Below the pieces are notes generated by a model that worked only from the letters and a program-made list of their open reading frames with translations, was not told where the DNA came from and searched no databases. From positions 1 through 49,050 of the forward strand of contig DYEF01000076.1 in assembly GCA_020725805.1 (NCBI GenBank): DNA of 49,050 bases, given 5' to 3'. Positions 1-49,050 of the stretch are shown here, piece by piece (within the stretch, counting starts at the first letter, position 1; the number at the start of each line of letters is the position of its first letter). This DNA comes from Bdellovibrio sp. (GTDB lineage Bacteria; Myxococcota; SpSt-1050). A program made the translations under genes and the position numbers.

Positions 1-230
1 AACCGATATTTTTTACAGCAGAAACCCATAAATCTCATTAGTTGAATGAAATACAGATTAAATTTTTATTCTCCTGCTGGATTAATCCTGATTTTTTTAC
101 CAGAGAAACACTAAAAAAACATTACATCGCAAAATGCTTATATCCGATTTTCATCCGGTGGCAAACAGAACCGGTAATGTGAATCTTTAAGGCTTTTCAG
201 GCATCAAAAGAATGAGAACGGAGGATATCG

Positions 231-1202
231 ATGGAGTTCAGGATAAATCTGAGGGAAAGGGAAGAAAACAGGCTGACTCTACCCTCGGAGAACGAAATAT
301 ACGATATTATAATCATTGGAGGCGGACCGGCCGGTATGACCGCTGCTGTCTATTCGCTAAGAAAAGGTCTGAAGACCGCAATGATTACATATGATATAGG
401 CGGACAGATGCTCGAGACATATTCCATAGAAAACTATATGGGATTCAGATTTATCGAGGGCTCAGGGCTTGTAAACAAATTTTCAGATCAGATAAGACAA
501 TTTGAACTTGCTCTTCTGGAAAAGTCCTACATAACTTCGATAGAAAAGTCAGATAAAATCTTTTTCGTAAATACCGATACAGGTAAAACATATAAATCGA
601 AATCAGTAATAATCGCAGCGGGAAAGAGTTACCGTAAACTGGGAGTAAAGGGTGAATCCGAGTTTACCGGCAGAGGTGTTTCATACTGTGCAACCTGCGA
701 TGTACCGCTCTATAAGAATAAAAGAGTTGTTGTAGTCGGCGGTGGGAATTCAGGAATAGAGGCAGCAATAGAACTTGCCAAAATATCCAGATATGTTACA
801 GTAATCCAGAGAGGTAATAAACTGACTGCGGATAAAATACTGCTGGAACAGTTTGAGAAGTTTTCAAACAAAACTGTTCTTTTCAACTCCGAGGTAACAG
901 AGATATTCGGTGACGACAGGGTAAGAGGCATTCATATAAAAGTGGACGGAGAAGAGAGAACCATTGAAACAGATGGTATATTTGTAGAAATAGGTCTCGT
1001 CCCAAATACCGGATTTCTAAAAGGATTTCTGAATCTCAACAAATACGGGGAGATTATCGTCGATGAATACTGCAGAACAGATGTCGAAGGATTATTTGCT
1101 GCCGGCGATATCACATCTGTTCCGGAAAAACAGATAATAGTCGCTGCGGGAGAGGGAGCAAAGGCTGCACTCTCTGCCTACAGATACCTAAACAACCTTT
1201 AA
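231..1202 (+). CDS. Thioredoxin-reductase-like FAD/NAD(P)H oxidoreductase (AhpF reductase-domain type)
   Basis: A 323-residue cytosolic flavoprotein that should pass electrons from a nicotinamide cofactor through FAD to a redox-active Cys pair and on to a thioredoxin-fold partner. Visible motifs are the FAD dinucleotide fold GGGPAG (residues 30-35), the active-site CATC (153-156), the second nucleotide fold GGGNSG (170-175) and the C-terminal FAD motif GLFAAGDIT. The HRRxxFRA motif that binds NADPH phosphate in thioredoxin reductases is absent. The equivalent segment reads VIQRGNKLTADKIL and resembles AhpF, which uses NADH. The C-terminal part (GIFVEIGLVPNT and AAGEGAKAALSAY) is also AhpF-like. 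The start is chosen from a GGAGG element 7 bases upstream. The gene lies 11 bases before a two-domain thioredoxin-fold gene, its likely partner. Family is certain; cofactor and partner are inferred. Confidence 0.93.
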   Translation: MEFRINLREREENRLTLPSENEIYDIIIIGGGPAGMTAAVYSLRKGLKTAMITYDIGGQMLETYSIENYMGFRFIEGSGLVNKFSDQIRQFELALLEKSYITSIEKSDKIFFVNTDTGKTYKSKSVIIAAGKSYRKLGVKGESEFTGRGVSYCATCDVPLYKNKRVVVVGGGNSGIEAAIELAKISRYVTVIQRGNKLTADKILLEQFEKFSNKTVLFNSEVTEIFGDDRVRGIHIKVDGEERTIETDGIFVEIGLVPNTGFLKGFLNLNKYGEIIVDEYCRTDVEGLFAAGDITSVPEKQIIVAAGEGAKAALSAYRYLNNL

Positions 1203-1213
1203 GGAGGTTTAAA

Positions 1214-1861
1214 ATGGCGCTTCTTGACCAAAATGTAAGAAAAGAATTACAGGAGATTTTCAAAGAGCTCGACAGAAAAGTTATCATCAAACTTTTTATG
1301 GAAGAGAACTGTGAAATGTGCGATGAGGCTAGGAAACTGTATTCCGAAATTACGGAATTATCTGAGAAACTTTCGCTCGAGATTATCAAACCCGAAGACA
1401 GAGCCGAGGCCGAAAAGTACAGACTTCTGGAAAACAGACCTGCAACCGTAATACTGGATGAGAACGGGAAGGACTTCGGAATAAGGTTTTACGGTATTGT
1501 AGCGGGGTATGAATTCAGTTCATTTCTGGAGACATTAATTCTCGTCTCTACCGGAAAGCATCAGTTAAAGGAGAATACCGTCGAATTTATAAAGTCTCTT
1601 CCGAAGAATGTGGATTTCAAGATCTTTGTAACCCCTTCCTGTCCCTACTGTCCTGCTGCTGTATATATAGGGCATTCATTTGCATATCTTTCCGATAATA
1701 AAATAATCTCAAACATGATAGAAGTCTCGGAATTTCCGGAAATGGGCAGCAAATACAACGTTATGGGAGTTCCCAGAACCGTAATAAATGACTCTGAATT
1801 TCAGGAAGGTGCTGCCCCTGAAGAGATGATAATCGAAAAGATTAAGAAGGCAATAGCCTGA
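1214..1861 (+). CDS. Two-domain glutaredoxin/thioredoxin-fold protein disulfide oxidoreductase (PDO-like)
   Basis: A 215-residue protein with two tandem thioredoxin folds. The first has CEMC (residues 33-36) and a cis-Pro in NRPATVI (Pro76). The second has CPYC (143-146) and a cis-Pro in GVPRTVI (Pro187). This is the architecture of archaeal and anaerobe PDO proteins and of the N-terminal domain of AhpF. It would carry electrons from the upstream flavoenzyme to disulfides or a peroxiredoxin. There is no signal peptide, so it should act in the cytosol. A strong AAGGAGG lies 7 bases before the ATG, and the gene is co-transcribed with the reductase. Its stop codon abuts the end of the convergent gene with no spacer. 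Both active sites are intact, whereas AhpF keeps only the second. Confidence 0.9.
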   Translation: MALLDQNVRKELQEIFKELDRKVIIKLFMEENCEMCDEARKLYSEITELSEKLSLEIIKPEDRAEAEKYRLLENRPATVILDENGKDFGIRFYGIVAGYEFSSFLETLILVSTGKHQLKENTVEFIKSLPKNVDFKIFVTPSCPYCPAAVYIGHSFAYLSDNKIISNMIEVSEFPEMGSKYNVMGVPRTVINDSEFQEGAAPEEMIIEKIKKAIA

Positions 1862-3076
1862 TTATTTGGCGGAATTAAAGAGGGCATTAAAATAATTTAC
1901 CGCATTATCCCTAACAGATGAATCCTTTGTTATCAGACCTACTTCGTGGTTAGCTGAAAGTGCGGAATATACCCAGTTGCCCGAATATACAACAACAGTA
2001 TCATCCGTAATCAGAAGTTTTGCGTGAGTAACTATCTCCTTTGAGTCCAGCCTGACATCTATCCCCTTCCCCTTCAGATACTGTGAGGTGTTCTGATTGG
2101 CAGAATTGAGCGTAGAGTCAAACGAGGAATATTCCAGAAGTATTTTCACAACTGCTCCTCTTAACTTGGCATCCAGCAGAGCCTTTGTAATCCTGCCGTT
2201 GGGAGTCGATGTATCGGTATCATAGGAATACTGGTACATAATTACAAAGAGATTCTTCTTTGCATTGTTTATCACAGGTACAACAATATCAGCATACTGC
2301 CCGTCCCCTATTGGAGTAAATTCACAGTTTGTGCAGTAGATTTTACTGAGTTTCCCGTTGTCCGAAAGTACCGAGTTTGCATAATCATAGAATCTGCTGA
2401 CTGTTTCTGTATCATTCACATAAATATTCACCTCGTTGTTATACTGAAACGATGAATATGAGAAATTGGTAGAACCAAGCAGAAGGTGACTGTTATCTGA
2501 GAGAACGAGTTTGAGATGAAGGGTCTTCGAAGAGGAATCGAGAGCGGCATCGATACCATTGGATCTGAGGGTATTCACTCTCTGTGCATTTTCCTCCACA
2601 TCCTTTTCCAGCAGGATTTTTATATTTACCCCTCTCTTTTTGGCGGCAATCAGGTCATTCTGAAGCTGGTCGAGGGTTGAACCTGTCAGAAATTCCTGAT
2701 GCAGAATAATAATATTATCACGGGCATTCTGAATAATATTCTTCAGGAAAGGAAGATAATCCTTATTATTTACCAGCTGAGGAGACCGGATTAATCCGCT
2801 GTCAGTAATATCACTTATATCAGAAATCTCTGCTGTATCACCTGTCTGGGCATCGTCGGTAATATCTGAATATATTTCATCCGTTGTATCAACCACATCA
2901 GCTGGATTATCTGAATCATTCTGTAAATCAGAAAAAGATATATCATATCCCGTATCAGTTATTGCCAAATCATCCTGCATCTCCTGCACAGGACCAGCCG
3001 CTTCATCACTGCACGAAATATACAGAGCAGGCAGCAAACAGGAGAGAAAAATCAATAAATTTCTTTTACTTTTCAC
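1862..3076 (-). CDS. Secreted phospholipase-D-like lipoprotein with two HKD motifs
   Basis: A lipoprotein of about 404 residues in the PLD superfamily. It carries two HxKxxxxD motifs, HLKLVLSD followed by GSTN near residue 185 and HAKLLITD followed by SGNW near residue 350, so a single chain can form the complete two-half active site. The substrate is not predictable; the family includes phospholipases, nucleases and phosphatidyltransferases. The start is set at GTG 3076: TGAGG lies just upstream, a hydrophobic signal follows, and lipidation is expected at Cys22 (ALYISC). A longer TTG start at 3130 would fall inside the -35 box. After the Cys come SDE and then about 70 residues rich in Asp, Thr and Ser, likely an extended tether. 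It lies downstream of another acidic-linker lipoprotein but has its own promoter. Confidence 0.85.
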   Translation of the reverse strand: MKSKRNLLIFLSCLLPALYISCSDEAAGPVQEMQDDLAITDTGYDISFSDLQNDSDNPADVVDTTDEIYSDITDDAQTGDTAEISDISDITDSGLIRSPQLVNNKDYLPFLKNIIQNARDNIIILHQEFLTGSTLDQLQNDLIAAKKRGVNIKILLEKDVEENAQRVNTLRSNGIDAALDSSSKTLHLKLVLSDNSHLLLGSTNFSYSSFQYNNEVNIYVNDTETVSRFYDYANSVLSDNGKLSKIYCTNCEFTPIGDGQYADIVVPVINNAKKNLFVIMYQYSYDTDTSTPNGRITKALLDAKLRGAVVKILLEYSSFDSTLNSANQNTSQYLKGKGIDVRLDSKEIVTHAKLLITDDTVVVYSGNWVYSALSANHEVGLITKDSSVRDNAVNYFNALFNSAK

Positions 3077-3102
3077 AAAAACCTCACAGAAGTCCGTTGT
3101 AA

Positions 3103-3130
3103 AATATAGCATATATAAGAGATCTTTCAA
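3103..3130 (-). promoter_or_regulatory. Sigma-70-like promoter of the PLD-like lipoprotein gene
   Basis: On the minus strand TTGAAA (3130-3125) is followed by a 16-base spacer and TATATT (3108-3103). Initiation near 3096 would give a short leader ending in TGAGG and the GTG start at 3076. The fit between promoter and start codon supports both. Confidence 0.55.
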
Positions 3131-3213
3131 ACCAAATTCTGATAAATTACTTCTATAGATAAATATTCTGTTATGTTACAACCGGACTTTAAGGTATTAA
3201 AACCCTGTTTGCT

Positions 3214-4956
3214 TTACTTATATTTCAGATATCTTCCCAGATAATATGCAAATCTCAGATCAACCCCGGAAAGTAACCTTGAACCATCTCCACCGCCGTT
3301 CGGGACGTATGGATTGGAGCGCCAGTAAAAATTGGAAGGAGGTCTTGCCCTCATAGGGAGAGGCTCTTTCGTAATCAGGTCTCCGTTTCTGCCCTTATAT
3401 CCCAGAACCGTAACGGTTGTCCCGTCAATAAGTGTACAGTTCCCTGAGTTAATCTCATTTTCATCACAATTTTCGACCTTAAAATCATAAAAAGGGGCAT
3501 CAGGAAATTCAATAAGGGTCTCAAGCCCTCTCAGAACCGCATCCTTCTGATAGACCCCGCTTGGCTCTGAATAGATACTTCCGCCTGTCTTTGAATAGGC
3601 GTAAATCACGTCAAAGAGTGTCTGCTTCATCTCTGCCGGCTGTCTCTCACTATTCGGAACGTTATAAATCTGAACCTCAACGGCCTTTGCAATCTCATCT
3701 CTACCTTCTTTAACAGGCAGATATCTGAGAGCCAGAAAGGCAGAAATCATAACCATATTATAATTGGAAAAGTTGGATACAAGCCCCATATTAATAAACT
3801 TCATTTCATTTGATGCAATCTTATGAAGCTCTCTCTTCTTTATTAAGGCCTTTTCTATGTACTCATAAGCCTTGCTGTCCTCTGCGGCATAGGCAAAGGC
3901 AGAGACAATCCCCAATGCCATAGTAGCATAGAATCCGTTATTGAGTCCCGGTATATATGTCCCGTCTACATTATTTTCATTTATATAGCCGTGGAATGTA
4001 GTCCTGCCGTCGGCATCGGGGAATTCGAGGTCATAGCCGCTCTCTCTCTTCTTTCTGAGTTCCTCTCCCACGGCCTTTGCATCCTCTTTAAGACGCTTCT
4101 TTATATCGTTGCCAAACGAAGAATCATCTTCAATTACTTCCTTTACCATTGCAGCAGCCAGCGCCCATCCGAGCATCATATCCCTCGAGATTGAATCTTC
4201 CCAGACAAGGTCAGGATATTCACCGCTCAGGTCCTCTCGCCAGGTCCCGTTATTCTTTTCATAAGGGAGCGGGACCCCGTTCTCATCAAAGAGAGGCATA
4301 GTCTCGATTCCCGGTCCAAGACCGGGCAGAACCCTGTTCGCAAATCCGCGAGCCACTACCCCGTAAGTTGCGGGAATCCTGAATGCAATATGCAACGTAT
4401 CAATAGATTTTTTCAGCTTAATTCTCGCTATTTCCAGTTCTTTGCAGTCTGAGCCTGAGTCCCTGAGAATCGCATATCTCATTGCATCGGCTGCAATACC
4501 CGCACCTGCATAAAGTCCTGCACTCTTGTCCCAGCCTTCGATAATATCAGTCACCTTAAGACCGCTCTCAAACTCATCGGTATCCCAGCCGTCGTATTCG
4601 TAAAGAAACCTTCTTAATTTCTCACGTTTATCTGCAGAGTCCTTTGAAATTGTAAGTTCCGTATTCGCTCCGTGGGCAAAAGTTACAAAGGTATGATATA
4701 GTCTGTCGTATCTCCTTACCTTTTGGGCAAGATTCTTATCGAATCCCTCCTCGAATTCAGATGGAATCAGATGATTTCCATAAAAGACATTACTGCCGCA
4801 TTCAGGGTATTTTTTTGCAATCCCTGTATCCATATCTCCGGTATCCGTAAGAGATATATCAGTCATAGAAGAATCGAGACCAATGCTATCAGATAATCTC
4901 ACGCTACAGGCAAAGGCAGAAAGCAGTAATGCAAGCATAAAAAATATTCTCTTCAT
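3214..4956 (-). CDS. Large helical lipoprotein of unknown function with an acidic linker
   Basis: A 580-residue protein that I do not recognise. The start at 4956 is supported by AGGTGA just upstream and by the signal peptide with a lipobox ending at Cys17 (LSAFAC). A short linker rich in Asp, Ser and Thr follows (DTGDMDTG). The body reads as mostly alpha-helical, with repeated Ala- and Leu-rich helices such as MMLGWALAAAMVKEV and GFYATMALGIVSAFAYA, which could be an alpha/alpha-toroid, but no catalytic signature is visible. Four Cys are visible after the lipobox Cys and the C-terminal region has a Pro/Trp/Asn-rich segment (PPSNFYWRSNPYVPNGGG) typical of a conserved motif. It should be anchored outside the cytoplasm. 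It lies 137 bases upstream of the PLD-like lipoprotein in the same direction. Confidence 0.75.
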   Translation of the reverse strand: MKRIFFMLALLLSAFACSVRLSDSIGLDSSMTDISLTDTGDMDTGIAKKYPECGSNVFYGNHLIPSEFEEGFDKNLAQKVRRYDRLYHTFVTFAHGANTELTISKDSADKREKLRRFLYEYDGWDTDEFESGLKVTDIIEGWDKSAGLYAGAGIAADAMRYAILRDSGSDCKELEIARIKLKKSIDTLHIAFRIPATYGVVARGFANRVLPGLGPGIETMPLFDENGVPLPYEKNNGTWREDLSGEYPDLVWEDSISRDMMLGWALAAAMVKEVIEDDSSFGNDIKKRLKEDAKAVGEELRKKRESGYDLEFPDADGRTTFHGYINENNVDGTYIPGLNNGFYATMALGIVSAFAYAAEDSKAYEYIEKALIKKRELHKIASNEMKFINMGLVSNFSNYNMVMISAFLALRYLPVKEGRDEIAKAVEVQIYNVPNSERQPAEMKQTLFDVIYAYSKTGGSIYSEPSGVYQKDAVLRGLETLIEFPDAPFYDFKVENCDENEINSGNCTLIDGTTVTVLGYKGRNGDLITKEPLPMRARPPSNFYWRSNPYVPNGGGDGSRLLSGVDLRFAYYLGRYLKYK

Positions 4957-5157
4957 ATCTTCACCTCGGTATAAAAAATACCATCTCAGTGAAGAATTGT
5001 CCAAAATATTTTACAGAAACATCGCAAAAACCCGGTCTTTATACAATTTGCATTTTTTAATCCGAAAATCTCTTTGTGAACTATATACCGCGAACTATGG
5101 AGTGTAAAACGCTGCGGATTTTACGGGATGAAACCAAAACCGGCCGGATTTATTAGT

Positions 5158-5186
5158 TTGACTACAAATACTAATAATGTTAGTCT
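5158..5186 (+). promoter_or_regulatory. Possible promoter of the ylqD-like gene
   Basis: TTGACT (5158-5163), a 17-base spacer, then TAGTCT (5181-5186). The -35 box is good and the -10 box is weak. It lies 21 bases before the ATG with AAGGAGG in between, so the position suits the gene. Confidence 0.35.
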
Positions 5187-5207
5187 GCCTCATCCAAGGA
5201 GGAATTT

Positions 5208-5696
5208 ATGGATAAGGAAGTCGATAAAATCAGAATCAAAAGAGTAATTACGGTCAAGGCAATCGTAACCGAGAATTTCAAGAAGTCACTTCTTAGCGAA
5301 CTCAGAAAGACAAAGGAAAACATAAACATACAGATTATGCAGATAGAGAGTGAGGCAAGGGTATATCTCGAACAACTCAAGAAAAGCGGTGACCTTATGA
5401 GAGCCCAGATGATAGAAGGTCAGCTTGCAGAGACAAAGGAGAGATATTCACAGGGACTCGAAGAGCTCAATGCAAAACTTCAGGAGGCAGAAAGACTTGT
5501 CTATGGCACCCTCTATCCTCAGGGACAGCTCGAAGGCGAAGTCGAGGTCAGCGTAGGTGATGACCTTTACAAAAAGATTGCGGGCGCAGAAATAATCGTT
5601 AAGGACGGAATCGTTGAAAAGATAGTTGAACAGGAGGCTTCCCTTATCGAGATCGCCAGCTTCTCAACCATAAAGGGACCCGACGTCAGGCAGTAA
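5208..5696 (+). CDS. ylqD: YlqD family protein
   Basis: A 162-residue soluble protein matching the YlqD family (formerly DUF2869). It starts with a short beta-type segment (KRVITVKAIVTENFKKSLL), continues with a long coiled coil of about 80 residues (EL, KE and AE heptads with SELRKTKENINIQIMQIE), and ends with a small beta domain containing VSVGDD and IIVKDGIVEKI. These end motifs are the basis of the call. The biochemical role of YlqD is unknown; in Firmicutes and cyanobacteria it is a conserved small protein. AAGGAGG lies 6 bases before the ATG. The gene stands alone between a divergent lipoprotein gene and a convergent glycosyltransferase gene 6 bases away. Confidence 0.75.
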   Translation: MDKEVDKIRIKRVITVKAIVTENFKKSLLSELRKTKENINIQIMQIESEARVYLEQLKKSGDLMRAQMIEGQLAETKERYSQGLEELNAKLQEAERLVYGTLYPQGQLEGEVEVSVGDDLYKKIAGAEIIVKDGIVEKIVEQEASLIEIASFSTIKGPDVRQ

Positions 5697-5702
5697 TAAC
5701 TG

Positions 5703-7613
5703 TCATTTTACAAGGCCGCAACCAGCAAATACAGGTTTGAAAAGATATATCTCGAGCGGCCTGAAATGCTGTGCGGAAGGGTCAGTAAACTTCTTATCCT
5801 GAACAAATGAATTTCTCAGAAAATCACTATGGCCGATATACCTCTCACTAAAATAGGACCTCGCAGTAATTACAAGATATTTCAGGTTATCCGAGCAGAC
5901 TTTCCTGAAGAAGTCTTCATCCGAGAGAATACCCGACTTGAAACGTTTTGCGTTGGTGTCAATCTCCTCTGATGAAATCCTCCTGTCAGACAAAAGTGCC
6001 AGAAGAGGAGCGATAGTGGATGCACCTGTTATTGTTTCGAATTCCTTTGTATTTGCCCTGATATAATCTGCCATCTCCTTTGCCTTTTCGAAGGATAGGT
6101 TCTTATTCCATATATAATGACGGTAAAAGGGTTCCGTCTTCCCCGCAATCCTGTAATCCTTAAAATATAAAAGATGTGCAAGGTCTGATATGAATCCTGC
6201 AAACTGAGGCTCCTTATACGTATATTCTATCCTCTCACCGTCCTTCCTCACATCCTGACCAAAGAGAGGCCTGTCCATAGATTCCGAGAGCGGTTTATAC
6301 ATCCACAATGAAATGATTAATGCAAAAGTAATAATTGCAGCATTTCCTAATTTTGAAGCTGACGGAAGATTTGTAAGATACCTGATAACATAGGCGGCAC
6401 CGATTGACATAAAATAGAAGAGAAATATCAGATAAAAATCATAGAGTTCTCTCAGAGATGAATATTCGGCCACAAAAAACACGAACGAGAGAAGTGCAAA
6501 ACCGATTAATCTGTAAATTCTGTAAAAAGGTGGTCTCTTCAGTTCCTTCCTTTTGATAAAATCCTTAATTCCAAGGACTAGAAACGAGACCACAGCAATC
6601 AGAAACGGGATATAGAGCATAGAGTGGAAGTAAAGAGACTTCAGAAACTCCCTGCCCATAAGAAAATTCAGTGAGTTTGCGAAGATTCCGTACATAATCA
6701 CAAAGGGATTTACGGTATTAAATATATCTACCCTGCCTTCAATCTTCTCGGGCTTGAGCGTATGGTACCTGAATACCCCCAGAATAAAATTCTCACCGCC
6801 GATTATATAAAATGTCCCGAACACAATCAGGACCAGAACAATAAACGAGGCCAGATATCTGAGAAGCTGTCTGAATTCTCTCAGGATTAGAAGATAAATC
6901 ACAACTGTTGCAATAAGCCCCGCGGAATACATACCTGTTGAGACAGCGAGTCCGGAAAAAATACCGGATATAACGGGTTTGTTCAGAAAGAGATAATAAA
7001 CAGAAACCGACAAAAACATTATTGTAAGATTAATCCCCGTCATATCGGACGAAGCCATCAGAACCTGATACGAAAAGAGATAATAAATAAGCCCCGCAAA
7101 TGCAGTCACAACACCTGAAATACTTCTTAATAGTCTATACAAAAACAGACCAGAAATCAGAGAGGCAGTTATTGGTATCAGCTTTGCAATTACGATATTA
7201 AAACCGAAAATCTTAAAGATAACCGCCGGAATTATCAGATGCATCGGCGGATGCGCAAAGAAGAAATCTTTGTAAGGCAGAAGTCCCTCGGAAAACCGCT
7301 TTGCCATATAGAAATAGATATTCTCGTCCGTTGTTGAGTAGTGAATGCAGAAGACCTTGAGCAGAAACCAGAAAAAGATTAACAGAGACAGAGATGAAAT
7401 TTCGATTATCCGCCCTCTCTTCTTAATGATTTCATCAAGGGATTCAAAGTACTTTGCAAACCAGAAATAGGATACCAGAAAAGCAATAAAAACTGCTATG
7501 CTCGGAGGGAGAAAGCCAAAAGGTCCGTTCGGAAAAATCAAAAGGAAGAGCAGCACAATACCTGCTGCGACATAGGAGACATCTTTTCTTACTTCTTTCT
7601 GTTCACTCTTCAT
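5703..7613 (-). CDS. GT39/ArnT-like polytopic glycosyltransferase
   Basis: A 636-residue integral membrane protein with roughly eleven hydrophobic segments between residues 15 and 430 and a soluble C-terminal part of about 200 residues. The first large loop holds TDENIYFYMAKRF and a downstream FFFAHPPMHL, in the place where GT39 and ArnT-type enzymes keep their catalytic acidic residue and DHPP-like motif. Such enzymes move a sugar from a polyprenyl-phosphate donor onto a lipid or protein on the outer face of the inner membrane; donor and acceptor cannot be told here. AGGTAA precedes the start. It follows queA by 37 bases on the same strand and is probably co-transcribed, without an obvious functional link. 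A second, more typical family member lies at 36554. Confidence 0.75.
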   Translation of the reverse strand: MKSEQKEVRKDVSYVAAGIVLLFLLIFPNGPFGFLPPSIAVFIAFLVSYFWFAKYFESLDEIIKKRGRIIEISSLSLLIFFWFLLKVFCIHYSTTDENIYFYMAKRFSEGLLPYKDFFFAHPPMHLIIPAVIFKIFGFNIVIAKLIPITASLISGLFLYRLLRSISGVVTAFAGLIYYLFSYQVLMASSDMTGINLTIMFLSVSVYYLFLNKPVISGIFSGLAVSTGMYSAGLIATVVIYLLILREFRQLLRYLASFIVLVLIVFGTFYIIGGENFILGVFRYHTLKPEKIEGRVDIFNTVNPFVIMYGIFANSLNFLMGREFLKSLYFHSMLYIPFLIAVVSFLVLGIKDFIKRKELKRPPFYRIYRLIGFALLSFVFFVAEYSSLRELYDFYLIFLFYFMSIGAAYVIRYLTNLPSASKLGNAAIITFALIISLWMYKPLSESMDRPLFGQDVRKDGERIEYTYKEPQFAGFISDLAHLLYFKDYRIAGKTEPFYRHYIWNKNLSFEKAKEMADYIRANTKEFETITGASTIAPLLALLSDRRISSEEIDTNAKRFKSGILSDEDFFRKVCSDNLKYLVITARSYFSERYIGHSDFLRNSFVQDKKFTDPSAQHFRPLEIYLFKPVFAGCGLVK

Positions 7614-7650
7614 AGATTACCTGCTTACATCTTAATTCATTTAAATTCAA

Positions 7651-8685
7651 TCATTTTATAAGCATTGCATCACCGTAACTAAAGAAACGATATCTCTCTC
7701 TTATTGCCTCATTATATGCATAAAGCATCAGCTCCCTTCCGGCAAACGCGCATACGAGCATAAAAAGGGTTGAACGGGGCAGATGAAAATTCGTAATTAG
7801 ATTATCTGTCACATTAAATTCAAATCCGGGATAAATAAATATATCTGTCGAAAATCTGCCTGATGTAATTTTATTGTTCAAATGAAAATTCGACTCGAGT
7901 GTTCTTACGGTTGTAGTACCTACACAGACAACTTTATTATTTCGGGACTTATATGAATTTATAATATCTGCAGTCTCTTCCGAAATCTCATAATCTTCAC
8001 TGTGCATTCTGTGCTCTCTGATATCATTTACCCGCACAGGTGCAAATGTGCCTATACCTACATACAGGGTAATAAAATCGTACATAATATTCTTTTCTCT
8101 CAAAGAAGCGAAAACCGAATCTGTAAAGTGCAGACCTGCCGTTGGTGCGGCTACCGAGCCGTTTTTAGCCGCGTATATTGTCTGATATCTCTCATCATCA
8201 AGGTCTCTTTTATCCTCTCTTTGTATATATGGCGGTAAAGGTATATGCCCTGCTCTTTCGAGGAGATCAAAAACAGATATATCACTTAAAATCCTTACTT
8301 TATTATAGACATTTTCCTTATCGAGCTCAATGACCTGAATCCTAAATTCCGTATCATCAAAAGTGACAATATCTCCGGCCTTAAATTTACTGTGCGGTCT
8401 TAAAAATGCAAAAAAATCGGATTTGTCCAGTATTTTATGCAGGAATACCTCACATTTTCCCTTTCCGTTCCTTCTGCCGAGTAATCTGCTCTTTATTACC
8501 TTCGAATTATTCAGTACAACCAAAGAATCATTTTCAAGCTCTGAGGGAAGGTTTTTAAAGACAGAATGTCTTATACTCTGAGTCTTTCTGTCAACGATGA
8601 GAAGTCTTGACTCATCCCGCCTGTCTGCAGGATACTGGGCAATTAACTCCTCAGGCAAATTAAAATCAAAAAGAGAAATATCCAT
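7651..8685 (-). CDS. queA: S-adenosylmethionine:tRNA ribosyltransferase-isomerase
   Basis: QueA converts 7-aminomethyl-7-deazaguanine in the anticodon of GUN tRNAs to epoxyqueuosine, using the ribosyl part of S-adenosylmethionine. The 344-residue length is normal. Recognised segments are the N-terminal FDFNLPEELIAQYPADRRDESRL, here quoted only as FNLPEELIAQYP, then SVAAPTAGLHFT, YVGIGTFAPVR, the HSEDYEI block and the C-terminal NFHLPRSTLFMLVCAFAG. All are hallmarks of the family, and the enzyme acts in the cytosol. No other queuosine gene is in the window. It is the first gene of a pair with the GT39-like gene. The Hsp20 terminator separates it from the gene upstream. Confidence 0.96.
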   Translation of the reverse strand: MDISLFDFNLPEELIAQYPADRRDESRLLIVDRKTQSIRHSVFKNLPSELENDSLVVLNNSKVIKSRLLGRRNGKGKCEVFLHKILDKSDFFAFLRPHSKFKAGDIVTFDDTEFRIQVIELDKENVYNKVRILSDISVFDLLERAGHIPLPPYIQREDKRDLDDERYQTIYAAKNGSVAAPTAGLHFTDSVFASLREKNIMYDFITLYVGIGTFAPVRVNDIREHRMHSEDYEISEETADIINSYKSRNNKVVCVGTTTVRTLESNFHLNNKITSGRFSTDIFIYPGFEFNVTDNLITNFHLPRSTLFMLVCAFAGRELMLYAYNEAIRERYRFFSYGDAMLIK

Positions 8686-8743
8686 AGTAACGAGGGATAA
8701 AAATATATCCTATATCTCAAGGTGTCAAAAAATAAAATTGATT

Positions 8744-8777
8744 TAAAACAAAAAGGGAGAGGTGTTTTACCTCTCCC
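8744..8777 (-). terminator. Rho-independent terminator of hsp20
   Basis: On the minus strand a perfect 9-base stem (GGGAGAGGT / ACCTCTCCC, arms 8777-8769 and 8763-8755, 5-base loop) is followed by TTTTTGTTTT. It begins 22 bases after the hsp20 stop codon. Confidence 0.88.
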
Positions 8778-8798
8778 GGAGGGATTCAAAGGGAGGGA

Positions 8799-9242
8799 TT
8801 ATTTGACCTCTATCTCTATGGCCTTGCTCTTCTTCTCTTCGGTCTTGGGGATTGTCAGGGTGAGGACTCCGTCCTTGTACTCGGCGGAAATCTTTGAGGC
8901 ATCGACATTGTCAGGAAGAGTAAAGCTCCTGCAGAACTGTCCGTAGACCCTCTCGAGCCTGTAGAACTTTCCGTCCTTCTTCTCTTCCTTCTCGGACTTC
9001 CTCTCGCCGCTGATAGTCAGAACATCATCCTCAACACTGACCTTAATATCCTTCTGATTCATCCCGGGCAGATCAGCCTTGAGATAGATGTTCTTACCGT
9101 CTTCGGTGATATCAACGGCAGGACCCCACGCCTTTTCAATGCCCCTCTCAAAAGTCTCACCGAAGAAGTCCTCAAAAAGCCTGTTAATCTCTCTCTGAAT
9201 CCCTGTCAGTTCCCTTACAGGATTGAATCTTGCCAGCATCAT
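8799..9242 (-). CDS. Hsp20/alpha-crystallin family small heat shock protein
   Basis: A 147-residue ATP-independent holdase chaperone that should bind unfolding proteins in the cytosol as large oligomers. The N-terminal arm is short and amphipathic (QREINRLFEDFFGE). The alpha-crystallin domain spans about residues 40-135, with DLPGMNQKDIKVSVEDDVLTISG, of which the key part is GMNQKDIKVSVEDDVL, and the A-x-x-x-n-GVL motif (SAEYKDGVLTLTIPK). The C-terminal tail has an I-x-I motif (IEIEV) used for oligomer assembly. A strong AAGGAGG precedes two consecutive ATG codons; the first is used here. The gene is monocistronic with its own promoter and terminator. No CIRCE element is visible upstream. Confidence 0.95.
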   Translation of the reverse strand: MMLARFNPVRELTGIQREINRLFEDFFGETFERGIEKAWGPAVDITEDGKNIYLKADLPGMNQKDIKVSVEDDVLTISGERKSEKEEKKDGKFYRLERVYGQFCRSFTLPDNVDASKISAEYKDGVLTLTIPKTEEKKSKAIEIEVK

Positions 9243-9279
9243 ATCTGTTACCTCCTTTCATCTCTTAATTTCTGAATAA

Positions 9280-9307
9280 AATTTAATCACACTTTTCACT
9301 CTGTCAA
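9280..9307 (-). promoter_or_regulatory. Sigma-70-like promoter of hsp20
   Basis: On the minus strand a consensus TTGACA (9307-9302) is followed by a 16-base spacer and TAAATT (9285-9280), with the AAGGAGG leader downstream. It reads as a housekeeping promoter rather than a heat-shock sigma-factor promoter, which suggests basal expression. Confidence 0.6.
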
Positions 9308-9324
9308 TACCCCCTTTACAGCAG

Positions 9325-9353
9325 AAAAAAAAGAGCGGAGATAGACTCCGCTC
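9325..9353 (-). terminator. Rho-independent terminator of the PQQ/PPC lipoprotein operon
   Basis: On the minus strand GAGCGGAG, a 5-base loop and CTCCGCTC form a perfect 8-base stem (9353-9333), followed at once by eight T residues (9332-9325). It starts 30 bases after the stop codon of the 1070-residue lipoprotein gene. Confidence 0.93.
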
Positions 9354-9382
9354 TCATATCAGAATTTAATGTAATCCGGATA

Positions 9383-12300
9383 TTATTTTATTATGATATC
9401 AAGCCTGTAACCTGTTCCGGGCAGATTGCCGTAACCGGTTTCGGCCTGCACATCAATGTAATAATCTCCGTCGGCCGGAATCTCAAAGTCAGCAATTTTG
9501 GAATAGTAATTATCCCAAGTCATATCCTGATTGCTTTCAAGCTCGTCTCCGTTAGAATCGAAGAGAATAAGAGTGGTATCTCCCACCTCCGGTTCAAATC
9601 CGGCAGATGTAATGAGTGTAATTTTCTGACCCTGCTTCAGGGATATCATAAAATAGTCATCCAGATCATTATCACCTGCACCCTGTTCGTATTTGAGGAA
9701 GCCAAATACAGAAATCTTATTCTCATTCTGCGGCAACGGATTCGCATCAGAAATATCATTATTGGGTTCTGATTCAAACAATGCATATCCATCTACAAAA
9801 GGAATATTATCAGTCCTGACTCCCGGAGAATATAATGCACCATTAGCCAGAGAGGCATTCTTGTGCTTTACAAAATTACCGGTAATATCCGGGTCTCTTG
9901 TAAATGAGGTATTCTCATTCTGTTCGGCTGCATTATATGTAACTTTTGTGATTTCTGTCTGTCCTTTATTCAGAGATATATCTGCCATAGCCACAATATC
10001 CGCAGGTATTGCAAGTCCGTTTCTGGCCACAAAGAGCTTTGCTCCGCCGAAATACCCTGCCGGACTCCCGCCGCCAAAGACAAGGGCTGCTGTCTTTGCG
10101 GAAATGACGGTTCCGCAGGGGAATTTGATCTTCGAAGTACCCGAAACCTTCAGTTCAACCAGTTCAATAAGGAGGTCTTTATCCGTCGGATTTACTATCT
10201 CCACAAACTGGTCACCCGAATCCGCAGTTCCGTCGATATTTACATCATCCTTTGCATAGGCATAGAACTCGTTGATAACAAGTTCACCTGCCTGAGGCAC
10301 AGCGGTATTCGAAGGCAGGCAGCCGCTTATTAACTCAAACTCCATAATATAACTACCGCTGACTGGGCCGTAATCAGTCTGTGGTCCTACCATAACATAG
10401 AATGTCCCGTCATACGGAATAGCCCAGCCATATATGGCTGAATAATAGGAGTTGCCGTAATCCTCGTTACCTGCAAGCACATTTCCGTCAGAATCAAGTA
10501 TATACAGAACCGTATCATATACCTCAGGGGCAGCACCACCAAGCAATGCTACATTCAGGACCTGACCGACACTGCCGGTAAACTTATACATATCAGCCAG
10601 ATCGTCTGAGCCTTTGCCGTCTCCGTCTACCGTTCCGAAGTATAATGAATGATTTTCCTTTATTTCGTTCGCGTTATTTAGTTCATCATTGGGTTCTGTT
10701 TCATTGTAATATGGCAGGCTTTCCTTCTTGATGTCTATTGTGTATTTGAAAGCCACTCCGCCCTCTCCGTTGTAATCGAGAATTGCTACTAAATAATTGG
10801 AAGGTGCCGCTGTAATTCTGGTAAGAGTTGCCTTTTTCAAAGCGTCCTGTTCGTCTCCTGCTGTCCCGTCCAGAACCTGATATGTATCTGCATTATACAG
10901 CACAATATAAGGTACAAATGCAGGGTCAGCGCCACTTGCCTGATATACATTAACCGTGAACTTATCACCCTTTACACCGTTGAACTTATAGAACTTATAC
11001 GCACCTGCCGGGTCAAGTGAACCGGTATCCGAATAAGGCATAGACGAGGCAGTCTTCGAAACCAGCGATATCTTTTCGGATTTGAGAGTATATTTATAAT
11101 CGGCACCACCAACCGGGTCGGGATTGTCAGATGTATTTCTGGTATCCATTACAAATACAAAGTATTTTCCATCCTCTGATATCAGAGCCTCAACCATCGG
11201 GTCCTTACCTTTGGAATTATCGTTCAGATTGATTGCTGCAGGCCACGGACCAAACGGGGTATCGATCACCTGATAAACCACAAGATATGCATCGAGCGGA
11301 GATGCAGGACTCCCGTTCTCGGCAACGATAGTGAATCTGTATAAATCTCCGGCCTTTGCATAGAAATAATAATTATCCACGTCACCTACCTTAATTGGAT
11401 TGCCATTTTCATCCTCACCATCTTTTGGTTCACCGATAACTCCCTTTGTCTCGGACGGGATTCTCAGGGCCGAGGCATTAAGATACGTATCGTTTGGTTC
11501 AACCTCCTCATCCATCTTCATAAAATCCACATCGAGGTCATAATCTGTCTTCTGTTTGGTATAAAAAGTAGATTCAACAACGATATAGAAATTGCCTGCC
11601 CCGCCGGTATAAGCAAGCAGTAGTGAATCAATAATTCCATTATTCGGATCAATATTATCTGCTATCTCTATGAGTTTCTTCCTGCCGGCGTCGAACAGCG
11701 TAATTACTGTATCGATTTCGGAAGGTTCTTCAAGCCTCATAGCAGTGGTCTCGGCTTTCATATATTTTTCCTCTGTAACATTGAAGGCAAACATATCAGG
11801 CTTATCAATAGCCATCGCTTTGGAAACCTTCTTCGGCACAGATGAAAGGTCAAGCGTCTCCGAAGTCAAGGTCGAATATCTGATAGTAAGTGTGTATTTA
11901 TACTTATCTCCGCCTACATTTGCAGGGCTATTTCCGAAGTTGGTATACTCACCTACTACTGCAATATATTTTCCGTCTTTCGGGATAAAGACGGTCATTC
12001 CGGCATTCAGGTCGTTATCAATATTCATAAGTGCGGCCCTGTAATAGAAATTCCCGCCGGAATCCTTATCAACCAGAATAACAACCGGTACAATATCCAT
12101 ATTCTCAAGCGCCTTTGCCTCGAGCCTCAGAATATCGCCGGCCTTTGCATCGAACTCAAAGAAATCGAAATCATTCATATATTCGTCCCAGTCCGGGTCA
12201 TAAACGGGTTCATCTATCTGTCCGCTGATCTCTGCATTCAGTTCGACTTTATTGGGTTCGGCAAACGAGTTGGGTTCCTCTTCGTTGTACTTATTCTCCT

Positions 12301-12595
12301 TCGGACCGATATCCTCCACTACGTCAGCACCTGTATCATCGGTAACATCAATCCCTGCATCAGGTGTTACATCTTCTGTCACATCAGGCATTACATCTTC
12401 TGTGGCATCCGGTTCGATATCCGGCGAAACATCCTTGCCGGCATCAGGCTTACCCGTATCGGATATGGTATCCGTAATAATTACATCGGTTCCGGACACA
12501 TCATTCCCCTTGTTGTCATCACCTCCGTCATCGCTGCAGGCATAGGCAAAAAGCGACAACAACAGCGCCAAAACAAACAGATACTTTCTTGTCAT
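9383..12595 (-). CDS. Large multi-domain lipoprotein with PPC-like modules and a lamin-tail domain
   Basis: A 1070-residue predicted surface or periplasmic lipoprotein. The signal peptide ends at lipobox Cys20 (LFAYAC), followed by SDDGGDD and about 80 residues of Asp/Thr/Pro/Val linker that includes an eight-residue repeat. Beta-sandwich modules of the bacterial pre-peptidase C-terminal (PPC) type follow; their EPN-type starts are seen near residues 107, 362, 635 and 943, each with Asp-rich D-x-D-x-F/Y strands. A lamin-tail domain (VINEFYAYAKDD ... QFVEIVNPTDKDL) lies near residues 770-890. PPC modules are usually carbohydrate- or protein-binding appendages, and no protease or other enzyme domain is present, so an adhesive or structural role is inferred. 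AGGAGGAG lies just before the ATG. It follows the PQQ propeller gene by 23 bases. Confidence 0.85.
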   Translation of the reverse strand: MTRKYLFVLALLLSLFAYACSDDGGDDNKGNDVSGTDVIITDTISDTGKPDAGKDVSPDIEPDATEDVMPDVTEDVTPDAGIDVTDDTGADVVEDIGPKENKYNEEEPNSFAEPNKVELNAEISGQIDEPVYDPDWDEYMNDFDFFEFDAKAGDILRLEAKALENMDIVPVVILVDKDSGGNFYYRAALMNIDNDLNAGMTVFIPKDGKYIAVVGEYTNFGNSPANVGGDKYKYTLTIRYSTLTSETLDLSSVPKKVSKAMAIDKPDMFAFNVTEEKYMKAETTAMRLEEPSEIDTVITLFDAGRKKLIEIADNIDPNNGIIDSLLLAYTGGAGNFYIVVESTFYTKQKTDYDLDVDFMKMDEEVEPNDTYLNASALRIPSETKGVIGEPKDGEDENGNPIKVGDVDNYYFYAKAGDLYRFTIVAENGSPASPLDAYLVVYQVIDTPFGPWPAAINLNDNSKGKDPMVEALISEDGKYFVFVMDTRNTSDNPDPVGGADYKYTLKSEKISLVSKTASSMPYSDTGSLDPAGAYKFYKFNGVKGDKFTVNVYQASGADPAFVPYIVLYNADTYQVLDGTAGDEQDALKKATLTRITAAPSNYLVAILDYNGEGGVAFKYTIDIKKESLPYYNETEPNDELNNANEIKENHSLYFGTVDGDGKGSDDLADMYKFTGSVGQVLNVALLGGAAPEVYDTVLYILDSDGNVLAGNEDYGNSYYSAIYGWAIPYDGTFYVMVGPQTDYGPVSGSYIMEFELISGCLPSNTAVPQAGELVINEFYAYAKDDVNIDGTADSGDQFVEIVNPTDKDLLIELVELKVSGTSKIKFPCGTVISAKTAALVFGGGSPAGYFGGAKLFVARNGLAIPADIVAMADISLNKGQTEITKVTYNAAEQNENTSFTRDPDITGNFVKHKNASLANGALYSPGVRTDNIPFVDGYALFESEPNNDISDANPLPQNENKISVFGFLKYEQGAGDNDLDDYFMISLKQGQKITLITSAGFEPEVGDTTLILFDSNGDELESNQDMTWDNYYSKIADFEIPADGDYYIDVQAETGYGNLPGTGYRLDIIIK
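12341..12412 (-). repeat. Imperfect 24-base tandem repeat encoding an acidic octapeptide
   Basis: Three units of 24 bases encode PDATEDVM, PDVTEDVT and PDAGIDVT (residues 62-85) inside the acidic linker of the large lipoprotein. Related D-V-x-P-D text flanks them. The length could vary between strains by slippage or recombination. Confidence 0.7.
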
Positions 12596-12618
12596 AGAAC
12601 TCCTCCTAAAAATGGTTC

Positions 12619-13737
12619 CTAAAAATTAATCTTAAAGGCGTATGTAAATCTATCCGTCGAGGTAATATATACAATATTTCCTTCCACTACCGGATCAGAT
12701 TCAATCTTGCCACCTGTCTTATATTCAAAGACGGACTTCATTGCCTCCCTGTCGATAAAATAAACAGTCCCGTCTCCCTGTCCGCCGGCAAAGATCACCA
12801 GATTCTTATATATTGCAGGAATAGATATAACAGGACCGGCTGCCATGAACTTTGCTGTCATTTTGCCTGTATTTTTGTCAATAATATACATATTCTTATC
12901 ATTTGAACCAAAATATATTTTATCCCCTTCAATTCTGGGAGATGAATTTATCCAGCCCTGAGTTTCAAATTTAAAATATACCTTCTTCCCTTCCTTTGCA
13001 TCTATTGCATAGAGATGCTTATCATTTGAACCGAAATATACAATCCCGTTTTCAACGACCGGAGAAGACGTAACTGCATCTTCGGTCCTGAATCTGAAGA
13101 CCATTGTTCCGTCATTGATATTGACAGCATACAGGTGATTATCCAGATTACCCACATACAATATATCTCCGTCAATAAACGGTGATGAGTAGCTGAATTC
13201 ACCCACTTTCAGGTCTTCTGCAAGATTACCAATATCCTTCCCCTCGGATTTAAGGGCCGCAACCTTTTCGTTGTGAGAAGCAGGGAATTTCCATACTACT
13301 TCCTTGTTTGCTATCTTAAGGGCGTATAAATTGCCGTCATAACTTGTAAAATAAACAATATCACCTTTTACCACAGGGTCAGACTTTATTGCCCTTCTTG
13401 TGGTAAATTTCCAGGATTCCTTACCCATTGAATCAACGGCATAAAAGTTGTAGTTTATCGAACCAAAGAGGATCTTCCCCTGTCCATATTTCGGGGCAGA
13501 AATAATATTCATACCGACATTATAGCTCCACCTTGGCTCACCTGTCTTCTTATTTAGCGCCGTGAGATAGCCGTCCTCATTTCCGAAGATGAGCAGGTCA
13601 TCCAGAATCAGCGGAGTCGAATAACTGGGAGACTGACCCAGATACTTCCAGAGCAGTTCGACCGGCTGATTCTTCTTGCAGGAAAAGCCAATAATCATAA
13701 AAAAGACCAGAAAAACCGCTAAAAATACTTTCTTCAT
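12619..13737 (-). CDS. BamB-like PQQ-repeat beta-propeller lipoprotein
   Basis: A 372-residue lipoprotein (lipobox ending at Cys20, MIIGFSC) made of seven or eight PQQ-type beta-propeller blades. Recurrent blade text includes LLIFGNEDGYLTALNKKTGE, VYFTSYDGNLYALK, LYVGNLDNHLYAVN, VYFGSNDKHLYAID and IYFGSNDKNMYIID. The fold and lipoprotein nature match BamB, the outer-membrane-assembly scaffold. However, PQQ propellers of this kind are also common as binding proteins, and no bam gene is nearby. The residues after the Cys are KK rather than SDD, so no acidic linker is present. It is the first gene of a two-gene operon with the PPC/lamin-tail lipoprotein. TAGGA precedes the ATG. Confidence 0.8.
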   Translation of the reverse strand: MKKVFLAVFLVFFMIIGFSCKKNQPVELLWKYLGQSPSYSTPLILDDLLIFGNEDGYLTALNKKTGEPRWSYNVGMNIISAPKYGQGKILFGSINYNFYAVDSMGKESWKFTTRRAIKSDPVVKGDIVYFTSYDGNLYALKIANKEVVWKFPASHNEKVAALKSEGKDIGNLAEDLKVGEFSYSSPFIDGDILYVGNLDNHLYAVNINDGTMVFRFRTEDAVTSSPVVENGIVYFGSNDKHLYAIDAKEGKKVYFKFETQGWINSSPRIEGDKIYFGSNDKNMYIIDKNTGKMTAKFMAAGPVISIPAIYKNLVIFAGGQGDGTVYFIDREAMKSVFEYKTGGKIESDPVVEGNIVYITSTDRFTYAFKINF

Positions 13738-13770
13738 ATTCCTACCATCCCTTTAAAAGTGTTCAGCAGA

Positions 13771-13799
13771 CTTTTAATATTATATTTCCGAATTGTCAA
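13771..13799 (-). promoter_or_regulatory. Promoter of the PQQ/PPC lipoprotein operon
   Basis: On the minus strand a consensus TTGACA (13799-13794) is followed by a 17-base spacer and TAAAAG (13776-13771). It is 34 bases before the ATG of the PQQ propeller gene. A TATAAT inside the spacer is too close to the -35 box to pair with it. Confidence 0.5.
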
Positions 13800-13941
13800 T
13801 ATTATTGTGCAAACTTTATCAACCTGACATTTTCAGCTTTATATAACGGGTCAGCCTTAGGCTGCGGCCGGAGACCGGATTTACTCCTAAACATTCAGAT
13901 ACCCCTTCCTGTAAATTATCCTGCCGGGCCGTTCATTTTAT

Positions 13942-13969
13942 TTGACTTTTTACCTTATGATTATAATAT
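13942..13969 (+). promoter_or_regulatory. Promoter of lepA
   Basis: TTGACT (13942-13947), a 16-base spacer and TAATAT (13964-13969); an overlapping TATAAT at 13962-13967 would give a 14-base spacer. The lepA ATG follows 31 bases later without a clear Shine-Dalgarno sequence. Confidence 0.55.
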
Positions 13970-14000
13970 TGCGTGGCTTATTTTATAGCAATGGTATTAC

Positions 14001-15812
14001 ATGAATCAGAATTATATCAGAAACTTTTGCATTATTGCTCACATTGACCACGGCAAATCGACGCTTGCCGACAGAATACTGAATCTCACAGGCGCCATAA
14101 GCGAGAGAGAGATGAGGGAGCAGTTTCTGGATTCAATGGATATAGAGCGTGAAAGAGGCATTACCATCAAGGCAAGTGCGGTCAGACTGAATTACAGGGC
14201 AAAAGACGGAAATGAATACATATTTAACCTGATCGATACGCCCGGACATGTAGACTTCTCCTACGAGGTTTCAAGGGCGCTCAAGGCCTGTGAAGGGGCT
14301 ATTCTGGTCGTTGACGCTTCTCAGGGAGTGGAGGCCCAGACAGTGTCGAATGTATATCAGGCCATAGAGAACGACCTGACGATTCTGCCTGTCATAAATA
14401 AAATCGACCTCCCGAGTATCGATATAGATATGTGCCTGAGACAACTCGAGAACGATATCGGAATCGATACAGCAGGACATATAAAAGTCAGTGCCAAATC
14501 AGGACTGAATGTGGATATCCTTCTCGAAGAGATTGTGAGACAGATTCCTCCCCCGAAAGGTTCGGAGGAGAAGCCGCTCAGGGCCCTCATCTTCGACAGC
14601 TGGTTCGACAATTACAAGGGTGTGATAGTCCTGATAAGGGTCTTCGACGGAATTATCAGAAAGGGCACAAAAATCAGACTGATGTCCAATGGTAAGAGCT
14701 TCGAGGTAATGGACGTAGGAGTTATGACCCCATACCAGAAATTTGTCGACTCCCTCTCCGCCGGTGAGGTGGGCTTTATCTCTGCCAATATCAAGGATAT
14801 TAAGGACGCCCGCGTCGGTGATACCATTACGTATGATGAGAATCCTGCCGATACTCCGCTTGCGGGATTCAAGGAAAGCAAACCGATGGTATTTGCCGGC
14901 TTCTATCCTGTCGAGGCACAGAAATACAATCAGCTAAGGGATGCCGTTGAAAAACTCAAACTGAATGATGCAAGTTTTGTCTTCGAACCGGAAAACTCAC
15001 AGGCTCTCGGGCTCGGTTTCAGATGCGGTTTTCTGGGACTTCTGCATATGGAAGTAATAAAGGAGAGACTCGAGCGGGAATACGGACTCGACCTGATATC
15101 TACTGCTCCGAACGTCGTTTACGAAATTCTTACTACAAAAGATGAAAAGATCGTAATTGATTCGCCATCGAAGATGCCGCCCTCCCAGTTTATAAAATCC
15201 ATTTTCGAACCTGTCATTCTTGCAACGATACATATTCCTTCCGAATACATCGGCGCCGTCCTGAAATTATGCGAGGAGAGAAGAGGCGTTCAGAAATCCA
15301 TCGACTATCTGGCCCAGAACAGGGTGGCAATAAAATATGAAATGCCGCTTGCAGAGATTATCTTTGACTTCTATGACAGACTGAAGACGGTTACAAGGGG
15401 ATACGGTTCACTTGACTACGAATTCATCGGTTATAAGGAAGGAGAACTCGTCAAGGTCGATATCCTCCTAAACGGTGATATCGTGGATGCCCTCTCGATT
15501 ATAGTCCACAAGGATTTTGCATACCGCAGGTCGAGGGAGCTCGTGCATAAAATAAGGGGTGTAATCCCGAGACATCAGTTCGAAATCGCAGTTCAGGCGG
15601 CAATCGGCTCGAGGGTTATTGCAAGGGAATCCATCAAGGCCTTCAGAAAGGACGTCCTTGCAAAGTGTTATGGCGGAGATGTAACCAGAAAGAGGAAGCT
15701 GCTCGAAAAGCAGAAAGAGGGGAAGAAGAAGATGAAGCAGGTCGGCAGAATAGAGATTCCGCAGGAGGCATTTCTGGCTGTCCTCTCCACGGACGAGCCG
15801 GAGGAAGAATAA
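14001..15812 (+). CDS. lepA: Elongation factor 4 (LepA), ribosome back-translocating GTPase
   Basis: LepA is a ribosome-bound GTPase that acts on stalled or mistranslocated ribosomes and affects initiation and assembly. The 603-residue length is standard. Visible GTPase motifs are AHIDHGKST (G1, residues 13-21), a switch region with [20 protein letters not shown] (G3) and NKIDLP (G4). The LepA-specific C-terminal domain is present, with [20 protein letters not shown], here cut to [18 protein letters not shown], and [17 protein letters not shown]. The start at 14001 gives the family N-terminus ([14 protein letters not shown]), though the upstream bases lack an obvious ribosome-binding site. 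The stop codon overlaps the lepB start (TAATG), a widely conserved arrangement that couples the two. Confidence 0.98.
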
Positions 15813-16732
15813 TGAACATCAGAAACTTTTACAAGAGATACAAGACCAAAAAGAGATTCAAGAAACTGAAAGAGCAGACCGAATGGATAATGAAACACAG
15901 GTCAGACAAACTTACGGAAGAACAGAGAGAAAAGACACAGGAATATATAGTCAGACTGAAGGAATTATATGAGTCTCAGGATTTTTCAAAATTCAGAGCC
16001 GAATTCGAGAAATTCAGTGACTTCTTCGAGAAGAATCTCGACAAATACAAAAAGGGAGTAATAAGGGAGAATCTCGAATCAATCCTCTGGGCGGCGGTAA
16101 TAGCCCTTTTTCTCAGGTCCTTTGTAATCGAGGCATACAAAATCCCCTCGGGCTCGATGATTCCCACACTCATTATCGGTGACCACCTCTTCGTCAATAA
16201 ATACATTTACGGGCTGAAGATACCGTTCACATTCATCAAATTCTTCGACACCAGAAAACCTAAGCGCGGAGAAATAGTGATATTCACCAAACCGGAAGAA
16301 GGGAAAGACTTCATCAAAAGGGTTATAGGTGTGGAAGGGGACACGGTCGAGGTCCGCGGACACGACGTATATGTAAACGGGGAACTGCTCAAAAAGGAGT
16401 ATGTGGATGAATACGAATACCCCGAATATGACGAATTTTCGGGGGAATATAGAAAAATTCGTACACAGAGGTATCTGGAGACGATCGAGGGGATAAAACA
16501 CTACATAATTCTCAGGCCTGATTCCCCTCTTATGGGTTACGGAGACGGTATTTATAAAATAGAGAAGGATTCGGTCTTTGTTATGGGAGACAACAGGGAC
16601 AACAGTTCGGACTCGAGATTCTGGGGTACAGTAAAGCTAAAACAGATAAAAGGGAGGGCGATGTTTATCTGGTGGTCGTGGGGCGGTGGACAGGGCATTC
16701 AGTTCAAACGCATATTCCAGTGGATTGAATGA
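15812..16732 (+). CDS. lepB: Signal peptidase I
   Basis: A 306-residue inner-membrane Ser/Lys protease that removes signal peptides from exported proteins. A transmembrane helix (about residues 88-106) is followed by the catalytic Ser115 in PSGSMIPTL. The general base is probably Lys169 in FIKRVIG, and the GDNRDNSSDSRFWG box lies near the C-terminus. An 85-residue, strongly charged and probably helical segment precedes the helix (KKRFKKLKEQTEWIMK and later). This is longer than the short cytoplasmic tail of many signal peptidases. The ATG shares a base with the lepA stop, so translation is coupled. Many lipoproteins in the window would instead need signal peptidase II, which is not encoded here. 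Confidence 0.96.
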   Translation: MNIRNFYKRYKTKKRFKKLKEQTEWIMKHRSDKLTEEQREKTQEYIVRLKELYESQDFSKFRAEFEKFSDFFEKNLDKYKKGVIRENLESILWAAVIALFLRSFVIEAYKIPSGSMIPTLIIGDHLFVNKYIYGLKIPFTFIKFFDTRKPKRGEIVIFTKPEEGKDFIKRVIGVEGDTVEVRGHDVYVNGELLKKEYVDEYEYPEYDEFSGEYRKIRTQRYLETIEGIKHYIILRPDSPLMGYGDGIYKIEKDSVFVMGDNRDNSSDSRFWGTVKLKQIKGRAMFIWWSWGGGQGIQFKRIFQWIE

Positions 16733-16742
16733 TGCAGAATTT

Positions 16743-16770
16743 TTGTTTTTTTTATATGAAGATATATAAT
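16743..16770 (+). promoter_or_regulatory. Promoter immediately before the MinD-like gene, possibly giving a near-leaderless mRNA
   Basis: TTGTTT (16743-16748), a 16-base spacer and a perfect TATAAT (16765-16770). The ATG at 16782 is only 11 bases downstream and no Shine-Dalgarno sequence is present, so transcription from here would leave a leader of about four or five bases. Confidence 0.45.
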
Positions 16771-16781
16771 GTAGTTCAGTA

Positions 16782-17696
16782 ATGACTGGCAGGAAGAGAC
16801 ATATCTTTGCATTCGGAGGCGGCAAGGGAGGAATCGGGAAATCCTTTCTCTCGGCAAATATTGCGGCATCGATAAGCCAGATGGGATACCGGACGGGACT
16901 GATAGATCTGGATCTGGGCGGTGCAAACCAGCACACATTTTTTGGTATCGACAGACCTCACAAAACTATAGATGATTTCATTGAGCACCGAACCAGAAAT
17001 TTCAGCGATATCCTTATCGATGTACCCGGTTATGATATTATGCTCGGTGCCGGCATTCAGAATGACCTCAAGGCCACCAACTTCAATGCAGGGCAGAAAG
17101 CCCGCCTCTTCTCGGCCATAAAGAGTCTTGATTTTGACTATATCATTATCGACATAGGCGCCGGAATGAGTATAAGCACACTGGATACCTTCAATATTGC
17201 ACCAAACGGGGTTCTGATTACATATCCGGAACCGACTGCCCTCGAGAACTGCTACAAATTCCTCAAGAGTGCCTTTCTGAGAGAACTCAGGGGAAAAGTA
17301 AAGGAGAAGGAACTCAAGGAACTCGTGGACAACATCTACGACGGTAAAATCATAATACCTGCGGGTATCAAGATAGTCGACTATTTCAACTCCGTGTACA
17401 GCGAACTTGCCGGAACAGCCATTGCGGTTATGAATCACCATAATTATTATTTTATTCTGAACAATGCCTCAGAGGAGGATATGGAGCTCCTCGAACATAT
17501 CCCCTATGCAATCCGGAGATTCTACGGTTTCGGTATTATTCCGCTGGGCGCTCTCGCAAACGATGAGAAGATTCGCGAATCCATCAGAAAGATGAGGCCG
17601 TATATTGAGATATTCCCTGATTCACCTACAACGCAGAAGATAAGGGAGATTGCTTCAAATATAGTCAACATTTCAGAAAGTTTATGCTATGATTGA
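16782..17696 (+). CDS. MinD/ParA-family (FlhG/Mrp-like) P-loop ATPase
   Basis: A 304-residue deviant-Walker ATPase. The KGGIGKS loop near residue 14 is followed by the LIDLDLGGANQHTFFG switch region (IDLDLGGAN) and a Walker B-like YIIIDIGAG. MinD and ParA relatives form ATP-dependent dimers that place cell-division sites, flagella, pili or chromosomes at a pole or mid-cell. The DLDLGGAN type text is closest to FlhG and MinD homologues found in deltaproteobacteria. The C-terminus is not a clear amphipathic membrane-targeting helix. The end overlaps the start of the J-like/HTH_25 gene by eight bases, so that protein is the probable partner. The cargo is unknown. Confidence 0.85.
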   Translation: MTGRKRHIFAFGGGKGGIGKSFLSANIAASISQMGYRTGLIDLDLGGANQHTFFGIDRPHKTIDDFIEHRTRNFSDILIDVPGYDIMLGAGIQNDLKATNFNAGQKARLFSAIKSLDFDYIIIDIGAGMSISTLDTFNIAPNGVLITYPEPTALENCYKFLKSAFLRELRGKVKEKELKELVDNIYDGKIIIPAGIKIVDYFNSVYSELAGTAIAVMNHHNYYFILNNASEEDMELLEHIPYAIRRFYGFGIIPLGALANDEKIRESIRKMRPYIEIFPDSPTTQKIREIASNIVNISESLCYD

Positions 17697-18729
17697 ACCT
17701 ATGAAAGATTATTACAGGATTCTGGACATACCGCTCAATGCGAATCAGAAAGATGTCGAAAAGGCGTACCAGAAGATTAAAAATCTTGTATCAAAAAATT
17801 CCGTCTCACTCTACTCGATCCTTCCGTCAGTGGAAAAAGACAGATTTATGAGTGAGGTTGAAGAGGCATACAATGTACTCATCAATCCGGAGAAAAGAAA
17901 TATTTACGACGTAAGTATCAAAGGCATAGCGGCACAAAAAGAGAACGAGCGCGAATCGGAATTTGCAAAGCAACTCTCCTTCGGATTTGCAAAAGAGGCA
18001 TTCACCTACCTCGATTACACAAGAAAGGCCGAAAAAATCCATAAGGATATGGTCGACAGGATAAGAAACGACTACCTGATCCGTCCGGGAGGGATTTCCA
18101 TCAGAATATTGGAGACTCAGGACCCGGAAAGACCAGATACGGAGAATGTACAGGTAGAACCAGCCCCAAAGCCTGAAGAAAACCATCAGTCCGTTACCTC
18201 CCCGGCCCCGTCGGGTCAGACTAATAACCAGAACAACGAAATACCTGCAACAGCAGAAGAAGAAAAGCAGTCTGAATCAGAGGTCGTTCAGGCCATCAGA
18301 AAGAACCCGCAGACCGGTGAACAGCCGGGTGAAGAAAAACCCGAAATAACTGTCACAGCGAATAGCAAACCGGTGATATCAGAGACTCAGGATACCGAAC
18401 AGACGAAGAAAGAAAATCTTTCATCTGATATACAGATGCCGGATAAGGAGAAGATTGTCATTGATGAAAATTCGGAATTCTCAGGCCCGTTTCTCAGAAA
18501 GATCCGTGAGTCGATGGGAATTACCGTCAAGGATATTGCAAAGACGACCAAGATATCCACAGCCAATATTACCTACCTCGAGGAAGAGGATTACAGAAAT
18601 CTTCCGGCACTGGTCTATATCAAGGGATACCTTGCACAGATAGCAAAATGCCTGAATCTCAGGTCAGATATAGTAGTGAGAAGTTATCTTTCGAGAATGA
18701 ACGAAAGACAGGAGAAGAAAGGAAAATGA
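17689..18729 (+). CDS. J-domain-like protein with a C-terminal RodZ-type HTH_25 domain
   Basis: A 346-residue protein with three parts. Residues 8-75 resemble a J domain (YYRILDIPLNANQKDVEKAYQ, shown by DYYRILDIPLNANQKDV, and EAYNVLINPEKRNIYD) but lack the HPD tripeptide needed to stimulate Hsp70. Residues 130-255 are a Pro/Glu/Gln/Ser-rich linker. Residues 263-335 form a helix-turn-helix of the HTH_25 type (FLRKIRESMGITVKDIAKTT ... YIKGYLAQIAKCL) as in the cytoplasmic end of RodZ. RodZ's transmembrane helix is absent. The start overlaps the MinD-like gene by eight bases; an alternative ATG is at 17701. The likely role is an adaptor linking the ATPase to a cytoskeletal or polar target. DNA binding is possible but less likely. 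Confidence 0.78.
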   Translation: MIEPMKDYYRILDIPLNANQKDVEKAYQKIKNLVSKNSVSLYSILPSVEKDRFMSEVEEAYNVLINPEKRNIYDVSIKGIAAQKENERESEFAKQLSFGFAKEAFTYLDYTRKAEKIHKDMVDRIRNDYLIRPGGISIRILETQDPERPDTENVQVEPAPKPEENHQSVTSPAPSGQTNNQNNEIPATAEEEKQSESEVVQAIRKNPQTGEQPGEEKPEITVTANSKPVISETQDTEQTKKENLSSDIQMPDKEKIVIDENSEFSGPFLRKIRESMGITVKDIAKTTKISTANITYLEEEDYRNLPALVYIKGYLAQIAKCLNLRSDIVVRSYLSRMNERQEKKGK

Positions 18730-18932
18730 AGAAGGAAAACCTCAGTGAAGGCAGAGAGACAGAATACAGGGTGGTGGAGACTTCGGACGTAACGGATATA
18801 ACCCTTGAAGAGATTATCAACAAGAATATAAAAGAAGGATGGAACTTCGAAAATATCCAGTTTGCCATGAGAGAATCCTCAAAAAGACCGGCTATGGCTT
18901 TTATCCTTTTCACAAGGAGAAGAAAGGCTTAA
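18726..18932 (+). CDS. Small DUF4177-like protein
   Basis: A 68-residue soluble protein starting at an ATGA overlap with the preceding stop. It has the DUF4177 pattern: a first strand (EYRVVETSD), a short helix (LEEIINKNIKEGW), the conserved GWxF turn (GWNFENIQFAM) and a last strand followed by basic residues (AFILFTRRRK). The family has no established function. It is embedded in the lepA to Nudix gene run, with only three bases before the next gene. Confidence 0.6.
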   Translation: MKKENLSEGRETEYRVVETSDVTDITLEEIINKNIKEGWNFENIQFAMRESSKRPAMAFILFTRRRKA

Positions 18933-18935
18933 AGG

Positions 18936-20039
18936 ATGAAATCTAATAAAAAAGAGCTCGAATTCTGTACAACCTGTCCGAAGCTCTGCAGGTTTGCCTG
19001 TCCTGTCGCTAACGCTGAATACAAAGAATCCGTTACCCCATGGGGGAAGGTGGGAATGCTCTACTACCTCAGTAAGGATTTCGTCCCGCATACAACCGAA
19101 AACTATGAGCTCATGTATCACTGCACGGGTTGTCTTGCCTGTCGGCAGTTCTGCGAACACCAGATATCTGTCCCTGACCTCCTGATTAGCGGAAGAACTC
19201 TGGCATATGAGCACACAAGACACGATAAAAACCTCGAAAAGGGATTGCGTAACATCAAAAAATACGGTTCTGTATATGGAACCGACCTCAATAAAAAGAT
19301 GCGCTCCGAATTCGAATCTGTATATTTTTCAGGCTCGCTGAAGGTAAAAATATTTGCAGGTTGCGTCTATTCCGAAAAACAGATGGAGACAGTAAAAAAG
19401 GCTGTTTTTATACTTGGCAGACTCGGTATTGACTATGCGGGAATCTATTCAGAGAAGGAATTCTGCTGCGGTTATCCCCTGTATGCATCAGGATTCGAAA
19501 AAGAGTTTACATCCTATATCTCAAAGGTCAGGAGCAACCTTTCAGGGACGAAAAAGATAATAGCGCTCTGCCCTTCCTGTGCATATACACTCAGGGGCTT
19601 ATATCAGCAGTACGATAAAGGCATCAGGGCAGATATTCTGACATTCTCCGAATTTATCCTCCCTTTTATCAGAATGGTTTCCCGGAACAAGAAGAAGATT
19701 ACAGAACATTATTCATATCACGACCCCTGTTTTATGAGCAGATACCTCAACCAGACGGAAGAGCCCAGAGAACTCATTACGCGCACAGGAGGTATTCTCT
19801 CGGAGTTCCTCTGGAACAGGGAAAACTCCGTCTGCTGCGGGGGCGGCGCCATGTTCAGGTCAACGAACAAGACTGTTTCTCTGGATATTGCATATAAACG
19901 GATAGAAGAGTTCAGGGCTACAGGGTCAAAAGCAATTGTAACCGCCTGCCCGACCTGTACGAAGATGTTCAGGGATTCAGACCCCGATGCACCTGTAAGA
20001 GATATCATCGATATCATTTACGATTTTCTCAGCCAGTAA
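18936..20039 (+). CDS. (Fe-S)-binding CCG-domain oxidoreductase subunit (HdrD/GlpC/LutA-like)
   Basis: A 367-residue protein with two N-terminal iron-sulfur Cys clusters, CTTCPKLCRFACP near residue 11 and CTGCLACRQFCEH near residue 65. Two CCG domains follow: CGYPLYASG with its second half at LCPSCAY, and CCGGGAMF with ACPTCTK. This is the layout of heterodisulfide reductase subunit D, glycerol-3-phosphate dehydrogenase subunit C and lactate utilisation proteins, which pass electrons to or from quinones or thiols. The first cluster has the spacing CxxCxxxCxxxC. No flavin dehydrogenase or membrane subunit is nearby, so the partner and substrate cannot be given. It should be cytosolic or peripheral. 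The next gene begins two bases after its stop. Confidence 0.85.
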   Translation: MKSNKKELEFCTTCPKLCRFACPVANAEYKESVTPWGKVGMLYYLSKDFVPHTTENYELMYHCTGCLACRQFCEHQISVPDLLISGRTLAYEHTRHDKNLEKGLRNIKKYGSVYGTDLNKKMRSEFESVYFSGSLKVKIFAGCVYSEKQMETVKKAVFILGRLGIDYAGIYSEKEFCCGYPLYASGFEKEFTSYISKVRSNLSGTKKIIALCPSCAYTLRGLYQQYDKGIRADILTFSEFILPFIRMVSRNKKKITEHYSYHDPCFMSRYLNQTEEPRELITRTGGILSEFLWNRENSVCCGGGAMFRSTNKTVSLDIAYKRIEEFRATGSKAIVTACPTCTKMFRDSDPDAPVRDIIDIIYDFLSQ

Positions 20040-20040
20040 A

Positions 20041-20958
20041 ATGAAATACTTCTTTGTCATAAATCCGAACTCCAGAAACAGAAAGACCGGAAAGATATGG
20101 CCCGAAATCGAACAGAAACTTATGACCAGAGGGATAGATTTCGGATACAGATTTACCAGAAGACCTCTTGATGCAACAGATATATCACGTGATGCGGCAT
20201 CAAACGGATATGATGTAATAGTCTCGGTAGGAGGAGACGGCACCAACAACGAAGTGCTAAACGGCATAATGAGTGCAGAAATACCTCCCGAAAAAAGGCC
20301 GGCTCTCGGATTTATTCCTCAGGGGACCGGCGGGGATTTCAGAAGGAGTATCAACCTTACTTCCGATATAGACAAATCCATCGAGACAATCATAAAGGGG
20401 AGAAAGTTCAGAATAGATATCGGAAAGATCGAATTTCTGAATCACCAGAAGAGCATTACCAAAAGATATTTTCTGAATATATGCAGTTTCGGAATATCAG
20501 GACTCGTGGATTACTATGTAAATCACACTACCAAGCTATTTGGCGGGAAAATATCATTTATGCTCGGCACACTAAGAGGTATTCTGAATTATAAGAATAT
20601 TCCGGCAAATATTGTGGTGGATGAACAAGAACTTGGCGAGATGAATATTACTCTTGTGGCTGTGGCAAACGGAAAATACTTCGGCGGTTCAATGATGGTG
20701 GCACCTGAGGCCGAGGTCGACGACGGTCTGTTCGATATAGTTGTTATGAAAGATATCTCAAGGCTGAGATTCATCAGAGACGGACAGAAGATATACAAAG
20801 GTCAGCATATCATCCCTCCGGACGTCTTTTCACTGAAAGGAAGAATTCTCAAAGTGGAAAAAGAAGGACTTTATATTGACCTCGACGGCGAAGATGTCGG
20901 AACTACACCTGCACGCTTCGAGATTATCCCGAAGGCAACAGATATAATTATACCCTGA
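20041..20958 (+). CDS. Diacylglycerol-kinase family lipid kinase (YegS/BmrU/DgkB-like)
   Basis: A 305-residue ATP-dependent lipid kinase. The N-terminal FVINPNSRN phosphate-binding strand, the catalytic-domain signature VSVGGDGTNNEVLNG near residue 61 and the substrate-site motif GTGGDFRRS define the family. Later come YFGGSMMVAPEAEVDDGLFD, of which GGSMMVAPEAEVDDGLFD is characteristic, and the C-terminal DLDGEDVGTTPARFEI. The enzyme would phosphorylate diacylglycerol or a related lipid at the cytosolic face of the inner membrane, recycling it toward phosphatidate. The position next to a Nudix hydrolase shows co-transcription but no known pathway link. Confidence 0.93.
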   Translation: MKYFFVINPNSRNRKTGKIWPEIEQKLMTRGIDFGYRFTRRPLDATDISRDAASNGYDVIVSVGGDGTNNEVLNGIMSAEIPPEKRPALGFIPQGTGGDFRRSINLTSDIDKSIETIIKGRKFRIDIGKIEFLNHQKSITKRYFLNICSFGISGLVDYYVNHTTKLFGGKISFMLGTLRGILNYKNIPANIVVDEQELGEMNITLVAVANGKYFGGSMMVAPEAEVDDGLFDIVVMKDISRLRFIRDGQKIYKGQHIIPPDVFSLKGRILKVEKEGLYIDLDGEDVGTTPARFEIIPKATDIIIP

Positions 20959-20959
20959 T

Positions 20960-21469
20960 ATGAATGCAGATAATCTTTCGGAAGAGATTGCGCTCTACGA
21001 TATAAATGGAAATCAGATCGGCAAAACAGACAGAGTAACTGCCCACAAATCAAAGGAGTATCTCCACGGGGCAGTACATATATTTGTCTTCAATTCACGA
21101 ATGGAAATTCTGCTTCAGAAAAGGGCGAAGACCAAGCTGATTGCGCCCGGCAAATATGATATTTCTGCCGGCGGACATATCGGTTCTGGTGAAGACGAAT
21201 CAGCTGCAGCAGAAAGAGAACTCGAGGAAGAACTCGGCATAAGAGGTACAGAGATAAGGTTCTTGTACAAATACATCTGGGAGAGCAGCATCGAGAGAGA
21301 ATTTGTATTTACCTATTACACCATTTGGGACGGTAAGATAGACTTTCTGAAAAGTGAAATAGATGAAGTAAGATTTTTTAAGATATCAGAAATAGCCAAA
21401 GATGAAATCTTTACGTCCAACCTGCTCTATGAAATCGGAAAACTGCGGGAGAGCGGTTTCAGGTTTTAA
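20960..21469 (+). CDS. Nudix hydrolase (YfcD-like)
   Basis: A 169-residue Nudix enzyme. The Nudix box GHIGSGEDESAAAERELEEELGI (GxxxxxExxxxxxxREUxEExGU) is complete; the central AAERELEEELGI binds the metal. The region before it (YDINGNQIGKTDR, LHGAVHIFVFN and LLQKRA) matches the YfcD and isopentenyl-diphosphate-isomerase-like subgroup. The isomerase catalytic Cys is not present in the expected place, so hydrolysis of a nucleotide-linked or other diphosphate is more likely than isomerisation. The substrate is unknown. It begins one base after the lipid kinase stop and is the last gene of the long plus-strand run. Confidence 0.9.
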   Translation: MNADNLSEEIALYDINGNQIGKTDRVTAHKSKEYLHGAVHIFVFNSRMEILLQKRAKTKLIAPGKYDISAGGHIGSGEDESAAAERELEEELGIRGTEIRFLYKYIWESSIEREFVFTYYTIWDGKIDFLKSEIDEVRFFKISEIAKDEIFTSNLLYEIGKLRESGFRF

Positions 21470-21534
21470 CATAATCTGTTGCGTAGCAGAAATTAATAAA
21501 ATTTCCGGTAATTTCCAAAAACATGTAAAACTGA

Positions 21535-21563
21535 TTGACTGCTGATTTCGGATAAAGTAAAAT
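21535..21563 (+). promoter_or_regulatory. Promoter of the small lipoprotein gene
   Basis: TTGACT (21535-21540), a 17-base spacer and TAAAAT (21558-21563), followed 22 bases later by the ATG with GGAGG in the leader. Boxes and spacing are close to the sigma-70 consensus. Confidence 0.65.
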
Positions 21564-21585
21564 AGGGCACCAACGGAGGTATAAG

Positions 21586-22278
21586 ATGAAAAGAATTATT
21601 CTTACAGGTTTTATTCTGTTATCCATTATCTGTGGATGTTCTTCAACGACATCCGACAACATCAAGACATCGGGTATTTATGCAATCTTTACAATCGAGA
21701 ATCAGTACGGTCAGGCAAATGTTACCGCCAAGGCATCACTGCAGGTCGGAGGAATTACGGGTTCTTACATTGAACTTGTGGGAGACGACAAATTATTCTG
21801 TGACGATAAGGAACTCACGGCAAGAAAACCCGGGCTTGGAATAATCGAATATACGGCTCAGCTTCCCAAAAAGAATGCCGGCGAGAAATATGTCTTTAAA
21901 TTCAAGAGAAAAGACGAGGAGCACACAATAGAGGTAGTCCAGCTCAAAGAGGTTCATATAGTCCAGCCGGCCCAGTCCCAGAGTTTCAAGATAAGTCAGG
22001 ATATCAAAGTCAAGTGGGAACCCATATCCACAGAGGATATCGACCTCTCGATTGACGGAGGTTGTATCGACCCGCATACAAAAATGTTTTCGACGGACAA
22101 CGGCGAATATGTAATCTCCGGCGGGACACTGAAATTCGACGCGAATGCAGAGACAAAGAAGTGTACCGCAACAATATTGATAAGGAGAAATATCGCAACG
22201 GGAATCCCGAACGAATTCGACGGCGGAACCGCATTCAGCTATTCGGTTTCCGAAGTAAACATCCTGATTGAGGAATAG
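21586..22278 (+). CDS. Small lipoprotein of unknown function
   Basis: A 230-residue exported lipoprotein with a signal peptide and a lipobox ending at Cys18 (SIICGC). The mature part starts SSTTSDN and lacks a long acidic linker. It reads as all-beta, with alternating hydrophobic strands (YAIFTIENQYGQANVTAKAS and others), like a short immunoglobulin-type or beta-sandwich protein. Three further Cys (in LFCDD, GGCIDP and KKCTAT) could form a disulfide. No enzyme motif is visible and I do not recognise the family. GGAGG precedes the ATG and a good promoter lies upstream, so it is probably monocistronic. It converges on the next gene with two bases between stops. Confidence 0.7.
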   Translation: MKRIILTGFILLSIICGCSSTTSDNIKTSGIYAIFTIENQYGQANVTAKASLQVGGITGSYIELVGDDKLFCDDKELTARKPGLGIIEYTAQLPKKNAGEKYVFKFKRKDEEHTIEVVQLKEVHIVQPAQSQSFKISQDIKVKWEPISTEDIDLSIDGGCIDPHTKMFSTDNGEYVISGGTLKFDANAETKKCTATILIRRNIATGIPNEFDGGTAFSYSVSEVNILIEE

Positions 22279-22280
22279 AA

Positions 22281-23480
22281 TCAGATCCAGTCTTTGCTTA
22301 CAGGAGGCGGAAGGCTGATATTTTTAAGGGGTGTATCTATATCCTTGAGGCCGTTTCCTGTAACCAGCAGTAATACACTCTTAAATTTTTTGAGTTCCAT
22401 TTTCAGTTTTATTGCCCCGGCAAGTGTGGCCGATGAGGATGGTTCGGCAAAGATACCGGTTGTTGACGCAAGGATTTTCTGTGCCTTCAGTATCTCGTCA
22501 TCCGACACATCCACGGTCAGATTTCCGGTATTTTCAACAGCACTTTTTGCCATATAGGCATTACTCGGGGTACTCACCGAGATCGAATCTGCAATAGTCC
22601 TTGGGTTCTTCGAATCGGAATACCGGCCGCTTCTTATAAATCTGTTGATCGCATTGCTGCTCTTTGCCTGAACTGATACAAGACACGGAATTTTTTTAAT
22701 AAGACCGGCCTTTTTCAGGTCATAGAAACCTTTATATACACCGGATATAATGACTCCGTCTCCCACAGGTACCACTACAGCGTCAGGGACTTCAAAATTC
22801 ATCTGCTGAAATATCTCCAGCGAGACCGTCTTCTTCCCCTCGATAGTCAGGGGATGATATGCAGTATTGCGGTTGAGCCCTCCCCTCTTCTGTGTGAACC
22901 TGAGGGACATTGCAAAGGCATCATCATAGGTTCCGTCGACAAGAATTATTTCGGCACCATAGAGAATAATCTGAACGAGTTTGGCCTTCGGGGCAGTCTT
23001 CGGGACAAATATTACTGCCTTCTTTCCCGCGCTTGAACAGACGGCGGCAAGGGCAGATGCGGCATTACCGGTCGAGGCACATACTATCCTCTCCTCCTTC
23101 AGTCTGACTGACTCGGCAACCACAAGAAATGAAGCCCTGTCCTTGAGTGAACCGCTCGGATTGAGCCCGTCGTATTTTATAAGTACATTTTCAAGGCCAA
23201 GAAGAGATGAGAGTGCGGAACTCTTTATAAGGGGCGTATTCCCGACAGGATAATCCGGGAAGAACTGTCTTTCTACAGCAGAGAATAATGAAAAATCGGG
23301 ATTCTTCTTCGAGAAATGTCTCTTTATAAATTCATAATCAAACTTGGCGGTCAATACCCCCTTGAGAGGTATTCCCGGTCTGTAGTCCATTGCACAGACA
23401 GGGCAGAGATATCTGACCTCATCTCTCTTGTATTCCCTCAAACAGGAAGAGCATTTATATACAAAATTACCCATAATCAT
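22281..23480 (-). CDS. Threonine synthase-like PLP enzyme
   Basis: A 399-residue fold-type II pyridoxal-phosphate enzyme. A zinc-ribbon-like start (YKCSSCLREY and LCPVC) precedes the catalytic domain, as in the thermophile and archaeal type of threonine synthase. The PLP lysine is in NPSGSLKDRAS, the phosphate loop in STGNAASALAA, and the C-terminal part has GIFAEPSSSATLAG. Threonine synthase makes threonine from phosphohomoserine. Close relatives use other amino acids, and its context with a YgeY-like hydrolase leaves room for that. No other threonine gene is present. The first ATG overlaps the stop of the upstream hydrolase (TGATG) and has no strong ribosome-binding site, which indicates translational coupling. 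A second ATG lies two codons in. Confidence 0.85.
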   Translation of the reverse strand: MIMGNFVYKCSSCLREYKRDEVRYLCPVCAMDYRPGIPLKGVLTAKFDYEFIKRHFSKKNPDFSLFSAVERQFFPDYPVGNTPLIKSSALSSLLGLENVLIKYDGLNPSGSLKDRASFLVVAESVRLKEERIVCASTGNAASALAAVCSSAGKKAVIFVPKTAPKAKLVQIILYGAEIILVDGTYDDAFAMSLRFTQKRGGLNRNTAYHPLTIEGKKTVSLEIFQQMNFEVPDAVVVPVGDGVIISGVYKGFYDLKKAGLIKKIPCLVSVQAKSSNAINRFIRSGRYSDSKNPRTIADSISVSTPSNAYMAKSAVENTGNLTVDVSDDEILKAQKILASTTGIFAEPSSSATLAGAIKLKMELKKFKSVLLLVTGNGLKDIDTPLKNISLPPPVSKDWI

Positions 23481-24685
23481 CAGCCCAGATTATTAAGTTT
23501 TGCAACAAGACCCGCATAAAATGCAGATGCGGCACTCAGGTGGTCAACTGGACAGAATTCATCCGGAGCATGTGCGTAGATTTCGTTGCCGGGGCCAAAT
23601 CCCACACAGGGAATACTGTGCATACCCATTATGGCCACACCGTTTGTCGAGAATGTCCACTTATCAACCTTCGGTTCCTTCGAAAAGAGGTTCTTATAGA
23701 CTTCCTTTGATGCAGCAAGATATGGTGAGTTCTCTTCGAGCATCCACGTCGGATAATATTTCTCGGTCGGATATCTCAGCCCCGTATAGGCTGTCTCCTC
23801 ATATCTCAGGACAATAACCTTTGCATCAGGATATCCGGCGAGTCTGCATGCCTCCTTTACCTCGGCAACAGCACTCTCCTTTGTCTCCCCGTATGTGAGC
23901 CTGCGGTCCAGCTGAATCCTTGCGGCATCGGGGACGGCACACTGTGAAGGAGAAGAGAAGAAGACCTGTGTTACTGCAACAGTCCCTTTCCCCAGAAAAT
24001 CGTGATCTCTGAGTCTTTCATTCAGTTTTTCGATCTCAAGCGCAATCCTCGAAATTTTATAGATTGCGTTGTCGCCCCTCTCGGGTGCCGAACCGTGACA
24101 GGACTTGCCGCCCACCTCAATCACAATCTCCATTCTGCCCCTGTGCCCTCTGTAGATATTGAGATTGGTCGGTTCCGTGATTACCACAAGTTCCGGCAGA
24201 ATCTTATCCTCCTTTATTATATACTGCCAGCAAAGGCCGTCACAGTCCTCCTCCATAACAGTGCCTGTAAAGTAAATTGTAAAATCCTTATTTAAGCCCA
24301 GTTCCTTAATGATTTTGCCGGCATATACCATCGATGCCATCCCGCCTTCCTGATCTGCCGAACCCCTGCCAAGCACTTTTCCGTCCCTGATCTCTCCGGA
24401 AAAAGGGCTGAACGACCAGAGAGATTCATCTCCCGGATATACGGTATCAATATGCGCATCGAAGGCAATGATTCTTTTGCCGTTTCCTATTCTGCCGATA
24501 ACGTTTCCGAGGCCATCTATTCTGACCTCATCGAAACCTACCTTTTTCATCTCCTGTGCTATCCGGTCGATTACCTCCTTCTCCTTGGTCGAGAAGGCCG
24601 GAATCTTCACCATATCTCCGAGAAATCTTGCGGTATCCATCTCATATTTTTTCGAGAGTTCCGAAATCTTCTGATAAATACTCAT
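23480..24685 (-). CDS. M20 family metallohydrolase of the YgeY type
   Basis: A 401-residue M20 peptidase/deacylase. Metal-binding and catalytic segments are FDAHIDTVYPGD near residue 75, GRGSADQEGGMASMV near residue 107, TGTVMEEDCDGL near residue 140 and a C-terminal AHAPDEFCP. The sequence closely recalls YgeY, an M20 protein whose gene often neighbours the ygeW/ygeX (carbamoyltransferase and diaminopropionate ammonia-lyase) cluster and is labelled selenium-linked on genomic grounds only. No molybdenum or selenium genes are in this window. GGAGGTGA lies just before the ATG. It is the first gene of a pair with the threonine-synthase-like gene, which it overlaps by one base, suggesting a joint amino-acid salvage step. 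Confidence 0.82.
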   Translation of the reverse strand: MSIYQKISELSKKYEMDTARFLGDMVKIPAFSTKEKEVIDRIAQEMKKVGFDEVRIDGLGNVIGRIGNGKRIIAFDAHIDTVYPGDESLWSFSPFSGEIRDGKVLGRGSADQEGGMASMVYAGKIIKELGLNKDFTIYFTGTVMEEDCDGLCWQYIIKEDKILPELVVITEPTNLNIYRGHRGRMEIVIEVGGKSCHGSAPERGDNAIYKISRIALEIEKLNERLRDHDFLGKGTVAVTQVFFSSPSQCAVPDAARIQLDRRLTYGETKESAVAEVKEACRLAGYPDAKVIVLRYEETAYTGLRYPTEKYYPTWMLEENSPYLAASKEVYKNLFSKEPKVDKWTFSTNGVAIMGMHSIPCVGFGPGNEIYAHAPDEFCPVDHLSAASAFYAGLVAKLNNLG

Positions 24686-24705
24686 TTTTCACCTCCATAA
24701 ATATA

Positions 24706-24724
24706 GCGGTCGCAAACTGACCGC
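24706..24724 (-). other. Hairpin in the leader of the YgeY-like gene
   Basis: A perfect 6-base stem (GCGGTC / GACCGC) with a 7-base loop lies 20 bases before the YgeY-like start and 56 bases after the end of the DUF4091 gene. There is only a weak T-rich stretch after it on the minus strand, so it is at best a weak terminator for the DUF4091 gene, or a leader structure. Confidence 0.35.
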
Positions 24725-24780
24725 ACAATGCAGACATATATCACTTTTTAAGCTTATGTAAAATGTAAATTTTTTCGGTA

Positions 24781-26715
24781 TCAGAACAAGTGGCTGCAAC
24801 TGCAACCATTGTGACTATCTTCTGATGATGAACCGGTATCAGCCAATATCACATCCGCATAAACTGTATCTGTTCCGCCATCGTTCTGATCAATCGGTGC
24901 TTCCGGGTCGGGATATTTGCCGGGATACATCATATAGAGAATCTTTTTTGCAATATTTCTCCTGACCTCATACAGAAGTTCGTCATCGAGTGTCCAGGGC
25001 TGCTTTTTCGGGCAATAATCACCCGGACTTCTGCAATCCTCAACCATAAAATCACCAAACCTTTTATATGCCCTGTTGACCTGCCTGCGGGCATAACTAC
25101 CTGCTCCAACCCTATCTGCCAGAATAAACATCTCCCAGTCTTCGAAACCGTCTCTGATCTGCTTCAATCTGTAGGAAAGTACCGGGCCATCAATCGAAAT
25201 ATCAGCTGGCGAACCTATTCCCCCCAGCGTCCCGTTGTGGTCACCGGGATAGAGCAAAAAGCCATCACCATTTCTCGCAAACATCTCCCCAAAAGTCTCA
25301 GTATCCAGATAATTATTCCAGGGGTCATTCTTTATCCAGTATGTAGTACTCCAGTAGAGAAAACCGGTAGCACCCTCATACCATGCACCCCACTTAACGA
25401 TTCTCGGCTCGAATCCTGTACGGGTATCGATATCATAACCCGCATAAGGGGGGAAATTTGCATTGCAGACATAAAACCACAACTCTTTTCCTTCTTTAAA
25501 AAGCTCCTGATACTCTTCTCTGCCTGCCTTTGAGCCATCAAGATAAAACCAGTCCTCATACATAGGTGTCACGGGACACCATATACCAACCTCATTTTTT
25601 AGGTCCGGATTATAAGGACCTGTTACCAGAATCTTATCTTTCCACAAATCAGTCCCTTCAAAGAGAAGAGATGCATCTTTCTTTATCTGATTCCATGCGG
25701 CCTGACCACCGTTGAGCCATGGTTCATCGATGGCATAAATATATCCCCTGTCCCACCACCCCTTATCCTTAATATGCTCTGCAAATGCCTTCGAGGCCCT
25801 GACATACTCCTGTTCAGTCATAGAACCGGTTCCGAATCCCGGACTGAAATACCCGAGGTTGAATCTTTTCACACCATATCCGGTGCCGAGATAACTGCCA
25901 TCCATCCAGCCTGACAACTTATTGTCAAATTCGGTCCAGTCAACCGGTAGTAGTTCTCCGTCCTCGTCAAACTTAAACTCCACGCTGCCGACTATATGAA
26001 TCGGGTCAATTCTGTGTTCATGAAGGGCCAGATAATATCTTTTTATTATCTCCCCGACGGATTCATCAGTTGCATCAATACCTCCGTGATACCTCTTTAT
26101 CTGATTTGCCCCCATATGATACGCCGTAGCAATCCCTCTCTCTTCCGGAATTTCAAACTCCCAGACTTCGGCATTTATCAATACTTCTCCTATCTTATCT
26201 CCGTCAGAAAATATATCCGCCCTGCCCTTATATATATCGGGGGCTGTATAATTAGGCACATATATATCGACAAAGATGACTCCCGTCTCCCCCTTCGGTA
26301 TATCAAAAGGTGCACCTGCCGGCACATTACCGTCATTATAGGGGTCTCTGAGCGGTATCAAAGGGTCAGGATAAAATCCTGCTGTTCTTTCATGTAAGGT
26401 CAGTGAACCTTCCGACGGATTTACAATATTCAGAAAATATTCCCTGTATGCTCTTATGAATTTCGACTCTATTACATTACCATTGGAGGATTTCAAATCC
26501 GAAACAAGCACATCCACGTTTTTTAAACTCTTTTCATCTTTCAAGACAATCTGAAATCCCTCCCATTCATTTTTTGCGACCTCAATAAATATCTCTTTCT
26601 CCTTCGGTACAGAATCATCAAACGTTATCTTCCTTGTCGCCCTCACTACTCCGATCTCCGCAGCATTAAGTCCGGTAATTATCATAAAAAACACAAAAAA
26701 CGAGCAAATTCTCAT
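24781..26715 (-). CDS. Secreted DUF4091 domain protein (glycoside-hydrolase-like)
   Basis: A 644-residue exported protein. The start at ATG 26715 is supported by AAAGGAGAAC upstream and by the signal peptide (MRICSFFVFFMIITGLNA, cleavage before AEIG). An N-terminal beta-sandwich (to about residue 200) leads to a barrel-like domain with ATAYHMG, GYIYAIDEPW, VTGPYNPDL, LWFYVCN and GFLYWSTTYW, and then the DUF4091 region with YRLKQIRDGFEDWEMF. Relatives are grouped with glycoside hydrolases. The Asp-Glu in AIDEPW is a plausible catalytic site, but no substrate is known. The C-terminus has an acidic tail ending in NGCSCSHLF, with two Cys at the very end and no transmembrane segment after them. 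Confidence 0.85.
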   Translation of the reverse strand: MRICSFFVFFMIITGLNAAEIGVVRATRKITFDDSVPKEKEIFIEVAKNEWEGFQIVLKDEKSLKNVDVLVSDLKSSNGNVIESKFIRAYREYFLNIVNPSEGSLTLHERTAGFYPDPLIPLRDPYNDGNVPAGAPFDIPKGETGVIFVDIYVPNYTAPDIYKGRADIFSDGDKIGEVLINAEVWEFEIPEERGIATAYHMGANQIKRYHGGIDATDESVGEIIKRYYLALHEHRIDPIHIVGSVEFKFDEDGELLPVDWTEFDNKLSGWMDGSYLGTGYGVKRFNLGYFSPGFGTGSMTEQEYVRASKAFAEHIKDKGWWDRGYIYAIDEPWLNGGQAAWNQIKKDASLLFEGTDLWKDKILVTGPYNPDLKNEVGIWCPVTPMYEDWFYLDGSKAGREEYQELFKEGKELWFYVCNANFPPYAGYDIDTRTGFEPRIVKWGAWYEGATGFLYWSTTYWIKNDPWNNYLDTETFGEMFARNGDGFLLYPGDHNGTLGGIGSPADISIDGPVLSYRLKQIRDGFEDWEMFILADRVGAGSYARRQVNRAYKRFGDFMVEDCRSPGDYCPKKQPWTLDDELLYEVRRNIAKKILYMMYPGKYPDPEAPIDQNDGGTDTVYADVILADTGSSSEDSHNGCSCSHLF

Positions 26716-26852
26716 AATGTTCTCCTTTAGGTTTTCTAACACATCTTACTGAAATCGGCAAGTTTCGGAAGAAAAGACATAGCGAAGACATATTATGATT
26801 GTTGTTTATTAAACTATTGACTTTTAAGGGCTTATAATTTAATTACAGCAAT

Positions 26853-27428
26853 ATGAAGGACGAGTTTTCTAACGAAAACATGCTACAGATCCTGATTGAC
26901 CAGAAAAAATACCTCGAGGCATTCAGGATTTACAAGGAAATGATGAAAAGCGGTCTGATATCCGACCCTTCACAGTACAGTAATCTTCTGAGAGAAATCG
27001 GGAGGATTGACCCTGTCCTTACCATGGACAGGAATACAAAGGAGAAGAAGGTGGCAAGACTCTCTGCGATACTGGGCAGAATCAGAAAAATCGGCAAAAA
27101 AAGAGATTTTCAGCCTCAGACTATTTCCCGGCACAAGAGCGAGGTCCAATCCGAGAAGGTCTGTATCACCCCGGTAGAACCTCTTGCAGCAGAAAGTGTA
27201 AAACCCGAAAGCACTCCAATCAGGGAAAAGGGCGGAGATATCCTTCAGACAATCGAAAATCTCACTGTGCAGTCAATAACAAGCATAATGGATATTATCT
27301 GCGGCAATATTTCAAAAGAGATTTTCAGCAAAAAGGCCATACCTGACAAGATACTCATACTCAACGAAATGCTGAAAAGGATAGAAACAATCAAAAACCA
27401 GAGGAAGAAGGAGTTTGCAAATGTTTGA
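26853..27428 (+). CDS. Protein of unknown function coupled to a roadblock protein
   Basis: A 191-residue protein with no signal peptide. The first 45 residues look like one TPR or similar helical hairpin (QILIDQKKYLEAFRIYKEMM). A basic middle region follows (LGRIRKIGKKRD), then a variable linker and a helical C-terminus (ILNEMLKRIETIKNQRKKEF). I recognise no family. A TATAAT at 26833-26838 lies 14 bases before the ATG and there is no Shine-Dalgarno sequence, so the message may have a very short leader. The stop overlaps the roadblock gene start by eight bases, so the two products are probably made together and may bind each other. Confidence 0.65.
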   Translation: MKDEFSNENMLQILIDQKKYLEAFRIYKEMMKSGLISDPSQYSNLLREIGRIDPVLTMDRNTKEKKVARLSAILGRIRKIGKKRDFQPQTISRHKSEVQSEKVCITPVEPLAAESVKPESTPIREKGGDILQTIENLTVQSITSIMDIICGNISKEIFSKKAIPDKILILNEMLKRIETIKNQRKKEFANV

Positions 27429-27777
27429 GGATATCCTTTCCAATGCCTTCAGGAGAATAGACGGAGCAATCCTGTGTGCCGTAATAGACGAAGAAGGAAT
27501 TCCTGTTGCCTCATACCCGCAGGAGAATGAAAACCCAGAGGCCACCGAACTTATACTTCAGGTCTTAAATGAGCTGAAACAGACTATAAATCTTCTGAGA
27601 GAAAACAATTTCGGCACAACCGAGGAGATTTCCATCAAAACCAGCAGATATATTCTCCTGATAAAGCCCCTAAACGAGAGTTATTTTCTCGTCTCCGTAC
27701 TCACGACCGATGCCATAAGCGGCAAGGCAAGATATATATTAAGGGTCATCGAAGATGACATAAAAACGCAGTTATAG
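27421..27777 (+). CDS. Roadblock/LC7 domain protein (MglB-like)
   Basis: A 118-residue single-domain protein with the roadblock/LC7 fold: an N-terminal helix (FEDILSNAFRRI), the strand pair GAILCAVIDEEGIPVASYP, here cut to AILCAVIDEEGIPVAS, a long helix (TELILQVLNELKQTINLL) and later strands (YILLIKPL and YFLVSVL). Such proteins dimerise and regulate Ras-like GTPases such as MglA in cell polarity and motility. No MglA-type GTPase is in this window, so the partner must be elsewhere or the role is scaffolding. The start at 27421 follows AAGGAG and overlaps the preceding gene. A start two codons earlier is possible. Confidence 0.72.
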   Translation: MFEDILSNAFRRIDGAILCAVIDEEGIPVASYPQENENPEATELILQVLNELKQTINLLRENNFGTTEEISIKTSRYILLIKPLNESYFLVSVLTTDAISGKARYILRVIEDDIKTQL

Positions 27778-27792
27778 CATTTTGGAGGAATT

Positions 27793-28362
27793 ATGTTTGA
27801 CACATCAGATTTCAGAAAAGGACTCAAAATAGAATACAACGGTGAGCCGTATGAGATCGTGGATTTTCAGCACGTCAAACCCGGAAAGGGGAACGCCTTT
27901 ACACGCACCCGTATAAAAAATCTGATAACAGGCAATGTTCTGGAAGTTACTCTCAAGTCCGGCGAAAAAGTAGGCAAACCCGACCTCGAAGAGAAAGAGA
28001 TGCAGTTTATGTATGCTGAGGGTGATTCGTACTTTTTTATGGACCAGCAGAGTTACGAACAGATTGAGATAAACAAGGATACACTCGGTGATGCAAGGCT
28101 CTATCTTCTGGAGAATACAACCGTCTATATATTGTTCTACAAAGGGAAGGTAATAGGAATAGAACTCCCGATTTTTATGGAGATAGAGGTAGCCAAGACC
28201 GACCCGGGATTCAAGGGAGATACGGTCTCGAATACCACGAAACCTGCCGAACTGATTACAGGGGCCAAGGTTCAGGTCCCCCTCTTTATCAATGAGGGAG
28301 ATATAATAAAAATAGACACAAGAACAGGTGAGTACATCGAGAGAGTAGCCCTGAAAAAATAA
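27793..28362 (+). CDS. efp: Translation elongation factor P
   Basis: EF-P binds stalled ribosomes between the P and E sites and speeds peptide bonds at polyproline stretches. The 189-residue protein has the N-terminal KOW-like domain (DFRKGLKIEYNGEPYEIVDF), the exposed loop KPGKGNAF with the modifiable Lys32, and the two OB domains ending in VPLFINEGDIIKIDTRTGEY. The Pro-Gly-Lys-Gly loop is the type that EpmA-like enzymes lysylate in gammaproteobacteria; no modification enzyme is encoded here, so its modification state is unknown. TTTGGAGG precedes the ATG. It sits between the roadblock gene and the TPR gene in a plus-strand run. Confidence 0.97.
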   Translation: MFDTSDFRKGLKIEYNGEPYEIVDFQHVKPGKGNAFTRTRIKNLITGNVLEVTLKSGEKVGKPDLEEKEMQFMYAEGDSYFFMDQQSYEQIEINKDTLGDARLYLLENTTVYILFYKGKVIGIELPIFMEIEVAKTDPGFKGDTVSNTTKPAELITGAKVQVPLFINEGDIIKIDTRTGEYIERVALKK

Positions 28363-28379
28363 TACACAGAGGTTAAAAA

Positions 28380-30638
28380 TTGGCTATTAACAAAGACAAA
28401 ATAAATCAGGAAGCTACAAAATATATTCAGAAAGGCCAGTTTGACAAGGCCATCAAGGAGCTTCAGAAGATTGTAGCCGAAGAACCAGATGATGTCAGGA
28501 CCATCCAGAAGATTGCAGAGCTCTTTGCCAGAATGGGAGACAGTAAAAGTGCAATCGAAAATTACTCAAAGGTCGCAGACGTCTATACCAAACAGGGTTT
28601 TTTCCTTAAAGCAGTTGCGATATACAAAAATATCATCAAGATCGACGCCTCGAGAATCGACATATACGAGAAACTTGCACAGGCCTACTCACTGCTCGGC
28701 ATAGTAAACGAAGCAATAAACCAGTATAACGCTATCATCGGCATCTACGAGAAAAACGCCAACTATAAAGACTCCATTCCGGTTATCAAAAAGGTGCTCG
28801 AACTATCGCCTAATGATATCCTTATGAGGATGAAGCTCGCAGAAATCTATTACCGGGAAGGTTTGAATCAGGAAGCAATCGATGAGTATAAAAACACAGC
28901 AAAATTTCTGAAAGAAAACAACAGGTTCGATGAATATATAAGGGTAGTCGAAAGACTGAGTACCATCGATCCCGAAAATCTCGAATATCTAATCGAGATA
29001 GCAGAGATTTATCTTTCAAGGGGAGACTTCCAGACCACGATGCAGAAACTCCAGATGGCATATAAGATAAATCCGAAGGAGCCCAAGGTTCTCAGCCTGA
29101 TTGCAGATGTCTTCAGAAAAAGTAATCAGTCTGCAAATGCTGTTGCTGCATACAAGGAACTCCTCAATATCTACACTGCAGAGGGTAAACTGAAAGAGGC
29201 CGAGGGTATAAGAAAGATCATTACAACACTTACAGGCAAAGATATAACAACCGCCCCTGTTTCAAGAGAGTTATCCACCAGAATGTCCGACTCTGTCCCC
29301 TCCCAGCCCGTCAAGCCAAAGGAATTCAGGCCCGTCTCAAAAGAGATACCTATCTCATCATCAGCGCCTAAACCGGTACCTGAACCCTCTGTCTCGAAAG
29401 CGATTCCCATTGCCCAGAAGAAAGACAGACAACTCTCAGCTCAGGATATTCCAAGACTTCTCACAGAAACTGACGTTTACCTCAAATACGGCCTTAAACA
29501 GAAAGCAATCAATCATCTCAAGACCATTTTATCGCTGGATCCCGAAAATCTGGATGCCCACCTCAAATTTGCATCGCTCCTTGAATCCTCCGGTGAAAAC
29601 GAACAACTCATCTCCACCTATATGAATATTGCCAATATATTCCTCAAGAAGGAGAATATTGAAGAGGCAAAGAAATATCTCCTTATGATAATCGAGCTCG
29701 ACCCCCTAAACGAGGCCGCAAGAAATTCGTATGATATGCTCTCGGAGGGCAAGATTGAGGAAGTCTCTGAGGAAATCGTAGAACTCGACAACCTCGAATT
29801 TCAGGAAAACGGCAAACCACAGGAAGAGAAGAAACCGGATATAGAGGTCGAGGTCGAGGAAGAACCCGAGGAGGTCATAGAGGTTGTAACCGAAAGCCCT
29901 GATAAGGATATCGAAGTAGAGGTTGTGAGTACCGGCAGTGATAAGGCACAGGAGGAAGTGGCAGAAGAACCGGCGGAAGACAGAACTGCTCAGGAAGATG
30001 ATTTCTCCGAAGAACTGGAGGAGGCAGAATTCTTTATTTCGCAGCAGCTGACGGAAGAGGCAATCGAGATATACAGGCAGATACTCGAAAAGAATCCGGA
30101 CCATAAAATTGCAAAACAGAAACTCGAGGAACTCACAGGCAAAAAGAAGCAGGCGGCTGAATCCATCGAAGAGATAATGGAGAAACCCGAAAACCTCGAT
30201 ATCCCCATTGAGCAGATCCTCTCCGAATCAAAAAAGCAGCTCTCGAAAATAATCGATGCCAACGATGCACAGGCACATTATGACCTCGGATGCGCATACA
30301 AGGATATGGGACTATTCGATGAGGCCATTGAGGAGTTCAAGATTTCGATGCAGAATGAAGACAAGGAGATACCTGCCCTCAATATGATTGCCCTTATCAA
30401 TCTCGAGAGAGGGAGATATACCGATGCCATATCCATATTCAAGAAGCTTCTGAATTATGACGAGATTACAGACGAACAGAGAACGGATTTCATTTACCAG
30501 ATCGGGAATGCCTATCTCAAGATCAAGGACAAGAGTGAGGCGCTCTTCTACCTCAACAAGATATACAAGCAGAATCCGAACTACCGCAACATCAAACAGC
30601 TTATCGCTCAGATTCAGAGTACCGAAAAAAAAAACTAA
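28380..30638 (+). CDS. Large cytosolic TPR protein with an acidic linker
   Basis: A 752-residue protein of tetratricopeptide repeats in three groups. About seven repeats lie in residues 5-300 (for example YIQKGQFDKAIKELQKIVAE and MGDSKSAIENYSKVADVY). Two or three lie around 355-455 (KYGLKQKAINHLKTILSLDP). A last set spans 540-745 (LTEEAIEIYRQILEKNPDH, AHYDLGCAYKDMGLFDEAIEE). Linkers are Pro/Ser-rich (300-350) and Glu-rich (460-540). No signal peptide or enzyme motif is seen, so it is probably a scaffold. It begins at TTG 28380 after AGAGG; no ATG start fits the conserved first repeat. The nearby roadblock gene suggests a polarity or motility scaffold, by analogy only. Confidence 0.8.
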   Translation: MAINKDKINQEATKYIQKGQFDKAIKELQKIVAEEPDDVRTIQKIAELFARMGDSKSAIENYSKVADVYTKQGFFLKAVAIYKNIIKIDASRIDIYEKLAQAYSLLGIVNEAINQYNAIIGIYEKNANYKDSIPVIKKVLELSPNDILMRMKLAEIYYREGLNQEAIDEYKNTAKFLKENNRFDEYIRVVERLSTIDPENLEYLIEIAEIYLSRGDFQTTMQKLQMAYKINPKEPKVLSLIADVFRKSNQSANAVAAYKELLNIYTAEGKLKEAEGIRKIITTLTGKDITTAPVSRELSTRMSDSVPSQPVKPKEFRPVSKEIPISSSAPKPVPEPSVSKAIPIAQKKDRQLSAQDIPRLLTETDVYLKYGLKQKAINHLKTILSLDPENLDAHLKFASLLESSGENEQLISTYMNIANIFLKKENIEEAKKYLLMIIELDPLNEAARNSYDMLSEGKIEEVSEEIVELDNLEFQENGKPQEEKKPDIEVEVEEEPEEVIEVVTESPDKDIEVEVVSTGSDKAQEEVAEEPAEDRTAQEDDFSEELEEAEFFISQQLTEEAIEIYRQILEKNPDHKIAKQKLEELTGKKKQAAESIEEIMEKPENLDIPIEQILSESKKQLSKIIDANDAQAHYDLGCAYKDMGLFDEAIEEFKISMQNEDKEIPALNMIALINLERGRYTDAISIFKKLLNYDEITDEQRTDFIYQIGNAYLKIKDKSEALFYLNKIYKQNPNYRNIKQLIAQIQSTEKKN

Positions 30639-30669
30639 TTCCGCAATAGAACAGAATTAAGGGTGTTAT

Positions 30670-31422
30670 ATGTTTATTCTTCTTACAAATGATGACGGAA
30701 TATATAGTCTGGGAATCAATACACTTTACAGGACTCTGTCACCTGAACACAAAGTGATTGTGATAGCACCTGAGAATGAAATGTCGGCGACATCGCATTC
30801 AATATCACTGCACTCCCCTCTCAGGGTCAGAAAGATAGACGACTCACATTATGCAGTAAACGGTACACCGACAGACTGTATCAACGTTGCACTCTTTCAT
30901 ATTCTCAAAAAAAAACCGGACCTGATTATATCCGGTATCAATCAGGGGCCGAATCTGGGGACAGATGTTACCTATTCGGGGACAGTGGCCGCAGCACTCG
31001 AGGGGGCGATACTCGGGGTCAAATCAATTGCAGCCTCCTGCGTGGATTACAGGGTAAAGGACCTCTCCGGACACTCTGAATTCATCAGACATTTCATAAG
31101 GAATCTGAACAGGGAAAAGAATCTTTTCAAAGGGTCATTTATCAATATCAATATGCCGCCTGCAATAAAAGAATTCGGTAATGTTGCCGTCACAAGGCTT
31201 TCAAGCAGAAGATACGAAAAAGTCATCGAAAGGAGAAAAGACCCGAGAGGAAGGGAATATTTCTGGATTGCAGGAGAGCCAATGAATACTGATAACGGAA
31301 AAGGAACGGACGTCTATGCCATAAATCACGGCCAGATATCAATTACACCTGTAAAAGTAGATATGACAGATAAATCCGGACTGAATCTTCTCAGAAAATA
31401 TATCAAAGGGCTGAAAGACTGA
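30670..31422 (+). CDS. surE: 5'/3'-nucleotidase SurE
   Basis: SurE is a metal-dependent phosphatase that hydrolyses nucleoside 5'- and 3'-monophosphates and helps stress survival. The 250-residue protein has the metal-binding LTNDDG at residues 4-9, the PENEMSATSHSIS block with the metal-ligand Ser, VNGTPTDCINVA, and SGINQGPNLGTDVTYSGTVA, whose GINQGPNLGTDVTYSGT part is diagnostic. It acts in the cytosol. It is followed directly by the LysM/M23 lipoprotein gene with no gap, an arrangement also found in proteobacteria as surE ... nlpD. GGGTG lies before the ATG. Confidence 0.97.
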   Translation: MFILLTNDDGIYSLGINTLYRTLSPEHKVIVIAPENEMSATSHSISLHSPLRVRKIDDSHYAVNGTPTDCINVALFHILKKKPDLIISGINQGPNLGTDVTYSGTVAAALEGAILGVKSIAASCVDYRVKDLSGHSEFIRHFIRNLNREKNLFKGSFININMPPAIKEFGNVAVTRLSSRRYEKVIERRKDPRGREYFWIAGEPMNTDNGKGTDVYAINHGQISITPVKVDMTDKSGLNLLRKYIKGLKD

Positions 31423-32199
31423 ATGGGAATAAATTGCAAAAACCGGACCCTTTTGCTCCTGATATTTCTGCCGGTATTTCTTTTGTCGGCCTGCCCTTCC
31501 CCGAGATGGAACATAATCGAGGAAGAGAATATCCATGAGGGAGAGGACGGTGTTTATCACGTCGTAGGCAAAGGCGAAAATCTTTACAGAATATCCAGGA
31601 CATACAATGTGGATATTCAGGAACTTGCCGAAATCAACGATATAGAGGATATAACACAGATAAAGGCAGGGCAGAGATTATTCATCCCGGGAGCGAAGGA
31701 GATAAAGAAGATTGAATTACCGGCAAAACAGGATGAAAATACAAACCAGACGGCCTCAAATCAGACCGAAGAGAAGAACGGGACAAAGACCAAGGAAATC
31801 AGTGAATCGCCGGAGATAAAGACATACAAAGGCAGATTTATCTGGCCTGTCAAAGGTAAGGTAATAAGTTATTTTGGCGTAAGAGGCGGGAAGAATCATA
31901 AGGGGATTGACATTGCCGCCCCTGAGGGGACAAAGATTATTGCAGCAGATTCCGGTACCGTAATCTATTCTGACAACAAACTCAGAAACTATGGAAATGT
32001 AATAATAATCAAACACCCGGGGAATTTTATAACCGTCTATGCGCACAACAAGGCTAATTATGTAAAGGAAAATGAACAGGTAAAGAAGGGGCAGGAGATA
32101 GGAGAGGTCGGGAAGACCGGAAATGCTGAAGCAGCGCATCTCCACTTTGAAATCAGGGACGGAACAAAGGCAAGAAACCCACTCTTCTACCTGCCATAG
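31423..32199 (+). CDS. NlpD-like LysM and M23 peptidase lipoprotein
   Basis: A 258-residue envelope lipoprotein (lipobox LLSAC, Cys24). One LysM peptidoglycan-binding domain (YHVVGKGENLYRISRTYNVD through AGQRLFIPG, about residues 44-87) is joined by a Gln/Asn/Thr-rich linker to an M23 domain (about 150-250). The M23 part keeps metal-type motifs HKGIDI and HLHFEIRDG, and VYAHNK supplies a further His. In E. coli NlpD is catalytically inactive and activates an amidase; here the ligand residues look intact, so it may be an active endopeptidase. It would act in septal peptidoglycan splitting in the periplasm. It begins right after surE and has no strong ribosome-binding site. Confidence 0.9.
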   Translation: MGINCKNRTLLLLIFLPVFLLSACPSPRWNIIEEENIHEGEDGVYHVVGKGENLYRISRTYNVDIQELAEINDIEDITQIKAGQRLFIPGAKEIKKIELPAKQDENTNQTASNQTEEKNGTKTKEISESPEIKTYKGRFIWPVKGKVISYFGVRGGKNHKGIDIAAPEGTKIIAADSGTVIYSDNKLRNYGNVIIIKHPGNFITVYAHNKANYVKENEQVKKGQEIGEVGKTGNAEAAHLHFEIRDGTKARNPLFYLP

Positions 32200-32218
32200 A
32201 AAAGAGTCCCCCAACTAC

Positions 32219-33103
32219 TCAATAACAATAATATCCGGTTGACAGTGAACAAAGAATTTCCAGTGCATCAACAAACCTTGGAGATGGTCTTATAAGTGCC
32301 GGATTAGTAATATTATGAAATGATACAGACTTTTTATTGAAAATTCTGAATCTCTCAGAAGAATTACTGCTCTTCTTCGGCTCTCCCGACATCACCTCTT
32401 CGGAGATATTGAAAACTATATCAGGTTTCATAAGATAAAGCATCTCGCTGTCCAGAACAGGATACTTCTGCTCTCCGCTATAGGCATTCTTAAGCCCGAT
32501 AAGCAGGAGTAATTCTCCTACAAATGAATTTCTGCCCGCAACCATCATAGGATTTTCGTTCAGTACAACCAGTCCGGAATTTACGCCATATTTTTTGATA
32601 TATTTTTGAAGGTTTACATATCTTGATGTAAGATTATTGAGGAGTTCTGCTGCCTCTTTCTGCCGGTCAAAAACAGTTCCGAGTTCCTCTATTGCAAAGA
32701 GAATATCCATTACCGATTTTACATCCACCACGATAACCGATATACCCTTCATACTCAGTAATTCAACAGCCTCCCTTATTCCGGAATTCGGTTCACAGAT
32801 TACTACGTCGGGTTTGATTTTCAGAATCTTTTCCACATCGATATCCAGATATCCGCCTACTACCTCCTTGTTTTTCACATCCTCCGGATAATCATCATAC
32901 CGGGTAACACCTGCAATATTGTCACCCAGACCAATAGAATAGAGTATTTCTGTAACAGAAGGGGCAACTGAGATTATTTTAGTCTCTTTCCCGACGGTAG
33001 ATTTATGACCATTGAGGAAATATACCACATCAGAAAAAGACGGACGTACATTTACAACAGTTAACAGTATTGAAAACAGAATTATTAATAAACTTCTGAA
33101 CAT
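32219..33103 (-). CDS. BtuF-like cobalamin ABC-transporter substrate-binding protein
   Basis: A 294-residue periplasmic binding protein of the BtuF/FhuD (class III) fold. The signal peptide (RSLLIILFSILLTVV) is followed by the first lobe with ISVAPSVTEILYSIGLGDN and GVTRYDDYPEDVKN, then GGYLDIDVEKILKIKPDVVI, of which DVEKILKIKPDVVI is typical, a long linking helix and a second lobe with VVLNENPMMVAGRNSFVGELL. These match vitamin B12 binding proteins. The start is set at ATG 33103; no ribosome-binding site is visible. It is the third gene of the riboswitch-controlled operon, after the TonB receptor and propeller lipoprotein. A hairpin terminator lies in the gap before it. BtuC and BtuD are not encoded in this window. 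Confidence 0.87.
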   Translation of the reverse strand: MFRSLLIILFSILLTVVNVRPSFSDVVYFLNGHKSTVGKETKIISVAPSVTEILYSIGLGDNIAGVTRYDDYPEDVKNKEVVGGYLDIDVEKILKIKPDVVICEPNSGIREAVELLSMKGISVIVVDVKSVMDILFAIEELGTVFDRQKEAAELLNNLTSRYVNLQKYIKKYGVNSGLVVLNENPMMVAGRNSFVGELLLLIGLKNAYSGEQKYPVLDSEMLYLMKPDIVFNISEEVMSGEPKKSSNSSERFRIFNKKSVSFHNITNPALIRPSPRFVDALEILCSLSTGYYCY

Positions 33104-33142
33104 TAAAAACAAATAAATGAGTCAGGGATTTCTCCCTGACTC
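33104..33142 (-). terminator. Intercistronic hairpin terminator with a GAAA loop inside the B12 operon
   Basis: On the minus strand GAGTCAGGGA, GAAA and TCCCTGACTC (33142-33119) form a perfect 10-base stem with a GNRA tetraloop, followed by ATTTATTTGTTTTT (33118-33105). It starts 13 bases after the propeller gene stop and ends beside the BtuF-like start. Confidence 0.8.
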
Positions 33143-33154
33143 ACCTTCAAAAAA

Positions 33155-34291
33155 CTACATCTTAAAGAATATCAGACTTACAGGAGGAAGTCCGGTATCG
33201 ATCGGGTCAGTCGTCTTCTGGCCCAAATCATCTACACTGAATATCCTTAGGCCCGGCTTTTTTGAATCCCTGTCGCAGAGATAGAGCTCAGAATTATCAA
33301 ATACGGATATTCCTGCTATACTGAATCCGTTTGCCTGATATACAGTCTGCATCTTACTACTCACAAGGTCATAGGATTTGAGAACAGTATTGAAGTTTGC
33401 ATCACTGATAACTGTAAAAATCCTGTTTTTTGCATACGCAATCCTGTTCAGGTCACCTCCCCACTCCGACTCCGGGATTATCTGCTGTGTAATAAAACCT
33501 GAACTTATGCTGTAGAATTCTATTCTGCCGTCATTTGCCCCGTAGGAGCCGGTCTCTGCTATAAAAATCCTTTCGTTCTCGGCATCCAGAGCCAGACCTG
33601 CAAACGGGTTGGTGGCACCAAGCTCGATCTCCTTTTCTATTTTGGAAGAAGCCGGGTCGATAACAAGGAGATAACTCTTGTCTGTGGGAGCATAGAAATT
33701 ATTCTTATCGAGTCTTAAGACCGTAAGATAGAGTTTGTCCTTATAGATCAATAAATCCTGAGGCTCTGCATTCCCATCGGCATCCGCATACTTCGAGATA
33801 TCGATACCGCCTGTCTTCGAATAATCGGAGGTACTGTATATCTCAATCGTATTCGAAAGCTGTTTTGACACAAATAACTTATCCTTGTAAACTGCAACAT
33901 CCTGCGGATTCGTACCTGCCCCGACACTGAACTGCCTGACAAGAGCAAAGTCCTTTTTCGGGTCAAGCACTGTAATGTTATCTGCACCAAGTCTGTTAAC
34001 TACATAAATCAGGTCATTATACGATTTTGCAACCGCATCAGTAAAAATTACATCCTTATCTTTTGATACAGACCTGTCCGATATTTTCATTACAGAATAC
34101 GTAGCGCTCTTGTAATCCGGTGCCGCATTGACAATAAATGCATAATCCTCCTTTTGCTGTCCGGTATCCCCGCTTATTGCATCTCCTGATGATGCATCAT
34201 CCAAAGCATCTCTGGATGAATTCTCCTGCTCATCCGAACAGGCAAAGACCAATAAAACCAAGCCCAGCAAAAAAATACTAATCCGTTTCAT
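33155..34291 (-). CDS. YncE/BtuG-like beta-propeller lipoprotein, candidate surface cobalamin-binding protein
   Basis: A 378-residue lipoprotein (lipobox LVFAC, Cys18) with SDEQ and a short Asp/Ser linker after the Cys. The mature part is a six- or seven-bladed propeller with YncE-like blade text: KSYNDLIYVVNRLGADNITV (LIYVVNRLGADNITVLD), VAVYKDKLFVSKQLSNTIEIY, LLIYKDKLYLTVLRL, LALDAENERIFIAETG and ISVFDNSELYLCD. In Bacteroidota the propeller lipoprotein BtuG sits on the TonB receptor BtuB and captures B12 with extreme affinity. Gene order and riboswitch control here make a BtuG-like role the best guess; direct sequence relationship was not tested. The start at 34291 follows AAGGAGG and overlaps the receptor gene by 14 bases. 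Confidence 0.78.
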   Translation of the reverse strand: MKRISIFLLGLVLLVFACSDEQENSSRDALDDASSGDAISGDTGQQKEDYAFIVNAAPDYKSATYSVMKISDRSVSKDKDVIFTDAVAKSYNDLIYVVNRLGADNITVLDPKKDFALVRQFSVGAGTNPQDVAVYKDKLFVSKQLSNTIEIYSTSDYSKTGGIDISKYADADGNAEPQDLLIYKDKLYLTVLRLDKNNFYAPTDKSYLLVIDPASSKIEKEIELGATNPFAGLALDAENERIFIAETGSYGANDGRIEFYSISSGFITQQIIPESEWGGDLNRIAYAKNRIFTVISDANFNTVLKSYDLVSSKMQTVYQANGFSIAGISVFDNSELYLCDRDSKKPGLRIFSVDDLGQKTTDPIDTGLPPVSLIFFKM

Positions 34292-36278
34292 ACTTTTCCT
34301 CCTTTTCCAAAGGTTTAAATGTTTTATACATTCCCACAAAGAACATCCTGCCCGGCAGCGGATAGCCGGCTATATCCATCGGCCGTACATCGGTAATGTT
34401 CTTTATGTAAAAACCAAACGTCAGGTCCCATGCTCTGTAATAATAACTGAGATTCAGATTATGAATACTCCTCTCGGGCATCCCTCCTTTCGGCAGAAAG
34501 TTTGCGGCATCAAAATAGTTCTGGGAGGAATAGCTATATTCATAAATCAGTTTCAATCCATAGACAGAGAGGCCACATTTCAGATAGAGATTATCTGTAT
34601 ATCTGAACGGCAGAATCTTGTTCCTGAATGAAGGTATATCGGATTTATTAATTGGTTCCTGATGAGTATATGACATTTCACTTACAATATGTCTGTGAAA
34701 TACAGGTCTTATATATATCTCTGTACCGTAGATCCCGGCCTTTGCAATATTTTCGGATTTGATGGTCTTCTGTGAATTCTGCCAGAAATTGATAAGGTCA
34801 TCATATTTATTATTAAAGACCGCAAATTTGAGAACCAGTCTCTCATGAAAGAACTCAAATCCGGCATCAAAAAGCTCTCCCCTCTCAGGTTTCAGCTTAG
34901 GATTAGGAAAGATATAGACTCCGTCACCAAAGAGTTCATACATATCCGGATAGCGGCTGAAATCCGAATAGTTTGACTTAAAGAGCAATTCATCGGATAT
35001 CCTGAACATAAGCCCGAATCTGTAATTTCTTATATGGTCATCACTTTTTACTCTCTCGTTCTCCTTCATAAGATAACCCGATGAATATACGACATCATCA
35101 TTTATTCCCTTTAATCCGAAAGACGGGATGATATATAATCTGTCTTTTATCACCTCGATATTATCCTCTGCTACAAAGAGATACTCTTTCCTTCTGCCTG
35201 TATATTTTTCGCTCTTCTTTATCCTGCTCGTCCTGAGAGTCTCTTCGTCCGAGTAACTCAGTTTCAATACGATGTTATTTCTGAAAAAATGAAAATCGGG
35301 AGAGAGATAAAATGTATTCTTTATGCCTGAAGTATCGGTTACATCGGCAAAGAGCATATTCAGTTCACCCAACTCGTCATTCATCTCTGTCCTCAAATAG
35401 AGATTCGAATATCCGATAACTATTTCATTCAGGATACTTCTCAGTTGTATATGGTTTTCCAGAGAGAAAATATTTGTCAGGGAGTTATAAAAGGCATCTT
35501 TCGTCTCGAGATTTTCCGGACCAGCAACTCCTCCCGACGAATAATACGGAATCAGTGAGATATTGACCCTGAGATATTTACTCAGTCTGGAGCCGGCAGA
35601 AAGGGAAAGGGCATATTCATTTCTGTAATTGTTCTGACGATTTTTGATTACATCATCATCTTTATTGTCAGGAGTCCCGTTATGATTGACAAATTCATAA
35701 TCACCATCTGTATGTCTTATATATAATGAGAGCAGATATCCGGATTCGTTTTTAGAATCCGACATAAAGAATCCGGATTCGGCTGTATTGAAGGAACCAT
35801 AGGAAAATTTCAGTCCGTAATATTCCCCTCTTCCCTTTCTCGTTACGATATTGACCGCACCACCGGTATTCGAAAAGCCAAGCCTCACCGGGGTAAATCC
35901 CTTGTATATCTCTATCCGCTCGAATAATTCATCGGGAAGCAGAGAGAGATTGCAGGAACTCATATAAAGGGGATTGATTCTAACACCATTAACATATATA
36001 TCCACACTGTTGGAGGATGCACCCCTGATCATAACCGTCGAAAATGAATCCACTCCCCCGCTTCTGTTCATCTGGACTCCGGTGGTGCCGGCCAGAATAT
36101 CGGAGATATCTACATACTTGGACGGGTCATCATTTAAGTGAAGGACCTCTACAAATCCCGACGGATTTTCAGTGAGTACCTTGTATGTCCTGACTTCGGT
36201 TTCATACTCCGAACTGAATACCGCAAGAGGAATTAAGAGTATGAATGGAAAAATAAATGGCTGGAAAATTCTCACCAT
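34278..36278 (-). CDS. BtuB-like TonB-dependent outer-membrane receptor
   Basis: A 666-residue outer-membrane receptor. A signal peptide (FPFILLIPLAVFSSE) is followed by the plug domain, with ILAGTTGVQMNRSGG, VMIRGASSNSVDIYVNGVRI and GGAVNIVTRKG, and then a 22-strand-type beta barrel with alternating aromatic strands. The last strand, RMFFVGMYKTF, is followed by a charged tail (KPLEKEEKYETD) that overlaps the next gene's ribosome-binding site and start. Its position directly under a cobalamin riboswitch identifies cobalamin or a corrinoid as substrate. The ATG is almost on top of a GAGGGAG element; the next codon, GTG at 36275, would give better spacing and may be the true start. Confidence 0.9.
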   Translation of the reverse strand: MVRIFQPFIFPFILLIPLAVFSSEYETEVRTYKVLTENPSGFVEVLHLNDDPSKYVDISDILAGTTGVQMNRSGGVDSFSTVMIRGASSNSVDIYVNGVRINPLYMSSCNLSLLPDELFERIEIYKGFTPVRLGFSNTGGAVNIVTRKGRGEYYGLKFSYGSFNTAESGFFMSDSKNESGYLLSLYIRHTDGDYEFVNHNGTPDNKDDDVIKNRQNNYRNEYALSLSAGSRLSKYLRVNISLIPYYSSGGVAGPENLETKDAFYNSLTNIFSLENHIQLRSILNEIVIGYSNLYLRTEMNDELGELNMLFADVTDTSGIKNTFYLSPDFHFFRNNIVLKLSYSDEETLRTSRIKKSEKYTGRRKEYLFVAEDNIEVIKDRLYIIPSFGLKGINDDVVYSSGYLMKENERVKSDDHIRNYRFGLMFRISDELLFKSNYSDFSRYPDMYELFGDGVYIFPNPKLKPERGELFDAGFEFFHERLVLKFAVFNNKYDDLINFWQNSQKTIKSENIAKAGIYGTEIYIRPVFHRHIVSEMSYTHQEPINKSDIPSFRNKILPFRYTDNLYLKCGLSVYGLKLIYEYSYSSQNYFDAANFLPKGGMPERSIHNLNLSYYYRAWDLTFGFYIKNITDVRPMDIAGYPLPGRMFFVGMYKTFKPLEKEEKYETD

Positions 36279-36297
36279 CTCCCTCGCTCGAAGAGAT
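36277..36297 (-). promoter_or_regulatory. Hairpin covering the ribosome-binding site and start of the btuB-like gene
   Basis: On the minus strand ATCTC (36297-36293) can pair with GAGAT (36281-36277). The second arm contains the last bases of GAGGGAG and the first two bases of the ATG. This fits translational control by the cobalamin riboswitch just upstream, but the stem is short. Confidence 0.4.
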
Positions 36298-36305
36298 AAA
36301 AGGTT

Positions 36306-36465
36306 AACATTTCTGCCGGTCTCCTGACTTAAGGGGCGTTAAGAAGATTTCCTGCCTTCCCGTAGTATCTACAGTGACAGGAAATGAGTCGCTGCCCCTA
36401 TCACAGTGGCGGCGGGACCGTGTCTGATTCCCACAGACTTCCCGTAACAGAAACTTCAGAACGTT
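36306..36465 (-). promoter_or_regulatory. Cobalamin riboswitch
   Basis: On the minus strand AACGTTCTG (36465-36457) pairs with CAGAAATGTT (36315-36306) as the closing P1 stem. Inside are the core GCCACTG (36410-36404) and the B12 box AAGTCAGGAGACCGGC (36330-36315), both near consensus. Cobalamin binding should reduce expression of the TonB receptor operon that starts at 36278. Confidence 0.95.
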
Positions 36466-36553
36466 TAAACCAATGCCTCATATTTGTCAAACAAAAACAG
36501 ATAATATCCTTTATTTTTAGCAGATTGTAAGTTATAAAACCATTCCTGCTGAT

Positions 36554-37966
36554 ATGAAAGAACGATTCAGAACCATATTCTATATCACTCTCTTTGCCGT
36601 GATTGTCACAGTGGTGTGGCTATCCGGCAGACTGGATATTCATCCGGATGAGGCATACTATTTTACATGGTCCTGTTTTCTCAGAAGCGGGTATCTGGAC
36701 CACCCCCCCGCCATTGCCTACCTAATCAAGCTCTCTTCTCTGATATTCAACGGTAATTTTTCCATCAGGGGCATCAATATTCTGCTCTCATTTCTCTCTC
36801 TCCTTTTTACCGGAGCATCAATCAGATACCTGTGGGGCAATAAAGATTTAGTCTATTATGGCTTGTTTTTTGCCCTTATTTCTCCACTGTTCATTGCCGG
36901 TGCCGTCATAACAACCCCTGATACCCCTCTCATATTCTTTATATCGGCATATATCTACTTTACACTCAAATCGGATGATAAAGACAAATATTATATCAAC
37001 AGTATTCTTTCGGGTGTATTTCTCGGACTGGCGATGCTTTCAAAATATACTGCCTTTTTTGTGATTATATCAGCCCTTCTCTTCTATATCAGATTCAGGA
37101 AAGACCACACAATTACGATACGAATGGTTATTATACCACTTCTTATGGCATTCCCGGTTTATGCCCCAAATCTGCTATATAATATTAAAAACGGATTTAA
37201 CAGCTATCTCTTTCAGATTTCCCACGCAACATCAGATCCTTCATTCAATCCCATTAACACAGCCCTGCCATTTATTCTGTCACAGATATTTATTTTCTCA
37301 CCGTTTCTATTTGTATATTTTATCCTCGGTATCAAACGGCTTATAAAAGAGCAGGATGCAAAAAAGTACTTTCTCTTTCTTATTGCAATAGTCCCTTTTA
37401 CGATACTCTTTCTTCTCTCCATATTCAAGCACGTCGAGGCAAACTGGGCCGTCTTCTCATTCATCCCCCTACTTATACTGACCGTTTCCGAATCAGCAAA
37501 AACAAATACGAGGATTATTTCAGCAACACTTTATCAGATTATCGTATTTGTGGTCATCATACTTCATGCCGGTTTTTCAATACTCCCTCTCAGTCCTGAA
37601 AAAGACCCGATGACACAGATAAAATACTGGCAGAAGACATACCAGATGATCAGAGAAAATATTCCGGAAAACCGCACTTTAGTAACATTCAGATATCAGA
37701 TATCCTCTATTCTCTATTATTACAGCAATAAGGAGATTACATCGCTCTGTCTGGACAGAAGATTTGTGAGCTCGCAGATAGGTCTTCGGGACGCAGAAGA
37801 ATGGATTATGATAGACTTCTTCCCCGCAAAAACCGCAGGCGATATTGCTTTCAATATCTGCCCCGACAGAACAATCAGAATTCCCCTTGTAATTTCGGAG
37901 AATATGAATATTATCCGCAGAATAGACATAATCTACTGCGGCAATTCGGGAAGCAGACAGGATTAG
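36554..37966 (+). CDS. GT39/ArnT-like polyprenyl-phosphate glycosyltransferase
   Basis: A 470-residue integral membrane protein with about eleven hydrophobic segments. The first periplasmic loop has IHPDEAYYFTW and SGYLDHPPAIAYLIKL, the catalytic acidic pair and DHPP motif of the GT39/ArnT class; LAMLSKYTAFFV is also typical. These enzymes move a sugar from a polyprenyl phosphate carrier onto lipid A, a glycan or a protein in the periplasm. The neighbouring MsbA-type exporter and a membrane-anchored PHP protein suggest lipid or lipid A modification, but this is inference. The start has no obvious ribosome-binding site. The stop lies four bases before the msbA-like gene. Confidence 0.85.
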   Translation: MKERFRTIFYITLFAVIVTVVWLSGRLDIHPDEAYYFTWSCFLRSGYLDHPPAIAYLIKLSSLIFNGNFSIRGINILLSFLSLLFTGASIRYLWGNKDLVYYGLFFALISPLFIAGAVITTPDTPLIFFISAYIYFTLKSDDKDKYYINSILSGVFLGLAMLSKYTAFFVIISALLFYIRFRKDHTITIRMVIIPLLMAFPVYAPNLLYNIKNGFNSYLFQISHATSDPSFNPINTALPFILSQIFIFSPFLFVYFILGIKRLIKEQDAKKYFLFLIAIVPFTILFLLSIFKHVEANWAVFSFIPLLILTVSESAKTNTRIISATLYQIIVFVVIILHAGFSILPLSPEKDPMTQIKYWQKTYQMIRENIPENRTLVTFRYQISSILYYYSNKEITSLCLDRRFVSSQIGLRDAEEWIMIDFFPAKTAGDIAFNICPDRTIRIPLVISENMNIIRRIDIIYCGNSGSRQD

Positions 37967-37970
37967 ACAG

Positions 37971-39764
37971 ATGCTGGTATATCTCAAACTTATCAGATTC
38001 CTAAAACCATACATCCCGCTATTTGTATTGGCGGTTATTGCAATGCTGGTCCTTGCCGCAACGACAGCCGTTTACAGTTATCTTGTCGGACCACTACTGA
38101 AATTTATATTTACCGGAACAGATGCCGGCAATAATACCCTCTTCGATTTTATCAGAATATTCATCCCCGAGCCGGAAGAGAATCCGGAAAAAATGATATA
38201 TTTTCTGCCGCTTTTTATACTCGTCGTGGGACTACTAAAAGGTATCTCATACGGAGTTCAGTTTTATCTGATGGGATACATAGGACAGAAGGTTATATAT
38301 GACCTGAGAAAGATACTCTTCGAAAAGCTCATCAGTCAGGATATAAACTTCTTCTGGGAGAATAACTCCGGTGACCTGACCAGCAGGATTACATCCGACT
38401 GTGATAAGGTAGAACAATCGGTAACATACGCACTCAGTTCGGCAATAAGGGATACCATTCAGATAATTGTACTTATCGGGCTCTGTTTCTATCTGGATTA
38501 TAAGCTGACACTTATATCTTTTATAGCACTGATAATTTCCGGCATTCCGTTAGGACTATTCGGCCTGAAACTCAAGGAGACGACAATAGAGGTACATAAC
38601 CGTCTGGGAGAGATTGCATCCGTCTCTTCGGATTTTATAAACGGGATTCAGACCGTTCATCTGTTCAGAATCAAAGATTATATCCAGAGGATTTTCGGTT
38701 CGAAACTCGATACCTTCTTCAAAACAATGAAAAGGTCCCTCTTCATACGGTCGGTGCAGTCTCCCTTTATGGAACTCATCGGCGTAATCGGAATATGCCT
38801 GACAATTCTCTATGCAAGGGAAAGGATAGTCTCAGGCGAACTGAAACCCGAGAATTTTATTTCACTCTTTGCCGCTATTCTTATGCTATACAACCCCGTC
38901 AAGAATGTATCGAGAATGAATAATTTCTTTACCTCCGGAATTGCCGGCGCAAAAAGGATTTTCGAGATTGTTGACAATAATCCTGAAATAAGTGAAAATG
39001 AGAACGGAATCCCGATTAAAGACCTCGAAAGAGGCATTGAGATGAGAGACATATCTTTATCGCTGGGAGGCAGGGAAATTCTGAAAGAAATAGACATTGC
39101 GGTCGATAAAGGTAAAAAGATTGGTATCGCCGGAGAAAGCGGAGCGGGAAAGAGTACACTCATTCTTCTGATGACGAGACTGATCAGACCATCAGAAGGC
39201 GAAATCCTGATAGATGGGCATAATATCGAAAGCATAAGGCTTTCAGATATCAGAAATCTCTTTTCGGTTGTATCGCAGGAGGTAATGCTCTTCAATGATA
39301 CAATCTACAATAATATCCTGATCGGGAATACAGAGGCAACCGAAGATGAAATCACCGAAGCGGCAAAGAAAGCAAATCTGTATGACTTTATCAAATCCCT
39401 TCCAAAAGGTTTTGATACCGAAATCGGGGAGAGAGGCATAAAACTGTCAGGGGGAGAGAGGCAGAGGCTCGCGATTGCAAGGGCATTTCTGAAAGATGCC
39501 CCGGTTATCATTCTGGATGAGGCGACCAGTGCACTGGACAGCAAAAACGAGGCATTCATTCAGGATATTCTGGAAAGTCTGATGTCCCGTAAGACTGCGG
39601 TAATCATCTCCCACAGACTCTCGTTTCTGAGAGGATGCGATATCATCTATTTCATAAAAGAGAACAGGATCGCCGAAAAAGGGACATTTGATGAACTTCT
39701 TGGCAGAAAAGGTCCTTTTTACAGTCTTTATACTGCACAAATCAACAACGGAGAATCAGTATGA
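37971..39764 (+). CDS. MsbA-like ABC exporter (fused permease and ATPase)
   Basis: A 597-residue half-transporter that should dimerise. Six transmembrane helices occupy about residues 15-300, and the ATPase domain runs from 345 to the end. It has Walker A GESGAGKST, the signature LSGGERQRLAIARAF, Walker B VIILDEATSALDS and the H-loop IISHRLSF. MsbA flips lipid A core from the inner to the outer leaflet of the inner membrane; related exporters carry other lipids or drugs, so substrate identity is inferred from context. It lies between a glycosyltransferase and a PHP protein whose start overlaps its stop by four bases (ATGA), which marks an operon. Confidence 0.9.
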   Translation: MLVYLKLIRFLKPYIPLFVLAVIAMLVLAATTAVYSYLVGPLLKFIFTGTDAGNNTLFDFIRIFIPEPEENPEKMIYFLPLFILVVGLLKGISYGVQFYLMGYIGQKVIYDLRKILFEKLISQDINFFWENNSGDLTSRITSDCDKVEQSVTYALSSAIRDTIQIIVLIGLCFYLDYKLTLISFIALIISGIPLGLFGLKLKETTIEVHNRLGEIASVSSDFINGIQTVHLFRIKDYIQRIFGSKLDTFFKTMKRSLFIRSVQSPFMELIGVIGICLTILYARERIVSGELKPENFISLFAAILMLYNPVKNVSRMNNFFTSGIAGAKRIFEIVDNNPEISENENGIPIKDLERGIEMRDISLSLGGREILKEIDIAVDKGKKIGIAGESGAGKSTLILLMTRLIRPSEGEILIDGHNIESIRLSDIRNLFSVVSQEVMLFNDTIYNNILIGNTEATEDEITEAAKKANLYDFIKSLPKGFDTEIGERGIKLSGGERQRLAIARAFLKDAPVIILDEATSALDSKNEAFIQDILESLMSRKTAVIISHRLSFLRGCDIIYFIKENRIAEKGTFDELLGRKGPFYSLYTAQINNGESV

Positions 39765-40882
39765 AAAGCATATTTGCAAAGATACTCATTGCATTGCCGG
39801 TTATTCTGATCTTCTACGTCAGTATCAGAATAGCCTTCTATTCTTTTCCGGTTTACAACGTACAGCCATCTCCGAGCAAAAGACCGGACGGGACATATCA
39901 CTACAAGGGAGCCATTCACCTGCATACGAATTTTTCTCACGACGGTGTAGGTACTGTACCGGAGTTGCTTCTGGCTGCCTCGAAGGCCGAACTGAATTTT
40001 GTAATTGTTACAGACCACAACAACCTGAACGTAAAGGAATACGAAGGCTACAAGCAGGGTGTACTTCTGATTGCAGGTATGGAGATTTCGACTCCTTACG
40101 GACACTTCCTCGCCTTTGATACCGATGAAAATCTGAAGGAGACCGAAAAGACAGATTATTTCTTCAAAAGGATAAAACAGAAGGGAGGCTTTTCGGTAAT
40201 TGCACACCCAACAAGTCCCACAAATCCATGGACTGACAAGAAGAATCTGGATTATGACGGGATTGAAATTCTGACACTCAAGACATATCTCGAAAATTCC
40301 TTCAGACCTCCTTTCGTAAAGGGTATCATATCTACGTTGTTTTCACCTGTAAATTTCAGGTGGTCGATGCTGAATCTGATTACATACCCGAAAAAGGAGA
40401 TAGACTTTTTGTCCGATGCACTTGCCACCCATCCTGTCTTTATAACCTGTGGCAGCGATGCACACGGCAAACCTTCCTATGACAAGGTCATTGATTTCTG
40501 TCTGACTCATATTATCACTGACACCCCTCTGACGAACGACTATGCAACGGACAAAAAGATAATTTTCTCTGCAATCAGAAACGGTTCACTTTATATTGCA
40601 AATGATTTTATCGCCAATGCCGACAGTTTTTATGCTTATATGGATTTCAACCCTGCAGATAATACCCGAAGTCTCAAGATCGGCATAAGAGATTTCCCCT
40701 ACAAGGACCACCTGAAAATTAATGTATATGCGATGGACAAAAAGATATATTCGCAGAGAGGAAATTCGGCAGTTGTAAAAGGTATCTCCTCAGGTCATCT
40801 GAGAGCCGAGGTCATGATTGATGTCCCTTCGGTATTTTTCGGCAGTAACGAAATATTATGGATTATGGCACTAATCCTTTAA
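39761..40882 (+). CDS. Membrane-anchored PHP-domain phosphoesterase
   Basis: A 373-residue protein with one N-terminal membrane helix (ILIALPVILIFYVSIRIAF) and a PHP metal-dependent phosphoesterase domain outside or beside it. Metal-ligand motifs are HLHTNFSHDG near residue 48, VTDHNN near residue 84, GMEISTPYGHFLAF near residue 107, AHPTSP near residue 148 and CGSDAHG near residue 237. PHP proteins hydrolyse phosphate esters with a trinuclear metal site. The membrane anchor and the operon with MsbA and a GT39-like enzyme suggest a lipid- or glycan-phosphate substrate, unproven. The start overlaps the exporter stop (ATGA). Confidence 0.87.
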   Translation: MKSIFAKILIALPVILIFYVSIRIAFYSFPVYNVQPSPSKRPDGTYHYKGAIHLHTNFSHDGVGTVPELLLAASKAELNFVIVTDHNNLNVKEYEGYKQGVLLIAGMEISTPYGHFLAFDTDENLKETEKTDYFFKRIKQKGGFSVIAHPTSPTNPWTDKKNLDYDGIEILTLKTYLENSFRPPFVKGIISTLFSPVNFRWSMLNLITYPKKEIDFLSDALATHPVFITCGSDAHGKPSYDKVIDFCLTHIITDTPLTNDYATDKKIIFSAIRNGSLYIANDFIANADSFYAYMDFNPADNTRSLKIGIRDFPYKDHLKINVYAMDKKIYSQRGNSAVVKGISSGHLRAEVMIDVPSVFFGSNEILWIMALIL

Positions 40883-40925
40883 ATTACGGAAAAATATAAA
40901 CCAGATAATTTATGTCGTGATTACT

Positions 40926-42233
40926 CTACGGACTGAGTCTGTCCATAAGACGCGGGAACGGGATTGTCTCTCTCACGTGATGCAGACCGCATATATATGC
41001 CACTGTCCTTTCAACACCGAGACCGAAACCGGCGTGAGGCACAGAACCATATCTTCTGACATCCAGATACCATTCAAAGACGTTCTGCGGGAGGTTATGC
41101 CTCTTTATCGCATCGAGCAGGATATTCAGGTCATCCTCTCTCTGCCCGCCACCGATTATCTCTCCGTATCCCTCAGGAGCAAGCAGGTCCATATTACAGG
41201 CAAGTTCGGGATTCTTCGGGTCCCGCTTCATATAAAATGCCTTTATCTCAATCGGATAATGTGTCACAAAGACGGGTTTATCAAACTGCTTCGTAAGAAC
41301 TGTCTCTTCATCACCGCCAAAATCGTCGCCGAATTTTATATTGTGACCTGCCTTTTTGAGGATTTCTATGGCCTCTGCATATCTGATACGATAAAAAGGT
41401 TTTCTGGCAGCATTTTTCAGATTTTCAACATTTCGTTCGAGGGCGATCAGGTCTTTTTCGTGCTTTGCAAGCACTGTCTCGATAATATACGATACAAGAC
41501 CCTCTGCCACCTCCATATCGTCCTCGAGGTCGTAGTATGCCATCTCGGGCTCTACCATCCAGAACTCCGTCAGATGCCTTCTGGTCTTGCTCTTCTCCGC
41601 CCTGAATGTGGGACCAAAGCAATAGACCTTCCCCAAAGCCATCGCTGCGGCCTCCATATAAAGCTGTCCGGATTGTGTCAGATATGCCTTTGTATCAAAA
41701 TAATTGGTTTCAAAGAGTGTCGATGTACCTTCGCACGCATTCGGTGTAAAGATCGGTGCATCAACAAGGATAAAACCGTTGGAATCAAAATAATCCCTTA
41801 TTGCCTTTACAATTGTAGCCCTAATCCTGAGAATCATATTCTGCTGATAGGAACGAATCCAGAGGTGTCTGTGGTTCATCAGAAAATCGACACCGTGCTC
41901 TTTCAGGGCTATCGGATATTCCTGTGATACAGTAGAGACTATATCATAATCCGTCAGCTCTATTTCGTATCCGCAGTATGGAGCCCTGCTCTCCTTTTTT
42001 ACCCTGCCCCTTACGATTATTGAGCTCTCCTGCGGAATCTTGTCCGATTTCTCAAATTTTTCCTGTGATACGGATTTGGGGGTTATTACACACTGGACTA
42101 TCCCTGTACCGTCCCTTACGAGGATAAATCTCACCTTTCCGCTCGACCTGATATTATATACCCAGCCGCATATTGTTATCTCTTTATCAACACACTTCTC
42201 AAGGTCCCTGATGTAAAATTCCGGTTTAATCAT
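40926..42233 (-). CDS. asnS: Asparaginyl-tRNA synthetase
   Basis: A class IIb synthetase of about 435 residues that charges tRNA-Asn. The N-terminal OB-fold anticodon domain (ITICGWVYNIRSSGKVRFIL, core GWVYNIRSSGKVRF) leads to motif 2 (FRAEKSKTRRHLTEFWMVEPE, seen as TRRHLTEFWMVEPEMAY) and motif 3 (GFGLGVERTVAYICGL). The closing RETIPFPR separates AsnRS from AspRS, which has a different end. The start at 42233 is chosen because AGAGGGATAAT precedes it and the N-terminus MIKPEFYI fits. It follows the YciO/TsaC-like gene by 29 bases in the same direction. Its presence shows direct asparaginylation is available. Confidence 0.96.
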   Translation of the reverse strand: MIKPEFYIRDLEKCVDKEITICGWVYNIRSSGKVRFILVRDGTGIVQCVITPKSVSQEKFEKSDKIPQESSIIVRGRVKKESRAPYCGYEIELTDYDIVSTVSQEYPIALKEHGVDFLMNHRHLWIRSYQQNMILRIRATIVKAIRDYFDSNGFILVDAPIFTPNACEGTSTLFETNYFDTKAYLTQSGQLYMEAAAMALGKVYCFGPTFRAEKSKTRRHLTEFWMVEPEMAYYDLEDDMEVAEGLVSYIIETVLAKHEKDLIALERNVENLKNAARKPFYRIRYAEAIEILKKAGHNIKFGDDFGGDEETVLTKQFDKPVFVTHYPIEIKAFYMKRDPKNPELACNMDLLAPEGYGEIIGGGQREDDLNILLDAIKRHNLPQNVFEWYLDVRRYGSVPHAGFGLGVERTVAYICGLHHVRETIPFPRLMDRLSP

Positions 42234-42262
42234 ATTATCCCTCTGAAACGGCAAATATTTGA

Positions 42263-42871
42263 CTATTTGAAAAGGGATATATCCCCTTTCCCTTCTCTCA
42301 CAACAACGGGTTCCTTACCTGTCAGGTCTATTATTGACGAAGGCTCCTGAGATAAGACGCCTCCGTCGATCACCATATCCAGAACCTTTCCGAACTTCTT
42401 GTGAATCTCAGACGGGTCCGAAAGGACCTCTTCATTCGAGATATTTGCACTCGTCGTCACAATCGGATGACCGAGTGCCCTTACTATTTCAAGGCATATT
42501 TTGTTGTCAGGTACCCTGATTCCTACAGTATTTCTCTTTGTAAGCATTACCTTGGGGACCAGTTTTGTAGCCTCCAGAATGAATGTATACGGACCGGGAA
42601 TAAGCCTCTTCATCAGTCTGTAGGCATTATCCGATACTATCGCATACTGACTTATGTGCTTGAGGTCTTCGCATATAAATGAGAGCGGTTTCTTCTTGTC
42701 CTTTGACTTTATCTGGTAAACCCTCTCTACGGCCTCTTTTTCAAAGATATCACAGCCAATACCATAAACTGTATCTGTAGGATATGCAATAACTCCCTTG
42801 TTCCTGAGGATTTCAACTGCCTTCTCTATCAGGTGTTTCTGAGGATTAATCGGGTTAATTTGCACTAACAT
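42263..42871 (-). CDS. YrdC/Sua5/YciO-family protein, threonylcarbamoyl-AMP synthase-like
   Basis: A 202-residue YrdC-domain protein. It has GVIAYPTDTVYGIGCDI near residue 27, the KKKPLSFIC phosphate loop, GPYTFILEAT, GIRVPDN and the PIVTTSANIS ATP/threonine site. TsaC and Sua5 make threonylcarbamoyl-AMP for the t6A base of ANN-decoding tRNAs. The text is particularly close to YciO, a paralogue of less clear function that shares this chemistry, so the name tsaC is withheld. The start at 42871 follows AAAGGAG; an upstream in-frame extension has no ribosome-binding site. It is co-transcribed with asnS, a reasonable pairing since tRNA-Asn is a t6A tRNA. Confidence 0.88.
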   Translation of the reverse strand: MLVQINPINPQKHLIEKAVEILRNKGVIAYPTDTVYGIGCDIFEKEAVERVYQIKSKDKKKPLSFICEDLKHISQYAIVSDNAYRLMKRLIPGPYTFILEATKLVPKVMLTKRNTVGIRVPDNKICLEIVRALGHPIVTTSANISNEEVLSDPSEIHKKFGKVLDMVIDGGVLSQEPSSIIDLTGKEPVVVREGKGDISLFK

Positions 42872-42911
42872 AGCTGATTCTCCTTTACAATAAAGACAAT
42901 CATCTTTCTGA

Positions 42912-42932
42912 CAGCACAACCAGTTTGTGCCG
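42912..42932 (-). other. Hairpin in the leader of the YciO/TsaC-asnS operon
   Basis: CGGCACAA, a 5-base loop and TTGTGCTG (minus strand, 42932-42912) form an 8-base stem with one G-U pair, 41 bases before the YciO/TsaC-like start. There is no U-run after it. It could stabilise the leader; no known regulatory RNA is recognised. Confidence 0.35.
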
Positions 42933-42989
42933 GCAGCTCTACCAAAGGAAAGCCCTTATATATCAATTTTTTTAAAATTTAAAGTGTTT

Positions 42990-43010
42990 TTATCATATTT
43001 TTTATGATAA
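42990..43010. promoter_or_regulatory. Perfect AT-rich inverted repeat between divergent genes, possible operator
   Basis: TTATCATA, five T residues and TATGATAA form two perfect 8-base arms. The site lies between the divergent YciO/TsaC-like and lipoprotein genes, 11 bases before the lipoprotein start. A repressor site is possible; it is not a terminator because no gene ends here. Confidence 0.4.
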
Positions 43011-43021
43011 CTGGATTACCT

Positions 43022-43729
43022 ATGAAGGTATTCAGATTCTCGGTATTGCTGGCTCTCTTTTTTTCGGGATGTATACACAGAGTACCCGATACAGGCAAAA
43101 ACGATATATGTTCCAGAATATCAGTTCCTGACAATCTCCATATCATCTCGAAGACACGTATCGAGACAGGCAAGGAAAAGGTAGTTCTCAGGCAGCATAT
43201 ATTCGTCAAGAACGGATTAATAAGAATTGATACGATGGGTTTGTTTGACGATGTAATAAATACGATTATTGTCAGAGAGGAGAAAATCTATGTAATCTAC
43301 TATCAGCAGCAGATGAAATACACATTTGTCAGCGAAGAGTCTTTCTATAATACGTTTGGTATTTACATTCCGGTTTCAAGACTCCCTTTTCTTCTGACAC
43401 TCTCCGACAAGACAATTCCCGGTTGCAAGGGCAGCGAAGATGGTCTAACCAGAATCTGCGGCAAAGAAAAGATTCTTATAAGTAAAGAGCCTTCAGGCTG
43501 CAAATACCTGAAAGTAGAGTTCATCTCACCTGATTTCGGGGATACAAGTGCAATTTATTCCGATTTTTCAGATACAAACGGAATATTTATGTTCCACAGA
43601 CTAAAGATAAAGAAGGCAAAGGACAAAATCTCGCTGGACCTCAGTTTTATCCGGGTGCAGATCGAAGAGATAAATGAAAAGATCTTTGACCCGGAAATCT
43701 TCAGTGGTTTCAACAATGTCTGGAAATAG
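43022..43729 (+). CDS. Small lipoprotein of unknown function (possibly LolB-like fold)
   Basis: A 235-residue lipoprotein with a lipobox ending at Cys17 (LALFFSGC). The start at 43022 gives the best signal peptide; an ATG at 43004 lies in the inverted repeat. The mature part is predominantly beta: RIETGKEKVVLRQHIFVKNG, IRIDTMGLFDDVINTIIVRE and KIYVIYYQQQMKYTF resemble the beginning of a LolB/LolA-type half-barrel, where a G-x-x-R-x-D strand and a lipid-accommodating cavity occur. This similarity is by eye and uncertain. Three Cys (in PGCKG, ICGK and GCKYL) could form disulfides. The end overlaps the start of the OppD-like ATPase by 14 bases, so the two are translationally linked. Confidence 0.65.
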   Translation: MKVFRFSVLLALFFSGCIHRVPDTGKNDICSRISVPDNLHIISKTRIETGKEKVVLRQHIFVKNGLIRIDTMGLFDDVINTIIVREEKIYVIYYQQQMKYTFVSEESFYNTFGIYIPVSRLPFLLTLSDKTIPGCKGSEDGLTRICGKEKILISKEPSGCKYLKVEFISPDFGDTSAIYSDFSDTNGIFMFHRLKIKKAKDKISLDLSFIRVQIEEINEKIFDPEIFSGFNNVWK

Positions 43730-44666
43730 AATTCTGAAAATCAGGATCAATTCCGTTAAAACCGCAGACGGCTATCATATCTTAAGGGATATCGACCTTG
43801 ACCTCTTTGAAAAAGAGACTCTCTGCATAATAGGTGAATCCGGTTCAGGGAAATCCCTGACAGGCTACTGCATTATGGGGCTGCTCCCTCCGAACATTAC
43901 GGCAGATTTCAATCTGACTTTTTCAAAGGAGAATGAAATCCTGAATTCACCGGAAAAGCTCAGGGGGAGAAAGATTACGATGATATTTCAGGAACCGATG
44001 ACCGCACTAAATCCCCTTTTTACAATAGGTGAGCAGCTGAGTGAATCTGTCAGAGGTCTTAACCGCGCTGAAACAAAAAGGCGTGTTATCGAAACACTGA
44101 AAGACGTAGGTATCAAAAATGCAGAAAAGGTATTTCATTCATATCCTCACCAGCTTTCGGGCGGTATGCGGCAGAGAGCACTGATCGCAATGGCATTTCT
44201 GCCCGACCCCTCTGTCGTAATCGCCGATGAGCCGACGACTGCACTCGATGTTACGGTCGCATCAGGGATTCTCTCCCTTATCAATAACCTCAAAAAGACA
44301 AAAGGTATTTCACTGATTTTCATCTCTCACGACCTGAATATCGTCGAAAAGATGGCAGACCGCATAGTTGTTATGTACGGCGGAACGGTTATGGAGGCAG
44401 GCAGTATAAATGATATCCTCGGGAAGCCGCTGCATCCCTATACTATCGCAATAAAGAGACTCTTTGACGAGCGAAAAGCAAACAACAAAGGACATCTCCC
44501 TGAAATCAGGGGCTTTGTCCCCTCTGTCAGAGATATGCCCAAAGGTTGTCCGTTCAATCCCCGATGCGAATTTGCAACAGAAATATGCAGAAAAGAACTG
44601 CCGCCCGTCACAGAGGATGCAAACCATCACACTGTCAGGTGTTTCAACTACAAATCCTTCCTCTGA
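43716..44666 (+). CDS. OppD/DppD-type ABC transporter ATPase without adjacent permeases
   Basis: A 316-residue ATPase of the oligopeptide/dipeptide/nickel family. It has Walker A GESGSGKSL, a Q-loop (IFQEPMTALNPL), the signature LSGGMRQRALIAMAFLPDPS, Walker B VVIADEPTTALDVT, H-loop FISHDLNI and the family's C-terminal HPYTIAI region with CPFNPRCEFATEIC, a Cys-rich motif typical of OppD/OppF. It would energise peptide uptake at the inner membrane. No OppB/C permease, OppF or binding protein is in the window, so it must pair with proteins encoded elsewhere. The start at 43716 overlaps the lipoprotein gene and has only a weak ribosome-binding site. Its end overlaps the convergent lptG gene by 23 bases. 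Confidence 0.9.
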   Translation: MSGNRILKIRINSVKTADGYHILRDIDLDLFEKETLCIIGESGSGKSLTGYCIMGLLPPNITADFNLTFSKENEILNSPEKLRGRKITMIFQEPMTALNPLFTIGEQLSESVRGLNRAETKRRVIETLKDVGIKNAEKVFHSYPHQLSGGMRQRALIAMAFLPDPSVVIADEPTTALDVTVASGILSLINNLKKTKGISLIFISHDLNIVEKMADRIVVMYGGTVMEAGSINDILGKPLHPYTIAIKRLFDERKANNKGHLPEIRGFVPSVRDMPKGCPFNPRCEFATEICRKELPPVTEDANHHTVRCFNYKSFL

Positions 44667-45759
44667 TGTTTTTTCTGAAAGGATATCCGGCCAAGACAAA
44701 GACAAATGCTCCGAGCAGGAGAAGAAATGGCAGAAGAGCCGCTGCAAAAGGCATATTTACTGAACTTTCTGATAATTTGCCGGCAAATATTATAAGCATA
44801 ACATAACACAAAAGTATCCCAAGCCCCATAAAGAGGAAATAACCTCCTTTCAGGAGATATAATCTCTTCACAAAGAGTATAATAATCAAAAGGCAAAGCA
44901 TAAGTAATGAAAAAGGACTAAATATCCGGTTATAAAATTCATATCTGTGTCTTGAGGCATCGAGCCCCGCCCTGTCTCTTATTTTTATTAAATCCCTTAT
45001 TTCGCTTATGCTCATCTGATAGGGACGTCCGCGCATCTGCCTGAAAATATCAAATCCGTCTTCAAGAAATATGCTGCCGGCAATATCCGTGCTCAATTCT
45101 ATCCTGCCATCTTTTGTAAGTGTATATCTTTTTATGCCGTCTGCCTTATATTCCCCTCCCCCGATATGTCTTACCGAATCAAAAGCAGTAATTTCATATA
45201 TACCGTTGTCGTCATATCTGATAATCTCGAAACCCTTCATAATCCGCTCTGTCTCATTTATAGAAATATAATGATAAAAGCAGTTGTTCTTCCCCGAAAA
45301 CCAGTTCCTGTCTCTGTAAAAATATGTCCAGCTGGCGGTGAATCTCCTGAATTCGGATACCAGCAGTCTGTCCACTTCCTTCGAAGAGGCAGGCAAAACG
45401 GAATTCAGCAGATAAAAATACAGACCACTAAGCAAAACGAGCGGGACAAGCAGAAATGCAATCAGAATACCCGGATTCAGTCCTGACGTAAGAAAAGAGA
45501 GATACTCATTTTTAATATGCAGACTGAAAATAATTATTATCAGAGACAGATAGACAGAGAGCGGGAATGTCTGGACAGCCATTACAATAAATTTATTGAA
45601 AAGCAGGGACAAGACAAGAGCTGCACTTACATTCTCCTGAGTAATCGTCTTAGAACTTTCAATGGTATCTGCCAGAAAGGAGAAGAGCATTACTGCAATA
45701 AGCGATATCAGCAGAACAATCAGGTATCTCCGGATAATGTATGAAAAGAGTGCGCTCAT
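44644..45759 (-). CDS. LptG-type permease of the lipopolysaccharide transport system
   Basis: A 371-residue YjgP/YjgQ-family protein. Three membrane helices in the first 110 residues and three after about residue 285 flank a periplasmic beta-jellyroll, the LptF/LptG layout. Characteristic text is ETIESSKTITQENVS-like (ADTIESSKTITQENV) after the first helix, SLYLS-like SVYLSLIIIIFSLH and the C-terminal GGYFLFMGLGILLCYVML, shown as FLFMGLGILLCYVM. With LptF and two LptB ATPases it extracts LPS from the inner membrane. It is the second of an adjacent pair, with a 4-base ATGA overlap, so it is assigned as LptG by position; the two cannot be told apart with certainty by eye. Confidence 0.85.
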   Translation of the reverse strand: MSALFSYIIRRYLIVLLISLIAVMLFSFLADTIESSKTITQENVSAALVLSLLFNKFIVMAVQTFPLSVYLSLIIIIFSLHIKNEYLSFLTSGLNPGILIAFLLVPLVLLSGLYFYLLNSVLPASSKEVDRLLVSEFRRFTASWTYFYRDRNWFSGKNNCFYHYISINETERIMKGFEIIRYDDNGIYEITAFDSVRHIGGGEYKADGIKRYTLTKDGRIELSTDIAGSIFLEDGFDIFRQMRGRPYQMSISEIRDLIKIRDRAGLDASRHRYEFYNRIFSPFSLLMLCLLIIILFVKRLYLLKGGYFLFMGLGILLCYVMLIIFAGKLSESSVNMPFAAALLPFLLLLGAFVFVLAGYPFRKNIRGRICS

Positions 45760-46814
45760 CTTTTTAGCAGAGTCCTGTTAACAATAATAAGAGTCAGGGT
45801 GAGCAGGAGCAGAACCGAAACGAATGAATATCCGGGAGACAAAAGACCTGACTCAAAAAGTGAATGATAAAACCTGAATCCCGTATAATAAAAGGCCGTC
45901 AGCAGAAATAAGAGAAGATATCTAACAAAAAACCTGAAAGAAGATTCTTTCAGAAAAATCAGCAACACAAGTACTGCAATCCACAGATTGACAGAGGAGA
46001 GATATATACCGTCATAAACAAAGATACTCTTCTCCCGCTTTACACCTGACTGATAAAAACCTCTGATATTCTTTATCTTCTTCTCGATTATATCCGAGAT
46101 ATCCAGAGTCATATTACCTCTGACAAATTCGATATATCTGAGTAAATCATTCTCCCTCTCAATTATGCTCCCGCTGTTCATAATGATATCAATTGATAAA
46201 GATTCCTTGCCGAAACCGAGCACCGCATCCCTTGCAAAGAGAAACAGATTATTACCATCATCCTTCTTCTGAAAAACAAAGAGGTTTTTGTATCTGTCCG
46301 GCAGTTCCTTCTTTTTGAAAAATATGACCGTATCGGGAATATCATCATTTATACGGTTTTCGGACAATGTGTTTCTTATATTGTTGCCCGCAAATCCTGT
46401 AGCCATATTCTTTAAACTGCCGATAGACATAGGAAAGACAAAGACCGAAAAGACCAGATTGAGAAAAAAGACAAATAAGGCAAAAAGAATCACAGGCCGG
46501 CTTATTACGAACCTTGAATTACCTGTCAGTTCAACAGATAGAATTTCATTTTTGACATTCATCACATAGACTACATAAAAGAGGGAAGCCATAAATGAAA
46601 CCGGCAATGCCAGTTCAACAGAGAGAGGGAACATCATAAGGAGGACCTTCAGAATATTGGAAAAAGTAACTCCCGCTGCAATAAAGATATCTGAGTACTG
46701 GATAAAGGATACAAATACCAGTATAGAAGATGAAATTGCGAGAAATACAGAAAACGAGAACAGGATTTTTCTGAGCACATAGCAGGAAAGGGTATCAAAC
46801 AGATATCTATCCAT
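45756..46814 (-). CDS. LptF-type permease of the lipopolysaccharide transport system
   Basis: A 352-residue member of the same YjgP/YjgQ family as its neighbour. It starts near ATG 46814 (DRYLFDTLSCYVLRKILFSF), which overlaps the end of the diguanylate cyclase gene. The first helix block contains FIQYSDIFIAAGVTFSNILK and FPLSVELALPVSFMASLFYV, the second FFLNLVFSVFVFPMSI, followed by a periplasmic beta domain and three C-terminal helices. The pair with LptG forms the inner-membrane gate of the Lpt bridge. An upstream in-frame extension is Arg/Glu-rich and overlaps the cyclase further, so it was not used. No lptB, lptC or lptA is in the window. Confidence 0.85.
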   Translation of the reverse strand: MDRYLFDTLSCYVLRKILFSFSVFLAISSSILVFVSFIQYSDIFIAAGVTFSNILKVLLMMFPLSVELALPVSFMASLFYVVYVMNVKNEILSVELTGNSRFVISRPVILFALFVFFLNLVFSVFVFPMSIGSLKNMATGFAGNNIRNTLSENRINDDIPDTVIFFKKKELPDRYKNLFVFQKKDDGNNLFLFARDAVLGFGKESLSIDIIMNSGSIIERENDLLRYIEFVRGNMTLDISDIIEKKIKNIRGFYQSGVKREKSIFVYDGIYLSSVNLWIAVLVLLIFLKESSFRFFVRYLLLFLLTAFYYTGFRFYHSLFESGLLSPGYSFVSVLLLLTLTLIIVNRTLLKR

Positions 46815-48738
46815 TAGAAGATAAACTGCCGTTATAAGCAACCGTCTGGTTTCTTCCTCTTCTCTTCGCCTCATAAAGCGCCTTATCCGCAAGCTCGATT
46901 ATCTCTCTGGCATCACTGCTGTCTTCCGGAAATGCCGCCACTCCTATCGATACAGTTATCTTCTGTTCAACCGCTTCACCTTCAAAAACAAATTTCGAGA
47001 GCTCGACGTTCTTTCTGAGCTTCTCTCCCAGGTCCACAGCCTCCTTCTTCTTCATCCTCGGGAAGAGGACTACAAACTCCTCGCCTCCGTATCTTGCAAC
47101 GATATCGACCTTTCTGACCCTCGATGAAAAAATATAGGCAACCCTTTTCAGTATCTCGTCGCCGGCCTTATGTCCGAATCTGTCATTGAAATTCTTGAAA
47201 TGGTCGATGTCTATCATAAGTACTGAAAAACCGGTATTGTATCTCTGGGAATTATCAATGACCTCGGAGAACCTCTTGAAGAAATACCGTCTGTTGTAAA
47301 GACCGGTCAGGGCATCCGTAATAGACAGCTCCAGAGTCTTCTGATAGAGTTCGGCATTCTTTATTGCTATTGCAGCCTGGTTTGCAACTGCCTTCAGCAA
47401 TTCCACCTCTTCATCCTTAAACATATTGATGCCGGGTCTGGAAAAATTCAGAACTCCTATGATATCCCCCTTGAATTTCATAGGTATCGAAAGGAACGAA
47501 CCGTCGATTATCTTTTTCCCCTTATAGTGCAAAAATCTCTCGTCATTAGTCGTATTGTTTACCAGAATCATCTCCCCGCTCTCCACAACCCTGCCGGATA
47601 TCCCCTCTCCGGGTTTGAAGGTCATATTTCTGAGCAGTTCACCGTCATCATAACCGAAAGTCCTTTTAACCCTCAGAACCCTCTCCTCCTCATCCCAGAG
47701 CAGGACAACGAGACCAAGATAATTCATCTTTCTGTGAAGAATCTGGACAAGTGACTCAAGTATATCATCGAGTTCCAGACTTGAATTCAGGGCGGATGAG
47801 AGTTCGATCAGCAGTGAGAGTTCATTCAGTTTCTTCTCCAAAGAGGCATTGATTTCAAATATCTTTCTGCTCTTGGCTTCAATCTCTTCCTTATATTTCA
47901 GCTCGTGCTGCATTGCAACTACCTGACGTTCCTGATCCAGCTGGGAGACCATAAGGTCGGTAATCTTTTTCAGCATGTTGTTGAATCCGCGTGACAGAAT
48001 ACCGAGTTCGTCTTCTCTTTTGATTTCAGCCCTGACGAGGAAATTCCCCTTTTCCACGGCCTGAATCATACTCAGCAGGGTATCGATAGGTTTTACGACA
48101 TAAAATCTCAGTGCAAATGATAAAATTAGTAACGTAACCAGAATAGTCAGCAAAATCACAAGAAATGAGACTGTCGAGAATCTGTATACATCGCTGAAGA
48201 GGTTGGACAGACTAATGCTTTCTGCCGAAAAAAATCCGATGGGCTCCTTTTTATCCTGATGACATTTTATACAGTTCTGTTCCGGAAAGATCGGGGCAAT
48301 TATCAGTGTTGAATTCTTATGCTCAAGAACCCTTATACCGGACTTTGTGCCAGAATTTTCCCATCCTTCCTTGTTTTCACTTATAAGCTTATTTATCTTG
48401 CCGACATCCGAGGGGTTGGAAGCCCACTTCATTACACCGTGATAGCTGCTGATATTCGAAGAGATAATCTCCTTGTGTCCGCGCATAATCTCACGGAGCT
48501 GCTTCGAAGGAAGTATTCCGTTCTGAGGGTGCTGCTCGCGTATAGTTACGAGAACCATCTCATAGATGGAAGTAAAGTAGTCATTGATATTCTTTTTGAC
48601 CGCGGCCCTCTGCATATCTATCAGGAAATAAAAACCAACTCCCATAATAACCAGAATGGCAAGAGATATTACCAGAGAGACCTTGAAGGCAATACTCTTC
48701 TTTATATTCAGATTAAGGTTGAAATAACTCTTATTCAA
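46807..48738 (-). CDS. Periplasmic c-heme-sensing, HAMP/GAF diguanylate cyclase
   Basis: A 643-residue membrane sensor that should make cyclic di-GMP. The first helix (residues 20-41) leads to a periplasmic domain with CIKCH (156-160), a covalent c-type heme site, set in a Tll0287/DUF3365-like context (EQNCIKCHQD). The second helix (about 188-212) is followed by HAMP, a coiled coil, a GAF domain (about 315-470) and a GGDEF domain. The catalytic loop is RYGGEEF, and RKVD five residues before it is an intact inhibitory I-site. Redox, ligand or gas binding to heme would set cyclase activity. The start is TTG 48738; no ATG is available upstream of the first helix. A good promoter lies 60-90 bases upstream; lptF and lptG follow. 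Confidence 0.9.
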   Translation of the reverse strand: MNKSYFNLNLNIKKSIAFKVSLVISLAILVIMGVGFYFLIDMQRAAVKKNINDYFTSIYEMVLVTIREQHPQNGILPSKQLREIMRGHKEIISSNISSYHGVMKWASNPSDVGKINKLISENKEGWENSGTKSGIRVLEHKNSTLIIAPIFPEQNCIKCHQDKKEPIGFFSAESISLSNLFSDVYRFSTVSFLVILLTILVTLLILSFALRFYVVKPIDTLLSMIQAVEKGNFLVRAEIKREDELGILSRGFNNMLKKITDLMVSQLDQERQVVAMQHELKYKEEIEAKSRKIFEINASLEKKLNELSLLIELSSALNSSLELDDILESLVQILHRKMNYLGLVVLLWDEEERVLRVKRTFGYDDGELLRNMTFKPGEGISGRVVESGEMILVNNTTNDERFLHYKGKKIIDGSFLSIPMKFKGDIIGVLNFSRPGINMFKDEEVELLKAVANQAAIAIKNAELYQKTLELSITDALTGLYNRRYFFKRFSEVIDNSQRYNTGFSVLMIDIDHFKNFNDRFGHKAGDEILKRVAYIFSSRVRKVDIVARYGGEEFVVLFPRMKKKEAVDLGEKLRKNVELSKFVFEGEAVEQKITVSIGVAAFPEDSSDAREIIELADKALYEAKRRGRNQTVAYNGSLSSNG

Positions 48739-48795
48739 GACTGATTACCTGCCGGAAATATTACAGGCAAAATACCACAGCCTGTTCAGATAAGC

Positions 48796-48824
48796 ATAAT
48801 AACCTTTAACATCCTTCTTGTAAA
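48796..48824 (-). promoter_or_regulatory. Promoter of the diguanylate cyclase-lptFG operon
   Basis: On the minus strand TTTACA (48824-48819) is followed by a 17-base spacer and TATTAT (48801-48796), both one mismatch from consensus. The TTG start is 58 bases further on. Confidence 0.55.
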
Positions 48825-48874
48825 TATAATAAAACTTAATATTTTTAACTATATGCCTTTTAAGTATAAAAAAA

Positions 48875-48955
48875 TGCCGAAGGTGGGACTCGAACCCACA
48901 CGCCGCAGGCATACGCCCCTCAAACGTACGTGTCTACCAATTCCACCACTTCGGC
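48875..48955 (-). tRNA. tRNA-Leu (anticodon GAG)
   Basis: An 81-base class II tRNA. The 7-base acceptor stem GCCGAAG pairs with CTTCGGC (plus 48876-48882) with A as discriminator. The anticodon stem TACGT/GCGTA holds the loop TTGAGGG, giving GAG for Leu codons CUC and CUU. A short variable arm and a T arm with GGTTCGAGTCC are present. CCA is not encoded. Seven T residues follow directly and may help termination. Confidence 0.95.
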
Positions 48956-48965
48956 AGCGGAAAAT

Positions 48966-48994
48966 TCACTAACACAACCCGATAAAGATTTCAA
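48966..48994 (-). promoter_or_regulatory. Possible promoter of tRNA-Leu
   Basis: On the minus strand TTGAAA (48994-48989), a 17-base spacer and TAGTGA (48971-48966) lie just before the tRNA 5' end. Spacing is good, the -10 box is weak. Confidence 0.4.
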
Positions 48995-49050
48995 GAAAAA
49001 TTTTTATGATTTGTTGTTCCAAAATAGAAATGTTACATTATTCTCTCAAG

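Follow-up and report, generated by a model that had tools for sequence, protein, structure and literature searches.

BtuG, a protein of the cell surface, has been stated to be exclusive to Bacteroidetes (PMC6143338), and lipoprotein-capped TonB-dependent transporters have been described as seemingly exclusive to the same group (PMC10404256). The DNA analyzed here, a 49,050-nucleotide stretch of a Bdellovibrio sp. contig (the window), encodes a beta-propeller lipoprotein beside a TonB-dependent receptor. The question raised by this locus is whether a propeller of the BtuG kind can serve a BtuB receptor outside Bacteroidota, as the first-pass annotation had proposed. In this report, we found that fold, sequence profile and operon linkage strongly support that proposal, but that the aromatic contacts of BtuG2 are not conserved. 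We regard the propeller and its receptor as a new variant of BtuBG. Further, it is quite probable that the locus as a whole serves corrinoid uptake in a B12 auxotroph under riboswitch control, with the propeller as a surface lid on BtuB that captures the corrinoid.

The operon and its host

Along the minus strand, the window carries, in order, a cobalamin riboswitch, a TonB-dependent receptor, the propeller lipoprotein and a BtuF-like protein. This order, including the overlap of the propeller gene with its neighbor, had been read from the letters alone, and it is confirmed by the Rfam and Pfam matches and by the gene coordinates. The lineage had been judged myxobacteria- or deltaproteobacteria-like rather than Bacteroidota, correctly so: the genome is that of a member of the Myxococcota.

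The riboswitch aptamer (RF00174; 36297..36467, minus strand) scored 82 bits (E 8.8e-19) against a gathering threshold of 31.5, covers model positions 1-189 of 189, and is the sole RF00174 match in the 3.29-Mb genome, which is 97.9% complete. With our purpose-built model R1, for which this very riboswitch was among the source sequences, the score was 93.4 bits. The 3' end of the aptamer lies 18 nt ahead of the receptor ATG, which suggests that control is translational. The receptor gene (34278..36278, minus strand) encodes 666 residues with Plug (PF07715) and barrel (PF00593) matches. The gene of the seven-bladed propeller lipoprotein (33155..34291, minus strand; 378 residues) has its stop at 33155 and its ATG at 34291, 14 nt within the btuB frame and preceded by the ribosome site AAAGGAGG; therefore, translation of receptor and propeller is probably coupled. 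Slightly beyond the interval 33155-36465 falls the gene of a BtuF-like, putatively periplasmic corrinoid-binding protein (32219..33112, minus strand; TroA-like; PF01497, 6e-27), whose top NCBIfam match is BtuF (PRK03379), at a score under the cut-off of that model.

Among the proteins of the genome are MetH, methylmalonyl-CoA mutase and a corrinoid adenosyltransferase, and B12-binding domains number 19; the markers of de novo B12 synthesis CbiC and CobS were not found in its 3.29 Mb (97.9% complete). Therefore, the organism appears to scavenge corrinoids. On another contig (C88), the gene of a single FecCD permease lies next to that of an ATPase, and the two would be BtuCD. A separate region of the genome (G000), on contig C41 at 46000-62000 (L187) and on to about 80420, holds about 13 B12-binding domains in some 32 kb, and both tested proteins of this cluster with Pfam matches have B12-binding and Radical SAM domains. 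Perhaps this points to a biosynthetic cluster and to a large corrinoid demand.

Kinship of the propeller and its receptor

The propeller protein comprises a signal peptide (residues 1-17), Cys18, a linker (about 19-45) and the propeller proper (about 48-377). In the AF2 model, pLDDT is about 96 across the propeller, and the linker that follows the lipid-bearing cysteine is disordered. Single-sequence scans of the propeller against Pfam and NCBIfam returned nothing useful, and a single-sequence search of the PDB gave weak matches to BtuG (0.0084) that were merely suggestive. When a profile of 47 homologues was searched against 177,635 PDB sequences, BtuG3, BtuG2 and 3DSM led the results (7e-12 to 1.4e-9). 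The BtuG match is a single long stretch in register (77-323 of 328); the only other comparable match, the YVTN chain 1l0q, owed its score to short repeated stretches. A Foldseek search of the PDB with the AF2 model placed BtuG chains at all of ranks 1-16, followed by 1l0q, with XusB at ranks 18-21. E. coli YncE appeared at rank 30 and is thus not the nearest fold of this propeller; its TMt values were 0.61-0.65, as against 0.73-0.80 for single BtuG domains.

The alignment of profiles by hhalign led to the same result. Against three Bacteroidota BtuG sequences (L129-L131, drawn from plasmid records), the alignment ran end to end over 344 columns (probability 98.6, E 5.6e-16), whereas a control, a YVTN propeller from the window's own genome, gave 137 columns and 2.3e-06. 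Sequence identity between the window propeller and BtuG is 14-18%. From the profile search, Foldseek, hhalign and the weaker YVTN control, we conclude that the window propeller is a distant, full-length homologue of BtuG, a kinship that goes beyond the general likeness of propellers. The structural match on which the first-pass proposal was to be judged was thus obtained. DUF5074 (PF16819), the Pfam family to which BtuG propellers belong, has no match in the window protein; sub-threshold matches occur in three relatives (L082, L084 and L118), and matches across the phylum are weak and partial, with the window's genome absent among them. Because neither a DUF5074 match nor the aromatic contacts of BtuG2 were found, we withhold strict membership in BtuG.

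The receptor is likewise kin to a known family. A profile of 26 receptors encoded in such operons, searched against solved structures, found BtuB1 of Bacteroides thetaiotaomicron first (2e-54, full length), followed by BtuB2, XusA, BtuB3 and then E. coli BtuB (1.9e-44), with YncD at 2.7e-34. The top Foldseek matches of the AF2 model (pLDDT 84.6) were BtuB3, BtuB2, XusA and E. coli BtuB, three of the four being propeller-capped receptors. In both plug and barrel, the window receptor is nearest to known BtuB, to which it is related; with the NCBIfam BtuB model (TIGR01779), it scored 94.5 bits against a cut-off of 599.7.

How the propeller came to this lineage had been framed as a choice between transfer and independent use, and neither option is supported. 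In a quick, unrooted tree, the Bacteroidota BtuG proteins form a single long-branched clade, and the window protein joins a Myxococcota homologue (L055); the “Deltaproteobacteria” records included in the tree are assigned to Myxococcota by NCBI. Recent transfer from Bacteroidota finds no support in this grouping. Independent recruitment of an unrelated propeller is made quite improbable by the full-length homology to BtuG, and the system is present in many phyla. The tree is compatible alike with ancient inheritance and with old exchange.

Distribution of the system and delivery of the propeller

A genome scan found 75 propeller loci, which cover Myxococcota, Eisenbacteria, Latescibacterota, Gemmatimonadota, Krumholzibacteriota, Bdellovibrionota, Tectomicrobia, Spirochaetia and Acidobacteria. 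At all 71 loci with upstream DNA (the remaining 4 begin at a contig end), the gene immediately ahead of the propeller encodes a BtuB-like receptor, and a cobalamin riboswitch was detected with the purpose-built model at 50 of the 54 that have enough of it. Of 195 genomes of the window's own phylum, 53 encode propellers at E <= 1e-10; within the phylum, a BtuB-like receptor directly adjoins the propeller at every locus inspected and a cobalamin riboswitch is present at most. Twelve further Myxococcota loci with weak propeller matches, some of them in complete genomes of 4-9 Mb, have btuB in 12 cases and the riboswitch in 11. The linkage for which a survey of related genomes had been advised is therefore present, and no propeller homologue away from B12 transport genes, which the first-pass annotation would have counted against its proposal, was encountered. 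The propeller-BtuB system is widespread across many phyla and is no single oddity. Our literature search returned nothing on type IX secretion in these phyla, on propellers linked to riboswitches or on BtuG in Acidobacteria, and in the literature searched no BtuB system outside Bacteroidota is reported to have a BtuG-like propeller.

Several loci depart from the common arrangement. Four with Bdellovibrionota or Deltaproteobacteria titles (L106, L109, L112 and L119) have btuB-propeller pairs and no detectable cobalamin riboswitch. At L095 (1684-7116), one btuB is flanked by two propeller genes, with an EF-hand-like segment ahead of the propeller core. At L028/L076 (315-695), divergent genes are separated by two cobalamin riboswitches in back-to-back orientation, one on each strand; one of them reads into btuB-propeller, and the locus also has four Acido-Lenti-1 RNA matches.

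The homologues differ in how they would reach the cell surface. The window propeller has the lipobox LVFA/C18, the cysteine of which is shared by all 18 relatives from the phylum, and a lipobox is present in Myxococcota and most other tail-less homologues. In homologues from the FCB group, the superphylum of Bacteroidota (here Eisenbacteria, Latescibacterota, Gemmatimonadota and Krumholzibacteriota), the lipobox is mostly absent and about 100 extra residues are found at the C-terminus. These residues match the type IX sorting-tail models FlgD_ig or Por_Secre_tail, several of them below the Pfam cut-off; neither model matched any of ten tail-less proteins. SprA, of the type IX translocon, is encoded by every one of the 17 tested genomes that have a tailed propeller and by none of 13 with a tail-less one (Fisher 8e-9, uncorrected for phylogeny). 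The FCB homologues thus show the combination of a sorting-like C-terminal domain with SprA that marks type IX cargo, with several tails scoring below Pfam cut-offs. Since a type IX-secreted protein crosses the outer membrane, at least those tailed homologues are predicted to act outside the cell. Surface location also appears probable for the Myxococcota propellers, including that of the window. The latter's mature start, C-SDEQE, resembles SDDDD and SDDFE, which are lipoprotein export signals in Bacteroidota (PMC5080379); its relatives do not share this start but differ from one another behind the cysteine, and the +2 residue is Asp in some. Five Latescibacterota-like propellers (L090, L092, L094, L101 and L104) have a different tail of about 63-85 residues, DFxxFAxxF-like and not FlgD-like, which is perhaps another surface anchor.

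A putative B12 lid and its alternatives

Residues with at least 90% identity in the family (D59, D85, R100, D104, N128, P129, D131, D170, D172, G173, P229, G255, D340, G347, P369 and P370) are located on one propeller face, in its DA and BC loops or at the ends of its strands. This face is better conserved than the opposite one (mean 2.13 vs 1.58 bits, p 0.001, with the strand labels of the last blade approximate). In BtuG, the corrinoid is held in a central cavity of this kind (PMC10404256). None of the four aromatic residues with which BtuG2 contacts B12 (Trp194, Trp272, Tyr316 and Tyr335) is aromatic in the window protein according to hhalign, the alignment near Trp194 being gapped and uncertain; Trp194 is also missing from two Persicobacter proteins in alignment A7. 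An unusually acidic face, as in BtuG2, is seen weakly: the family means for acidic and basic residues are 12.7 and 5.2 on the conserved face and 8.4 and 3.1 on the other. Because the BtuG2 aromatic contacts have no counterpart here, we rate corrinoid binding as likely from the genomic context rather than from the residues. There is a good probability that the propeller works like BtuG, and we refer to it as a putative B12 lid.

A mechanism can be proposed on this basis. When adenosylcobalamin is scarce, the riboswitch would permit translation of the receptor, the propeller and the BtuF-like protein, a direction of control that we infer. The propeller, tethered by its lipid-anchored flexible linker to the outside of the outer membrane, would cap the BtuB-type receptor as a lid, with the loops of its conserved face catching corrinoids. 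The corrinoid would then pass from propeller to receptor and into the periplasm, driven by TonB, where the BtuF-like protein would bind it for import by the BtuCD pair encoded on contig C88.

The closest known counterparts are BtuG1-3 of Bacteroides thetaiotaomicron (PMC6143338, PMC10404256), which share with the window protein the seven-bladed propeller, the lipid anchor, a gene that adjoins that of a BtuB receptor under cobalamin riboswitch control, and a BtuF-like gene, and which are nearest to it in both solved fold and sequence. Apart from its low identity, the lack of a DUF5074 match, the altered aromatic contacts and its phylum, the window propeller differs in gene order (btuB-propeller-btuF, as opposed to btuG-btuB-btuF in B. 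finegoldii) and in having relatives that use a type IX-like tail in place of lipid for export. The pathway is shared with E. coli BtuB-BtuF-BtuCD, where receptor, binding protein and permease are homologous, but the E. coli system has no propeller partner. E. coli does have a TonB receptor gene adjoining a seven-bladed propeller gene, namely yncD (PqqU) and yncE; unlike in the window operon, the ligand there is PQQ and not a corrinoid.

Might the propeller instead face the periplasm, as an outer-membrane lipoprotein of the YncE type that takes the corrinoid from the inner side of the receptor to BtuF, or helps the TonB plug? E. coli YncE, whose gene adjoins that of the TonB receptor YncD, is not known to be surface-exposed, and the position of the propeller gene between btuB and btuF, together with the variable and sometimes acidic (Asp) +2 residues of relatives, would suit such a role. 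We nonetheless consider it unlikely, given that homologues with a type IX-like tail and a genomic SprA would cross the outer membrane, that YncE stands far below BtuG in Foldseek and that the nearest relative, BtuG, is a surface protein (PMC6143338). Another possibility is convergence, in which a generic YVTN or YncE propeller was independently recruited beside btuB and bears no special kinship to BtuG. Propellers do resemble one another, and 1l0q scores near BtuG through its short repeats; the in-register BtuG match, the full-length hhalign result and the sixteen leading Foldseek ranks, set against a local and weaker control, make this quite improbable.

The lid could also serve a ligand other than a complete corrinoid, such as a siderophore or another metal chelate. 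The xenosiderophore system XusAB of Bacteroides, in which a seven-bladed propeller lipoprotein likewise caps a TonB receptor, has a DUF4374 propeller with a hook and a siderophore ligand, and no cobalamin riboswitch is reported for it (PMC13142918). XusAB is the second-best Foldseek class for both window proteins, with XusB behind BtuG and XusA third for the receptor, and the lack of conservation of the BtuG2 aromatics would fit another ligand. We judge this very improbable indeed in view of the cobalamin riboswitch that precedes nearly all of these operons and is the only one in the window's genome, the BtuF-like gene and a receptor that is nearest to BtuB.

Returning to the B12 lid, we lean toward the view that lidded B12 transport of the BtuBG type is of old origin and spans many diderm phyla instead of being peculiar to Bacteroidota, that the lid is delivered to the surface by either of two interchangeable routes, lipidation (where type IX is absent) or a type IX tail (where it is present), and that the corrinoid pocket residues differ from those of BtuG2. 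Should these propellers prove to be B12 lids, the principle of capping a transporter would be far older and wider than its Bacteroidota examples, and would extend to bacteria sampled from groundwater, sediment and other environments. The alternation of tail and lipid informs how bacteria outside Bacteroidota put proteins on the cell surface. Further, the presence of the system in complete Myxococcota genomes means that it may be testable in cultured myxobacteria.

Two proteins encoded elsewhere in the window are unrelated to the operon: one (24781-26742) has a GH123 catalytic-domain match, and the other (9383-12595), of 1070 residues, has PPC and lamin-tail domains.
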